Source of the DNA: a virus
IMG/VR virus record: IMGVR_UViG_3300032069_000020
Location: 1-42,852 of that record
DNA: 42,852 bases
Direction: 5' to 3' (one strand)
In this document: positions 1-42,852 of the stretch, in pieces
Layout of the letters: every line of letters starts with the position of its first letter
Numbering within the stretch: position 1 is the stretch's first letter
Notes under the pieces: generated by a model
What the model was told of the DNA's origin: nothing
What the model saw: only the letters and a program-made list of their open reading frames with translations
Database searches by the model: none
Translations under genes and position numbers: made by a program

Positions 1-287
1 CATAATCCAACAAAATGGAGAGCCAATTCATCCATTTTTTGCTTATGGAAAATCATTGGTAAGCAGAATGAAGGGTAATGCAGCTATTTATGATGAAATG
101 CTTAAAATGGCTGTATTGAAAACACAGAAATCGTTCTCTCCTTCTTGGCTCAATATGTCCGGGAAAGTTATTTCTAAGAGAGTATTTATGCCTGGAAAGA
201 TTACAGCAGGTCTGAAACCTGGAGATTTGGTGCCACTTCACCAGAAGGAAGTTGAAGGGGTAACACAATCAGAGCTGGCTATGATTC
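1..287 (+). repeat. Left terminal overlap (matches 42566-42852)
   Basis: Matches the right end over 287 bases with six differences at codon third positions (near 10, 13, 16, 135, 138 and 162), all synonymous in the portal frame. It means the contig closes as a circle, or that the genome is circularly permuted. Confidence 0.9.
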
Positions 288-1069
288 AGAGAGTTGAACA
301 AAACATAAAAGCTAAAAATCTTCAGCCATCCTTACCTCCTGGAATGCGTCCGACCCAAAGTGCTATGTTGATGCTCCAGCAGCAAGCATATTTAGCTATT
401 TCATTATTTGTTTTCGTTTGTTCACTTTTGGAGCAGAAATTAACTTGGGTCAGATTATTTAATTTGCTCAACAATTGGTTCAATCCCATTGATACCAAAC
501 TGGATGAGGCGAGACAAAAACTTATAAATCAATATAGAATTGTCGCTCAGGAAACAAATATAGAGGGTAAAGGTAAGGGAATCAGAATGGTTGTTCCATA
601 TAATAAAGAAACCACTCCAGTTACCCCACAGTCAATTTATGAGAACGAACAGCAATTACAGAAGAAATTCAATCGTCCTTATCAGATTATAGCCATTGAA
701 CCTGATGAATTAAAAGAAGCTAAGTATACCTGGGAAATAACAGTGGCACAAAGAGAAAAAAGAACTTCAGATACAGCCAAAGTTCTTTTCAGAGGGATGT
801 TAGCTGATTTGGGACAATTGGCACAAGTTCTTCCAATTAATTGGCAGCAGATTGGAGAGGAATTTGCTTTGGTTTGGGGTAAAGACCCATCAAAGATATT
901 TCAGCAAGGACAGCAGCAGCAAGGACAATTACAACAAGGACAATTACAGCAAAGACAACCACCACAGCAGCAAGGTGCTCAATTAGGAGCTAAACCTCCA
1001 GGACAGATAGCAGGAATGCCACAGCCAGAAAAAGGTCTTGCACAGACGATTTCAGCAGGGATGCAATAA
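2..1069 (+). CDS. Portal protein, C-terminal part (continues from 41595-42852)
   Basis: This is the 3' part of the portal gene. The frame is open from base 2, and bases 1-287 repeat the right end of the window, where the gene starts at 41595. Joined through the overlap, the protein is about 679 residues. The C-terminus is very rich in glutamine, with imperfect QQGQL-type repeats at about 900-980, which suggests a disordered tail. Assignment as portal rests on position directly after the large terminase and before scaffold and capsid genes, and on size. No short diagnostic motif is visible. An internal TTG at 56 is not a credible start. The stop overlaps the next start (TAATG). Confidence 0.7.
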   Translation: MIQQNGEPIHPFFAYGKSLVSRMKGNAAIYDEMLKMAVLKTQKSFSPSWLNMSGKVISKRVFMPGKITAGLKPGDLVPLHQKEVEGVTQSELAMIQRVEQNIKAKNLQPSLPPGMRPTQSAMLMLQQQAYLAISLFVFVCSLLEQKLTWVRLFNLLNNWFNPIDTKLDEARQKLINQYRIVAQETNIEGKGKGIRMVVPYNKETTPVTPQSIYENEQQLQKKFNRPYQIIAIEPDELKEAKYTWEITVAQREKRTSDTAKVLFRGMLADLGQLAQVLPINWQQIGEEFALVWGKDPSKIFQQGQQQQGQLQQGQLQQRQPPQQQGAQLGAKPPGQIAGMPQPEKGLAQTISAGMQ

Positions 1070-1422
1070 TGAAAATAAGATTTATCGCTTTAACAGGTAA
1101 GCGAGGATTTGATAAAAAAGAATTTGCTTTCAAATATGGTTCAAAGATTAAATTATTCTATATTGCCCTCTGGTTTTTTGCCATACAGATTTCATTTGGA
1201 AAAAGACCAATTGATGTTTATGAAGAGGTTAAATCAATTACAGAATCAATAACCAGAAAAATAAAAGAAGCAGCTGATAGAAAATGTCTTTACTGTGGAT
1301 TACCATTAATACAAACCGCTTTGAATCAAAAAATTGTTTTTCATAGAGAGTGTCGTAAAGCAGGTCGTAGGCAACAAAGAAAACAGGAAAAAGAACGAAG
1401 AAAAAATGCTCAAAAAACTTAG
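1069..1422 (+). CDS. Hypothetical protein with CxxC zinc-knuckle-like motif
   Basis: 117 residues, starting inside the portal stop (TAATG), so translation is probably coupled. The N-terminal half holds a hydrophobic stretch (about residues 28-42). A CLYCG motif near residue 74 with a downstream H-R-E-C could bind one zinc ion. The last 25 residues are extremely basic (RRQQRKQEKERRKNAQK). I do not recognise the family. Its place between portal and scaffold suggests a small head-assembly or nucleic-acid-binding protein, but that is inference. Confidence 0.6.
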   Translation: MKIRFIALTGKRGFDKKEFAFKYGSKIKLFYIALWFFAIQISFGKRPIDVYEEVKSITESITRKIKEAADRKCLYCGLPLIQTALNQKIVFHRECRKAGRRQQRKQEKERRKNAQKT

Positions 1423-1870
1423 ACAATTTTTTATAGATTTCTACGATTTGAAAGAATTGCTTGAAAACCAATTTGCGTTACAAAGTAATGTAGAAGTTAA
1501 GTTATTGAGACATTTACTTGGAAGCATAGATTTGTCAGATATTAAAGAGGAGGAGCTTGTTGGAGAGGATAGAACACAAATGCTTGGGAGAATTATTCTT
1601 GTTTATCCTGATTTAGAAAGAATGATTAAAAAGTTTATACGAGACCAAGAAACATTCGCTATGACAGAATCCAACGACCTTTCATTTCCGAGAGGAACTG
1701 TTAATGGGTTGAGTCTGATATTGGAGGAATTACAAGTTTTAAGAGATGAATATAAAGAATTAACCAAGCCAAAAGAAGAATTTGACGAACACAAAGTATT
1801 AGCTTCTTTATTGGAAGAAACTTCAAGAGTCGGAATAAAACCAGGAGAAACAAAAGGAGAAAATGAGTAA
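1406..1870 (+). CDS. Hypothetical protein between portal and scaffold
   Basis: About 154 residues from ATG 1406 (MLKKLRQFF...). The open frame extends upstream to 1334, but 1406 gives a short 17-base overlap with the preceding gene, typical of this genome. The protein is charged and predicted mostly helical, with no membrane segment. I recognise no domain. It ends at the TAA immediately before the AAAGGTCG octamer at 1871. Confidence 0.6.
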   Translation: MLKKLRQFFIDFYDLKELLENQFALQSNVEVKLLRHLLGSIDLSDIKEEELVGEDRTQMLGRIILVYPDLERMIKKFIRDQETFAMTESNDLSFPRGTVNGLSLILEELQVLRDEYKELTKPKEEFDEHKVLASLLEETSRVGIKPGETKGENE

Positions 1871-1877
1871 AAAGGTC

Positions 1878-1931
1878 GTGCTTAACAAAGAGTGTTCCCT
1901 TCGCGACTTGTGGGTTAACAAGCCGTAGCAC
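1878..1931 (+). other. Structured leader upstream of the scaffold-like gene
   Basis: The stretch is closed by GTGCT (1878-1882) pairing with AGCAC (1927-1931) and contains CTTGT (1907-1911) pairing with ACAAG (1918-1922). It lies between the stop at 1870 and the ATG at 1953. Similar closed leaders precede the capsid gene. A 21-codon ORF starting at 1863 also crosses it; I cannot tell whether that is translated. Confidence 0.4.
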
Positions 1932-1952
1932 AAAATAAAATAAGCACAAAAA

Positions 1953-2597
1953 ATGCCAAAAACATTATACGACGAAAATGGGAATGCCGTAGAGGCATAT
2001 CCCAAAGAGGAGCACGAAACTGAATTGGCTGCAAAGATAGAGGAGTTTAAAAAAGTTAATCCAGAGAATGTTGATATAATTGAACTTCAAGATAAATTAA
2101 AAGTGGCTGAAGAGGAAAAAGCTAAATTGGTTAAAGATTTGGAGGGTTTTAAGGAAACTGATAAGGGTAAAAATATGGCAGCATTGAGAATGAAAGCCGA
2201 AGGAGCAGAGAAAAAAGTTGATGAACTGAAAGAGAATATAATGAAAGAGCTTGGAACTTTGAAAACCGCCATTGAAGGTAAAGACTTAACTTCTACCTTT
2301 TTACAGCTGGCTGATGGAGATACAGAGATTGCCAAAAAAATTGAAGCTGAATATAAGGACATTGTTAGACCTGACGATGCTGAAGAAGTAAAAAAGCAGA
2401 AAATTCGGAAGGCATATCAATTGGCAGTCGGAGTGAAGTCTCCTGGAATATTGAATAGGATATTGGGTAGTGCTGGTGCTCCAAATCCGAATGCAGGTGC
2501 TGGAATAAAATCCTGGCCTCCAGAATTAGTCGGTCTGGGGAAGAAGATGGGATTAACAGAAGAAGATTTTAAGAATAAAAACTATGTCCCAAGATAA
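1953..2597 (+). CDS. Scaffold-like protein
   Basis: 214 residues, highly charged (Lys/Glu) with a long predicted coiled coil (about residues 20-95). The C-terminal part has a Gly/Pro/Ala-rich linker around residue 175 and ends in EEDFKNKNYVPR. This composition, and the position between portal and capsid genes, matches capsid scaffolding proteins of tailed phages. The assignment comes from architecture and synteny, not from a catalytic motif. It overlaps the next gene by 14 bases. Confidence 0.6.
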   Translation: MPKTLYDENGNAVEAYPKEEHETELAAKIEEFKKVNPENVDIIELQDKLKVAEEEKAKLVKDLEGFKETDKGKNMAALRMKAEGAEKKVDELKENIMKELGTLKTAIEGKDLTSTFLQLADGDTEIAKKIEAEYKDIVRPDDAEEVKKQKIRKAYQLAVGVKSPGILNRILGSAGAPNPNAGAGIKSWPPELVGLGKKMGLTEEDFKNKNYVPR

Positions 2598-3069
2598 TAA
2601 TAACGAAAAAAATAAAAATCCAGAAGAAGAAGCAAAAGTTGTTATCTCTAAAAAACAACTGACAGATATATTAAGGAAATTAGATAGATTGGAATCGTCA
2701 GCCGATAAAACAAGATTACAAGGGTATGATGAAAAAAATAAATTGCCAGAATTGCCGAGAGTTAAATTGAATGCTTACGAAGACCCGCAAACTGAAAAGC
2801 AATCTGTTATTGTTGCTTGGAGAATGGTTCAGGATGAAGTGTTTGTTGATACTTATGGTATCTGGCACGAGAAACAAACAGTGTTGTTCACTTTGGAAGA
2901 TGGTAGTGAAATTAAATTACCCTATGCAGATGTAGTCAGAAAAGTTAAAAAACAGGAAGCCGAACTCTTAAAAAATTCAAAAGATAATGAAACAGGTTAT
3001 GAGATTTTTGAATTGAGAAGATTGTCTGACGGAAAGGTCTATAATATAGATGCAAGATTCGTCAATTAA
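2584..3069 (+). CDS. Hypothetical head-region protein
   Basis: 161 residues. The N-terminus is disordered and Asn/Glu/Lys-rich (residues 1-20), followed by a short coiled-coil-like segment (KKQLTDILRKLDRLE). A beta-rich region from about 60 holds alternating hydrophobic strands (VLFTLEDGSEIKLPYADVV). It has a tail-fibre-trimerisation look but matches nothing I can name. It starts within the scaffold-like gene. Confidence 0.55.
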   Translation: MSQDNNNEKNKNPEEEAKVVISKKQLTDILRKLDRLESSADKTRLQGYDEKNKLPELPRVKLNAYEDPQTEKQSVIVAWRMVQDEVFVDTYGIWHEKQTVLFTLEDGSEIKLPYADVVRKVKKQEAELLKNSKDNETGYEIFELRRLSDGKVYNIDARFVN

Positions 3070-3070
3070 A

Positions 3071-3487
3071 ATGGAGAAACTATTTATAGGACCGAAAGAA
3101 ATAAAAGAAGTGAGTCCAATTTATTCTGAAGAGTATAATAATGCTCAAATTGAATTGGTTGATGTAACTTATGTGGATGGAACCAAAGAGAAAATGACAA
3201 AAGCAATGTATGATATTAGCACAACTGATAAAGTGAGTGACTGGACTAAATTATTACAGCAGAGAGGGTTGGTGATTATTAAAGAAATACTTGCTTTGTT
3301 ACTTCGGTGGGGGGTTAAAGTTGAAGAAGTTAATTTCTTTACCAATTCGGTAATTCAATCAATCAATCAATCAATTCAAACTGCAGAAAGTAAATTGTGG
3401 ACAAAAGATGTGCATACCATAAATCTTATGGACGTTGATAAAGTGTTGAAAACCAAGGTAACTTTAGACGATGTACTAAGAACTTGA
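3071..3487 (+). CDS. Hypothetical protein upstream of the decoration-like gene
   Basis: 138 residues from ATG 3071, one base after the preceding stop. The open frame extends to 3050, but that would overlap. The coding sequence contains an AATC tetranucleotide run near 3355-3375, encoding an Asn/Ser/Ile/Gln-rich stretch that could slip. No family is recognised. The stop lies just before the promoter at 3484. Confidence 0.55.
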   Translation: MEKLFIGPKEIKEVSPIYSEEYNNAQIELVDVTYVDGTKEKMTKAMYDISTTDKVSDWTKLLQQRGLVIIKEILALLLRWGVKVEEVNFFTNSVIQSINQSIQTAESKLWTKDVHTINLMDVDKVLKTKVTLDDVLRT

Positions 3488-3512
3488 TTTTTTAATTGAA
3501 ATGATATATAAT
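3484..3512 (+). promoter_or_regulatory. Sigma70-type promoter for the capsid genes
   Basis: TTGATT at 3484-3489, a 17-base spacer and TATAAT at 3507-3512. The same -35/-10 pair recurs at 22865, 23688, 24777, 34829 and 39296. This copy has no DnaA-box-like sequence upstream. It should start RNA near 3519, giving a leader of about 185 bases with several hairpins before the gene at 3704. Confidence 0.75.
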
Positions 3513-3529
3513 TACTAAGTACTAAGTAC

Positions 3530-3577
3530 CTCCCAGATGAAAGGCGTTAAAGAAGAGTTCAATTCTCTTCCTGGGAG
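3530..3577 (+). other. tRNA-like acceptor/T-arm minihelix in the capsid leader
   Basis: CTCCCAG (3530-3536) pairs with CTGGGAG (3571-3577). Between them GAAGAG (3552-3557) pairs with CTCTTC (3565-3570) across the loop TTCAATT. G-TTCAATT-C is a canonical tRNA T-loop. The D and anticodon arms are absent, replaced by 15 bases, so this is not a tRNA gene. Two more hairpins follow: CGGAG/CTCCG near 3585-3600 and a 10-bp ACTTATTATT/AATAATAAGT stem near 3655-3684. Role unknown; a 5' mRNA stabiliser or regulator is plausible. Confidence 0.45.
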
Positions 3578-3703
3578 CAATCACGGAGAGATAACTCCGG
3601 GTTAACAAAAAACACTACTCTCGCCGTCTTGCGTTATAGACAGTAGACAGAAAAACTTATTATTTGTAGTCGGAATAATAAGTAAATTCAAGTATATACA
3701 GGA

Positions 3704-4126
3704 ATGACAATAAAAAGATTAGCAGGAAAGACAAAGATAATGTACTTCCTCAATGCCACGAGTACTGCTTTTTCGGCAGACTCCTTTGTTACTTTTGATG
3801 GCTCTGGGGCTATCACTCCAGCCACTTCAAGTTCAACGAAGATTCTGGGAGTATATCGTGGAGCCGCTATTACGTCTGCTTCAGCTGCTTATACTACTGC
3901 AGCTTGGCAGCCTGTAGAGGTTCCTGTTGAGAAATATGTTGAATGGGAATGCACGTGTACTGGAGGTGCTACCAACAAAGTTGGTGTGAGTGTTGATTTG
4001 ACAGATGCCAGCACCGTTGCCGTTGGAAGCTCTACACATCACGTCGTTACTGTTTCAAAATATATTTCTTCAACGAAAGTAGGAGTGTTCATTAACGCTC
4101 CGTGGGATGCAGTTGCTGGTGCTTAG
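3704..4126 (+). CDS. Capsid decoration-like protein
   Basis: 140 residues, Ala/Thr/Ser/Val-rich and predicted all-beta. It has the look of small head-decoration proteins encoded just before major capsid genes (residues FDGSGAITPATSSSTKILGVYRG and VGVFINAP near the end). It is the first gene after promoter 3484 and is preceded by a structured leader. The ATG at 3704 has no Shine-Dalgarno sequence. The role is inferred from fold-like composition and position. Confidence 0.6.
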   Translation: MTIKRLAGKTKIMYFLNATSTAFSADSFVTFDGSGAITPATSSSTKILGVYRGAAITSASAAYTTAAWQPVEVPVEKYVEWECTCTGGATNKVGVSVDLTDASTVAVGSSTHHVVTVSKYISSTKVGVFINAPWDAVAGA

Positions 4127-4152
4127 TCCACACTTTAGCAATATATAAACTG

Positions 4153-4217
4153 TGTTTAATCCACGAGGAAAAGTTAACTGGTAAACAATCACTCAGTTAG
4201 CCGTTAGAGATTAAACA
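4153..4217 (+). other. Closed stem-loop leader before the capsid gene
   Basis: TGTTTAATC (4153-4161) is the exact complement of GATTAAACA (4209-4217). Within the loop TAACTG (4175-4180) pairs with CAGTTA (4194-4199). The outer stem ends 16 bases before the capsid ATG, so it may present or insulate the start region. No U-tract follows, so it is not a normal terminator. Confidence 0.5.
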
Positions 4218-4233
4218 AAAAAAATAAACCAAG

Positions 4234-5244
4234 ATGGAATTAAATACAGTCTCCTTAGCAGATTTCGTGCAATTGGCGGATGTTATTTTTGAGAAAGCGA
4301 AACAGTCGTTAGCTCAAGAAGCACTGACCTCTGGAATGTTTGTCGTTGACCACATTCCAATGAACTCAGGAAACACTCGTCAATACAGCGAAGTTGACCT
4401 GAACGAATATGCTGCCTATAAAGGAGAAGGTGCACAATCATCTCGTGCAAAAGTTCAGGAAGGTTATACAAAAGTTATCACCAGTTACAGGGTAGCTCTG
4501 GATATTGGTATAACCTATGAGATGAGAACGCAAAATAAATATCCAGAGGTTGTCCGACGCTTAACCAATTTGTCTGGGACAGCAATAAATAGAAGAGAAT
4601 TAGATTTGAGCCATCGTATTACATTCGGTACAGCTACAACTTACACTGATATGGATGGTAGAACGACTGACTTAACTCTTGGCGATACTCTTCAACTGTT
4701 CTATACAGCTCACACTTTGAAGGGTAGTTCAACCACTTATAGAAATAGATTGGCGAACAATCCTCAATTTTCACGTGGAGCATTGGAAGTGATGGAGCAA
4801 CAGGCAGTCAATAATACTTTGAACCAGTTTGGTGAGAAAGTTGTGATACCCTTTGATATTCTTTGGACGACAGATGACCCGAATACAATTAATACAGTCC
4901 GAGAATTTTTGAAGAGCACAGCTTCTCCAGAGCCCGGAGTCAATCAAGGTGTTGTGAATGTCTATAAGGGGAAATATAAACACGTTATTCTTCCTCGGGT
5001 TGCTACGACAGCCGTAGGAGCACCAGATTCTACAAAAACAAAGTACTGGGGTCTCGCTTCATCAATATTCTCTACAGCCCACTTGGCTGTTTGGGAGGAA
5101 CCACACTTAAAAGTTCCTGCCAATTTGAATGCTGGTGAAGAGTTTTCTACAGACGACTGGAACTTTGGTGTTAGAGCTGGATACGGAATTGCGATTGTTA
5201 CCGGAGTTTGGATTCATTTCAGCTCTGGTGATGGAGCAGCTTAG
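4234..5244 (+). CDS. Major capsid protein (HK97-like fold, Mu gpT-like)
   Basis: 336 residues. Placement after terminase, portal, scaffold and decoration genes, the length, and the pattern of a helical N-terminus followed by mixed alpha/beta domains fit an HK97-fold shell protein. The segment around residues 145-190 (DTLQLFYTAHTLKGSSTTYRNR) resembles the phage Mu gpT region with 'F.TAH'. The C-terminus WNFGVRAGYGIAIVTG is typical of the capsid P-domain end. The ATG at 4234 follows an A-rich leader without a Shine-Dalgarno site. A strong hairpin follows the stop. Confidence 0.85.
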   Translation: MELNTVSLADFVQLADVIFEKAKQSLAQEALTSGMFVVDHIPMNSGNTRQYSEVDLNEYAAYKGEGAQSSRAKVQEGYTKVITSYRVALDIGITYEMRTQNKYPEVVRRLTNLSGTAINRRELDLSHRITFGTATTYTDMDGRTTDLTLGDTLQLFYTAHTLKGSSTTYRNRLANNPQFSRGALEVMEQQAVNNTLNQFGEKVVIPFDILWTTDDPNTINTVREFLKSTASPEPGVNQGVVNVYKGKYKHVILPRVATTAVGAPDSTKTKYWGLASSIFSTAHLAVWEEPHLKVPANLNAGEEFSTDDWNFGVRAGYGIAIVTGVWIHFSSGDGAA

Positions 5245-5254
5245 TCGGTTCTTA

Positions 5255-5279
5255 GGAAAGGTGCTTGAGACACCTTTCC
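5255..5279 (+). other. Intergenic hairpin with CUUGAGA heptaloop (copy 1)
   Basis: GGAAAGGTG (5255-5263) pairs perfectly with CACCTTTCC (5271-5279), leaving the loop CTTGAGA (5264-5270). There is no U-tract, so it is not a standard terminator. The same seven-base loop sits on unrelated stems at 6382-6414 and 26870-26894. It lies 10 bases after the capsid gene; a processing or stability element that raises capsid mRNA is a reasonable guess. Confidence 0.65.
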
Positions 5280-5364
5280 AATAGAGCTAAATAAGCTCTC
5301 TGTTAAATGGCAGTAACCATAAAAAAGGTCGGTTGAAAATAATCAACTAAAAAAATAATAAAAT

Positions 5365-6366
5365 ATGAGAGAAAATCAATTAACTCGTTATGGAGCTATT
5401 GCGAAGACGCTTCCATACACAACAGGTAAAGTTTTTATCGTCAAGCAGTCCACTGACACTGATTATAAGAACTTTCAGGTATCATTTCCTCCCGATGGAG
5501 ATGGAGTTCAAAGAGTCTATACCACGATTCAAGATGCTGTAACAGCGGCATATAATAATTCTCCAGTCGGAGCTGTTATTCTTGTTTTTCCTGGACAAAT
5601 GGCAGCAGGTGCAACTGACCCAACCAGTTATTCTGAAACAATTATAATTCCAGCTGGAATGTCTAATTTGTCTATTATTGGAGTTCAAGATAATAGAACA
5701 CAGGGAGGACTTCCACAGATAACCAAAGGTTCTGGTGCAGTAGCATTGTTAACAGTTAGGTCTCCTGGAACTCTAATTAAGAATCTTTGCTTCAATGGTT
5801 ATGGTTCTACTGGAGGTGGCATTTTACTTGACGATGATGCTTCTACCAAATCAGCATTTGGAACAGCCATTGTAAATTGCTTCTTTAAGAATTGTGTGGG
5901 TTCTACAGCGACAGATGCCGCTACTGGTGGAGCAATCCAATGGGCTTCTACTGGTGGAGCCTGGCAGGTGCTTATCAAGGGCAATAGATTCTATAAAAAT
6001 GTTGGAGATATTGTTTTGGAGGGGACGAGTGTTTCTGTTCCACAAGATGTTGTGATTGAAGACAATGTATTTTCCGGACCAGCTGCAAATGTTGATTGTA
6101 ATCTTTATCTTGCAGGAGGGTCTGGAATGAACGGGGTGATTATCAGAAATAATACATTTACCGCTTTTCCTGCAATTGTTGATGGAACCAATGTTACCTT
6201 TATTGTTGCTACTGGATGTATTGGAATTTTAGATGGAAATCGTTTTGCTTCAAATGGTAAAACATTCGGAGCCGCTGGTGATGTTTTAATCCCCACTACA
6301 ATACTCATTGCAGCTAACTACCAAGAGAAATCTACAAGTGGTAGTGGTGAGATATTCAGAACATAA
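5365..6366 (+). CDS. Right-handed beta-helix virion protein
   Basis: 333 residues. The middle (about 60-290) has the repeated short-strand pattern of pectate-lyase-like beta-helices (IIIPAGMSNLSIIGV, VLIKGNRFYKN, VVIEDNVFSG, GVIIRNNTFT), each turn ending in N-x-F. Such folds form phage spikes or decoration proteins that touch host polysaccharide. No catalytic residues can be assigned. It follows the capsid gene after a 120-base gap containing three hairpins and one AAAGGTCG octamer. It could be a tail spike or a capsid-surface fibre. Confidence 0.65.
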   Translation: MRENQLTRYGAIAKTLPYTTGKVFIVKQSTDTDYKNFQVSFPPDGDGVQRVYTTIQDAVTAAYNNSPVGAVILVFPGQMAAGATDPTSYSETIIIPAGMSNLSIIGVQDNRTQGGLPQITKGSGAVALLTVRSPGTLIKNLCFNGYGSTGGGILLDDDASTKSAFGTAIVNCFFKNCVGSTATDAATGGAIQWASTGGAWQVLIKGNRFYKNVGDIVLEGTSVSVPQDVVIEDNVFSGPAANVDCNLYLAGGSGMNGVIIRNNTFTAFPAIVDGTNVTFIVATGCIGILDGNRFASNGKTFGAAGDVLIPTTILIAANYQEKSTSGSGEIFRT

Positions 6367-6381
6367 TAGTAATTGTGTTCA

Positions 6382-6414
6382 TACTCAGTTCTTACTTGAG
6401 ATGAGAACTGAGAT
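6382..6414 (+). other. Intergenic hairpin with CUUGAGA heptaloop (copy 2)
   Basis: CTCAGTTCT (6384-6392) pairs with AGAACTGAG (6404-6412). The inner T93/G03 wobble and A94/T02 pair leave exactly CTTGAGA (6395-6401) as the loop. The stem sequence is unrelated to the copies at 5255 and 26870. It sits between the beta-helix gene and the next ORF. Confidence 0.6.
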
Positions 6415-6455
6415 ATGAATAGAAAAATCAAGGTCGGATATAAATAAAAAAAACA

Positions 6456-6845
6456 ATGATGAGAAAAACACTATTAACAGTTGGAGTGGCAACTCTTATT
6501 ACAGCAGGAGTGGTATATGGAGTAGGACTTTTGGCTCCATCTTCAAATCAGACTTCATACTTCAATTATTCTTACATTGATACCAATAATAGCACAACTT
6601 CTTTGAAGACAACTTCTGGAATATTGTATGCTTTGACAATTGATACTCCCGCCACTTCTTCTGTTTTAACATTATATGATAGTACTTCAACTTCTGCGGC
6701 TGGAACAGTTATTGCGAAAGTAACATTACCAGCTACTCTCTTACAGCAAGGACCATATACAGCTATATTTGATGTATATTTCAAAAATGGTCTTGTTATT
6801 CAGCAAACAGGGAATACAAGCACATTAACTGTTAGTTTTTATTAA
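6456..6845 (+). CDS. Signal-anchored small virion protein
   Basis: 129 residues with an N-terminal hydrophobic helix after a basic start (MMRKTLLTVGVATLITAGVV), so a signal peptide or membrane anchor, then a Thr/Ser-rich beta domain. The second Met (6459) could also start the gene. It lies in the fibre/spike region. An AAGGTCGG motif lies about 26 bases before the ATG and an AAAGGTCG octamer directly follows the stop. No family recognised. Confidence 0.55.
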   Translation: MMRKTLLTVGVATLITAGVVYGVGLLAPSSNQTSYFNYSYIDTNNSTTSLKTTSGILYALTIDTPATSSVLTLYDSTSTSAAGTVIAKVTLPATLLQQGPYTAIFDVYFKNGLVIQQTGNTSTLTVSFY

Positions 6846-6872
6846 AAAAGGTCGGTAAGATTATAAAATAAA

Positions 6873-7463
6873 ATGAATTTACTTGAATACGACGAAAGAG
6901 ACGGATACATTTATGATGTTGTCATAAAGCAATTTGATACTAATTTTTTTAAACAGATTTCAGGAACGACAACTGTAGCATCTAATAAACTGAGATTTAC
7001 CAGTGCATCAGCAGCTTCTTATTTACTTCACGAGTATTGCCAAAGAGCCACATTCAAAATAAATGTTCCGGTGAAACCTACAGCTGGAGATTCAAGACGT
7101 TGGGGATTCTATTCTCCAGCGGCATCGGCAACACAAGGTGGTATTTTCTTTGATATTACTGGTGATGTTTTCAGTGTGGTTGTAATTGATGATGCTGGAA
7201 CATCCACTTCAAAGACATTGACTTGGACTGATGCCACTTTTTCTGCACACGATATACTCTTTGAGATAGAATGGGAGCCATCAATTGTCAGAGTATATGT
7301 GAATGGAAGCATTGTTGCCACCTTCGCTCCGACCCAATCTGCTGATAATGTTACAGTTTCCAATATTCCTTCATTACCATTACCGATTTATATCAATAAT
7401 GGTAATGCCGACAATATGGATGTCTCTTACTTCCTTGTCCGGAAGGCTGCAGGTGTGGTATAA
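6873..7463 (+). CDS. Lectin-like (jelly-roll) virion protein
   Basis: 196 residues. The central part (about 45-175) has the strand order and motifs of concanavalin A-like lectin/glucanase domains: RRWGFYSP, GGIFFDITGDVFSVVV, then HDILFEIEWEPSIVRVYVNGSIVATF, the last resembling the common 'W....V..YVNG' strand. It probably binds a surface glycan as part of the virion. This is assignment by pattern, not a verified match. Confidence 0.55.
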   Translation: MNLLEYDERDGYIYDVVIKQFDTNFFKQISGTTTVASNKLRFTSASAASYLLHEYCQRATFKINVPVKPTAGDSRRWGFYSPAASATQGGIFFDITGDVFSVVVIDDAGTSTSKTLTWTDATFSAHDILFEIEWEPSIVRVYVNGSIVATFAPTQSADNVTVSNIPSLPLPIYINNGNADNMDVSYFLVRKAAGVV

Positions 7464-7465
7464 AG

Positions 7466-8158
7466 ATGGTTTTATCATTATTCAATTATCAGAAGTTACT
7501 TATACAGACAAAAGCCGATTATATTGAATTGGAAAAGGATGTTGAAAGCAGAAAGTCACAAAGGGATGCTATTCTTGGGGAATTATCAGTTTTACAGACC
7601 CAAAAAGGGATTGCAATTTATGATATAAATACAATTTTGGATGAGAAAAAAAGGAAGAAATCCGAAATTCTATTACTTGAAAATCATATATCTGACCTGA
7701 ATAATTCTCTGGCATTAAAAGAAGTTAAACTAAAAGAAATTGATAAGGAATATGGAGATAAAATTAATCTTTATACTGAAAAGACAAAATTATTGGAGAC
7801 AAAAATTGACCAATTAACAAAACTTATAGAAGTGAAATCCGACCAATTAAAAGTTTATGAAGGTCTGGAAATTAAATTAAATGAAAAATCCAAGGAAGTT
7901 ATGGAACACGAAGATAAGGTTGGTTCTCTTAAGAAAGAAATTGATTCATTAATAAAAACCATAGAAGAGCAAAAACAAGGTCTTGAAAAAGAGAAAAAGG
8001 TCGTTCAAGATTTAATTGGAACAAATGGTAGTATTTTGGCGAATATAGAAAAAGAGAAACACAATTTAGAGATTTATGTTCGTAGACTTCAGAGATATTA
8101 CGACGAGACGGGGATACGATTACAAATACTGCCAACATTCAATCTAACAAAAGAATAA
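7466..8158 (+). CDS. Long coiled-coil protein
   Basis: 230 residues. Nearly all of residues 15-205 are heptad-rich and charged (Lys/Glu/Leu), predicting a continuous coiled coil. It starts two bases after the preceding stop. The C-terminus (YVRRLQRYYDETGIRLQ) may be a small capping domain. It could be a fibre shaft or an assembly chaperone for the neighbouring spike proteins. One AAAGGTCG octamer lies inside the gene (7996). Confidence 0.6.
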   Translation: MVLSLFNYQKLLIQTKADYIELEKDVESRKSQRDAILGELSVLQTQKGIAIYDINTILDEKKRKKSEILLLENHISDLNNSLALKEVKLKEIDKEYGDKINLYTEKTKLLETKIDQLTKLIEVKSDQLKVYEGLEIKLNEKSKEVMEHEDKVGSLKKEIDSLIKTIEEQKQGLEKEKKVVQDLIGTNGSILANIEKEKHNLEIYVRRLQRYYDETGIRLQILPTFNLTKE

Positions 8159-8160
8159 AA

Positions 8161-8358
8161 ATGCCAGCCAAATCAAAAAAACAGCAAAAGTTTATGGGAA
8201 TGGTTCACGCCTTACAACAGGGTAAACTTCATTCTGGAGATGTTAGTCAAGCAGTGAGAGATGCTGCTAAAAGTATAAGCCCGAAAGCTGCCAGAGATTT
8301 TGCAAAAACCAAAAGGTCAAAATTACCTACAAGGAAACATAAAAAATCTAAAAAATAA
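8161..8358 (+). CDS. DUF3008-like basic protein
   Basis: 65 residues, strongly basic. The N-terminus MPAKSKKQQKFMGMVHALQQ and the later AKSISPKAARDFAKTK closely follow the DUF3008 pattern (MPAKSKAQQ..M.MV.A...G...... AK.M....A..FA.T). This small protein is common in phages and bacteria, function unknown. It starts two bases after the coiled-coil gene. Confidence 0.75.
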   Translation: MPAKSKKQQKFMGMVHALQQGKLHSGDVSQAVRDAAKSISPKAARDFAKTKRSKLPTRKHKKSKK

Positions 8359-8359
8359 A

Positions 8360-8668
8360 ATGCCAACAGCAAGAAAGGATAGTTTTTTAACTCAAGTTAA
8401 ATCTTTACTCCAATTGCCAGGAGCGAGATATAAAGCTGCACAAGCTGCTCAGAGAGCAAGAAATGTTGAAGTGAGACTGGATGTGCGAAATGCTATAAAT
8501 GCTATGAGAAAAGCGGGGATAAATATAAGACCCAGAAGTTTTAAGAAGGGTGGTAAAATTAAAAGAGCAGGATTGGCAAAACTTCATAAAGGAGAAGTAG
8601 TTCTGACTAAGAAACAAGCAGGAATCTTTCATAAGGTTGCAAGAAAGATGAGCAATATCAAAGTTTGA
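8360..8668 (+). CDS. Hypothetical protein with phage KLHKGEVVL motif
   Basis: 102 residues from ATG 8360, one base after the preceding stop. The C-terminal part contains KKGGKIKRAGLAKLHKGEVV, a motif seen in many phage structural proteins (K..G.A.LHKGE.V). The N-terminal half is helical and basic. Function unknown; probably a minor virion component. Confidence 0.6.
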   Translation: MPTARKDSFLTQVKSLLQLPGARYKAAQAAQRARNVEVRLDVRNAINAMRKAGINIRPRSFKKGGKIKRAGLAKLHKGEVVLTKKQAGIFHKVARKMSNIKV

Positions 8669-8672
8669 TAAA

Positions 8673-9017
8673 ATGAGTGGTCCATCTCGTTATTTGCACC
8701 CAACAACTCCGGGAGGATTATTATCTACAGTTCAAGGACTTTTGACAGCCAGTGAAACTTTAGTCGTTCAGGCAATTACTACTGGAACATATTTCGTGTT
8801 TAATGAAATTCCATCGGGAGTTGCGGAAGGAGCTACAGTTTTAACTCTCGCACATACTCCAAATCCTGCTTCTTCTCTTGAAATAAGGGTTCAAGATATG
8901 TGGTTATCTCCAACAGCTCCAAATGATTATACAGTAAGTGGAAATATAATTACTCTTACAAATCCACTTCCTCCAAATCCAGTCGTATATTGTAATTATA
9001 CAGTGTCACCCGTATAA
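8673..9017 (+). CDS. Hypothetical beta-rich protein
   Basis: 114 residues, Pro/Thr/Ser-rich and predicted beta, with short strand repeats in the second half (EIRVQDMWLSP, GNIITLTNPLPPNPVVYCNYTV). This resembles small tail-fibre or baseplate adaptor domains. It sits directly before the long fibre-like gene. No family recognised. Confidence 0.5.
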   Translation: MSGPSRYLHPTTPGGLLSTVQGLLTASETLVVQAITTGTYFVFNEIPSGVAEGATVLTLAHTPNPASSLEIRVQDMWLSPTAPNDYTVSGNIITLTNPLPPNPVVYCNYTVSPV

Positions 9018-9021
9018 AAAT

Positions 9022-11091
9022 ATGAAAAAAATCATTTTATTTATTTTAATAGTACTGATTGCCATCATTCTTCACATAGTTACTGTTTCTGCTGTATTCT
9101 GTTATCCATATCAAGGATGCACAGGGACTGGAACAGCTCCTAAATCTGGTCAGGTTTTAATAGGTAATGCTTCATCAACTTATATTCCTACTTATCTTAC
9201 TCCTGGAACTAATGTAACAATTAGCACTTCTTCAGGTGGAATCACAATAAATGCTGCGGGTGGGACTGGTTCGGTTTCCACTTCTTCGCCTATAACTCAA
9301 TACAATTTCCCTTACTGGGCGACGACAGGCGGGGCTTTGAGCGGGACTTCCACACTCCAGCAATCAGGGACTGTTTTATTACAAGGCGGAGCTTTCAACG
9401 CTTCAGGAACGATAACGCAGAACGGAATAGCGGTTCTTACTGTCGCCCCAGCCACGACTACAATTAACTTAATCCAGAGCCCGACTTTTACCCTTGCGGC
9501 AGGTGGCACGGGATTAACCGTAGCTTCCTCTGCTCCTTCTACGATTACTTACACTTGGACAAATCCGGGCTATATCACGACCTCAACTAATCTCGGTGTC
9601 GCCAATTTCGCAAGTTCCGCAATTTCCCAGTGGGCAAATAACGGACTTTATCTCACAACTTCAACTGGATTGACCACCGCTAACTTTGCCTCGGCGAATG
9701 TCTCACAGTGGACGAATAATTCCGCATTTCTCGCCAATGCTTCTATCACGGCAACTCTTCCGACTACTTGGTCGGCTGGAAGTGTAATCGGATTTACTAA
9801 CCCTGGATTTTTAACCAATGCTTCTATCACTGCTGTTTCTCCGGTAGTTTGGTCTGGTGGCAATGCTATTTCATTCACCAACCCTGGATTCGTAACTTTC
9901 GCCTCTTCGGGCACTTGGACGGCGGCGCAGACTTTTAACAACATTACAGCCGCCACAGCTACTCTTCTTACAGATGCAGGAGGGAATAAATACGTAACTT
10001 CAACCACTGGTGGAGGCGGTGGAGGAGGTGTCGCCACTTCTGGAACGCCAGTCGCCACTAATGTAGCTTTTTTCAGTAATCCAAGCACTATAACTGGAGT
10101 GAGTAATTTTACTTACGCCACGACTACGAACACATTAACGGTGAGCAGCACCCTTGTTCTTCCCTTGTTGGTTTCCTCTATTGTCGTTGATTGCACGGGT
10201 GGGACAATCACTTATGCAGGAGGAAATACAATCCATACCTTTACAACTTCCAGCTCGCTTGTCTGCTCTTCTGCGAAAAATGCCAGTGTTCTTGTGGTCG
10301 CAGGCGGCGGTGCGGGAGGTGGTGCTTCAGCCAGCAACGGTGGTGGAGGCGGTGGAGCGGGGGGATATGTATCTACCTCAAGTTTCAATATAGCGATAGG
10401 TTCTTTTGCTGTAACTGTCGGTCAAGGAGGAACCGCAGTGAACGGCGGTGCGGGAAATAATGGGGCAACCAGCACTTTTAGCACACTCACGGCAAAAGGT
10501 GGTGGTGGTGGTGGTGCGGGAGGAAGCAGTCCTACAAATGGTTCAAGTGGAGGTTCTGGCGGAGGAGCCGGTGGAAGCGGAACTAATACTGGTGGAACCG
10601 GAACCGCAGGTCAGGGAAATAATGGTGCGGATGCTGCTGGAGGTATTTCTGGTGGCGGCGGCGGAGCGGGAGCAGCATCTGTCGCTAGTCAAAACGGAGG
10701 AAATGGGTCTTCATCGGCAATTTCTGGGTCTTCCGTAACTTACGCCGGAGGTGGAGGTTCTGGATATACGGCAGCAGGAGCTGGTGGCACGGGCGGTGGA
10801 GGAACTGGAGATGCTTATGCCACTGGCGGCGGAACCGCAGGGACTAATGGCTTGGGTGGTGGCGGCGGAGGAGGTTCAAGGGCTGGGTCAATAGCAGGAT
10901 ACGCTGGGGGTTCTGGTGTTGTGATTATAAGTTATCCGACAGCAGTTATTAATAGTAATTTTCTTGTGGTGAATAACTCTGGGACAGTGGTCGCTTCAGG
11001 ACTTATTCTCACTGACCCGACTGGAGTTTGTTGGCGATTAAAAGTCGCTTCCTCTGGAGTTTTAGGCACTAATTCCATCACTTGCCCGTGA
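9022..11091 (+). CDS. Secreted glycine-rich fibre or adhesin
   Basis: 689 residues. A Lys-rich start and a long hydrophobic core (residues 1-24, ending VTVSA) form a signal peptide, unusual for a phage fibre. Residues 50-330 are Thr/Ser/Ala repeats with recurring 'TNPGF(L/V)T' and 'ANFASS(A)ISQW(A/T)NN' units. Residues 430-640 form a glycine-rich region with many Gly runs, resembling polyglycine receptor-binding domains and proteins with an 'AGGGGAGG' sandwich. The C-terminus (LTDPTGVCWRLKVASSG) is a small cap. The DNA is much richer in G and C than its neighbours, pointing to recent acquisition. Confidence 0.65.
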   Translation: MKKIILFILIVLIAIILHIVTVSAVFCYPYQGCTGTGTAPKSGQVLIGNASSTYIPTYLTPGTNVTISTSSGGITINAAGGTGSVSTSSPITQYNFPYWATTGGALSGTSTLQQSGTVLLQGGAFNASGTITQNGIAVLTVAPATTTINLIQSPTFTLAAGGTGLTVASSAPSTITYTWTNPGYITTSTNLGVANFASSAISQWANNGLYLTTSTGLTTANFASANVSQWTNNSAFLANASITATLPTTWSAGSVIGFTNPGFLTNASITAVSPVVWSGGNAISFTNPGFVTFASSGTWTAAQTFNNITAATATLLTDAGGNKYVTSTTGGGGGGGVATSGTPVATNVAFFSNPSTITGVSNFTYATTTNTLTVSSTLVLPLLVSSIVVDCTGGTITYAGGNTIHTFTTSSSLVCSSAKNASVLVVAGGGAGGGASASNGGGGGGAGGYVSTSSFNIAIGSFAVTVGQGGTAVNGGAGNNGATSTFSTLTAKGGGGGGAGGSSPTNGSSGGSGGGAGGSGTNTGGTGTAGQGNNGADAAGGISGGGGGAGAASVASQNGGNGSSSAISGSSVTYAGGGGSGYTAAGAGGTGGGGTGDAYATGGGTAGTNGLGGGGGGGSRAGSIAGYAGGSGVVIISYPTAVINSNFLVVNNSGTVVASGLILTDPTGVCWRLKVASSGVLGTNSITCP

Positions 11092-11106
11092 TGAAATCCA
11101 ATACTT

Positions 11107-11135
11107 TTGATTATCACTGCATAGGTAGATAAAAT
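11107..11135 (+). promoter_or_regulatory. Candidate promoter after the fibre gene
   Basis: TTGATT at 11107-11112, a 17-base spacer and TAAAAT at 11130-11135. The -35 matches the other phage promoters; the -10 is one base off TATAAT. It could drive the coiled-coil membrane protein at 11274 and the genes after it. It overlaps the start of the small ORF at 11134, so the two features compete. Confidence 0.4.
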
Positions 11136-11217
11136 GACTTATTTAATTGTTGCTATAATCAGTTGCTATGCTGCTTTGTTCTCCATATTTATTTTATTGT
11201 TGTTGGGTATCTTATGA
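11134..11217 (+). CDS. Possible 27-residue membrane peptide
   Basis: ATG 11134 to TGA 11217. Nearly all residues are hydrophobic (one transmembrane helix). It lies in the gap between the fibre gene and the 11274 gene, preceded by AGATAAA rather than a Shine-Dalgarno site. It may be a holin-like microprotein, but the start lies inside a candidate -10 element, so it may be chance. Confidence 0.3.
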   Translation: MTYLIVAIISCYAALFSIFILLLLGIL

Positions 11218-11273
11218 ATAATGAACAACAATAAAGGACAAATACAACGGACATCTCAAAATAATCAAGTAGA

Positions 11274-11498
11274 ATGAACGACTTTAATTCTATAATAGCG
11301 GAAATACAGAACCACGTTCAAACTATCAACGGCGAGCTTGGCGACATAAAAATACAGGTAGCCATTCTTCAAACGCAGATGGGCGAAATTATTTGGTGGT
11401 TCAAGGCGTTTGCGGTTTCTATTATAACCTTGCTTGTAACTCAGGGATGGCAGATAATCACAATGAGGCGGAATAATAAAAATAAAGAACAAAAATGA
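11274..11498 (+). CDS. XhlA-like membrane protein (coiled coil plus TM)
   Basis: 74 residues: an amphipathic coiled coil (about 1-38) followed by a single transmembrane helix (FKAFAVSIITLLVTQGW) and a basic tail. This is the layout of the XhlA haemolysin/holin-accessory family. Here it stands among virion genes rather than beside the endolysin, so it could also be a virion-associated membrane factor. The next gene starts inside its stop (ATGA). Confidence 0.6.
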   Translation: MNDFNSIIAEIQNHVQTINGELGDIKIQVAILQTQMGEIIWWFKAFAVSIITLLVTQGWQIITMRRNNKNKEQK

Positions 11499-11872
11499 AT
11501 GGACAACAATTACAAATCCCATTAGACCCGCAAACAAAATGGATAATCAAAACTGTTTCTATTTCTTCTGATGTCAATGTTTTTACTTATGCAGCAACTA
11601 TAAGTTTGATTATTTCTCTGGTGAATGTTTATAAAACTACAACAATAGATGCTGTAGGAAACGCAACTATAAATGCTTCCAATCAGGGAACTCCAGGACA
11701 AATGATTTCAATCTTAATAACCAATGATGCTACTTCCAATAAAGTTATAACATTTGGAAACAATTTTAAATCAAGTGGAACTTTGACAGGAACTACAAAT
11801 AAAACAGCAGTTGTTTCATTCATAAGTGATGGAATAAACTTTTATGAATTATCAAGAGTAACAGGATTATAA
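11495..11872 (+). CDS. Hypothetical beta-rich virion protein
   Basis: 125 residues, beta-rich, with 'GTPGQMISILITNDATSNKV', a pattern common at the C-terminus of phage tail-fibre and minor structural proteins (G..G....I...... TI). It starts in the ATGA overlap and its stop overlaps the next start (TAATG), so it is translationally coupled. Exact role unknown. Confidence 0.55.
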   Translation: MNGQQLQIPLDPQTKWIIKTVSISSDVNVFTYAATISLIISLVNVYKTTTIDAVGNATINASNQGTPGQMISILITNDATSNKVITFGNNFKSSGTLTGTTNKTAVVSFISDGINFYELSRVTGL

Positions 11873-13473
11873 TGCCAAAAGCAACACAATTAAAACTTAC
11901 AGGAATTAAGCAAGGTGTGATTACGATTAAAAATCCTTTCCTTGGATGGGCTTCTCAGCAATTTAATCAAACTCAAACAGAAGGTTTGGTGGTTCAAACC
12001 ATTCGTGGTAATGAATGCCAATATTCTTTTTCAAGTTTTATAAATTTATACAGAGCTAATTTTTTGGGATACATTGCTCCAGGAGAGGTATTTACAGCTC
12101 TTGCTGATACCAACACTTATGTTGATAACTTACCTTTAAATGCTATAGCTACTTCAGGATTTATAAGTGGGCTTCCTGCTATGTTTGCAGTTATGGCTAA
12201 TACAAAATTAGTTTCATTCAATGAAAGTGCTATTTCTGCTCAATATACAATCACTTTGGCAGATGGACACGTCACACACTCTCCAATAACAAGTTCAAAT
12301 AATCAAGATTGTATTTCTTTCAAAGATGGAACAGGGATTGAATATGTTTTGTGGTCTTGGGAGGACCAAACAGATGCGGATGTATCAATTATTAAACCTG
12401 ATGGAACTTCTTCAGACAATGATTGGTTTTCCACTCTTTCTGGCTCCGGACCTCTCACAAAAAATGTTCCACATATGATGGCACAAGGAAATGATGGCAA
12501 TTTTTATATCACAAATGGTCAATATATTGCTTCAGCTACAGGAATAACAGTCGCAATCGGGTCAATGGTTGGAAATATACAAAAATTAAATCTTGGTCCT
12601 GGTTGGGTTGCTACCACTTTAACTCCTTTTCAAAACTTTTTAATTATAGGAGGATATAAAAGTACTATAATATCTGGTTTTACACAAAGTCAATGTAAAG
12701 TCTGGTTTTGGGATTATGCCAATCCAAATCCAAATCACATTTTTGATATTCCCGATAACTATTTATCAGCATTATTTGTTGACCAAATAACTCAAACTTT
12801 ATACGCTTTTACACAGGGTGCCGATAATAAAACAAGAATCAAAAGATATAATGGAACCAATTTTGAAACAGCTTTTGAACATAGTTCTGCTGGAATGGGG
12901 AATGCTCCAAAACACGGAAGCATAGATAATTACAATAAAACAATTTGTTTCAGGCAGGATTCAGGAAATTACGGAATCAATCAATGGGATGGACAAGGAT
13001 TTCATCAAGGAATGTGGGCAGGAGATGGTTTAATGGCAGTTCAGGCAGCAGGATTCATTAAAAATCTGGATAGTAATGGCATTTATATTGGGACAAAATA
13101 TGGGAATACTTATAAAATCGCAAGAATCAATTCAAATGGATATACTCCAAATGCTTGTTTTTATTCTTTACTTTATCTACTTCCAAATAAATCTCGTATT
13201 ACAGCTGTGAAACTTTATTTTTCACAATTTGGAACAGGGGCATCTCTTTTTACTTCTCTTTATAGAGATTATGACACAAATACTGATTTGCTTGACTTAA
13301 CTTTAACTTATGCAACTCACGGAGCACTTAGAGAATTCACAATTCCAATGAATTTACCGAATATGAATACGTTTTTAATGAGGTTTTGGTTTAATCATAC
13401 GTCTGCTACAAATACTGCCGCTATTATAAGGGAAGCCGAGGTCTATTTTGAATATGTTGATAGTAAGTTATAA
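11872..13473 (+). CDS. Large beta-propeller-like virion protein
   Basis: 533 residues with repeated four-strand blocks ending in Trp/Tyr/Asp (VLWSWEDQTDADVSII, GNDGNFYITNGQYIAS, FQNFLIIGG, TQTLYAFTQGADNKTRIKRYNG, GIYIGTKYGNTYKIARIN), which suggests a beta-propeller in residues 80-420, followed by a beta-sandwich. Such proteins occur among phage tail or spike components. No enzymatic motif seen. Translationally coupled to the preceding gene. Confidence 0.5.
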   Translation: MPKATQLKLTGIKQGVITIKNPFLGWASQQFNQTQTEGLVVQTIRGNECQYSFSSFINLYRANFLGYIAPGEVFTALADTNTYVDNLPLNAIATSGFISGLPAMFAVMANTKLVSFNESAISAQYTITLADGHVTHSPITSSNNQDCISFKDGTGIEYVLWSWEDQTDADVSIIKPDGTSSDNDWFSTLSGSGPLTKNVPHMMAQGNDGNFYITNGQYIASATGITVAIGSMVGNIQKLNLGPGWVATTLTPFQNFLIIGGYKSTIISGFTQSQCKVWFWDYANPNPNHIFDIPDNYLSALFVDQITQTLYAFTQGADNKTRIKRYNGTNFETAFEHSSAGMGNAPKHGSIDNYNKTICFRQDSGNYGINQWDGQGFHQGMWAGDGLMAVQAAGFIKNLDSNGIYIGTKYGNTYKIARINSNGYTPNACFYSLLYLLPNKSRITAVKLYFSQFGTGASLFTSLYRDYDTNTDLLDLTLTYATHGALREFTIPMNLPNMNTFLMRFWFNHTSATNTAAIIREAEVYFEYVDSKL

Positions 13474-13481
13474 TTAATAGG

Positions 13482-14708
13482 ATGACATATTCACGAACAG
13501 AACTTAAGAACGCAATATGGGATACAGTGATAGAAAAGAATGCTGCTACACAGCTGGATGTTAATTCTGTTATGAATTATGGAGTTAGGGAAGTCATTAA
13601 AGATGTAGATTTAAGAACTACAAAGCGTCTTTCTTCGGTTATAAATGTTTTTAATAAAATCTATGATTACACTTGTCCTTCAGATATTAAAGGAATAAAA
13701 ATTATTGATTTGGTTCCACAGGTTAATCGCTCTCCGAGTTCTGAAATAGAACTTGTGCCTGCTGAGGAATTTGACAGAAGAAAAACATTTGAACAGATAA
13801 TTGTAGCTTTTAATGACCACGACACTCTGAGAAAATTAAGAGCTTCTGTTGTTGTTGATTCAGACCAAGTGACAATTTCAAATCTTGACACTACAGCTTC
13901 TGGAGGAGGACTTTGGACAGGATACGGAGATGGACAAAATGTTAGAGCCGATACAGCCAATTATGTAGAAGGTGTTGGTTCTTTGCTTTGGGATATTGGT
14001 AGTGGAGGCGGAACGACTGCTGGAATTGTAAATTCCACTATGAATATTTTTGATATTACCAATTATCTTTTACAAGGTTCGTTTTTCTTATATGTTTATA
14101 TCCAAAGCACCACTAATTTAACCAATTTCAAACTGAGAGTGGGAAGTAGCTCTGCAAATTATTATGAAATGACAGTGACAGTAACAAATGAAGGAAATGC
14201 TTTTTCAGCAGGATGGAATCTTTTAAGATTTGATTTGGTGAACAGAACCACTACTGGAACTCCAAATAATGCTGCTTGTAATTATGTAGCGATGTTTATG
14301 ACAAAAAATGCTGCTAAAATCAGCGAAGTCAATTATAGATTTGATGGATTAATACTTTGTAACGGTTTTCTTAATCAAGTTCTTTATTATTCAAAATATG
14401 GCTGGCAGACAGTAGCAGGAGCTTATTTGGAAAATAGCACAGCAGATACAGATTTACTCAATGCCGATACCGAAGAATTTAATCTTATAGCTTTAAGATG
14501 CAAAATGGAATCTGATAGACGATTGAGGGATTGGAATGCCTATGCTATAGATAAAAATGATTATTTAGAATCCAAAGCCCATTATTTGGAAATGTATCCT
14601 TCAGAGGCAAAATTATTAACACAAACTTATTATGATTTACAGTCTACCACGGGACTGAATGTTGATTTAAATGAAATAGTCGTTGAACCTCAAGAAGAAA
14701 TAACATAA
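13482..14708 (+). CDS. Head-tail adaptor-like protein with inserted beta-sandwich
   Basis: 408 residues. The N-terminal ~65 residues (RTELKNAIWDTVIE...VMNYGVREVIKDVDL) and the C-terminal ~90 residues (EFNLIALRCKMESDRRLRDWNAYA) are helical and look like the two halves of short-tail adaptor/gp4-type connector proteins, which precede the spike in podoviruses. Between them (about 130-310) lies a Gly/Ser/Thr-rich domain with the strand pattern of a carbohydrate-binding jelly roll. The insertion is inferred from changes in composition. Confidence 0.45.
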   Translation: MTYSRTELKNAIWDTVIEKNAATQLDVNSVMNYGVREVIKDVDLRTTKRLSSVINVFNKIYDYTCPSDIKGIKIIDLVPQVNRSPSSEIELVPAEEFDRRKTFEQIIVAFNDHDTLRKLRASVVVDSDQVTISNLDTTASGGGLWTGYGDGQNVRADTANYVEGVGSLLWDIGSGGGTTAGIVNSTMNIFDITNYLLQGSFFLYVYIQSTTNLTNFKLRVGSSSANYYEMTVTVTNEGNAFSAGWNLLRFDLVNRTTTGTPNNAACNYVAMFMTKNAAKISEVNYRFDGLILCNGFLNQVLYYSKYGWQTVAGAYLENSTADTDLLNADTEEFNLIALRCKMESDRRLRDWNAYAIDKNDYLESKAHYLEMYPSEAKLLTQTYYDLQSTTGLNVDLNEIVVEPQEEIT

Positions 14709-14709
14709 T

Positions 14710-16365
14710 ATGCCATTACCAATAGTAAATCCAGAATGGTTAACTCCTGAAGGATTTAAGAAGGCAAATGTTCCTTCAGCAACTGAAAAACAAGCACCAG
14801 TAGCTCCAACTGGTGGAGTAGGTATCAAAGCCCCAGCTGGTGGAGTAGGTATCAAAGCCCCAGCTGGTATGGAATACGGTCCTACGGGGCAATTACAAGC
14901 AAAAACACCTCCTCCTGCGTTAGTTGATACTTCTGGTCAGAATCAAGGAGTAACTACCTCACAGGGATATACCCCTCCAGCTCCGGGAATTGGTGTAGCA
15001 GGTGAAGCAATGCTGACACCCACTCCTCCTTTACCAAATATGACTTCATTGGTAGAAACTTCAAACATACCTACCTTACAGCAAAAATTAACTGATATAC
15101 AGGCACAGAAATTGGAGTTACAAAATCAATTTAATGCTTATAAACTCTCTTTACAAGGAAGAGGAATAGCTGCAGGAATAGTTGATGTTCAGACGAATGA
15201 GCAAGCAAAAGCAATGCAGATTCAATTGGATAGTCTGAATACTCAGGAAGCTGTAGCATCAATGAATCTTAATAATGCGATGACTTATACGAGTATGTTG
15301 ATGCAGGCAACAGGACAGGATTATTCCAATGCCATTCAGCAATGGGAGAGAAATTTCAATAATGCAGTTACAATTCAAAATATGTATAATCAAACAGCCA
15401 CACAGCAACAGAATAATGCTTCTGCTTATTTGACTGCAGTAGCAAATATGATAGGAAATACAGGAGTTAATTGGAATACAGTTGGTCCAACAATGAAGGC
15501 AACGATAGAGAATATGGAAGTACAGGCTGGATGGCCAATGGGAACATTAGAATCTTTTGCTAAAGCAAAACCTGGGGCTAATATTCTGGGAACAGTTCAA
15601 GGTGTTGATGCAAGTGGACAAAATACTTTAACCTTTATTTATCAAGGAGCTGATGGAATGCCTGGAATGACATCAACAATCACAACTGGAACTTATAAAG
15701 AAACTCCTCTTCAAATAGCAATTAAAAATATGCAGTTGGCAAGAAGTTCTCAGATGTTAGAAACTTCCAAAGCGATGGAAGCAACAAGAATAATAGGACC
15801 ACAAATAAGAGCAGACCCGACATTGAAGAGATATGCTGAGGCATTGGCAGTTAAAGCAAGGATTGATGCTGCTGCTCAGGACATTCAGCAAAATGGTCCT
15901 ACAGACCCAAATACAAAAGAGCTGATTGATGGTGTAACTCAACTTATGACAGGAGGTCAGCAAATAACAGAAGGTCAAATTGCTCTTAACACTCAATTTC
16001 AATCTTATCAGAGCCAACTTGAAGTGTTTGCCAATAAATTCAAGAGTGGAGGTGGTGGAGCAATAGGTGCAACTGTGGCTAATCAAATTATTAAATTGGC
16101 GAATGAAACTTACGATATATATCAAAAATCATATCAGCAAAGAGTACAAGTATATAATCAAAGATTGAAGGATGTTGGCGGACAAGATTTGACACCTTAT
16201 TCACCACTTACAAATATAGAAAATCTTCCATCAGTTTTGGACAAATCATACGACCAATCCTTACAGCAAGAACAAAGTATTTTGGGAGGACTTGGAGGTA
16301 TTGATACGTCTACTTTAGACCAAGACCAATTACAAATGTTAATTGATGAAGGTTTAATACAATAA
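14710..16365 (+). CDS. Internal virion/ejection-like protein
   Basis: 551 residues. The N-terminal 110 residues are Pro/Gly/Ala-rich and contain a perfect tandem copy of GGVGIKAPA encoded by a 27-bp repeat near 14812-14866. Residues 115-260 are Gln/Asn-rich coiled coil. The rest is helical. The size, low complexity and position after the connector resemble internal core or ejected proteins of podoviruses. No lytic motif recognised. Confidence 0.5.
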   Translation: MPLPIVNPEWLTPEGFKKANVPSATEKQAPVAPTGGVGIKAPAGGVGIKAPAGMEYGPTGQLQAKTPPPALVDTSGQNQGVTTSQGYTPPAPGIGVAGEAMLTPTPPLPNMTSLVETSNIPTLQQKLTDIQAQKLELQNQFNAYKLSLQGRGIAAGIVDVQTNEQAKAMQIQLDSLNTQEAVASMNLNNAMTYTSMLMQATGQDYSNAIQQWERNFNNAVTIQNMYNQTATQQQNNASAYLTAVANMIGNTGVNWNTVGPTMKATIENMEVQAGWPMGTLESFAKAKPGANILGTVQGVDASGQNTLTFIYQGADGMPGMTSTITTGTYKETPLQIAIKNMQLARSSQMLETSKAMEATRIIGPQIRADPTLKRYAEALAVKARIDAAAQDIQQNGPTDPNTKELIDGVTQLMTGGQQITEGQIALNTQFQSYQSQLEVFANKFKSGGGGAIGATVANQIIKLANETYDIYQKSYQQRVQVYNQRLKDVGGQDLTPYSPLTNIENLPSVLDKSYDQSLQQEQSILGGLGGIDTSTLDQDQLQMLIDEGLIQ

Positions 16366-16366
16366 T

Positions 16367-18043
16367 ATGACAGATTCACAATTTGAACTATTAAAACAAA
16401 AGTTGAGGGACTATAAGAATCAGTTTGGTAAACCTTTGGCAAGTTCTACTTTGTCAAGAATACAAAAATTTCCAACTAGTGCAGGAACCACTCCAGCGAC
16501 AGGAGCAATGGAGGAATTTACTTCTGGAGTTCAATCTTCATTACAAGCAAGAAGAGAAGAATTAGCATCTGGTCTTGAAGAACCTGGAGTAACTTTACCT
16601 GAAAAAGTATTACAGACAGCAGGAGCTGGAGCAGGATTGGGATGGGATATAGTGGGGGAAGCATTAAAATCATTCACTCCTGATTTTGTTAAGAAAACAT
16701 TGGGATATGCCGGAGAAAAATTATTACAACTGAATCCACAAATTCAAACAGGATTGGAATATTTAGGACAAGGATTGAATGTTTATAATGAATTTGCGAA
16801 AACCCATCCAAGAGTTGCAAGAGATGTTAATTCACTTGTTAATATATTAGCTTATTTCATTCCAACAAAAGGAGCTAAAGCAGGAAAAGTTATGGCAAAA
16901 GAAGAAATTCCTGTTATTGGAGAAATTGCTACTGCAGGAGTAGAAAAAATTGCTAGTAAACCTTATCAGGAAGCATTAAGAGTTGTTACTAAAACTCCAG
17001 AAGAGCTTTCTAAAGGAGAAAGAGCTATTGCTTATCAGCAAGAAAGAGGAGTTGTAAAAAGAGGAGGATTAATTCAATTATATAGTAAACAACCAGCATT
17101 TATTCCTTCTGCGACTGAAGAAGAAATGGCTAAATCTGTGACGGGAATAGTTAAAGAAAAAGGTGTTACTCCTTTTGAGAATATAGCCAATGTTAATGTA
17201 GAAGTATCAAAAGTGAATAAATCGGTTATGGAAGGATTGAAAAACAGTAAAGATATAACTACAATATTCAATACAAACCAACTCAAATCGTATCTTGGTG
17301 ATGTAAAAGAATCAAGTAGAGTCGTGTTTGGTGGAGATAAAACATTAGAAAGTGCTTACGATTCAGTTATTGATACATTTATGAATATAATGGAGAATAA
17401 GCCAAAAACACTTGAAAGTGTTCTTGAGGCAAGAAAAACTTTTGATGGAATAATTAAGAGCAAATTTCCTAAATTATTTGATAAAGTATTCAACGGTGGT
17501 ATAGGAGATAATGCTCGGTGGAATGCTGTTATGGATGTAAGAATGGCTGCAAATGATTTTATTGCTGGAAAACTGCCAGAGGGTAATATATTCAAAGCAC
17601 AATTGAAACAAGAAACCACAATGCTTCGCGCCTCCAAAACAATAGCAGAAAAAGCATCTGCTGGTGTTAACTTGGGAACGTTATCTCGTTTGGGGACTTT
17701 CTTATCAAAACATCCAACAATAGAGGTTATTGGTGGGGCAGGACTTATTGTTGGAGCTGGAATGTGGGGTGGAGTTATTAGAGATGCAATAGTAAATCCA
17801 ATTGTTGTTGGAATGCTAATTGCTGGAGAAACATTCAAATTAGGTAAAGTTGTTTTGACTTCCGATATGGCAATAAAAATATACCAGAATATACTGACAA
17901 AAGGAGCTAAATATCTTTCTACTCAGGAATCTAACGCTATTAAATCTTTAATTACTACTTTGGGAGGAATTGCTGGGGCTGGAGCTGGAGTTGTAGGAGT
18001 GAGTGAAATTAAAAGCCAAACAGAAAAGAAAAATCAAAAATAA
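16367..18043 (+). CDS. Large internal protein with hydrophobic C-terminus
   Basis: 558 residues. The N-terminal third is helical. Hydrophobic glycine-rich helices lie near residues 150-165 (NILAYFIPTKGA) and 455-480 (GGAGLIVGAGMWGGVI), and another near the end (TLGGIAGAGAGVVGV). Membrane-seeking segments of this type are typical of ejected or tape-measure-like proteins that form a channel during DNA entry. I recognise no family. It is coupled to a tiny ORF by TAATG. Confidence 0.5.
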   Translation: MTDSQFELLKQKLRDYKNQFGKPLASSTLSRIQKFPTSAGTTPATGAMEEFTSGVQSSLQARREELASGLEEPGVTLPEKVLQTAGAGAGLGWDIVGEALKSFTPDFVKKTLGYAGEKLLQLNPQIQTGLEYLGQGLNVYNEFAKTHPRVARDVNSLVNILAYFIPTKGAKAGKVMAKEEIPVIGEIATAGVEKIASKPYQEALRVVTKTPEELSKGERAIAYQQERGVVKRGGLIQLYSKQPAFIPSATEEEMAKSVTGIVKEKGVTPFENIANVNVEVSKVNKSVMEGLKNSKDITTIFNTNQLKSYLGDVKESSRVVFGGDKTLESAYDSVIDTFMNIMENKPKTLESVLEARKTFDGIIKSKFPKLFDKVFNGGIGDNARWNAVMDVRMAANDFIAGKLPEGNIFKAQLKQETTMLRASKTIAEKASAGVNLGTLSRLGTFLSKHPTIEVIGGAGLIVGAGMWGGVIRDAIVNPIVVGMLIAGETFKLGKVVLTSDMAIKIYQNILTKGAKYLSTQESNAIKSLITTLGGIAGAGAGVVGVSEIKSQTEKKNQK

Positions 18044-18117
18044 TGGAACAGTTAATTTTAGTAATTATAGGATTTCTTTTATTAAAAATGTTTTTTGCTG
18101 GAAAAGAAAATGATTAA
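18043..18117 (+). CDS. Possible 24-residue membrane peptide
   Basis: It starts in the preceding stop (TAATG) and overlaps the next gene's start by 8 bases. The sequence is one hydrophobic helix followed by FFAGKEND. The tight coupling on both sides supports translation. Function unknown. Confidence 0.4.
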   Translation: MEQLILVIIGFLLLKMFFAGKEND

Positions 18118-19798
18118 TTTTAAAGAAATCCCCATAGAGAAACTTTCTATTCCCAGCCCGTCCAATATCAGTGGTGCTATCCAGAAAGTTCTCCCGAAGT
18201 TCATTGACTATGTTCCTAAGACACAGGTTACAGGAATCGTTCCAGCTGCTGATATTCCACAGATGTTAAATCTTCCTATGGAATTATTTTCAAAAATTCC
18301 AGGAGTGAAACAACTGCAGGATTATCTGGCGACAGTAGCAACGAAAGAGGAGAAATTATTGGGAGTTCCACACGAAATAACATTCAATATAGGTGGACAA
18401 AAAATAACATCCAGCCAACTGGCTTCTATTGTGATAGGATTTATAACACCGGAAGGAGAAATTAAGGGAAAAATCCCGACAGAAAAACTATTCCAAGGAT
18501 TGCCGAATCTTTCTACCAAACTTCTTGAAAGATTTAGAGGAATGTCAGAAAAAATAAAAATTGGCAGAGCAGAAGAAATTATTAATTTAACCAAAAAGCA
18601 AGGATTGAGACCTACAGAAGAAGAAATGTTTCGTTCTTCAATGGTTGTTGAAAAAGGTGAAGTTAATCTTCCAAAGACAGCAGCCAAAGTTGAAGAAAAA
18701 CTTGTTCCTCTTACTTCTACTCCAGTAAAATCTCCTCGTTGGTCAAGCATTGGTGAAGAATTTATTGGTGATGGCAAATATGGTGAAATAGTTTATCAAA
18801 GTCCAATAAAGACAAGTGCTGGAGAAGTTCACTTTGCAGAGAGGTACTCACAAGGACCATATCACGGAGGAAAAGGAAAAGAATCATTCCCCAACTACTT
18901 CTCCCACATCCGTTATGAAGATATGGCAGATGGAAAGACAAGAAAGATATTAGAAACACAGAGTGATTTGTTTCAGAAGGGAAGATTGGAGGAAGAAGCA
19001 AATACTGCGGCAGTAAGAGAATTGGGATTTCAGAACGCGTCAAAATTATCTGATAAAGAATTAAAATTATACAAAACAACCCGTGAACAAGAGCTCGCAA
19101 AACTCCAGCCCTACTCCTCTAACGACCCACTCGCACACCTCCGCACCTTCCGAGAAGAAGTAAAACGAGCCGCACAAGACGGAAAAGATACTCTGCTTAT
19201 TCCAAGCGGAGAAACAGCGATGAACATTGAGAGATTGGGACAAGTAGAACAATTTCAAATAGTAAATAAATTTGGGGGTAGAGAATTTTTAATTGATAGA
19301 CCTGGAACACCATTAGACATTGGAAGTAATATCGGTCAAGAAGTTTATTCGGGTGAGACACACGGAGGAGAAAATGTTTGGATAATTACAGACAACCTCG
19401 GAGATGGGAAGTTTAAGGCAGTGCCAAAATCATCATTAAAAGAATTTGGTGCTGGTGGAGTAGAAATTAAACGAACAATAAAACAGGCAGTAGAATCTGG
19501 TTTAGAAGAAACCTTTGACATCTCTGGCAAAGTAGACACCCAACACTTCGTCTACAAACTCAACGAAGAAGCTATCCCAAGAGAAGCAAGAAAGATGGGA
19601 TTACAAGTTGAGGGTAAAGTTAGAGAAACTAATACAGGTAAGATTGTCCCAGTAGGAACAAAGACAGTAGAATCTAATAGACCAGGCGAATGGTGGCAAA
19701 TTCGTATTCCAAAAGAACGAGCAAAATTACCTGTGGAAGCGTTTGGAGTTGGATTGATTCCATTTGCGATACAAAAAGATAATGAATCTCAAAAATAA
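18110..19798 (+). CDS. Polyvalent-protein-domain internal protein
   Basis: 562 residues from ATG 18110. Residues ~235-350 match the domain found in phage 'polyvalent proteins': YFSHIRYEDMADGK, ETQSDLFQKGR, and later REEVKRAAQDGKDTLLIPSG followed by ETAMNIERLG. These correspond to the classic 'LAHVRF...EIQSDWHQKGR' and 'DGYDTLLIPTGETAM' blocks. Such proteins are thought to be injected with phage DNA. Codon use shifts towards C-ending codons around 19080-19200 and 19500-19560, as if patches were exchanged with another phage. The next gene overlaps it by 17 bases. Confidence 0.65.
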   Translation: MINFKEIPIEKLSIPSPSNISGAIQKVLPKFIDYVPKTQVTGIVPAADIPQMLNLPMELFSKIPGVKQLQDYLATVATKEEKLLGVPHEITFNIGGQKITSSQLASIVIGFITPEGEIKGKIPTEKLFQGLPNLSTKLLERFRGMSEKIKIGRAEEIINLTKKQGLRPTEEEMFRSSMVVEKGEVNLPKTAAKVEEKLVPLTSTPVKSPRWSSIGEEFIGDGKYGEIVYQSPIKTSAGEVHFAERYSQGPYHGGKGKESFPNYFSHIRYEDMADGKTRKILETQSDLFQKGRLEEEANTAAVRELGFQNASKLSDKELKLYKTTREQELAKLQPYSSNDPLAHLRTFREEVKRAAQDGKDTLLIPSGETAMNIERLGQVEQFQIVNKFGGREFLIDRPGTPLDIGSNIGQEVYSGETHGGENVWIITDNLGDGKFKAVPKSSLKEFGAGGVEIKRTIKQAVESGLEETFDISGKVDTQHFVYKLNEEAIPREARKMGLQVEGKVRETNTGKIVPVGTKTVESNRPGEWWQIRIPKERAKLPVEAFGVGLIPFAIQKDNESQK

Positions 19799-21197
19799 AA
19801 CAATTTTAGTTTGGGATTATGGGCTTTTTACTGAAATAGCAGCAGCTCTAATTCGTGATTTCAAGCAGGTATTCTATTATGTTCCTTGGCAGGATGCCTT
19901 TCCTTCATCATCCAAGCAAAAAATAGGAATAGATTTTAAGGGAATAACACGAATACAAAACTTCTGGGAATATGTGGACAAAGTTGACCTTATTGCTTCA
20001 TTTGATACTTATTGTGGAGATGTAGTTGATTATTTACGAAGAAAAGGATACAGAACTTGGGGAGCTGGAGAAGCAGAAGCTATGGAATTACAGCGATGGC
20101 AAATGCGACAAGAGCAAGCATTAAAAGGTATGGCTACACAAGCTACCTTACGACTTAAAAGCGTTGATGATTTGGAAACTTATCTTATGGGGATTAAAAA
20201 TCAAGTTGAAGACCAATTTGGAGAAAAAAATGGAATGGTTATAAATAAAAGACTGAATCATTTATGGGATAAATATAAAGGATTTAATGAAGATTATTTT
20301 GTTGGAGGAAATATAGACGAATTGATAAAAGAATTTTTGATTGGAGCTAAAAAGAAATTTGTGAAAGCAAATATGAGAGGAGATATAGAAACATTTTATG
20401 TTCCTTCCTATGATGATTCTGTTTCAAAACTTAACAGCTTATTTGAAACCCTCGGACATAGAGGTGATGCACAAGAGACAGAATTCGTCATTGAGGAAAA
20501 CAAGGAAGGGATTGAACCAGGATTTGATGGGATACAAGTTAACGGACAATTTTTGAATCCTACAGCTTGGGGATTTGAAAGAAAAGGCGGTGGTTATATT
20601 GGAAAAATCTGTAATTATGAAGACCTTCCAGATTTTATGAAATCTATGAATGCTCAATTATCAGAAATACTTAAAGAGTTTAGTCCAACTTGTTCATTTT
20701 TTTCTACAGAGTTTATAGTTGGAAGTGATAAAAAACCTTATTTGATTGACCCAACAGTCCGAAATCCTGCTCCTGTTGGTTCTGCCATATTTTCTGAATT
20801 ATATCGTAATTTGGGAGAAATACTTTATAATGGAGCTGAAGGAAAAACTACTGTTCCAGAAATGTATCCGACTAAGTATATTGGTGGTTTTTCCTGTGAT
20901 TCTGAGTGGGCTGATAAACACGAATTGGAAGTTGAAGTAGCTCCCGAGATTGACCGCTGGGTAAAATTCCGAAAAGCATACCAAAAAGATAAAAAGTATT
21001 ATGCTCTTCCCGGATTCAATTCAATCTGTAGCATAATCGGATTTGGGAATACAGTTGATGAAGTTATTAAAGTGGTAGACCAAAGAGCTGATAAAGTTAA
21101 AGCGTATGAATTACAAACAACTCACAACTTGAATTTAATACAAGAGGATATAGAAAAAGGTCGGGAACTTGGTATATTAACTAAAGAAGATTTTTAA
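19782..21197 (+). CDS. ATP-grasp-like enzyme (PurD-like)
   Basis: 471 residues from ATG 19782. The N-terminal part (ILVWDYGLFTEIAAAL...FYYVPWQDAFP) resembles a Rossmann-like preATP-grasp domain. The C-terminal half has ATP-grasp features: FVIEENKEGIEPGFDGIQV, then FFSTEFIVGSDKKPYLIDPT with R-N-P (residues ~300-335), like the E..D.N metal/ATP site of carboxylate-amine ligases such as phosphoribosylamine-glycine ligase. Substrate unknown. A ligase this close to virion genes may modify a virion or cell-wall component; that is inference. Confidence 0.6.
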   Translation: MNLKNKTILVWDYGLFTEIAAALIRDFKQVFYYVPWQDAFPSSSKQKIGIDFKGITRIQNFWEYVDKVDLIASFDTYCGDVVDYLRRKGYRTWGAGEAEAMELQRWQMRQEQALKGMATQATLRLKSVDDLETYLMGIKNQVEDQFGEKNGMVINKRLNHLWDKYKGFNEDYFVGGNIDELIKEFLIGAKKKFVKANMRGDIETFYVPSYDDSVSKLNSLFETLGHRGDAQETEFVIEENKEGIEPGFDGIQVNGQFLNPTAWGFERKGGGYIGKICNYEDLPDFMKSMNAQLSEILKEFSPTCSFFSTEFIVGSDKKPYLIDPTVRNPAPVGSAIFSELYRNLGEILYNGAEGKTTVPEMYPTKYIGGFSCDSEWADKHELEVEVAPEIDRWVKFRKAYQKDKKYYALPGFNSICSIIGFGNTVDEVIKVVDQRADKVKAYELQTTHNLNLIQEDIEKGRELGILTKEDF

Positions 21198-21976
21198 TGA
21201 TATTATTTCCAATCAAAAATGGAAAAATAGTTCAAGGTTATGGAGAGAATGTAGAGTTTTATAAACAGAGATTTGGTTTGACTGGAGGACATAATGGTAT
21301 AGATATAGTTAGTTTTCACGGTGATGATTTGCTTTGTGCAGAAGATGGATTTGTTTATAAGATTTACAATATAAGCTCGGGTAGCGTAACAAAAGGATTT
21401 GGAGTTTGTATTTTAACAAATCCTAACGAAAATGGAATAGTTACTGAATGGGTATATTGGCATACGATGTCTAATATACAAGTTAAAGAAGAAGACAAGG
21501 TGAAACAGGGACAACTTTTGGCTTTTGAAGGAGATTCAGGATATGTTTATACAAATGGTCAACCAGTTCCAGATTCGCAAAAAGGTATTCCACCATACCC
21601 CGGAACACATCTTCATTGGGGGAAAAGATTTTGTAAAAAGACACTAAATCCTACAGGAATAGTTCTTGCTATAAATGAATTTTCCGTAGGAACTGTTCCC
21701 GAATTACTATCTTACAAAGATAATGATGGCTATTATTATGAAATTCTTAATATAAATAATGGCTGTTATGGCTTTGTTAATCCTATGAGCGATGGTAATC
21801 CTCCTCTGAATTATGATGCTTGGATGGCAAATCAGGAATTTGAAAAAACAGAAGCTATTATAAGTGGTCCTATAAGCAGCGAAGAGAAACAAAAAGTAAT
21901 AATGAAGACACAAATAACAATTCTTGGATACATTATTTCTTTGCTTAAAAAAGTAAAGAATTTACTTTTCAATTAA
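21197..21976 (+). CDS. M23-family peptidoglycan endopeptidase
   Basis: 259 residues. LytM/M23 zinc residues are present: H32-N-G-I-D36 (HxGxD), H89 in YWHTM, and H138/H140 in GTHLHW, matching the HxH motif. It should cleave peptide cross-links in peptidoglycan. No signal peptide is seen. A C-terminal hydrophobic helix (ITILGYIISLLKKVKNLL) may bind membrane. Coupled to the ATP-grasp gene by TAATG. The AAAGGTCG octamer spans its stop. It could act in virion entry or lysis. Confidence 0.85.
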   Translation: MILFPIKNGKIVQGYGENVEFYKQRFGLTGGHNGIDIVSFHGDDLLCAEDGFVYKIYNISSGSVTKGFGVCILTNPNENGIVTEWVYWHTMSNIQVKEEDKVKQGQLLAFEGDSGYVYTNGQPVPDSQKGIPPYPGTHLHWGKRFCKKTLNPTGIVLAINEFSVGTVPELLSYKDNDGYYYEILNINNGCYGFVNPMSDGNPPLNYDAWMANQEFEKTEAIISGPISSEEKQKVIMKTQITILGYIISLLKKVKNLLFN

Positions 21977-21984
21977 AGGTCGCA

Positions 21985-22194
21985 ATGATAATACAAGCAC
22001 AATATTCAATGAATTATTCTCTTCTAAGAAGCAGAACTTTCTGGACCTTGGTTGTTGTTTTTCTTTATAATGGTTATGCGGCTATTTCAGGACAACTTCC
22101 TGGAAATGTAACTGTAGTAGTAGATTTAATTTTTACGGCTTTGGCTTCTTATTTCCACTTACAGACTGGAAAAAGTACAACGGGTAGTAACTAA
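21985..22194 (+). CDS. Small holin-like membrane protein
   Basis: 69 residues with two hydrophobic helices (FWTLVVVFLYNGYAAI and TVVVDLIFTALASYF) and a polar C-terminus, the size and topology of a class II holin. It follows the M23 enzyme with 8 bases between stop and start. ATG 22009 is an alternative start. Its role in lysis is inferred from topology and context. Confidence 0.6.
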   Translation: MIIQAQYSMNYSLLRSRTFWTLVVVFLYNGYAAISGQLPGNVTVVVDLIFTALASYFHLQTGKSTTGSN

Positions 22195-22198
22195 TGCT

Positions 22199-22440
22199 TG
22201 AAATCTGTCTTCGGGCAGCAATGCCCGAGGAGAGCTTTAAAGCTCTGGAGCGTAGCTCAGACCCGATAAGAGCACTCCACTCTTTGTGGAGAGGTCGTGG
22301 GAACATCGGGTAACCCATCGCTCCAACCCAGTTCTTTAACAAGTTTGGGATAGCCCGATTAGGCAGTCTATACGATGCTATGCGTTTCTTAACGCAATGG
22401 GCTATCCCCGCAATCTCCCGACGCTCAAACAATCCCGCCA
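22199..22440 (+). ncRNA. Candidate structured noncoding RNA downstream of the holin-like gene
   Basis: No ORF of note and clearly more GC-rich than its surroundings. Nested hairpins: TCGGGCA/TGCCCGA with a GCAA tetraloop (22211-22228); AGAGCT/AGCTCT (22231-22246); ACCCGAT (22261-22267) with ATCGGGT (22305-22311) enclosing CTCCAC/GTGGAG; and a 10-bp stem GGGATAGCCC (22347-22356) with GGGCTATCCC (22399-22408) enclosing TGCGTT/AACGCA. I cannot assign it to a known RNA family. It may be a free RNA or a 5' leader for the gene at 22498. Confidence 0.55.
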
Positions 22441-22444
22441 AGGT

Positions 22445-22493
22445 TGATGGTAATCCTGTCCTCTCAAAAACCATCACTTTTTCAAAGGAGGTG
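22445..22493 (+). promoter_or_regulatory. Leader hairpin and strong ribosome-binding site
   Basis: TGATGGT (22445-22451) pairs with ACCATCA (22470-22476). The loop contains TCCTGTCCTC, which could partly pair with the following Shine-Dalgarno sequence AAAGGAGGTG (22484-22493). This is one of the few strong Shine-Dalgarno sites in the window, and it decides the start at 22498. Confidence 0.4.
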
Positions 22494-22497
22494 AAAA

Positions 22498-22716
22498 ATG
22501 GAAAACGACAAGGAAGTTGTCAGTATTTGTTCTTACTGCCATCAGCCGATTTACGAAGGAGAAGGCCGAGTCGGCTTCAGAGGGGGCGGACACAAGGGAA
22601 TACGGTATTTCCACCGTAGGTGGAATGACGGATACAGGACGGATTGCTGGGACAAGTTTTTGACGCAGAATGAAAACCTAAAAGTGGTTGAAAAGAAGCT
22701 GAAGGCAATCCGATGA
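22498..22716 (+). CDS. Small zinc-binding protein
   Basis: 72 residues. ICSYCHQPIYEGEGRVGF near the N-terminus with H-R-R-W and D-C-W later suggests one zinc site formed by C-x2-C and H/C ligands. The start is fixed by AAAGGAGGTG at 22484. The DNA is more GC-rich than the neighbours, like the structured region before it, so both may have come in together. Function unknown. Confidence 0.6.
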   Translation: MENDKEVVSICSYCHQPIYEGEGRVGFRGGGHKGIRYFHRRWNDGYRTDCWDKFLTQNENLKVVEKKLKAIR

Positions 22717-22730
22717 TTGACGATGAGGTT

Positions 22731-22772
22731 TAGCCGCATATCCTTAAAAACGGCTATTTTCTTTGTTTTTTT
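22731..22772 (+). terminator. Probable Rho-independent terminator
   Basis: TAGCCG (22731-22736) pairs with CGGCTA (22751-22756), followed by a T-rich tract to 22772. It lies 15 bases after the stop of the 22498 gene and before the promoter at 22865. Confidence 0.6.
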
Positions 22773-22787
22773 ATTATTTCTTTCTAT

Positions 22788-22801
22788 TACAATGAGTTGT
22801 A
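22788..22801 (+). promoter_or_regulatory. Candidate operator, copy 1
   Basis: TACAATGAGTTGTA: arms TACAA/TTGTA around a 4-base centre. The same dyad occurs at 24892-24905 (reverse orientation) and 39160-39173. Surrounding bases (about 22782-22820) match the 39154-39192 region at most positions, so this is a diverged part of the 122-bp repeat. Confidence 0.5.
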
Positions 22802-22846
22802 ACGAGCTTTCTGACCATACTTAATATATTATATCCCGGTGGTTTC

Positions 22847-22855
22847 TTATCCACA
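22847..22855 (-). promoter_or_regulatory. DnaA box, reversed, upstream of the lysis promoter
   Basis: TTATCCACA on the + strand, an exact DnaA-box consensus. Read on the - strand it extends to AGGTGTGGATAA, the same 12-mer as at 23671, 24759, 29590 and 34812. It lies 9 bases upstream of the TTGATT at 22865, in the opposite orientation to the other copies. Confidence 0.7.
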
Positions 22856-22864
22856 CCTAACCTT

Positions 22865-22893
22865 TTGATTTTTCCAGCTTCCGAGGTTATAAT
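22865..22893 (+). promoter_or_regulatory. Promoter for the transglycosylase gene
   Basis: TTGATT 22865-22870, 17-base spacer, TATAAT 22888-22893. The RNA would start near 22900 and carry a leader hairpin with GGGAA..GCTT paired to AAGCTTCCC before the ATG at 22947. Confidence 0.75.
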
Positions 22894-22946
22894 TATATGG
22901 GAATGCTTAATGAGTGAACTTATACTGAGCTGAAAGCTTCCCGATT

Positions 22947-23414
22947 ATGGCTTGGAAAAAAGTTATATGGACAATAGTTCTTATACCACTTATTTTTCTA
23001 CTTCTCTGGGTTTTATATAAAATTCTCATTCAAGAAGCAATTTTTTCCATTGTTTCAGCAGATACTATAATAGAAACAGCAACAAATACGAAGGTTATTA
23101 ATTCTACGAGTTCTGTTAAAGAATTTGTAGAACGTATGGCTTCTGTAATTGGAATACCTACAAGCACGGCTGATTTTATTATACGACACGAATCTAATTA
23201 TTGCCAAGATAAAAACGGTTTTAATGCGGAGATTGTAGGAGATAATGGAAATTCAAGAGGTTGTTGGCAAATAAACAAAGTATATCATCCGGAAGTTACA
23301 GATGAATGTGCTAACAGCTTATTTTGTAGCACTCATTGGAGTCTTAATTATATTAAAAATGGTTATATAAACGAGTGGAGCACTTGGAAATACAGAAACA
23401 AGTGGTATAAATAA
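22947..23414 (+). CDS. Membrane-anchored lytic transglycosylase/endolysin
   Basis: 155 residues. Residues 4-35 form an uncleaved signal-anchor helix. The catalytic domain has IIRHESNYC, with E82 as probable general acid, and GNSRGCWQINKVYHP, matching SLT/lysozyme-like folds (ES...GxxQI). Four Cys in the domain may form disulphides outside the cytoplasm. It should cut glycan strands, perhaps as a SAR-type endolysin. It has its own promoter (22865) and ends directly before a strong terminator. Confidence 0.8.
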   Translation: MAWKKVIWTIVLIPLIFLLLWVLYKILIQEAIFSIVSADTIIETATNTKVINSTSSVKEFVERMASVIGIPTSTADFIIRHESNYCQDKNGFNAEIVGDNGNSRGCWQINKVYHPEVTDECANSLFCSTHWSLNYIKNGYINEWSTWKYRNKWYK

Positions 23415-23445
23415 AAAAGACCAGTTTTTCTTTTTGGTCTTTTTT
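23413..23445 (+). terminator. Strong Rho-independent terminator of the lysis region
   Basis: AAAAAAGACCA (23413-23423) pairs with TGGTCTTTTTT (23435-23445), closing in a run of six T. It directly follows the stop at 23414 and separates lysis genes from the early region. Confidence 0.8.
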
Positions 23446-23631
23446 ATTTCTCCCTGAATACTGTTAAAGTAAGAGTTTCTTTAAGGGATACATCTTACTT
23501 AACCCCAAATATTCAAGACGGGTGCGACCCTTCTGAGAAAAACGATAGAGAGAAGATAATAGGCAAAATAGACTTATTTGTATCCCTATCTTGTCTCCGT
23601 CTTAATTATATAATACTTGTATTTAATAAAG
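23446..23631. other. Noncoding region with inverted repeats, origin candidate
   Basis: The gene-free gap runs from 23415 to 23723 (309 bases). AGGGATACA (23484-23492) is the exact complement of TGTATCCCT (23579-23587), and GACGG (23517-23521) can pair with CCGTC (23597-23601). An AT-rich stretch with TATAAT (23609-23614) follows, then two DnaA boxes at 23632 and 23673. This could be a replication origin read by host DnaA, or a small structured RNA. Neither is proven. Confidence 0.35.
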
Positions 23632-23640
23632 TGTGGATAA
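23632..23640 (+). promoter_or_regulatory. DnaA box
   Basis: TGTGGATAA, an exact DnaA-box consensus, followed by CTACG. It lies 41 bp (about four helical turns) upstream of the next exact box at 23673. Paired boxes in an AT-rich gap fit either an origin or cooperative regulator binding. Confidence 0.65.
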
Positions 23641-23672
23641 CTACGTAAAATAAAGGGTTTTTAGAGGTTAGG

Positions 23673-23717
23673 TGTGGATAACTCCTCTTGATTTTGGTCT
23701 TGAAACCATTTTATAAT
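23673..23717 (+). promoter_or_regulatory. DnaA-box promoter, early region 1
   Basis: TGTGGATAA 23673-23681, 6-base gap, TTGATT 23688-23693, 18-base spacer, TATAAT 23712-23717. The gene starts at 23724, about where transcription should begin, so its mRNA is probably leaderless. The module from AGGTG through TTGATT is nearly identical to those at 24761, 29592 and 34814. Confidence 0.75.
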
Positions 23718-23723
23718 CACAAT

Positions 23724-24050
23724 ATGAAGATAGGAATAATGACAAATAAACGAGAACGATATATTGGAGATTACCTTCCAGAGATAAATGTTTTTAGAAA
23801 AAACGTTAAAGAATCAAAACATTTATTCAGAAAGCTGGATGCTTGGGGAATTGACGGATATTTCTTTACGGAAGTTCTTTTACCTAAAAATGCACTTATA
23901 CATATTTGGGAGAGTGAAATGGGATTACATTATAGAATAACCGCAAAAGAGTTTAAAAAGTATGGTCGGTTTTATCATTTTAACAAAGGTGAAGATAATA
24001 AAGCACAAATCTTTTGTCCACGACATAGATTTACAATTACGGGAGAATAA
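23724..24050 (+). CDS. Early hypothetical protein (leaderless mRNA)
   Basis: 108 residues from ATG 23724; the open frame extends upstream into the promoter, which excludes earlier starts. Features such as FRKNVKESKHLFRKLDAWGI and RFYHFNKGEDNKAQIFCPRHRF suggest a small globular nucleic-acid-related protein; no family recognised. First gene of the early region. Early phage proteins of this kind are often host-takeover or anti-defence factors, but nothing in the sequence proves it. AAAGGTCG spans the stop. Confidence 0.6.
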   Translation: MKIGIMTNKRERYIGDYLPEINVFRKNVKESKHLFRKLDAWGIDGYFFTEVLLPKNALIHIWESEMGLHYRITAKEFKKYGRFYHFNKGEDNKAQIFCPRHRFTITGE

Positions 24051-24074
24051 AGGTCGGAGAAAATTAAACCTAAA

Positions 24075-24209
24075 ATGAATATGTTATCTAAACAAACACT
24101 TAATAATTTCTTCATCGCTGGTCTTTCTTTTGAAGAGTTACCCGAGGAAGACGAAAACGAAAACGAAGAAGAAGAGAAAAAAAAAGAAGAAGAAAACGAG
24201 GAGATGTGA
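24075..24209 (+). CDS. 44-residue protein with acidic tail
   Basis: ATG 24075 (or ATG 24081) to TGA 24209. The N-terminal 20 residues (MNMLSKQTLNNFFIAGLSFE) are followed by an unbroken run of Glu/Asp/Asn/Lys. Acidic DNA-mimic proteins and polymerase-binding peptides look like this, but the function is unknown. An A-rich leader precedes it, with the AAAGGTCG octamer 26 bases upstream. Confidence 0.5.
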   Translation: MNMLSKQTLNNFFIAGLSFEELPEEDENENEEEEKKKEEENEEM

Positions 24210-24227
24210 AAAACAGTAAATAAATAG

Positions 24228-24590
24228 ATGGAACAGGAACGAAAAACGAGATTTTTTCTTATTGGAAAAGTTCCAACGAAAAAGAATCGTTATAAAATCA
24301 GTCGTGGTAGAATGTATCAAGACCCAGAAGTTACAGCGTGGATGGATGCGGCTTACTATGCCATATATTATCCTGCCCGACAAATAATTACGGTTCCGTG
24401 TGGATTAAGTATTTTATTTAAGACTGATAACAGAAGTGACTTAGATGGAATGACTACAACTATTTTTGATTTATTACAGAAAGCAAAAGTAATAAAAAAC
24501 GATAGACAGATAGTAGAATTGACGGCAAAGAAAAAAGAATTGGATAAAAAAAAGTATTACAGAACAGAAATAGTTATCTATACACTATGA
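24228..24590 (+). CDS. rusA: RusA-like Holliday junction resolvase
   Basis: 120 residues, the usual RusA length. The motif D68-N-R-S-D71-L-D73-G-M and the later N-D92-R-Q match the catalytic acids of RusA (E. coli D70, D72, D91). K-x-N-R-Y near residue 20 matches the N-terminal basic motif. It should resolve branched DNA before packaging or during recombination. Followed by a gene overlapping in ATGA. Confidence 0.9.
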   Translation: MEQERKTRFFLIGKVPTKKNRYKISRGRMYQDPEVTAWMDAAYYAIYYPARQIITVPCGLSILFKTDNRSDLDGMTTTIFDLLQKAKVIKNDRQIVELTAKKKELDKKKYYRTEIVIYTL

Positions 24591-24769
24591 AGTGGAAAAC
24601 AATTGAAGATTTACATAAAGAACTTGAAAAAGTTCTTAGGTCACAGAAATCAAATAAATATGATATTGCTTCATTGATACTAAGATTAATTCATTCTAAG
24701 TACGGACTTGAAGAATATCGCAAAACGGTCAAAAAATTCGGTCTTGAGGAAATAATAAGGTGTGGATAA
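24587..24769 (+). CDS. Small hypothetical early protein
   Basis: 60 residues, helical and charged, overlapping the RusA stop by 4 bases. The end of this gene overlaps the DnaA box at 24761-24769, so the downstream promoter is embedded in its last codons (gly-stop). No family recognised. Confidence 0.55.
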   Translation: MKWKTIEDLHKELEKVLRSQKSNKYDIASLILRLIHSKYGLEEYRKTVKKFGLEEIIRCG

Positions 24770-24804
24770 CTTCCTCTTGATTCTATATAGAAGATATTTA
24801 TAAT
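24761..24804 (+). promoter_or_regulatory. DnaA-box promoter, early region 2
   Basis: TGTGGATAA 24761-24769, 7-base gap, TTGATT 24777-24782, 16-base spacer, TATAAT 24799-24804. The RNA should start near 24811, giving a leader of about 118 bases before 24929 that contains a 32-codon ORF and the operator. Confidence 0.75.
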
Positions 24805-24827
24805 TAAAATGAGTTAAGTGTCAAATT

Positions 24828-24926
24828 ATGGCAAAAACGAGCTTTTTTAACAAAAGATATATAATTACCCAGGTAAGGATAGAAAACCCGTTACAACTCA
24901 TTGTATTAGAAGTACTGATAGGTTAA
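24828..24926 (+). CDS. Possible 32-residue leader peptide
   Basis: ATG 24828 to TAA 24926, ending two bases before the nuclease start at 24929. It is read from the promoter at 24777 and runs through the operator. It begins MAKTSFFNKRYIITQ. It could be a translated leader that couples to the nuclease gene, or a chance frame. In the inverted copy at 39110-39231 the start codon lies outside the repeat and is missing. Confidence 0.3.
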   Translation: MAKTSFFNKRYIITQVRIENPLQLIVLEVLIG

Positions 24927-24955
24927 AAATGGAGATATCTATAGAAAAATCAAAA
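24834..24955 (+). repeat. 122-bp inverted repeat, left copy
   Basis: Read by eye it is identical base for base to the reverse complement of 39110-39231. It contains a TATAAT (24860-24865), the operator TACAACTCATTGTA, the A-rich leader and the first nine codons of the nuclease gene at 24929. It flanks a 14.2-kb segment (24956-39109). Confidence 0.85.
24892..24905 (+). promoter_or_regulatory. Candidate operator, copy 2
   Basis: TACAACTCATTGTA, a dyad with TACAA/TTGTA arms. It lies 27 bases downstream of TATAAT (24860-24865) and 23 bases before the ATG at 24929, a position suited to block transcription. The cognate repressor is not identified. Confidence 0.5.
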
Positions 24956-26059
24956 AACAAGGAAAAGAGCTGGAGTATTCAAGAATTCTGGAACGGTTCT
25001 TTAATTCTTGAAAAAGACCGAAAAACAGAGCCCAGAGATATTTTATATGTTGGCGATATAGGAGCTCCATTTTTAGATGTGTATTGGAAAATGTTGGGGA
25101 TAGAACCAACCAATCCTTTTTCAGATACAATTAGAAGAAAAATGGAAGCTGGTAATTTTATTGAAGCTTGGATTGTTTGGACTTTTAGAAAATGCGGTAT
25201 TCTAAAAAATTGGCAAGGTAAAGTTCGGTTACTTGATAATCCCGAATATCTTCCAGTTTATGGTCGTTATGATATTCTTGCTGGACACGATGGCGATTGG
25301 GAAAAAACCAAAAAAGAAGTATATGATTTTTTTAATAAAATTCAAGATTTGGGATTTGATTTTCCTTACTATGAAATAGTTAGAAAAAAAACTTTATTAT
25401 TACTTGAAGGATTATCCCAAAAATATCCGAATGGTTTAGAAGATAAGATTTACGAAGTTAAAAGTTTGAATTCAATGGCATTTTGGTCAAAAGACGAACC
25501 AATTTCAAATCCTTATGAGCATCATATTAATCAACTTACGATGTATCAATTATATAATAGCGATGGTTTAAAAAATGTTCTTGGTTCATTTTTGTATGTT
25601 GATAGAGATACAACTTTTTTATCTGAATTACCAAATATCGTAAAAGAAGAAAAAGTTAAAGAATTACACGATTGGTTAAGAAAAATGACTTTTTATTACA
25701 GAACAAAAACAGAACCTCCAAAGCCGGAATTAATTATTTTTGATACCAGAAGACAACAATGGACTTTTAACTGGCAAATTGATAGAAGTCCATATCGTGA
25801 TAAAATTCTTGGAGACGTAAAAATTGAAGATTTACAGAAAGAAATTAAAAATAGAAATTCAAATCTAAAAGATAAAGAGAAAATGCGTAAAGCGGTCGCC
25901 AATGAACAATTTCACGGAATTAAAAAATATCAACGAGCTATTCAATTATTAAATAAAGGTAAAACATCAGAGGAAGTTTTAAAACTTACAGGAGTCCCAC
26001 TTATTGCGTTAATTCATTACATTGAAGATTTAAAGGTCGGCAAGAACGAAAACTTGTAA
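24929..26059 (+). CDS. PD-(D/E)XK nuclease, Cas4/RecB-like
   Basis: 376 residues. Catalytic pattern: E80 in a helix (FIEAW), D115 in GRYDILAG, E176-V-K178 in YEVKS, and Q202-LTM-Y206, the RecB/Cas4-type Q-x3-Y helix. It should cut DNA, probably as a recombination or replication-linked exonuclease. No Cys cluster for a [4Fe-4S] site is seen, unlike Cas4. The first nine codons lie in the 122-bp inverted repeat. It is followed by the SSB-like gene after 9 bases. AAAGGTCG occurs 27 bases before the stop. Confidence 0.8.
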   Translation: MEISIEKSKNKEKSWSIQEFWNGSLILEKDRKTEPRDILYVGDIGAPFLDVYWKMLGIEPTNPFSDTIRRKMEAGNFIEAWIVWTFRKCGILKNWQGKVRLLDNPEYLPVYGRYDILAGHDGDWEKTKKEVYDFFNKIQDLGFDFPYYEIVRKKTLLLLEGLSQKYPNGLEDKIYEVKSLNSMAFWSKDEPISNPYEHHINQLTMYQLYNSDGLKNVLGSFLYVDRDTTFLSELPNIVKEEKVKELHDWLRKMTFYYRTKTEPPKPELIIFDTRRQQWTFNWQIDRSPYRDKILGDVKIEDLQKEIKNRNSNLKDKEKMRKAVANEQFHGIKKYQRAIQLLNKGKTSEEVLKLTGVPLIALIHYIEDLKVGKNENL

Positions 26060-26068
26060 AAATAAATA

Positions 26069-26863
26069 ATGAGTATAGATTTAGAGGAAGCAGAAAGATA
26101 TTCTGGTGAAGAGTATTATCGCCGACCTCCAAGATTGAATTTACCTTATTTGAGAATGCAAGGTGAAAAAGGTAGTTTTATTCTTGGTGAGAAAGACGAA
26201 AATACTGGAGAGTTTTCTTCTGTTAATATAGGAGATTCTGCAGAAGGTATAGTGCTAAGAATTCGTAGGAGATTATCTAGTTTTGAAGATGGAATAAGAA
26301 GTATAGAGCACAATACTCCGAATGATGAAATAATACTATATCAGGAAGGAAGGGCTATTGATAAGGGATTATCTAAAGATATAAAAGCAAAAAATCCAAG
26401 ATTAAAGACGGAACACGTGGTATACTTCTATTATGCAGGAAAGGTTGTTAAATTAATTGTTAGAGGAGGTTCGCTTGGTTCTATAGAGAATCCCGATGAC
26501 CCAAAAAAATTCTACAACTACTTAGGGAGTTTTAAGGGGGCAGAACACGTTTGGCAGTATTCCACAATTCTTCATCCTAAAAAGGAACAGAATAAGAAAA
26601 CAAAGAAAGTTTATTACTGTATTGATTTTGAGAAAGGTCAAAAATTGGAAGAAATAGAATTAGAAACGGTTATTTCGGAAATGAAGCGATTACACGAGTT
26701 TTTTATTGGAAATGATAATTTTTATAGAGATAACAATAAAAATCCCGTTATCGCGAAGTTAGATGGTAAAAAAGATAAAGTAGAATCTTTAAGTGAGAAA
26801 GAAATAACTCAAGTTTCAAGCGAGGAAGAATTCCCAAATAATCTACCAGATTTACCTTTTTAG
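26069..26863 (+). CDS. Single-stranded DNA-binding-like protein
   Basis: 264 residues. The beta-rich central part (about 40-200, e.g. VVYFYYAGKVVKLIVRGG, KKVYYCIDFEKGQ) fits an OB-fold-like domain. The C-terminus is acidic and ends NNLPDLPF, closely resembling the acidic SSB tail ending in D-x-P-F that recruits partner proteins. Position between the nuclease and the replication initiator supports an SSB or annealing role. The fold is inferred. Confidence 0.6.
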   Translation: MSIDLEEAERYSGEEYYRRPPRLNLPYLRMQGEKGSFILGEKDENTGEFSSVNIGDSAEGIVLRIRRRLSSFEDGIRSIEHNTPNDEIILYQEGRAIDKGLSKDIKAKNPRLKTEHVVYFYYAGKVVKLIVRGGSLGSIENPDDPKKFYNYLGSFKGAEHVWQYSTILHPKKEQNKKTKKVYYCIDFEKGQKLEEIELETVISEMKRLHEFFIGNDNFYRDNNKNPVIAKLDGKKDKVESLSEKEITQVSSEEEFPNNLPDLPF

Positions 26864-26869
26864 TTTATA

Positions 26870-26894
26870 GAATGCCTGCTTGAGACGGGCATTC
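26870..26894 (+). other. Intergenic hairpin with CUUGAGA heptaloop (copy 3)
   Basis: GAATGCCTG (26870-26878) pairs with CGGGCATTC (26886-26894) including one T-G wobble, leaving the loop CTTGAGA (26879-26885). It lies between the SSB-like gene and the replication initiator. There is no T-tract. Confidence 0.65.
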
Positions 26895-26909
26895 AATTAA
26901 ACCAAAAAA

Positions 26910-27728
26910 ATGGCACAAAGAAGAATGATATCAAGTTCAATATCTACTTCAATTAAACTATCTAAAGTTTCTGATTTTTCGGCTTTATTATTTACTTGGC
27001 TTATTACTCATTGCGATGATTACGGACATATGGATGGAAGCCCTGAAATAGTTAGGGCGATAGTTATTCCTTTAAGAAAAAGAACGGTTAAAGAAGTAGA
27101 ATTGGCATTAATAGAGTTAGAAAGTGTAGGTCTTATAAAGAGATATAAAATAGAGAATAAAGAAGATATTTATTTAGAAATAGTTAATTGGGAAGATTAT
27201 CAAAGTATGGGACCCAATTATACTCGTAGAGCCAGATATCCTATCCCAGACTGGACTGCTTTTCAGAAACTTTTTAAGGCAAATAGTAACTTAGAAGGTA
27301 ATAGTGATAACTTAGAAGGTAATATAAAGGAAGATATAATTAAAAATACGTCGTCTCTTATAAGTAATAATAAAAGTAGTAATATATATATAATGAGCCT
27401 TCCCATATTGGCTAATAGCCAAAAAAAATCTTCTAATAGCAGGCAACCTATTGCTAATGAGGACTTAGAAGCAGTTTTTAACCATTACAAGTTAAAGATA
27501 AACGCGGCTTCTCGGTTAACAATGGCTGCTAAGCACAAAATTCGGTCACGTTTGGGTAGCTACACGTTAGAGGATATGCTTCTAAGCATTGACAACTTCG
27601 CAAACAACCGTTGGTGGATGGAAAATAATAGAGACAAGGGGTTAGCGTGGTTCTTTAGCTCGGATAATAGAATAGATATGTTTCTTAGTTTACAACCAGA
27701 AAAAATTGATAAATCAATAAAAGTATAA
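26910..27728 (+). CDS. Replication initiator (winged-helix/DnaD-like)
   Basis: 272 residues. The N-terminal ~110 residues resemble phage replisome organisers with a winged helix (FSALLFTWLITHCDDYGHMDG, RTVKEVELALIELESVGLI). A Ser/Asn linker follows (150-175). The C-terminal helical domain has 'YTLEDMLLSIDNFANNRWWMENN.DKGLAWFFSSDNRIDMFL', a pattern found at the end of phage replication proteins that load the host helicase. With no phage polymerase or helicase visible, it probably recruits the host replisome. An origin inside the gene is common in such phages; the runs of short direct repeats near 27280-27330 (AACTTAGAAGGTAAT) could be initiator sites. Confidence 0.7.
   Translation: MAQRRMISSSISTSIKLSKVSDFSALLFTWLITHCDDYGHMDGSPEIVRAIVIPLRKRTVKEVELALIELESVGLIKRYKIENKEDIYLEIVNWEDYQSMGPNYTRRARYPIPDWTAFQKLFKANSNLEGNSDNLEGNIKEDIIKNTSSLISNNKSSNIYIMSLPILANSQKKSSNSRQPIANEDLEAVFNHYKLKINAASRLTMAAKHKIRSRLGSYTLEDMLLSIDNFANNRWWMENNRDKGLAWFFSSDNRIDMFLSLQPEKIDKSIKV
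27280..27330 (+). repeat. Direct repeats inside the initiator gene
   Basis: AACTTAGAAGGTAATA occurs twice, about 24 bases apart (near 27288 and 27309), in the low-complexity linker of the initiator gene and followed by an AT-rich stretch with TATATATA at about 27385. Iterons inside an initiator gene are a known origin layout; two copies are weak evidence. Confidence 0.3.
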
Positions 27729-27732
27729 AGAA

Positions 27733-28332
27733 ATGGCAAAATTAAAAATTAGAGGTCATAATGAACTTGTGGAAATTGGGAATGAGAGAGCTAAAAATGT
27801 AAAGAAAATAATGCTTGATGATAGTGTTTCTGAGAATACAGAAATTGATTTGGGAGATATTATAACTAAAAAGAAAGAGATTTCTTTGGTTTTATTGGAT
27901 TCAGAAAGACGAGTGGATAGTCCACATAATAAAGCATTGTTGGATTACTATAAAAAAAGAGATGAATTACTTTCCTTAAGTCCAAGAGAAAGAGCGGAAA
28001 TATCGGGATGGGGTCATTTTAGTTTGTTTTATTTTGGACTTAAAGGAGAAAAACCAAATAAAGAGTTAAAAGAAAAAATCATTCAGATTGCCGAAAAGTT
28101 TTTTGAAGAAAATTCTAAGTGGAGTAGACCATCTTACAAGATATGGGAAGAATTACTTGAAGTAAACGATAATACGACGATAAATCCTGTAACCGCTCGT
28201 ATATTTTCAAAGATGGAGGAAGCAGAAATTCAAGATATAAAAAGCAAAGAAAGTTATGAGAATTTTTGTAAAGAAATGTCTTCTAAAGAGGAAGAGTTAA
28301 AGGTCGGTGAAGATTATTTTCCTTTGTTATGA
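27733..28332 (+). CDS. Hypothetical early protein
   Basis: 199 residues, charged and mostly helical. It starts 4 bases after the initiator stop and overlaps the next gene by 4. It contains 'LSPRERAEISGWGHFSLFYFGLKGEKPN', which I cannot place. Located between the replication initiator and the DNA-binding regulator, it may be a replication accessory factor. AAAGGTCG lies 30 bases upstream of the next start. Confidence 0.55.
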   Translation: MAKLKIRGHNELVEIGNERAKNVKKIMLDDSVSENTEIDLGDIITKKKEISLVLLDSERRVDSPHNKALLDYYKKRDELLSLSPRERAEISGWGHFSLFYFGLKGEKPNKELKEKIIQIAEKFFEENSKWSRPSYKIWEELLEVNDNTTINPVTARIFSKMEEAEIQDIKSKESYENFCKEMSSKEEELKVGEDYFPLL

Positions 28333-28766
28333 GTAGAAAACAGTATAAGAATTTAAAAGAAAGATTACGAAAGATTACTTTACTTCGTAAAAAAGGTTCA
28401 ACCTTAAAAGAGATTGGAGATGCTTTTGGTATTAGTCAGGAAAGAGTTAGACAACTTATAACTCAAAAAAAATATAAGAAATGTTTTAGTCATCACATTA
28501 AATTTCTTATACTTTGTCCTTATTGTGAAATTAAAAATTCTTACCTTAAAATTCTAAGCCGTATAATTAAAAATAGTAGGAGTTTACTTTATGAAGCTAA
28601 AAGATTATCTGAATTAGATAGGAAGAAAGTTAGTATTATACAGAAAGCAATTTTTATTAAAACAGTAAAGAATTCTTTACACTATAGTTTTAATAAAATT
28701 GCGAGATTACTTAAAAAACATCATTCTTCAATTATAAATCTTTATAATACTTCTTATGAAATATAA
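28329..28766 (+). CDS. Two-HTH protein: sigma4-like plus DnaA-IV-like domains
   Basis: 145 residues. Residues ~25-46 (TLKEIGDAFGISQERVRQLI) fit the sigma70 region 4.2 helix-turn-helix, which in sigma factors reads the -35 element. C52, H55/H56, C63 and C66 could form a zinc site. Residues ~105-140 (SFNKIARLLKKHHSSIINLY) align with the DnaA domain IV signature (SLPEIG..FGGRDHTTVLH); H132, S133 and S134 fall where DnaA has H434, T435 and T436, but the neighbouring Asp is replaced by His. It may therefore read the DnaA-box + TTGATT promoters of this phage. The first assignment is strong; the second and the target are inference. Confidence 0.6.
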   Translation: MSRKQYKNLKERLRKITLLRKKGSTLKEIGDAFGISQERVRQLITQKKYKKCFSHHIKFLILCPYCEIKNSYLKILSRIIKNSRSLLYEAKRLSELDRKKVSIIQKAIFIKTVKNSLHYSFNKIARLLKKHHSSIINLYNTSYEI

Positions 28767-29310
28767 ACCATTAGATAAAGAAAAAATTAACCCCGACGAG
28801 GCATTTGAAACTCATCAAAGAATTTGTAAAAGAGAATTACAAAGAAGAGCCTTACTCGTTGAAAATATAATTGATTTACAAAAAATGTTTGATAAACAAT
28901 TATACAAAGCAATTTTAGGATTTGACCCACCTCCAGTATGGTCTGGATATTTAGGATTGATTGAGATTTACTATACAAGGTCAGAAGTTGAAAGGTATAG
29001 AAAAATATTCGGATATTTTGTTGGAGAAAAAAAATACAAACTTGAAGATATTTTGGATATTCCTGTTACAAGATTGGAAAACATTGTTAATGCTAATCCA
29101 ACCGAAAAATTGGATGAGTTATTAGAACAGGCGAGACAATTAACTTCTCTTGAATGGAAAAATGCTTTGGCGGAAACTATGGGGAAACCTACTTCGTGGG
29201 AATGTAAACACTCAATGCGATTAAAACAGATTTGTTCAAAGTGTGGGATTCAACATTTTGTTGAAGTGGATAAAGATATAATGAATAAGTTAAAAGTTAT
29301 AAATGAATAA
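28756..29310 (+). CDS. Hypothetical protein with zinc-ribbon-like C-terminus
   Basis: 184 residues, overlapping the previous gene by 11 bases. Residues ~150-175 contain W-E-C-K-H...QICSKCG, a C-x-H plus C-x2-C zinc ribbon. The rest is helical. No family recognised. It continues the early operon and overlaps the HNH gene by 8 bases. Confidence 0.55.
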   Translation: MKYKPLDKEKINPDEAFETHQRICKRELQRRALLVENIIDLQKMFDKQLYKAILGFDPPPVWSGYLGLIEIYYTRSEVERYRKIFGYFVGEKKYKLEDILDIPVTRLENIVNANPTEKLDELLEQARQLTSLEWKNALAETMGKPTSWECKHSMRLKQICSKCGIQHFVEVDKDIMNKLKVINE

Positions 29311-29590
29311 ATCAACAAAAACATATAGAGAAGAATTTTCAAAAATAAAACAAGAAGTTTTGATTAGAGATAATTTTACCTGTTTACTTAAAAGTCAAGA
29401 ATTTTGTTTTCCACCTTTGACCGTAGACCATATAAGAAAAAGAAGTTTAAGAGGAAATAATAATATGAAAAATCTAATTACTTTATGTAGTGGACATCAC
29501 GATTATGTGGAACAGTTACCAACTCGTAAAAAAGAGGAGTTATTGTATGGGATTTTAGCTAAAAAGTATGGTTATAAATACGAGAAATAG
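29303..29590 (+). CDS. HNH endonuclease
   Basis: 95 residues with the HNH pattern: EVLIRDNFTC, then LTVDHIRKRS, G-N-N..N-M-K-N-L, and LCSGHHDYVEQ. The D-H, N and H-H residues form the beta-beta-alpha metal site. Such small HNH proteins may be homing-type nucleases or act in packaging. Here it lies in the early operon, not beside terminase. The stop is immediately before the DnaA-box promoter at 29592. Confidence 0.85.
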   Translation: MNKSTKTYREEFSKIKQEVLIRDNFTCLLKSQEFCFPPLTVDHIRKRSLRGNNNMKNLITLCSGHHDYVEQLPTRKKEELLYGILAKKYGYKYEK

Positions 29591-29591
29591 G

Positions 29592-29635
29592 TGTGGATAA
29601 CTTTACTTGATTTCATAAACAAAATGATTTATCCT
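29592..29635 (+). promoter_or_regulatory. DnaA-box promoter of the 7-deazaguanine operon
   Basis: TGTGGATAA 29592-29600, 6-base gap, TTGATT 29607-29612, 17-base spacer, TATCCT 29630-29635 as a weak -10. A small TCCTA/TAGGA hairpin (about 29632-29645) and a strong Shine-Dalgarno AAAGGAGGAT (29651-29660) follow. I see no preQ1-riboswitch-like sequence. Confidence 0.65.
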
Positions 29636-29662
29636 AAAAATAGGACATTGAAAGGAGGATAT

Positions 29663-30382
29663 ATGATTAAGATAAACGAGATTTTTGGCCCGACTATTCA
29701 AGGAGAAGGCAAGTCGGCGGGAAAGGAAGTTATTTTCTTACGACTTGCTGGTTGTAATTTACGATGCCGCTGGTGTGATACTCCTTATACTTGGAACTGG
29801 ATTGGAACAAAATTTCAACATCCAGACAAGTATGACCCGAAGAAAGAGATTGTTTCGCTTACGCCGTGGCAAGTTTTTTGGCGTATTCTTCCAGGACCAA
29901 GAATGATTACAAATCTCGTGATTTCGGGTGGAGAACCACTACTTCAACAATCTCAACTTATTCCACTTTTACAAATTTTCAAACGTTACGGTTGGTGGAT
30001 TGAAGTTGAGACAAATGGAACAATTGTTCCTACAGATGAATTCTTGTCATTGGTAGACCAGATTAACTGTTCACCAAAGACAAGTAATTCTGGAGAGGAT
30101 AATCCTTCTGAGAAACGGGAACGACCCGAGGCATTGAGAAAGCTTGTTTCGTCTCCAAAAGTCTATTTCAAATTCGTTGTAGTTGATATGAAAGATATTT
30201 TGGAGATTCAATCGCTTGTTAACAAATACGAAATGAAACAGGTTTATCTTATGGCAGAAGGAAAGACCCGAGAGGAACAATTAACAAAAGAAAAAGAAGT
30301 TGAATCGGTCGCTCAACTCTTTGGATGGTTGTTTTCTCCCCGATTGCAAGTTCTGAAGTGGGGTAACAAACGGGGAGTATAA
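29663..30382 (+). CDS. queE: 7-carboxy-7-deazaguanine synthase (radical SAM)
   Basis: 239 residues from ATG 29663, decided by the Shine-Dalgarno AAAGGAGGAT. The open frame to 29591 crosses the promoter. The SAM-cluster motif is C31-x3-C35-x2-C38 in CNLRCRWCDT; IQGEGKSAG at 12-20 and ISGGEPLLQ later match QueE. It converts 6-carboxytetrahydropterin to CDG. The DNA is more GC-rich than its neighbours and the only gene here with a strong ribosome-binding site, so it may be a separate acquisition. A perfect 10-bp hairpin overlaps its stop. Confidence 0.95.
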   Translation: MIKINEIFGPTIQGEGKSAGKEVIFLRLAGCNLRCRWCDTPYTWNWIGTKFQHPDKYDPKKEIVSLTPWQVFWRILPGPRMITNLVISGGEPLLQQSQLIPLLQIFKRYGWWIEVETNGTIVPTDEFLSLVDQINCSPKTSNSGEDNPSEKRERPEALRKLVSSPKVYFKFVVVDMKDILEIQSLVNKYEMKQVYLMAEGKTREEQLTKEKEVESVAQLFGWLFSPRLQVLKWGNKRGV

Positions 30383-30397
30383 TTGTCTATACTCCCC
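30372..30397 (+). other. Perfect intergenic hairpin queE-queD
   Basis: GGGGAGTATA (30372-30381) pairs with TATACTCCCC (30388-30397) across loop ATTGTC, overlapping the queE stop. An A-rich, not T-rich, stretch follows, so it is more likely a processing or stability hairpin than a terminator. Confidence 0.55.
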
Positions 30398-30413
30398 AAA
30401 ATCTTAAAAAACT

Positions 30414-30794
30414 ATGAAATTAGAAATAAATCAATTCTTTGAAGCGGCTCATCAATTACCTGATAGTGAAGATTTGGTGAGCAAAAAATGTTGTAATCTT
30501 CACGGACATACGTATAAAGTTAAAATAGTATTATCTGGAAAGGTGGAAAAATCAGGTATGGTAGTAGATTTTGGAATTATTAAAAATATCATTTCTGAAC
30601 TTGACCATAAATTTCTAAACGATATTTTTGGAAAAATACCGACAACCGCAGAGAATATAGCAAAGTGGATTTACAGTAGAGTTCTTACCACTTGTAAAAT
30701 TGATAAAGAAAGAATTGGTATGTGGGAAGTTTTTGTATGTGAAGGTTATAAAGGAGACAAAAATTCAAGTTGGGTAATTTACAATGGCGAATAA
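30414..30794 (+). CDS. queD: 6-carboxy-tetrahydropterin synthase
   Basis: 126 residues, typical QueD/PTPS length. Motifs: FEAAHQL with zinc ligand H13, C26-x3-H30-G-H32 with catalytic Cys and two zinc His, and GMVVDFGIIKNII...LDHKFLND with the conserved DH; PTTAENIAKWI matches the 'PT.EN' motif. It converts dihydroneopterin triphosphate (from FolE) to 6-carboxytetrahydropterin. Overlaps the next small gene by 11 bases. Confidence 0.95.
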   Translation: MKLEINQFFEAAHQLPDSEDLVSKKCCNLHGHTYKVKIVLSGKVEKSGMVVDFGIIKNIISELDHKFLNDIFGKIPTTAENIAKWIYSRVLTTCKIDKERIGMWEVFVCEGYKGDKNSSWVIYNGE

Positions 30795-30942
30795 TTTTCT
30801 CAGTTTATTTACGGGGTTCGTTGTGGGTATTATATTTTCTATATTTAAACTACCAATACCTGCGCCACAAGTATTGGCAGGAATTCTTGGAATAATAGGT
30901 ATTTTTATAGGATATACTTTAGTAAATCTAATAATAAAATGA
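30784..30942 (+). CDS. XapX-domain (DUF1427-like) membrane protein
   Basis: 52 residues, ATG 30784 to TGA 30942, overlapping queD and folE (ATGA) so translation is coupled. It has two hydrophobic helices separated by KLPIPAPQVLAGILGIIGIF, which closely matches the XapX/DUF1427 signature (L.LPIPAP..LAG.LGI.GIF.G). XapX proteins are tiny membrane proteins of unknown role. Inside a preQ0 operon it may help move a deazapurine or precursor, but that is inference. Confidence 0.8.
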   Translation: MANNFLSLFTGFVVGIIFSIFKLPIPAPQVLAGILGIIGIFIGYTLVNLIIK

Positions 30943-31505
30943 CAAAAACAGAAATAGAAAAATTTCTTCTTATAGAAAAAATAATAGAAAGTATAGGAGA
31001 TTCTCCTTATAGGGAAGGATTAAAAGATACTCCTAACAGAGTTAAATCTATGTGGAATGAAGTTTTTGAAGGATATAATTTAAGTAAAAAGCCAACTCTT
31101 ACGTTTTTTGATAATGGTAAAGATGGAATAAAATATGATGAAATTGTTTGCGACGAAGGAATGTTTTATAGTCATTGCGAACATCATATTGTTCCCTTTT
31201 TCGGAAAGTATTATTTTGGCTATATTCCAGGTAAAAAAGTAGTAGGATTAAGTAAAATTGCTCGTTTAGTCAAATGGCACGCTTCACGATTACAAGTTCA
31301 AGAAAGATTAACAAAAGATATAGTTGATGATGTATGGCAACAATTAAAACCGAGAGGAGTAATTCTTGTATTAAAAGGTCGTCATCTTTGTAAAGAAATG
31401 AGAGGAATAAAACAACAAGGAGAAATGATAACATCGCAGGTTAGAGGTTTATTCAAAGATAAATTCGGCGTGAAACAGGAATTCTTTAATTTAATAGGAT
31501 TATGA
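30939..31505 (+). CDS. folE: GTP cyclohydrolase I
   Basis: 188 residues, typical FolE length. Zinc ligands C80, H83 (SHCEHHIVPF) and C151 (GRHLCKEMRGI) are present, with GLSKIARLV and RLQVQERLT. It makes dihydroneopterin triphosphate from GTP, the first step to preQ0. Coupled to the XapX gene at 5' and to queC at 3' (ATGA). One AAAGGTCG octamer lies in the conserved 'KGRHLC' codons. Confidence 0.95.
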   Translation: MTKTEIEKFLLIEKIIESIGDSPYREGLKDTPNRVKSMWNEVFEGYNLSKKPTLTFFDNGKDGIKYDEIVCDEGMFYSHCEHHIVPFFGKYYFGYIPGKKVVGLSKIARLVKWHASRLQVQERLTKDIVDDVWQQLKPRGVILVLKGRHLCKEMRGIKQQGEMITSQVRGLFKDKFGVKQEFFNLIGL

Positions 31506-32389
31506 TACAAGATAATACTTATTCAGAAATTGCGAAAGAAATAATGATAGCAGGATTAAATAAGTCTTCATTGGAAGTATCCAAAGATTTTGCTAGATTT
31601 ATCAATCAAGAGTTATTTAATGTTCCAGAAAAACCGGAAGAGTATAAACCGACATTTGAAGTTTTAATTCCAGAAACCGCAGTTCTTGTTAGTGGTGGAC
31701 TTGATTCGTCGGTTTTATATTTTAGAGCAATTCAAAATTATCAAAATGTAAGAGCTTACTATATAGATATTGGTCAGCCGTATAAAGATAAAGAAATGGA
31801 AGCATTGGATAGATTAGGAATAGATTTTGATTATATCAATACCGGATTATCATTTAATTCAAAACTATACTGGAAACATATTATTCCTGGTAGAAATTTT
31901 TACTTTTTGGCTTTAATAGCGGAACAAATGAGGGGTGGTGGAAGAATTTTATTTGGAGTATTAAATGGAGAAATGCCAAAAAGTGGTGGAGATAAATCAA
32001 AAAAGTTTTTAGTGAGTGTAAATAAATTATTCAAGAGGCTTCCTTATCAAGTAGTAGTAGAAACTCCACTTGAAAATGAGACAAAAACGGATTTAGTTCG
32101 GTGGTGGAAAAATAATCTTCCTCTTGAGAAATTGGATTATACAATTAGTTGTTTTGAAAAAAAAGAGGGACATTGCGGGGAATGTCAATCTTGTTTAAGA
32201 AAAGCATTAGCTTATATATCAAATGGTCTTATTTTAAAAACCGATGTAGATGTTAGAATTGGATGTAAAGAATATATTGATAAATATCTTAAAGTTTTGG
32301 GAGATGCCTTAAAGAAAAAAGATTTTAGTCATTACTCAAAAAGGAGATGTAAACAAGACCTTAGAGCGATATCTTTATTACTAAAATGA
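31502..32389 (+). CDS. queC: 7-cyano-7-deazaguanine synthase
   Basis: 295 residues; longer than the usual ~230 because of an N-terminal extension of ~50 residues. The PP-loop S64-G-G-L-D-S-S70 binds ATP. The C-terminal zinc cluster is CFEKKEGHCGECQSCLRKA (Cys near 222, 230, 233, 236). It converts CDG to preQ0 with ATP and ammonia. Coupled to folE and to the methyltransferase by ATGA overlaps. Confidence 0.93.
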   Translation: MIQDNTYSEIAKEIMIAGLNKSSLEVSKDFARFINQELFNVPEKPEEYKPTFEVLIPETAVLVSGGLDSSVLYFRAIQNYQNVRAYYIDIGQPYKDKEMEALDRLGIDFDYINTGLSFNSKLYWKHIIPGRNFYFLALIAEQMRGGGRILFGVLNGEMPKSGGDKSKKFLVSVNKLFKRLPYQVVVETPLENETKTDLVRWWKNNLPLEKLDYTISCFEKKEGHCGECQSCLRKALAYISNGLILKTDVDVRIGCKEYIDKYLKVLGDALKKKDFSHYSKRRCKQDLRAISLLLK

Positions 32390-33009
32390 ATAATGATATA
32401 CGAGAGAGAATAGATAGTGAGACTCCTGAGATTATTAAAGAATTATATTTGACTCCTTATAGACATTTTTCTTATTTATTCTGGAATATAGGATTTAAAA
32501 CAATAGTTGATTTGGGATGTGGAAATGGATTTGGAATTAATATAATGCGAAATTATTTTAAACAAGTTCTTGGAGTTGATAAAGATATGCTTCTTCAAAC
32601 ATCGGATTTTATCGTTGACGACGTTACGAATTTAAAACAAATTAAAGATAAATCTTTTGATGGAGCGTTTTGTTTTGAAGTAATTGAACATCTTAATGAA
32701 GAGGACCAAAAGAAACTTGTTAAAGAAATGAATCGGATTACAAAAATGGGATTTGTTATAGGAAGCACAAGTAAGTCAGGTCCAAATACAATCGCAGGGG
32801 TGGAAATTTTCAAAGGAAAAAGAAATTCTTATCATTTGAAAGAGTTAGATTTAGACGAATTAAAAAATTTAGTTAAGAATGAAGTTCAAGATTTAACTAT
32901 TATGGAATTTGGGTCAACATATCTTCGGGATAAAGAATTTATTAGAATAGACCCATTTATTGGACAAAAAAGATTGTTTTGTAATTATGTTATGGTATTA
33001 AAAGAATGA
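32386..33009 (+). CDS. Class I SAM-dependent methyltransferase
   Basis: 207 residues. Motif I is TIVDLGCGNGFGINIM, then LGVDKD, and FDGAFCFEVIEHLNEEDQ for motifs IV-V. No DPPY-type DNA-methylase motif is seen, so it is more like small-molecule or late-acting methyltransferases. Between queC and dpdA, it may methylate the 7-deazaguanine side chain or another product of this operon. The absence of QueF argues against a preQ1-based product unless the host supplies QueF. Confidence 0.7.
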   Translation: MNNDIRERIDSETPEIIKELYLTPYRHFSYLFWNIGFKTIVDLGCGNGFGINIMRNYFKQVLGVDKDMLLQTSDFIVDDVTNLKQIKDKSFDGAFCFEVIEHLNEEDQKKLVKEMNRITKMGFVIGSTSKSGPNTIAGVEIFKGKRNSYHLKELDLDELKNLVKNEVQDLTIMEFGSTYLRDKEFIRIDPFIGQKRLFCNYVMVLKE

Positions 33010-33800
33010 TTTTATTTTTTGCGGGGGCAGATAATAGTAAGTTTATAGATATTCTTGAAAAATGTAACGTAAAGAATATTTTGATATCTTTTTACTGGAC
33101 AAAAAACAGTGAGAATCTTAAAAAAATCGCAGATAGATTCAATGTTTTTGTAGATAGTGGTGGATATACGGCAAGAAAAATGGGAGTAAACATTGATGTT
33201 AAAAGATATGGTGAGTTTTTAAAGAAAAATAAAGATAGAATTTTTATGGCTGCAAATCTTGATGTATATGATTTGAATATAGCATTAGAAAATCAGAAAT
33301 ACTTACAACAATTTTATCCAATTATACCAGTTTTTCATTACTCGGAATATGCTAATAAAAGACAGGATTTACTTGATGAGTTTTGTAAAAATAATCAATA
33401 TATAGCTGTAGGAGGAATTGCTGGAATGAATATAGATACGAAATCGGTTATAAACTTTCTGAATTTCTGTTTTAGAACTACAATTAAATATAAAACAAAA
33501 GTTCACGGATTCGGGATAACTGCTTTGAAGTATTTAGTTGAATATCCATTTTATTCAGTAGATAGCACTTCTTGGCTTACAGGAGGTCAATATGGTCAAT
33601 TATTAAAATGGGATAGTAAGAATTTTGATATGGAAACAAGTATTCATTATAGTGACAAAGATTCATTTTTAAAACATAATTTTAATATAAATCTTATAGA
33701 AAGTTATAAAGGTCGGTTGATTCACAATGTAGGAGAATTGCTTAAATGCGAGAAGGAAATAACAAGATTGTGGGAAGAGAGAGGAATTTTATACGAGTAG
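33006..33800 (+). CDS. dpdA: DpdA-like 7-deazaguanine DNA transglycosylase
   Basis: 264 residues. A TGT-like barrel is suggested by D50-S-G-G-Y (VDSGGYTAR), AVGGIAG at 134-140, VHGFGIT at 166-172 and SVDSTSWLTGG with D186. The pair D50 and D186 corresponds to the catalytic Asp residues of tRNA-guanine transglycosylases. Next to queC/D/E and folE it should exchange guanine for preQ0 (or a derivative) in DNA, as phage DpdA proteins do. Overlaps queC-methyltransferase and HAD genes. Length is in the range of compact phage DpdA forms. Confidence 0.85.
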   Translation: MILFFAGADNSKFIDILEKCNVKNILISFYWTKNSENLKKIADRFNVFVDSGGYTARKMGVNIDVKRYGEFLKKNKDRIFMAANLDVYDLNIALENQKYLQQFYPIIPVFHYSEYANKRQDLLDEFCKNNQYIAVGGIAGMNIDTKSVINFLNFCFRTTIKYKTKVHGFGITALKYLVEYPFYSVDSTSWLTGGQYGQLLKWDSKNFDMETSIHYSDKDSFLKHNFNINLIESYKGRLIHNVGELLKCEKEITRLWEERGILYE

Positions 33801-34198
33801 GATTTGATTTAGATGGAGTATTGTGTACTGAATTTAGAAATAATTGGTTAATAAAGTTTTTTTGGAAGATTTTTCCAAAGACTTGGTCGTTTATTACTCA
33901 TTTATTCGCAAAGAAAACTGAATATTGTAATGCTGTATATTCTGGAGATTATGTTATAACAGGAAGACCAAGTAATGAATTTATTTTAACTCGTAGGCAA
34001 TTGGATAAATGGGGATTAAAAAATGTTTTACTTATTATTGATTACGACAAAAATAAACCAGATAAACAAAAAAGTATCGCATTTAAGATTGATAAAATTA
34101 AAAAACTTGGTATTGATTTGTTTTATGAAAATGATTTAGAAACAATTAAGGAGCTCAAAAAAAATACATCAACAAAAACAATTTATGTCCACAATTAA
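33746..34198 (+). CDS. HAD-superfamily phosphatase-like protein
   Basis: 150 residues, overlapping dpdA by 55 bases. The HAD nucleophile motif is G-F-D-L-D-G-V (residues ~19-25), followed by VITGRPSNEF (motif II) and KLGIDLFYENDLET (motif III/IV, with E-N-D). It could be a nucleotidase that empties a nucleotide pool or removes phosphate from a deazaguanine precursor. Substrate unknown. Confidence 0.75.
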   Translation: MREGNNKIVGRERNFIRVGFDLDGVLCTEFRNNWLIKFFWKIFPKTWSFITHLFAKKTEYCNAVYSGDYVITGRPSNEFILTRRQLDKWGLKNVLLIIDYDKNKPDKQKSIAFKIDKIKKLGIDLFYENDLETIKELKKNTSTKTIYVHN

Positions 34199-34832
34199 TA
34201 AATTCCCAACAAAAGTAATAGAAGTAGGAATTAACGAACTTGTTCCAAATAAATGGAATCCAAATGTTCAAAGTGAAAAAATTCACGAATCTGTTAAAAA
34301 ATCTATTGAGCGATACGGAATGATTAATAATTTACTTGTTAGAGAATATGTCGGGCAATATCAGATTATTGCTGGAGAGCATAGATGGCGTATTTGTAAA
34401 GAGTTAGGATATACAACACTTAAAGTGGATAACTTAGGTGAAATAAAAGATGACGACGCTAAAGCATTGACGGAGTTACTTAATACAAGTGGCGAAGATG
34501 ACCCAATTAAACAAGCTAAATTATTTAGAGAACTCCAACAAAATCATTTGTCATTATTTCCTCTTACCAATGAAGAGATAGAAAACAAAAAGAAATTGAT
34601 AGATTTTGATTTTAGTAAATATGAAAAAGAAGAAGTCGTTGAAGAAAAGCGAAATAGAGTAATGGCATTTCCTTTAAGTGAGGCGGAGTATGAAATTGTT
34701 AGACACGCCTTATCATTAACCAAAAAAGACCAAACTGCTGGTTTAATGATGATTGTAAAAGAATATTTAGAGATAAGAGAGGAAATTATGAGGTATAACA
34801 CCGAAAAACAAGGTGTGGATAACTCCTCTTGA
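34185..34832 (+). CDS. ParB/sulfiredoxin-like protein, DpdB-like candidate
   Basis: 215 residues. The ParB-like fold is shown by ELVPNKWNPNVQ, RYGMINNLLVRE and IIAGEHRWRICKELGY near residue 60-75. Bacterial dpd clusters include a ParB-related ATPase (DpdB) that works with DpdA to insert preQ0; this gene lies two genes after dpdA, so a similar role is plausible. The C-terminal half is helical (AFPLSEAEYEIVRHALSL). It could instead be a general ParB nuclease or partition-like protein. Its 3' end overlaps the next DnaA box. Confidence 0.7.
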   Translation: MSTINKFPTKVIEVGINELVPNKWNPNVQSEKIHESVKKSIERYGMINNLLVREYVGQYQIIAGEHRWRICKELGYTTLKVDNLGEIKDDDAKALTELLNTSGEDDPIKQAKLFRELQQNHLSLFPLTNEEIENKKKLIDFDFSKYEKEEVVEEKRNRVMAFPLSEAEYEIVRHALSLTKKDQTAGLMMIVKEYLEIREEIMRYNTEKQGVDNSS

Positions 34833-34857
34833 TTCTGTAAGGGTAAGCATTTATAAT
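34814..34857 (+). promoter_or_regulatory. DnaA-box promoter of the accessory region
   Basis: TGTGGATAA 34814-34822, 6-base gap, TTGATT 34829-34834, 17-base spacer, TATAAT 34852-34857. The leader to ATG 34874 is only about 10 bases and lacks a Shine-Dalgarno site. Confidence 0.75.
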
Positions 34858-34873
34858 AAAAGAAATAAATAAA

Positions 34874-35218
34874 ATGGACAGAGGACAATTCTTTAACAAA
34901 GGTCGGAAAACAATAAAAATAAAAACCAATATCAATCGGGTGTATTATGGAAGAATGAACGACTATAAAACCGCTAATGAAATAAAAATCTTTAGGAACT
35001 TCGCTCGTCGTGTTTCATTAGAAATTCGGCTTGGAAGATATGCTGAAGCAAGTATAGATTGCGGGAAGATGGCAGGGATATTAAGAACTTGGAACGATTT
35101 ATCCCTTCAAAACAGAAAAGATAATAATTTTCCGAAGAATTATCCCAGAGTGAACGGCGGCGAGTGGAAAGAAATAAAAGAAAAAATCAGAAATCTTAAA
35201 AAGGTCGGGAAAGCGTAA
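34874..35218 (+). CDS. Hypothetical basic protein
   Basis: 114 residues, rich in Lys/Arg/Asn, predicted helical (ANEIKIFRNFARRVSLEIRLG). First gene after promoter 34829. It carries an AAAGGTCG octamer near its start (34898) and another near its stop (35200). No family recognised. Confidence 0.55.
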   Translation: MDRGQFFNKGRKTIKIKTNINRVYYGRMNDYKTANEIKIFRNFARRVSLEIRLGRYAEASIDCGKMAGILRTWNDLSLQNRKDNNFPKNYPRVNGGEWKEIKEKIRNLKKVGKA

Positions 35219-35226
35219 AAGTTAAA

Positions 35227-35568
35227 ATGAAGAAAGCATTAGGATTACAATTAAGTTTCGTGTGGAAGTATAGGTGTAAGCTTCGGGCTGAAGGTAGCAA
35301 GCTTTGGGCTGAAGGCAACAAGCTTTGGGCTGAAGGCGACAAGCTTCGGGCTGAAGGTAGCAAGCTTCGGGCTGAAGGCAACAAGCTTCGGGCTGAAGGC
35401 AACAAGCTTTGGGCTGAAGGCAACAAGCTTCGGGCTGAAGGCGACAAGCTTTGGGCTGAAGCAATTATAGAAGCTTATGGGAATATCAAACTGGAATGGA
35501 AAAATTGGAGTGATGAAAAAGAAGATTATGAATGTCACCTTGAAAATGGCGAAGTTTATAAACCTTAA
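35227..35568 (+). CDS. Heptad-repeat protein (KLxAEGx repeats)
   Basis: 113 residues. Residues 18-78 are eight complete and one partial repeat of K-L-(R/W)-A-E-G-(N/S/D), encoded by 21-bp tandem DNA repeats at 35278-35463. Heptads with Leu and Ala at fixed places predict a helical bundle or coil with Trp-bearing faces. The C-terminus (DYECHLENGEVYKP) is polar. Similar KLWAEGDK repeats occur in scattered phage and bacterial proteins of unknown function. Repeat number should vary between strains. Confidence 0.7.
   Translation: MKKALGLQLSFVWKYRCKLRAEGSKLWAEGNKLWAEGDKLRAEGSKLRAEGNKLRAEGNKLWAEGNKLRAEGDKLWAEAIIEAYGNIKLEWKNWSDEKEDYECHLENGEVYKP
35278..35463 (+). repeat. 21-bp tandem repeat array inside a gene
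   Basis: Eight complete 21-base units plus one partial unit (AAGCTT(C/T)GGGCTGAAGG...). Differences between units fall at the Arg/Trp codon (CGG/TGG) and the last codon. The reverse strand is also open, because the repeat has no stops. Confidence 0.85.
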
Positions 35569-35593
35569 AGGTCGGAAAAGCGTAAAAGTTAAA

Positions 35594-35761
35594 ATGAATC
35601 CTCTAAAAATAACTATTGAAGTTCTCTACGAAGACAAAGAATATCCGATTGAAATTAAGGCAGAAAGTTTTGGCTGGGAATCGGCGCAAGAAGAATTAGG
35701 AAAACTTCAAAGGTTCGTAGAAAAGAAATTAAGCGAAGAGCCAGAGGAAGTCCCATATTAA
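35594..35761 (+). CDS. Small hypothetical protein
   Basis: 55 residues from ATG 35594; the longer open frame runs through the previous gene and is not used. The leader AAAGGTCG-GAAAAGCGTAAAAG before the start nearly repeats the one before the 35227 gene. Acidic, mixed alpha/beta (KITIEVLYEDKEYPIEIKAE). Unknown function. AAAGGTCG spans the stop. Confidence 0.5.
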   Translation: MNPLKITIEVLYEDKEYPIEIKAESFGWESAQEELGKLQRFVEKKLSEEPEEVPY

Positions 35762-35808
35762 AGGTCGTAGAAAGGGCTTATGTCCACTGCCCCCAATAAA
35801 TTAAAACT

Positions 35809-36093
35809 ATGAAAAAAGATATAGAACAATTAAAGCGAAAAGCGATTGAAGAGTTTGATAAATTTATGATTGATGAGTATGGAAAATGGAAAATTGGCAG
35901 GGCAGAAGCGAAATCTTTCCTGCTTTCCAAACTCTCCGAAATAGAAAATCTTCTTTCTCTACTTGATGAATTGGAAAAAGCGGTGAGGGAGGAAGTTATT
36001 GAGAAATTGAAGGAAATTGAAAACAATTCAGATATAAAAAATTACCAATCTCGCTGGGAACTATTAAAAGAATTCCTAACCCCCAATAAATAA
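35809..36093 (+). CDS. Coiled-coil small protein
   Basis: 94 residues, helical and highly charged (IEQLKRKAIEEFDKFMI... LLSLLDELEKAVREEVIEKLKEIENN). Start preceded by CCCCCAATAAATTAAAACT, a leader shared by genes at 36098, 38813 and others. Function unknown. Confidence 0.5.
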   Translation: MKKDIEQLKRKAIEEFDKFMIDEYGKWKIGRAEAKSFLLSKLSEIENLLSLLDELEKAVREEVIEKLKEIENNSDIKNYQSRWELLKEFLTPNK

Positions 36094-36097
36094 AACT

Positions 36098-36307
36098 ATG
36101 AAAAATACTGGTGCAATCTGTGGCGGCGTTATATCCGAAAGCCAACACCGCAAAAATATGAAAATAGATATTTGGCTTGACACGATGGCGTATGTTATGC
36201 CCGATGAACAATTCAAAGAATATCAAGATGCGCTGAAAGATGGTAGAAAGTTTATGCTTGAATACGCAGACAAACTTTTTAAGAAATATGCTCGTAGCCA
36301 AATCTAA
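36098..36307 (+). CDS. Small hypothetical protein
   Basis: 69 residues, helical, with an N-terminal MKNTGAICGGVISESQ. Preceded by the same CCCCCAATAAATAAAACT leader as its neighbour, only 4 bases after the preceding stop. No family recognised. Confidence 0.5.
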   Translation: MKNTGAICGGVISESQHRKNMKIDIWLDTMAYVMPDEQFKEYQDALKDGRKFMLEYADKLFKKYARSQI

Positions 36308-36311
36308 AACC

Positions 36312-36680
36312 ATGAAAGAAGAAATGAAAAACACCGGTTTTTTCCGCAAATCCGCCAAAGAAAATAAGCTTAAGGACATAAAAACCTGCGTGAACGGGCA
36401 CAAAATGATAGGGATTGGATTTGACGATTGTTGTCCCGAGTGTGAAGCTCGTTGGAGGCCCGCCAAACAAAATTGGGAAAAAGAGTTTGATGAGAAGTAC
36501 CACTATCAAGATGGCGTAGAGCTTCTTCTAAAATCACCGAATCATTTTCAAACTTATGATGTTACTTCTGGCATCAAATCTTTCATCTCCCAAGCCATCC
36601 AAGCGGCGAGAAAAGAAGAAAGACAAATAGCATATCAATTTCTTCGTGCAGAAGTTAAAAAAGCCCCAACAACGAAATGA
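36312..36680 (+). CDS. Zinc-binding small protein
   Basis: 122 residues from ATG 36312, 4 bases after the previous stop. Residues ~25-45 hold C-V-N-G-H...D-C-C-P-E-C, a zinc-ribbon pattern. The C-terminal part is helical and basic. Overlaps the methyltransferase by 4 bases (ATGA). Confidence 0.55.
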   Translation: MKEEMKNTGFFRKSAKENKLKDIKTCVNGHKMIGIGFDDCCPECEARWRPAKQNWEKEFDEKYHYQDGVELLLKSPNHFQTYDVTSGIKSFISQAIQAARKEERQIAYQFLRAEVKKAPTTK

Positions 36681-37267
36681 AAAAAGAAATTAAAAAAAGT
36701 ATATTCACTAACGAGCAGGAATTATTAAAAGCATTGATAGAAATTCATTGTTCCGCAGGAATTGAATTAGACCCAATGTATTTTAAGGGTAATTTTTATA
36801 AAGGAATTAAAGAACCAAAATATAAGTTTGATATTATCCCACAGGTTTTAGGAGTTAAAAAGGCAGATGCAAGGCATTTGCCAATAGATAATGAAAGCAT
36901 AGGATGCGTAATACTTGACCCCCCATTTATGTTTGGGATTCATGGAAAAACAAAAGAATATTATAGTTCGGCAACTCACGGCATTTTACAAAACCTTGAA
37001 GCATTAAAAGAATTATATCAGGACATAATAAAAGAAGCATACCGAGTTCTAAAAATAGGAGGGATACTCATTTTTAAATGCCAAGATTTTACAGATAATA
37101 AAACTACGATGACTCATTGTTTTGTATGGCAATGGGCAAGAGAGCAAGGTTTTTATGCGAAAGATTTAGCTATACTTAATTTACCCAAAAATAAGGTGGC
37201 TAATCCTAATTTAATACAACGACATTTGCGAAAAGTTCATTCTTATTTTTGGGTATTTAAAAAATGA
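36677..37267 (+). CDS. DNA N4/N6-type methyltransferase (DPPF)
   Basis: 196 residues. The catalytic motif IV is DPPF (ILDPPFMFG, residue ~84), typical of amino-methylating DNA methyltransferases; 'RHLPIDNESIGCVI' before it and 'YRVLKIGGILIFKCQDF' after it match the fold. The length is short, so the target-recognition region is small. It may protect phage DNA by base methylation alongside the 7-deazaguanine system. An orphan methylase: no nuclease partner is seen. Confidence 0.7.
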   Translation: MKKEIKKSIFTNEQELLKALIEIHCSAGIELDPMYFKGNFYKGIKEPKYKFDIIPQVLGVKKADARHLPIDNESIGCVILDPPFMFGIHGKTKEYYSSATHGILQNLEALKELYQDIIKEAYRVLKIGGILIFKCQDFTDNKTTMTHCFVWQWAREQGFYAKDLAILNLPKNKVANPNLIQRHLRKVHSYFWVFKK

Positions 37268-37272
37268 AAATA

Positions 37273-37281
37273 TGTTATAAT
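37273..37281 (+). promoter_or_regulatory. Possible extended -10 promoter
   Basis: TG-T-TATAAT: an extended -10 with TATAAT at 37276-37281 and TG two bases ahead. No -35 match is seen 17 bases upstream. It could drive the 37330 gene. Confidence 0.35.
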
Positions 37282-37288
37282 TACTTGG

Positions 37289-37810
37289 TAGTTCTTTGAA
37301 ATCTGCGGGTCAAGACGCTATACAAAACAATGACCAAAAAACAAGCGTTGAATGTGCCTGATAAGGCATATAAGCACAAGCCGAAGTTTTCAATTTCGGT
37401 CTTGAAAGAGTTTGGATATTTGTTTGACTGGTTCAAGCAAGTCAGTCGGTTCAGTAAAGTTGAAGATTTCATTTACATTTCCGACTATAAAAAAGGAGAA
37501 ATCCGATTAAAAATCTTCACAAAAGACCATACGTATCACATTTCTGCCCATTTACCGAGAAAAGATGAAAATAGAGCAGATAATGGTTATCTCGGTTGTA
37601 TTGCAGAAACTCGCAAGCCAAGGGCGGGCGAGGATTGGAACAGGGGTAACGACTTGGCTGATGGCGGATACGGCGAGAAAACTTGGCAAGAAATTAAAGA
37701 TGATATTCTTGCTTATGAATTAGTAAAGGTCGTCCGTAATTCTTCCGATAGTGGTGATTTCAGTAATTAACAATTAATAGGCGATTTTGCCCGCAGATTT
37801 TAGAGAGCTA
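37289..37810 (+). other. 21-bp RNA helix enclosing the 37330 gene
   Basis: 37289-37309 (TAGTTCTTTGAAATCTGC then GGG) pairs along its whole length with 37790-37810, using three G-T wobbles. The two arms are 480 bases apart and flank exactly one gene. Wobble pairs favour an RNA-level role. The 5' arm resembles the 5' arm of the noncoding element at 39361 (GTAGTTCTTT(G/A)AAA). Confidence 0.5.
37330..37770 (+). CDS. Hypothetical accessory protein
   Basis: 146 residues. YISDYKKGEIRLKIFTKDHTYHISAHLPR and DNGYLGCIAETRKPRAGEDWNRGNDLADG suggest a small beta-rich fold; the latter part resembles phage proteins of unknown function in early regions. It is enclosed by the inverted arms at 37289 and 37790. 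AAAGGTCG occurs near the 3' end (37725). Confidence 0.55.
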   Translation: MTKKQALNVPDKAYKHKPKFSISVLKEFGYLFDWFKQVSRFSKVEDFIYISDYKKGEIRLKIFTKDHTYHISAHLPRKDENRADNGYLGCIAETRKPRAGEDWNRGNDLADGGYGEKTWQEIKDDILAYELVKVVRNSSDSGDFSN

Positions 37811-37830
37811 ACCCCCCTCAATAAAACGAA

Positions 37831-38241
37831 ATGAAAATAAAAAGAATATATGAGCCAGTTTTCAACATCCATCTTTTGTTGATTTATGATTGTCTGGCAT
37901 TTGAAGCAGAAGATTATTTGCGTAATCTTAGCGGAATCAAAACCCGACTTGAAAAATGTACCGGTCAAACAGGAAGTTATATCATAGAAGACAGAAAAGA
38001 CAAACAAAGCCAACAAACGAGATATTATATTTATGTTGAGAAAGGTAAACTAAAGCCCGAAATTTTAGCACACGAAATATCACATCTTATATTTTTTTCA
38101 TTATTTGATGCTGGTATAAAAATTACGCAAGACACCGACGAGGTTTTTTCTTATTATTTGGAATGGTGGACTAAAAAGATAAATTCTATTCTTCTCTTCA
38201 AAAAACGAAATGAAACCCAACGAAATGAAAAAAGTAAATAA
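37831..38241 (+). CDS. Zinc metallopeptidase-like (HEISH)
   Basis: 136 residues. LAHEISHLIFFSLFDAGIKITQDTDEVFSYY contains the HExxH zinc motif followed by an acidic residue (E of DTDEV) as probable third ligand, a layout found in small phage-encoded peptidases. Its substrate is unknown; cleavage of a repressor or defence protein is possible but unproven. Confidence 0.6.
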   Translation: MKIKRIYEPVFNIHLLLIYDCLAFEAEDYLRNLSGIKTRLEKCTGQTGSYIIEDRKDKQSQQTRYYIYVEKGKLKPEILAHEISHLIFFSLFDAGIKITQDTDEVFSYYLEWWTKKINSILLFKKRNETQRNEKSK

Positions 38242-38350
38242 AAACACAAATAAGAAATTTTATCAAGAATGGTCAAGAGAGCAATTGATTAAAGAATTGT
38301 GTCGGATTAATCAGTTGTTATTAGATATGTTAAAAATCATTAAAAGATGA
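38225..38350 (+). CDS. 41-residue hypothetical protein
   Basis: ATG 38225 to TGA 38350, overlapping the peptidase by 17 bases and the next gene by 4 (ATGA). Basic N-terminus, then QLIKELCRINQLLLDMLKII, a single amphipathic helix. The couplings support translation. Confidence 0.5.
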   Translation: MKKVNKNTNKKFYQEWSREQLIKELCRINQLLLDMLKIIKR

Positions 38351-38793
38351 AAAATAAAACTATGAAAGAAGAAATAAAAAAAATAAAAGAGATACAAGAC
38401 AAAATAAACAAATTGTCTAATGAAAAATACGCGATAGAACAAAAAGAAATTGAAGATGTTCAGTATCCAAGAATAAAGGCACTTGTCGGTGTGTGTATTA
38501 AATCAGATTACGATGATGGTTATTATAGGAAAATTCTTGACTACGTTGAGAATAGGAAAAATAATACGCTTTATCTGATTTTTGAGGAGTTTCATATTAA
38601 CAAAGAAGGCGAGGCACATCTTTCCATAAGTTCCGAAGCACCTTATACGAATAAAGAATGGTGGGGAACAGAAATACCTCTTTATGGATATTCAAAAATA
38701 ACAGAACAAGAATATCAAAGAGAAAAAATAAGAATGTTTGGCGAGTTGGCACTACAAGATAAGTTAAGAAAGTTTTTATTAAAAGGTAAATAA
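38347..38793 (+). CDS. Hypothetical accessory protein
   Basis: 148 residues from 38347; ATG 38362, with the usual AAAACT leader, is an equally likely start. The N-terminus is coiled coil (EEIKKIKEIQDKINKL), the rest beta-rich (YYRKILDYVENRKNNTLYLIFEEFHI). No family recognised. Confidence 0.5.
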   Translation: MKNKTMKEEIKKIKEIQDKINKLSNEKYAIEQKEIEDVQYPRIKALVGVCIKSDYDDGYYRKILDYVENRKNNTLYLIFEEFHINKEGEAHLSISSEAPYTNKEWWGTEIPLYGYSKITEQEYQREKIRMFGELALQDKLRKFLLKGK

Positions 38794-38812
38794 TTCCCCA
38801 ATAAATAAAACT

Positions 38813-39025
38813 ATGAAAGAAGAAAAACACACATATTGGGCTGTTTTATACAAATCATCTTTAGGATTAGATGGAATAGCTTTTCGTTTGGTTATAGATA
38901 ATGGAGAAAAAGTTTTTTACCCGAGAATTTTTATGAGCAAGAAAGAAGCAAAAGAATATGGTAAAGCTCGTTCTGATTATAAAAGTTTTAGAGTCGTGCC
39001 TGTTTTAATCAGTATAAAGAATTAA
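38813..39025 (+). CDS. Small hypothetical protein
   Basis: 70 residues, mixed alpha/beta (GIAFRLVIDNGEKVFYPRIFMSKKEAKEYG). Preceded by CCCCAATAAATAAAACT, the shared leader of this region. Function unknown. Confidence 0.5.
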   Translation: MKEEKHTYWAVLYKSSLGLDGIAFRLVIDNGEKVFYPRIFMSKKEAKEYGKARSDYKSFRVVPVLISIKN

Positions 39026-39035
39026 ATTAAAAACT

Positions 39036-39167
39036 ATGGGGTGCAGGCCGTTAGAGGCGGATGTTAAATGGCGAGGCGGAAAGGTGCTCACCAGCCCCAT
39101 AAGAGTGTATTTTGATTTTTCTATAGATATCTCCATTTTTAACCTATCAGTACTTCTAATACAATGA
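39036..39167 (+). pseudogene. Possible gene truncated by the inverted repeat
   Basis: ATG 39036 has the same AAAACT leader as its neighbours and begins MGCRPLEADVKWRGGKVLTS. The frame enters the right 122-bp repeat at 39110 and stops at 39167, where the operator's TGA occurs. The first 25 codons look like a real gene start cut off by arrival of the repeat. A closing stem TATGGGG (39035-39041) with CCCCATA (39095-39101) also makes an RNA structure possible here. Confidence 0.35.
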
Positions 39168-39231
39168 GTTGTAACGGGTTTTCTATCCTTACCTGGGTAA
39201 TTATATATCTTTTGTTAAAAAAGCTCGTTTT
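39110..39231 (-). repeat. 122-bp inverted repeat, right copy
   Basis: Reverse complement of 24834-24955, identical at every base I compared. On the - strand it carries TATAAT, the operator and a copy of the first nine codons of the nuclease gene, after which the frame runs into unrelated sequence and stops. It lies in the 650-base gap between 39025 and terS. Confidence 0.85.
39160..39173 (+). promoter_or_regulatory. Candidate operator, copy 3
   Basis: TACAATGAGTTGTA within the right inverted repeat; same dyad as 22788 and 24892. On this side it has no obvious gene to control. Confidence 0.45.
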
Positions 39232-39278
39232 CAGATATTCTAAAAAAATATTCAAAAAGTCAAAGATTTTGTACGGCT

Positions 39279-39324
39279 TGTGGATGTAGATTAACTTGAT
39301 TTTTTAATAGAAGTACTATATAAT
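39279..39324 (+). promoter_or_regulatory. Promoter of the noncoding element and terminase region
   Basis: TTGATT 39296-39301, 17-base spacer, TATAAT 39319-39324. TGTGGATGT (39279-39287) 8 bases upstream of the -35 is a degenerate DnaA box with two mismatches at its end. RNA should start near 39331, just before the long helix at 39361. Confidence 0.7.
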
Positions 39325-39360
39325 TACAAAAGGGTAAGAAAGCCAATTATTTTTAATTGG

Positions 39361-39649
39361 AAGTAGTTCTTTAAAAGCAGGAAACAAAATGGCTGAACAA
39401 TCCTCGTGCTATGGGATAAGGCACTCTCTTTTGTGGGCGGTAAGCGGAAGTTGAAACCCTGAAGCCATACACTGAAAAGTGTGTGTCTAACCCAACGGCA
39501 AGTGCTGAGGGAGAAAGGGGGGAGGTACAGAGGGCATCCCAAAAGTGAAGTAAAATTCAATTGCTGGGCAGTAGCACAACGCCTGAAGTTGCGGGTAAGG
39601 ATTTAACCCATCCATCCCGTTTTTGTTTCCTGCTTTAAAAGAATTACTT
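39361..39649 (+). ncRNA. Candidate structured RNA, closed by a 28-nt helix, upstream of terS
   Basis: 39361-39388 pairs with 39622-39649 over 28 positions (one G-U wobble, one mismatch). Inside, the DNA is more GC-rich than the genome and includes ACACT-GAAA-AGTGT with a GNRA tetraloop (near 39468-39483), TGCT/AGCA and CAAC/GTTG hairpins (39560-39595) and GGGT/ACCC. The only ORF is 21 codons from ATG 39389. It has its own promoter (39296). I do not recognise the RNA family. Its place directly before terS allows a packaging-RNA idea, which is speculation. Confidence 0.6.
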
Positions 39650-39675
39650 AAATATAAATATAACAAGTTTGGTTT

Positions 39676-40056
39676 ATGGCAAAACGAATGCCAAGTCAAT
39701 TACAGAGAAGAACCGCAAAGAATTTAGTGTTTTACTATGCGGATATAAGATTTGAATATCTTAAAGATTTACTTGCCGATGCGGGATATTCTTTGAGTAA
39801 TAGCGAAAAAAATTCTAAAGCTATTATAATGAGTCCAGGTGTGCAAAATGCTTTGGTAGAACTTGGTTTTAACGAAAATACGGCAAAAGCAATGGTCGGA
39901 GAGATTTTATTAAACGGAAACGAACAGAATAGATTGAGGGCGGCAGAATTAGTATTTAAAGTTTTTGGAACTTACGCTCCAGAGAAATCATTAATTGCCA
40001 ATTTAGACATAAACAAACTTACAGAAACAATAAGGCAATTAGCAGAAAAGAAATGA
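39676..40056 (+). CDS. terS: Terminase small subunit
   Basis: 126 residues, basic N-terminus, then helical with a helix-turn-helix-like part (SPGVQNALVELGFNENTAKAMVGEI, then NRLRAAELVFKVFG), a pattern typical of small terminases. It overlaps terL by 4 bases (ATGA). It should recognise phage DNA and hand it to TerL. Confidence 0.75.
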   Translation: MAKRMPSQLQRRTAKNLVFYYADIRFEYLKDLLADAGYSLSNSEKNSKAIIMSPGVQNALVELGFNENTAKAMVGEILLNGNEQNRLRAAELVFKVFGTYAPEKSLIANLDINKLTETIRQLAEKK

Positions 40057-41525
40057 CTGAAGAAGAAATAATACAAGAAACCCGAGTATTGGTTTCTAAT
40101 TTATATAAAGACCAAGAGGGTAAACCATTAATTTTGACAGATGGACAATGCTTAATTTTTGATTTAATTTTTAGAAAGAGATATCCGAGGAATTTGATTA
40201 AGACATTCACAAGATATGGGAAATCAATGACTGTTGGATTGGCTGTGCTTACAAGAGCTTCTACTTATCCTGAAAAATGGGCTATTGCCGCAGGAAATAA
40301 TGAGCAGGCATCAATCATAATGAGCCATATCATTGACCATCTTTTTGATAATCCATATACAAGAGCAAAGTTTGTTATAGGTAAAGGAGAAACAGAGGAA
40401 TCAATTAGGAGATATAGAAATAAAGATAGGATTAATTTTAATGTTGGAGAAGGATTACTTGGAGAGATTTTTATAACAAATGCCAGAGGAGCCTTGGGAT
40501 TTGGAGCTGAAAATGTTGTAGAAGATGAATCAGCACTTATTCCTGATGATGAAGAAGTTCTAGTAATGAGAATGTTAGGAGATAAGACTGATAACTTTTT
40601 GGCTAAAGTTGGCAATCCTTGGGAATCTGAACATTTCAGAAAAGCTGATTCAAATGAAAAATATCACAAAATAACTATTGATTATTTACAGGGAATAAAA
40701 GAGGGACGATTTTCCATTGAACAGGCATTTGAGATGAGAGAGAGACCATTTTGGAGAGTTCTTTACGAATGTAAATTTCCCAAAGAGAGTCAGATGGACG
40801 AGCAAGGTTGGACTCCATTACTTACAAGAGATGAAATTGATAGAGCAACACTCAGAATTCCAAATGTTTTGGACGATGAAAAAGTGAATGGATTTGGAAT
40901 GAACAGGTTGGGTGGAGACCCCGCTGGTGGAGGAAAGAATTATTCAGTTATCGTTCAAAGATTTTCCAATGTTGCGAGGATATTGCTGAAGAATCAAAGT
41001 CCTGATACGATGAGTTTTGCAGAGGCAATTATTAACTTTAAGAAGAAATATAAGGTGGATAACTCAGAAATTGGGATAGATGCCGTAGGAGTGGGGAAAG
41101 GGGTAATAGATATCCTAAATAGAAATCTGGAGGGTATAAGAGGCATTAATGCAGGAGAAAAATTGGAAGATTGGGAGAATTTGGAAGACAGAGAGATGTT
41201 TTTTAACTTACGAGCTGCTATGTATTGGAGATTGAGACAATGGATTTTAGGAGGTGGAAAGTTATTAACCAATCAAGATGAAGATTTAAATAATAGCTGG
41301 TATCAACTTTTGGGAATTAGATATAGACGGCGTCTGGAAGGAATGAAAGGTAAGATGCAGATAATGCCAAAAGAAGAAATGTTTAAGAAGGGAATTCAAT
41401 CTCCCGATGTAGCTGACGCACTTGCTTTAACCTTTAGATATCCAGATGTAGTTATTTCTTCTGAAGCGACAGAAGAGAATAAGTTATTTAATAGATTTGG
41501 GATATTTCCTTCAGTGGTAGAATGA
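40053..41525 (+). CDS. terL: Terminase large subunit
   Basis: 490 residues. A Walker A-like motif is KTFTRYGKSMTV (residues ~50-61), and Walker B with catalytic Glu is NVVEDESAL (~residue 155). The C-terminal RNase H-like nuclease has GGDPAGGGKNYSVI (~285), EIGIDAVGVGKGVID and the final DVADALALTFRY (D near 470). It pumps DNA into the procapsid and cuts it. One base-variant DnaA-box-like GGTGGATAA lies inside at 41053, probably by chance. Confidence 0.92.
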   Translation: MTEEEIIQETRVLVSNLYKDQEGKPLILTDGQCLIFDLIFRKRYPRNLIKTFTRYGKSMTVGLAVLTRASTYPEKWAIAAGNNEQASIIMSHIIDHLFDNPYTRAKFVIGKGETEESIRRYRNKDRINFNVGEGLLGEIFITNARGALGFGAENVVEDESALIPDDEEVLVMRMLGDKTDNFLAKVGNPWESEHFRKADSNEKYHKITIDYLQGIKEGRFSIEQAFEMRERPFWRVLYECKFPKESQMDEQGWTPLLTRDEIDRATLRIPNVLDDEKVNGFGMNRLGGDPAGGGKNYSVIVQRFSNVARILLKNQSPDTMSFAEAIINFKKKYKVDNSEIGIDAVGVGKGVIDILNRNLEGIRGINAGEKLEDWENLEDREMFFNLRAAMYWRLRQWILGGGKLLTNQDEDLNNSWYQLLGIRYRRRLEGMKGKMQIMPKEEMFKKGIQSPDVADALALTFRYPDVVISSEATEENKLFNRFGIFPSVVE

Positions 41526-41593
41526 ATTGGAAAAGAAGACATCATCATAAAATAAATAAACATAAACGTCGTAAGCATAAACGAGGAAAATAA
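41522..41593 (+). CDS. 23-residue His/Arg/Lys microprotein
   Basis: ATG 41522 overlaps the terL stop (ATGA) and ends one base before the portal start. Sequence: MNWKRRHHHKINKHKRRKHK then RGK; most residues are basic. Full use of the gap between two essential genes supports it being real. It may bind DNA or RNA. Confidence 0.45.
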   Translation: MNWKRRHHHKINKHKRRKHKRGK

Positions 41594-41594
41594 A

Positions 41595-42852
41595 ATGCCA
41601 CAACAAACAATAACAGCTAAATCAGCAGACAGTCAATTATTGGACAAGCCAGTGATTCCTGATAAGCCCGATTATTCTGCTGAAGAGATAGAATATCTTG
41701 GAAGATTACAAACTCAGCTGGAAAGAGCACGCAATATGCGTGATACAGCACACGAAGAATTTGATGGGATGACTTTTATTGAAAGCTGGCAGGCAGAAGA
41801 GAAAGCAGCTTCCACTTTTATAGCTCCCAAACTAAATAGAGAAGACACGAATTTCCAATCAGGAATAGTGCGAGATACTCTTTTTGATTTAATTGCCAAG
41901 ATTACCAATATGGATTTGACTCCTGATATTCACGCTTGGGATTCCAATCAGCTGGAAATTACATCACTGGGACAGGCAATTGAAACTATAATGTTTAAGG
42001 TTAATGCTTTGGATAATGATGATGAAAAAAAGCTGTTCAGAGCTTATGAATTATTTAAACACGGATATGTTTTTATAGAAGAGCTTTGGGAAGAACGATG
42101 GCAATGGGCAAAGAAATGGATTAAGAAGTTTGAAGGAAGTATTAAAAGTGCCAAATGGTCAAAGAGACTGAAAATGCTTTATGCACGACCAGTCAGGAAT
42201 ATTCTTTCAGGACTGAATGTTTATCTTGGAGATATCACCCAATATGATTCCTCTTTACAGCCTTTCATATTCACAGTTAAGTATCGCTCTTATGAAGATG
42301 CTCAATCAGAATATGGCAAAAAAGATGAAGATGGGAATGATATCTGGGAGAGATGGAAGAATGTTACCAAATCTGTTCAGATAGTTGCCAACACTCTTGG
42401 TTCGCAAATTATTTACAATACTTGGAGATTGACAGAGGTAACTTCCAATCAAGTAGAGGAAATCCATTATCAGGACAAATGGAATAATGAATATGCCATT
42501 TTACTCAATGGTGTGCTAATGACTCCGATTGGGATGCCTTTGCCTTGGGGTTATGACGATTACAACATAATCCAGCAGAACGGAGAGCCAATTCATCCAT
42601 TTTTTGCTTATGGAAAATCATTGGTAAGCAGAATGAAGGGTAATGCAGCTATTTATGATGAAATGCTTAAAATGGCTGTATTGAAAACACAGAAATCATT
42701 TTCTCCTTCTTGGCTCAATATGTCTGGGAAAGTTATTTCTAAGAGAGTATTTATGCCTGGAAAGATTACAGCAGGTCTGAAACCTGGAGATTTGGTGCCA
42801 CTTCACCAGAAGGAAGTTGAAGGGGTAACACAATCAGAGCTGGCTATGATTC
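41595..42852 (+). CDS. Portal protein, N-terminal part (continues at 2-1069)
   Basis: The open frame runs to the end of the window without a stop. It starts directly after the microprotein. Residues include LFRAYELFKHGYVFIEELWEERWQW and NILSGLNVYLGDITQYDSS, with alternating helical and strand elements as expected for a portal core. Through the terminal overlap the frame continues in phase to 1069. The portal forms the dodecameric vertex ring for DNA packaging and tail joining. Confidence 0.75.
   Translation, partial: MPQQTITAKSADSQLLDKPVIPDKPDYSAEEIEYLGRLQTQLERARNMRDTAHEEFDGMTFIESWQAEEKAASTFIAPKLNREDTNFQSGIVRDTLFDLIAKITNMDLTPDIHAWDSNQLEITSLGQAIETIMFKVNALDNDDEKKLFRAYELFKHGYVFIEELWEERWQWAKKWIKKFEGSIKSAKWSKRLKMLYARPVRNILSGLNVYLGDITQYDSSLQPFIFTVKYRSYEDAQSEYGKKDEDGNDIWERWKNVTKSVQIVANTLGSQIIYNTWRLTEVTSNQVEEIHYQDKWNNEYAILLNGVLMTPIGMPLPWGYDDYNIIQQNGEPIHPFFAYGKSLVSRMKGNAAIYDEMLKMAVLKTQKSFSPSWLNMSGKVISKRVFMPGKITAGLKPGDLVPLHQKEVEGVTQSELAMI
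42566..42852 (+). repeat. Right terminal overlap (matches 1-287)
   Basis: Same sequence as 1-287 except for six synonymous changes. The portal frame runs through both copies in the same phase. Confidence 0.9.

Follow-up and report, generated by a model that had tools for sequence, protein, structure and literature searches.

Does one small phage protein join a sigma factor-type and a DnaA-type DNA-binding head, and does it act at promoters of its own phage in which a DnaA box lies next to a TTGATT −35 element? The question is raised by an open reading frame (ORF) of IMG/VR record IMGVR_UViG_3300032069_000020, a virus whose 42,852 bases, taken at full length, are the window analysed here and whose genes include a terminase, a replication-initiation-type gene, a resolvase and a 7-deazaguanine set. 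The initial annotation had proposed such a hybrid regulator, matched to bipartite promoters of the phage, and had held that a protein reading both elements would be a new kind of promoter-selective factor. The protein (P0001) contains TLKEIGDAFGISQERVRQLI, a cysteine/histidine segment (C52..H55/H56..C63-P-Y-C66) and IARLLKKHHSSIINLY. The opposite strand across 28329-28766 is stop-rich, and the gene lies two genes downstream of the replication-initiation-type (Rep-type) gene at 26910.

28329-28766, + strand: ORF of the hybrid protein P0001, 145 aa; ortholog at L138:2045-2494, gene order shared
28353-28463, + strand: sigma-70 region 4-like helix-turn-helix (HTH), residues 9-45; Pfam Sigma70_r4, E 1.8e-8
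28482-28526, + strand: possible zinc site, C52-x2-H55...C63-x2-C66; four ligands kept in a 28%-identical ortholog
28554-28754, + strand: DnaA domain IV-like region, residues about 76-142, recognition helix KHHSSII; Pfam Bac_DnaA_C and two-sequence profile

Two heads and a linker

The Sigma70_r4 match of P0001 is over the curated Pfam cut-off, as is that of the ortholog P0004 (E 2e-6), and the HTH is modelled at a pLDDT of about 80–87 in a single-sequence structure model, in keeping with the sigma-like head first proposed. Within the 145 residues, Pfam detects a region 4-like HTH but neither sigma region 2 nor region 3; P0001 therefore cannot alone be a sigma factor. A full-length match to phrog_10624 was discarded as support, since its score is owed almost entirely to the N-terminal HTH and it thus has no value as evidence. 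The C-x2-H...C-x2-C linker, likewise part of the original proposal, probably binds zinc, as judged from the conservation of its C, H, C and C ligands in the diverged ortholog.

Judged from the window copy alone, the DnaA domain IV assignment of the C-terminal half would be weak. The Bac_DnaA_C match (residues 93-139, E 5.6e-4) stays under the Pfam cut-off; with 20.3 bits for P0001 and 29.7 bits for P0004 against a cut-off of 31.5, each copy alone falls short, and HTH_38 scores as well as Bac_DnaA_C on P0001. A profile of 13 DnaA-IV domains from hosts and phages, with P0001 left out, matched P0001 at E 0.0014; of some 11,000 phage ORFs that did not belong to the training set, none ranked higher. 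With a 25-sequence profile, P0001 was found at E 0.0021 and the next unrelated ORF at 0.2. Pfam gave no match to an AAA+ ATPase domain in the 145 residues.

The assignment is carried by the ortholog. Contig L138 (CAINLW010000049.1) encodes the 150-aa protein P0004, directly followed by a match to the window gene at 28756, with queE and queD farther along. P0004 has the recognition helix FGFDHSTII and Bac_DnaA_C as its best Pfam family (E 6.4e-7). We combined P0001 and P0004 into a two-sequence profile and searched whole Patescibacteria genomes in six frames. The C-terminal half of the profile retrieved DnaA (E 8.1e-8 in G101, where Pfam's DnaA model also matches, and 8.6e-6 in G373), the ORFs matched in G373, G374 and G375 being evidently full DnaA, and the N-terminal half retrieved sigma-type ORFs. 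Among 3,041 host-locus ORFs, the leading matches (>20 loci) were all DnaA, at profile positions of about 86–147. Among phage ORFs, the strong non-self matches of the N-terminal half were HTH proteins, with a sigma-type protein of phage G012 on top, and those of the C-terminal half were the stand-alone DnaA-IV proteins from L200 and G012. At the level of the family, we regard the sequence kinship of the C-terminal half with DnaA domain IV as established, because the ortholog has the Asp of the recognition helix, keeps the C/H site and has Bac_DnaA_C as best Pfam family; the second HTH of the initial annotation is upheld on this basis.

That the C-terminal half is instead an ordinary HTH, like DnaA-IV by convergence, seems to us very improbable. 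The equal scores of HTH_38 and Bac_DnaA_C on P0001 would fit such an origin, as would single-sequence hhalign, which does not separate the C-terminal half from the N-terminal HTH of the same protein, but the best family of P0004 and the selection of DnaA from whole genomes by the two-sequence profile argue against it. So does the distance between the basic loop (RKK) and the recognition helix, which agrees with DnaA-IV within about one residue.

Alignment-free structure prediction yielded no usable model of the C-terminus of P0001 and lent a DnaA-IV fold there no support; alignments of homologues are too shallow. AlphaFold without an alignment gave a poor model of the whole protein past the first HTH and, for the C-terminal part alone, a single long helix of high pLDDT that is at odds with the whole-protein model; we consider this lone helix the usual artefact of single-sequence runs. 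Foldseek returned nothing significant.

The residues expected to touch DNA differ between the two copies. In E. coli DnaA, such residues include D433, H434 and T436. According to the work cited in PMC9638019, R399 and S400 touch the minor groove and T435 touches bases in the major groove. In our alignment, R399, D433, H434, T435 and T436 correspond to K106, H131, H132, S133 and S134 in P0001, and to R105, D, H, S and T in P0004. The basic-loop Arg and the DH(S/T)(S/T) helix are thus present in P0004, and P0001 has Lys and HHSS; the replacement of a key Asp by His, as originally pointed out, is confirmed for P0001 (H131).

Direct searches of IMG/VR, the phage collection and about 680 Patescibacteria genomes gave no ortholog beyond that in L138. 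The family comprises two known members, and both phages share ancestry around this region. Taking both heads and the C-x2-H/C-x2-C linker together, we conclude from sequence that the gene very probably encodes a two-headed phage transcription regulator, in which a sigma4-like HTH is combined with an HTH derived from DnaA domain IV.

DnaA boxes at the phage promoters

Four promoters of the window have the form TGTGGATAA-N6/7-TTGATT-N16-18-(TATAAT or TATCCT), with the box upstream and in one orientation. A further promoter has the box reversed.

22847-22893, + strand: TTGATT/TATAAT promoter, box reversed, 9 bp upstream
23673-23717, + strand: box promoter TGTGGATAA-N6-TTGATT-N18-TATAAT; additional box at 23632-23640
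24761-24804, + strand: box promoter, N7, spacer 16; precedes the exonuclease-like gene (24929), 26069, the Rep-type gene (26910), 27733 and the hybrid gene
29592-29635, + strand: box promoter, N6, spacer 17, −10 TATCCT; upstream of queE
34814-34857, + strand: box promoter, N6, spacer 17, TATAAT; upstream of the 34874 gene

We estimated chance expectation from 200 approximately dinucleotide-preserving shuffles. The window holds six exact boxes (0.56 expected) and four instances of box-N5-8-TTGATT (0.005 expected), and the extended similarity GGTGTGGATAACT is common to all four box promoters. The DnaA box beside a TTGATT −35 that had been noticed in the phage promoters is thus present in four copies, with gaps of 6, 7, 6 and 6 bp at 23673, 24761, 29592 and 34814.

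These promoters head early and middle operons, the operon of the hybrid gene among them. Two further promoters, at 3484 and 39296, have the form TTGATT-N17-TATAAT with no exact box; the genes behind them are structural and terminase-side ones, and they perhaps represent a late promoter class. The box may mark early operons. Promoters 3484-3512 and 39296-39324 share AACTTGATTTTTTAATwGAA...TATATAATTAC, part of the spacer included, and a decayed box-like TTGTGGATGTA lies upstream of the latter. The 7-deazaguanine (queuosine-type) set at 29591-33800, which comprises QueE, QueD, GTP cyclohydrolase I, QueC and a tRNA-guanine transglycosylase-like protein, has a single box promoter in front.

The arrangement of the boxes also bears on a replication accessory, in which the DnaA-IV head would mark the phage origin and the promoters would be a side effect of boxes scattered around it. 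Four of the boxes fall inside 22847-24769, the hybrid gene follows the Rep-type gene at a distance of two genes, and DnaA-IV proteins of Pelagibacter phages are annotated 'DNA replication initiation'. Five of the six boxes, however, sit 6–9 bp from a −35 element, a spacing for which an origin would have no need, and the initiation of replication offers no obvious task for a sigma4-like head; we consider a replication accessory improbable.

Candidate readers of the box

A role of the hybrid protein at the box promoters is consistent with contig L138, where the hybrid ortholog occurs together with a box promoter at queE whose position corresponds to that of the 29592 promoter of the window. As L138 was retrieved via its box promoter, this co-occurrence is biased. 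A homologue in a phage without the box, which would speak against the pairing, was looked for and not found, with the sole homologue, that of L138, picked by its box.

Phage G012 carries the DnaA-IV and sigma-like parts as two genes. It has two box promoters, and one lies directly before a stand-alone DnaA-IV gene (L158:9726-10022, − strand; 98 aa, Pfam 6.9e-11), a position likewise consistent with a promoter role of the hybrid. The same region encodes a separate sigma r3/r4-like protein of 320 aa with zinc-type motifs (several C-x2-C; L158:10948-11910, − strand), possibly a phage sigma-like factor without region 2. Another stand-alone DnaA-IV protein (L200:10041-10319, + strand) is encoded directly behind the box-containing sequence TGTGGATTA. 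The position of the genes in L158 and L200 behind DnaA boxes makes autoregulation possible.

Other genomes separate promoter and protein. Phage G011, a relative by gene order, carries a promoter that is nearly identical (AGGTGTGGATAACTTTACTTGATT), and neither a hybrid nor a DnaA-IV protein is detectable in it; G049, a relative whose terminase is 55% identical, lacks the hybrid and any box. Across IMG/VR, 103 stretches match the box promoter versus 80 with the box reversed as a control, so that most of these matches should not be taken as real, and we dropped the idea that box promoters are widespread among phages. Matches in L001/L002 (unrelated proteins) and in L193 (an unrelated T4-like phage) were set aside as chance. 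In Pelagibacter-type phages (L234-L313), DnaA-IV proteins with a conserved N-terminal part are common. Their loci show no excess of consensus boxes (2 found vs 3.2 expected in 494 kb), and a general pairing of phage DnaA-IV proteins with consensus boxes was rejected.

In bacterial genomes, about 20 of the 42 matches to the box-TTGATT promoter are found ahead of genes of the lexA type, for the most part in Patescibacteria (L113, L116, L118, L121, L124, L125, L127, L131, L133, L142, L145, L147, L150 and others); one of these genes was verified as LexA by Pfam. A search independent of the box found the lexA promoter core in 3 of 297 genomes of one order, two with an exact box and one with a decayed box. 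In the Patescibacteria lexA-type promoters, the DnaA box lies 5–7 bp upstream of TTGATT and the spacer is TTCTAyTTTTGTTCTA; several of the LexA-type ORFs behind box promoters are unusually long (370–507 aa), as if domain-fused. The host of the virus is likely one of the Patescibacteria (ultra-small bacteria), given the lineage of the promoter matches and the genome of the L138 ortholog, which is in the same order as Campbellbacteria genomes (G059, G061).

The lexA-type promoters, together with that of G011, make host DnaA a serious rival as reader of the boxes. Early phage transcription would then be coupled to the replication state of the host, and the hybrid protein would have its targets elsewhere or just compete for the boxes. 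The boxes are exact DnaA consensus, and DnaA domain IV is over the Pfam cut-off in 52 of 59 sampled Patescibacteria genomes, those read showing the canonical DHTT. Transcription of E. coli uvrB, according to PMC6015884, is controlled by DnaA together with LexA. The altered contact residues of P0001 beside perfect boxes point the same way. Reading by host DnaA nevertheless leaves unexplained why this phage family fuses DnaA-IV to a sigma4-like HTH and why the stand-alone DnaA-IV gene of G012 lies behind its own box promoter. Host DnaA is nearly as good a candidate reader, and we hold this explanation as a whole to be a real, if tentative, possibility.

The reading that we prefer, to which we give a nearly even chance, is that the two-headed regulator acts at the phage box promoters and helps polymerase to start the early and middle operons. 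In this mechanism, (i) the DnaA-type head of P0001 would take the TGTGGATAA box, (ii) the sigma4-like head would sit at or near the weak TTGATT −35 or touch RNA polymerase there, and (iii) both heads jointly would aid initiation, including at the operon of the hybrid gene itself. The same contacts could alternatively repress the box promoters late in infection. Against an action at these promoters count G011, the contact residues K, H, S and S next to boxes of perfect consensus, the IMG/VR control, the alignment-free models without a DnaA-IV fold, and the sampling of L138, in phages that are related. Of the match between hybrid regulator and bipartite promoters, the architecture, conservation and box/−35 geometry are retained, whereas a reading of the two promoter elements by the protein remains a proposal: G011 and host lexA genes have the promoter without a hybrid, and the changed contact residues beside perfect boxes point as much to host DnaA. 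The strongest form, in which one small protein reads the DnaA box and the adjacent −35 at once, replaces sigma region 4 and thereby sets up a separate class of phage promoters, is unlikely in our estimate.

Relation to GafA and other regulators

To speak of a new kind of factor overstates the case, because a DnaA-like and a sigma-like DNA-binding domain are already paired within GafA, a protein of the Rhodobacter capsulatus gene transfer agent (PMC6363796, PMC9638019). Binding to its promoters and to the omega subunit of RNA polymerase is a further trait of GafA. As described in PMC6363796 and PMC9638019, both domains bind around the core promoter and polymerase is recruited; the sigma-like part binds the −10/−35 region and the DnaA-like part flanking DNA (PMC9638019). 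P0001 shares with GafA this domain pair in a phage-type element, and GafA is reported to be split into two genes in Rhizobiales/Hyphomicrobiales (PMC6363796, PMC9638019), as the parts are in phage G012. In contrast to P0001, with 145 aa, the reverse order and a zinc-type linker, GafA has 382 aa with the DnaA-like domain first. Its homologues are annotated DUF6456 (PF20057), for which no match at E <= 1 was found in the record of P0001 (G000), in G373 or in G012. Consensus DnaA boxes, present at the promoters of P0001's phage, are not described for GafA promoters in the available text of PMC6363796 and PMC9638019. GafY, the Caulobacter counterpart, acts through contact with RpoD domains 3-4 and assists polymerase where the −35 is degenerate (PMC11150451). 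TTGATT is a degenerate −35 as well.

Other systems share single traits with P0001. Greip gp42 and HTVC024P gp26 of Pelagibacter phages, as well as the proteins of G012 and L200, have DnaA-IV without AAA+ and are encoded in early/replication regions, but lack the sigma4-like HTH and the zinc site. With sigma-70 factors P0001 shares the N-terminal HTH with its ERVRQ signature, though not region 2 or 3. T4 MotA/AsiA are phage factors that, according to PMC6755090, redirect host polymerase to phage middle promoters; unlike P0001, they are two unrelated proteins with no DnaA-type domain. HuH transposase-like proteins carry a C-terminal Bac_DnaA_C as a fused DNA-binding module (PMC6006769), but are endonucleases and not transcription regulators.

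P0001 would be a regulator of transcription for phages of Patescibacteria, on which experimental knowledge is scant. It would represent a minimal GafA-style regulator whose candidate site, a consensus DnaA box at a fixed distance from a weak −35, is directly visible in the sequence, and it points to DnaA domain IV as a promoter-reading module that can be reused.
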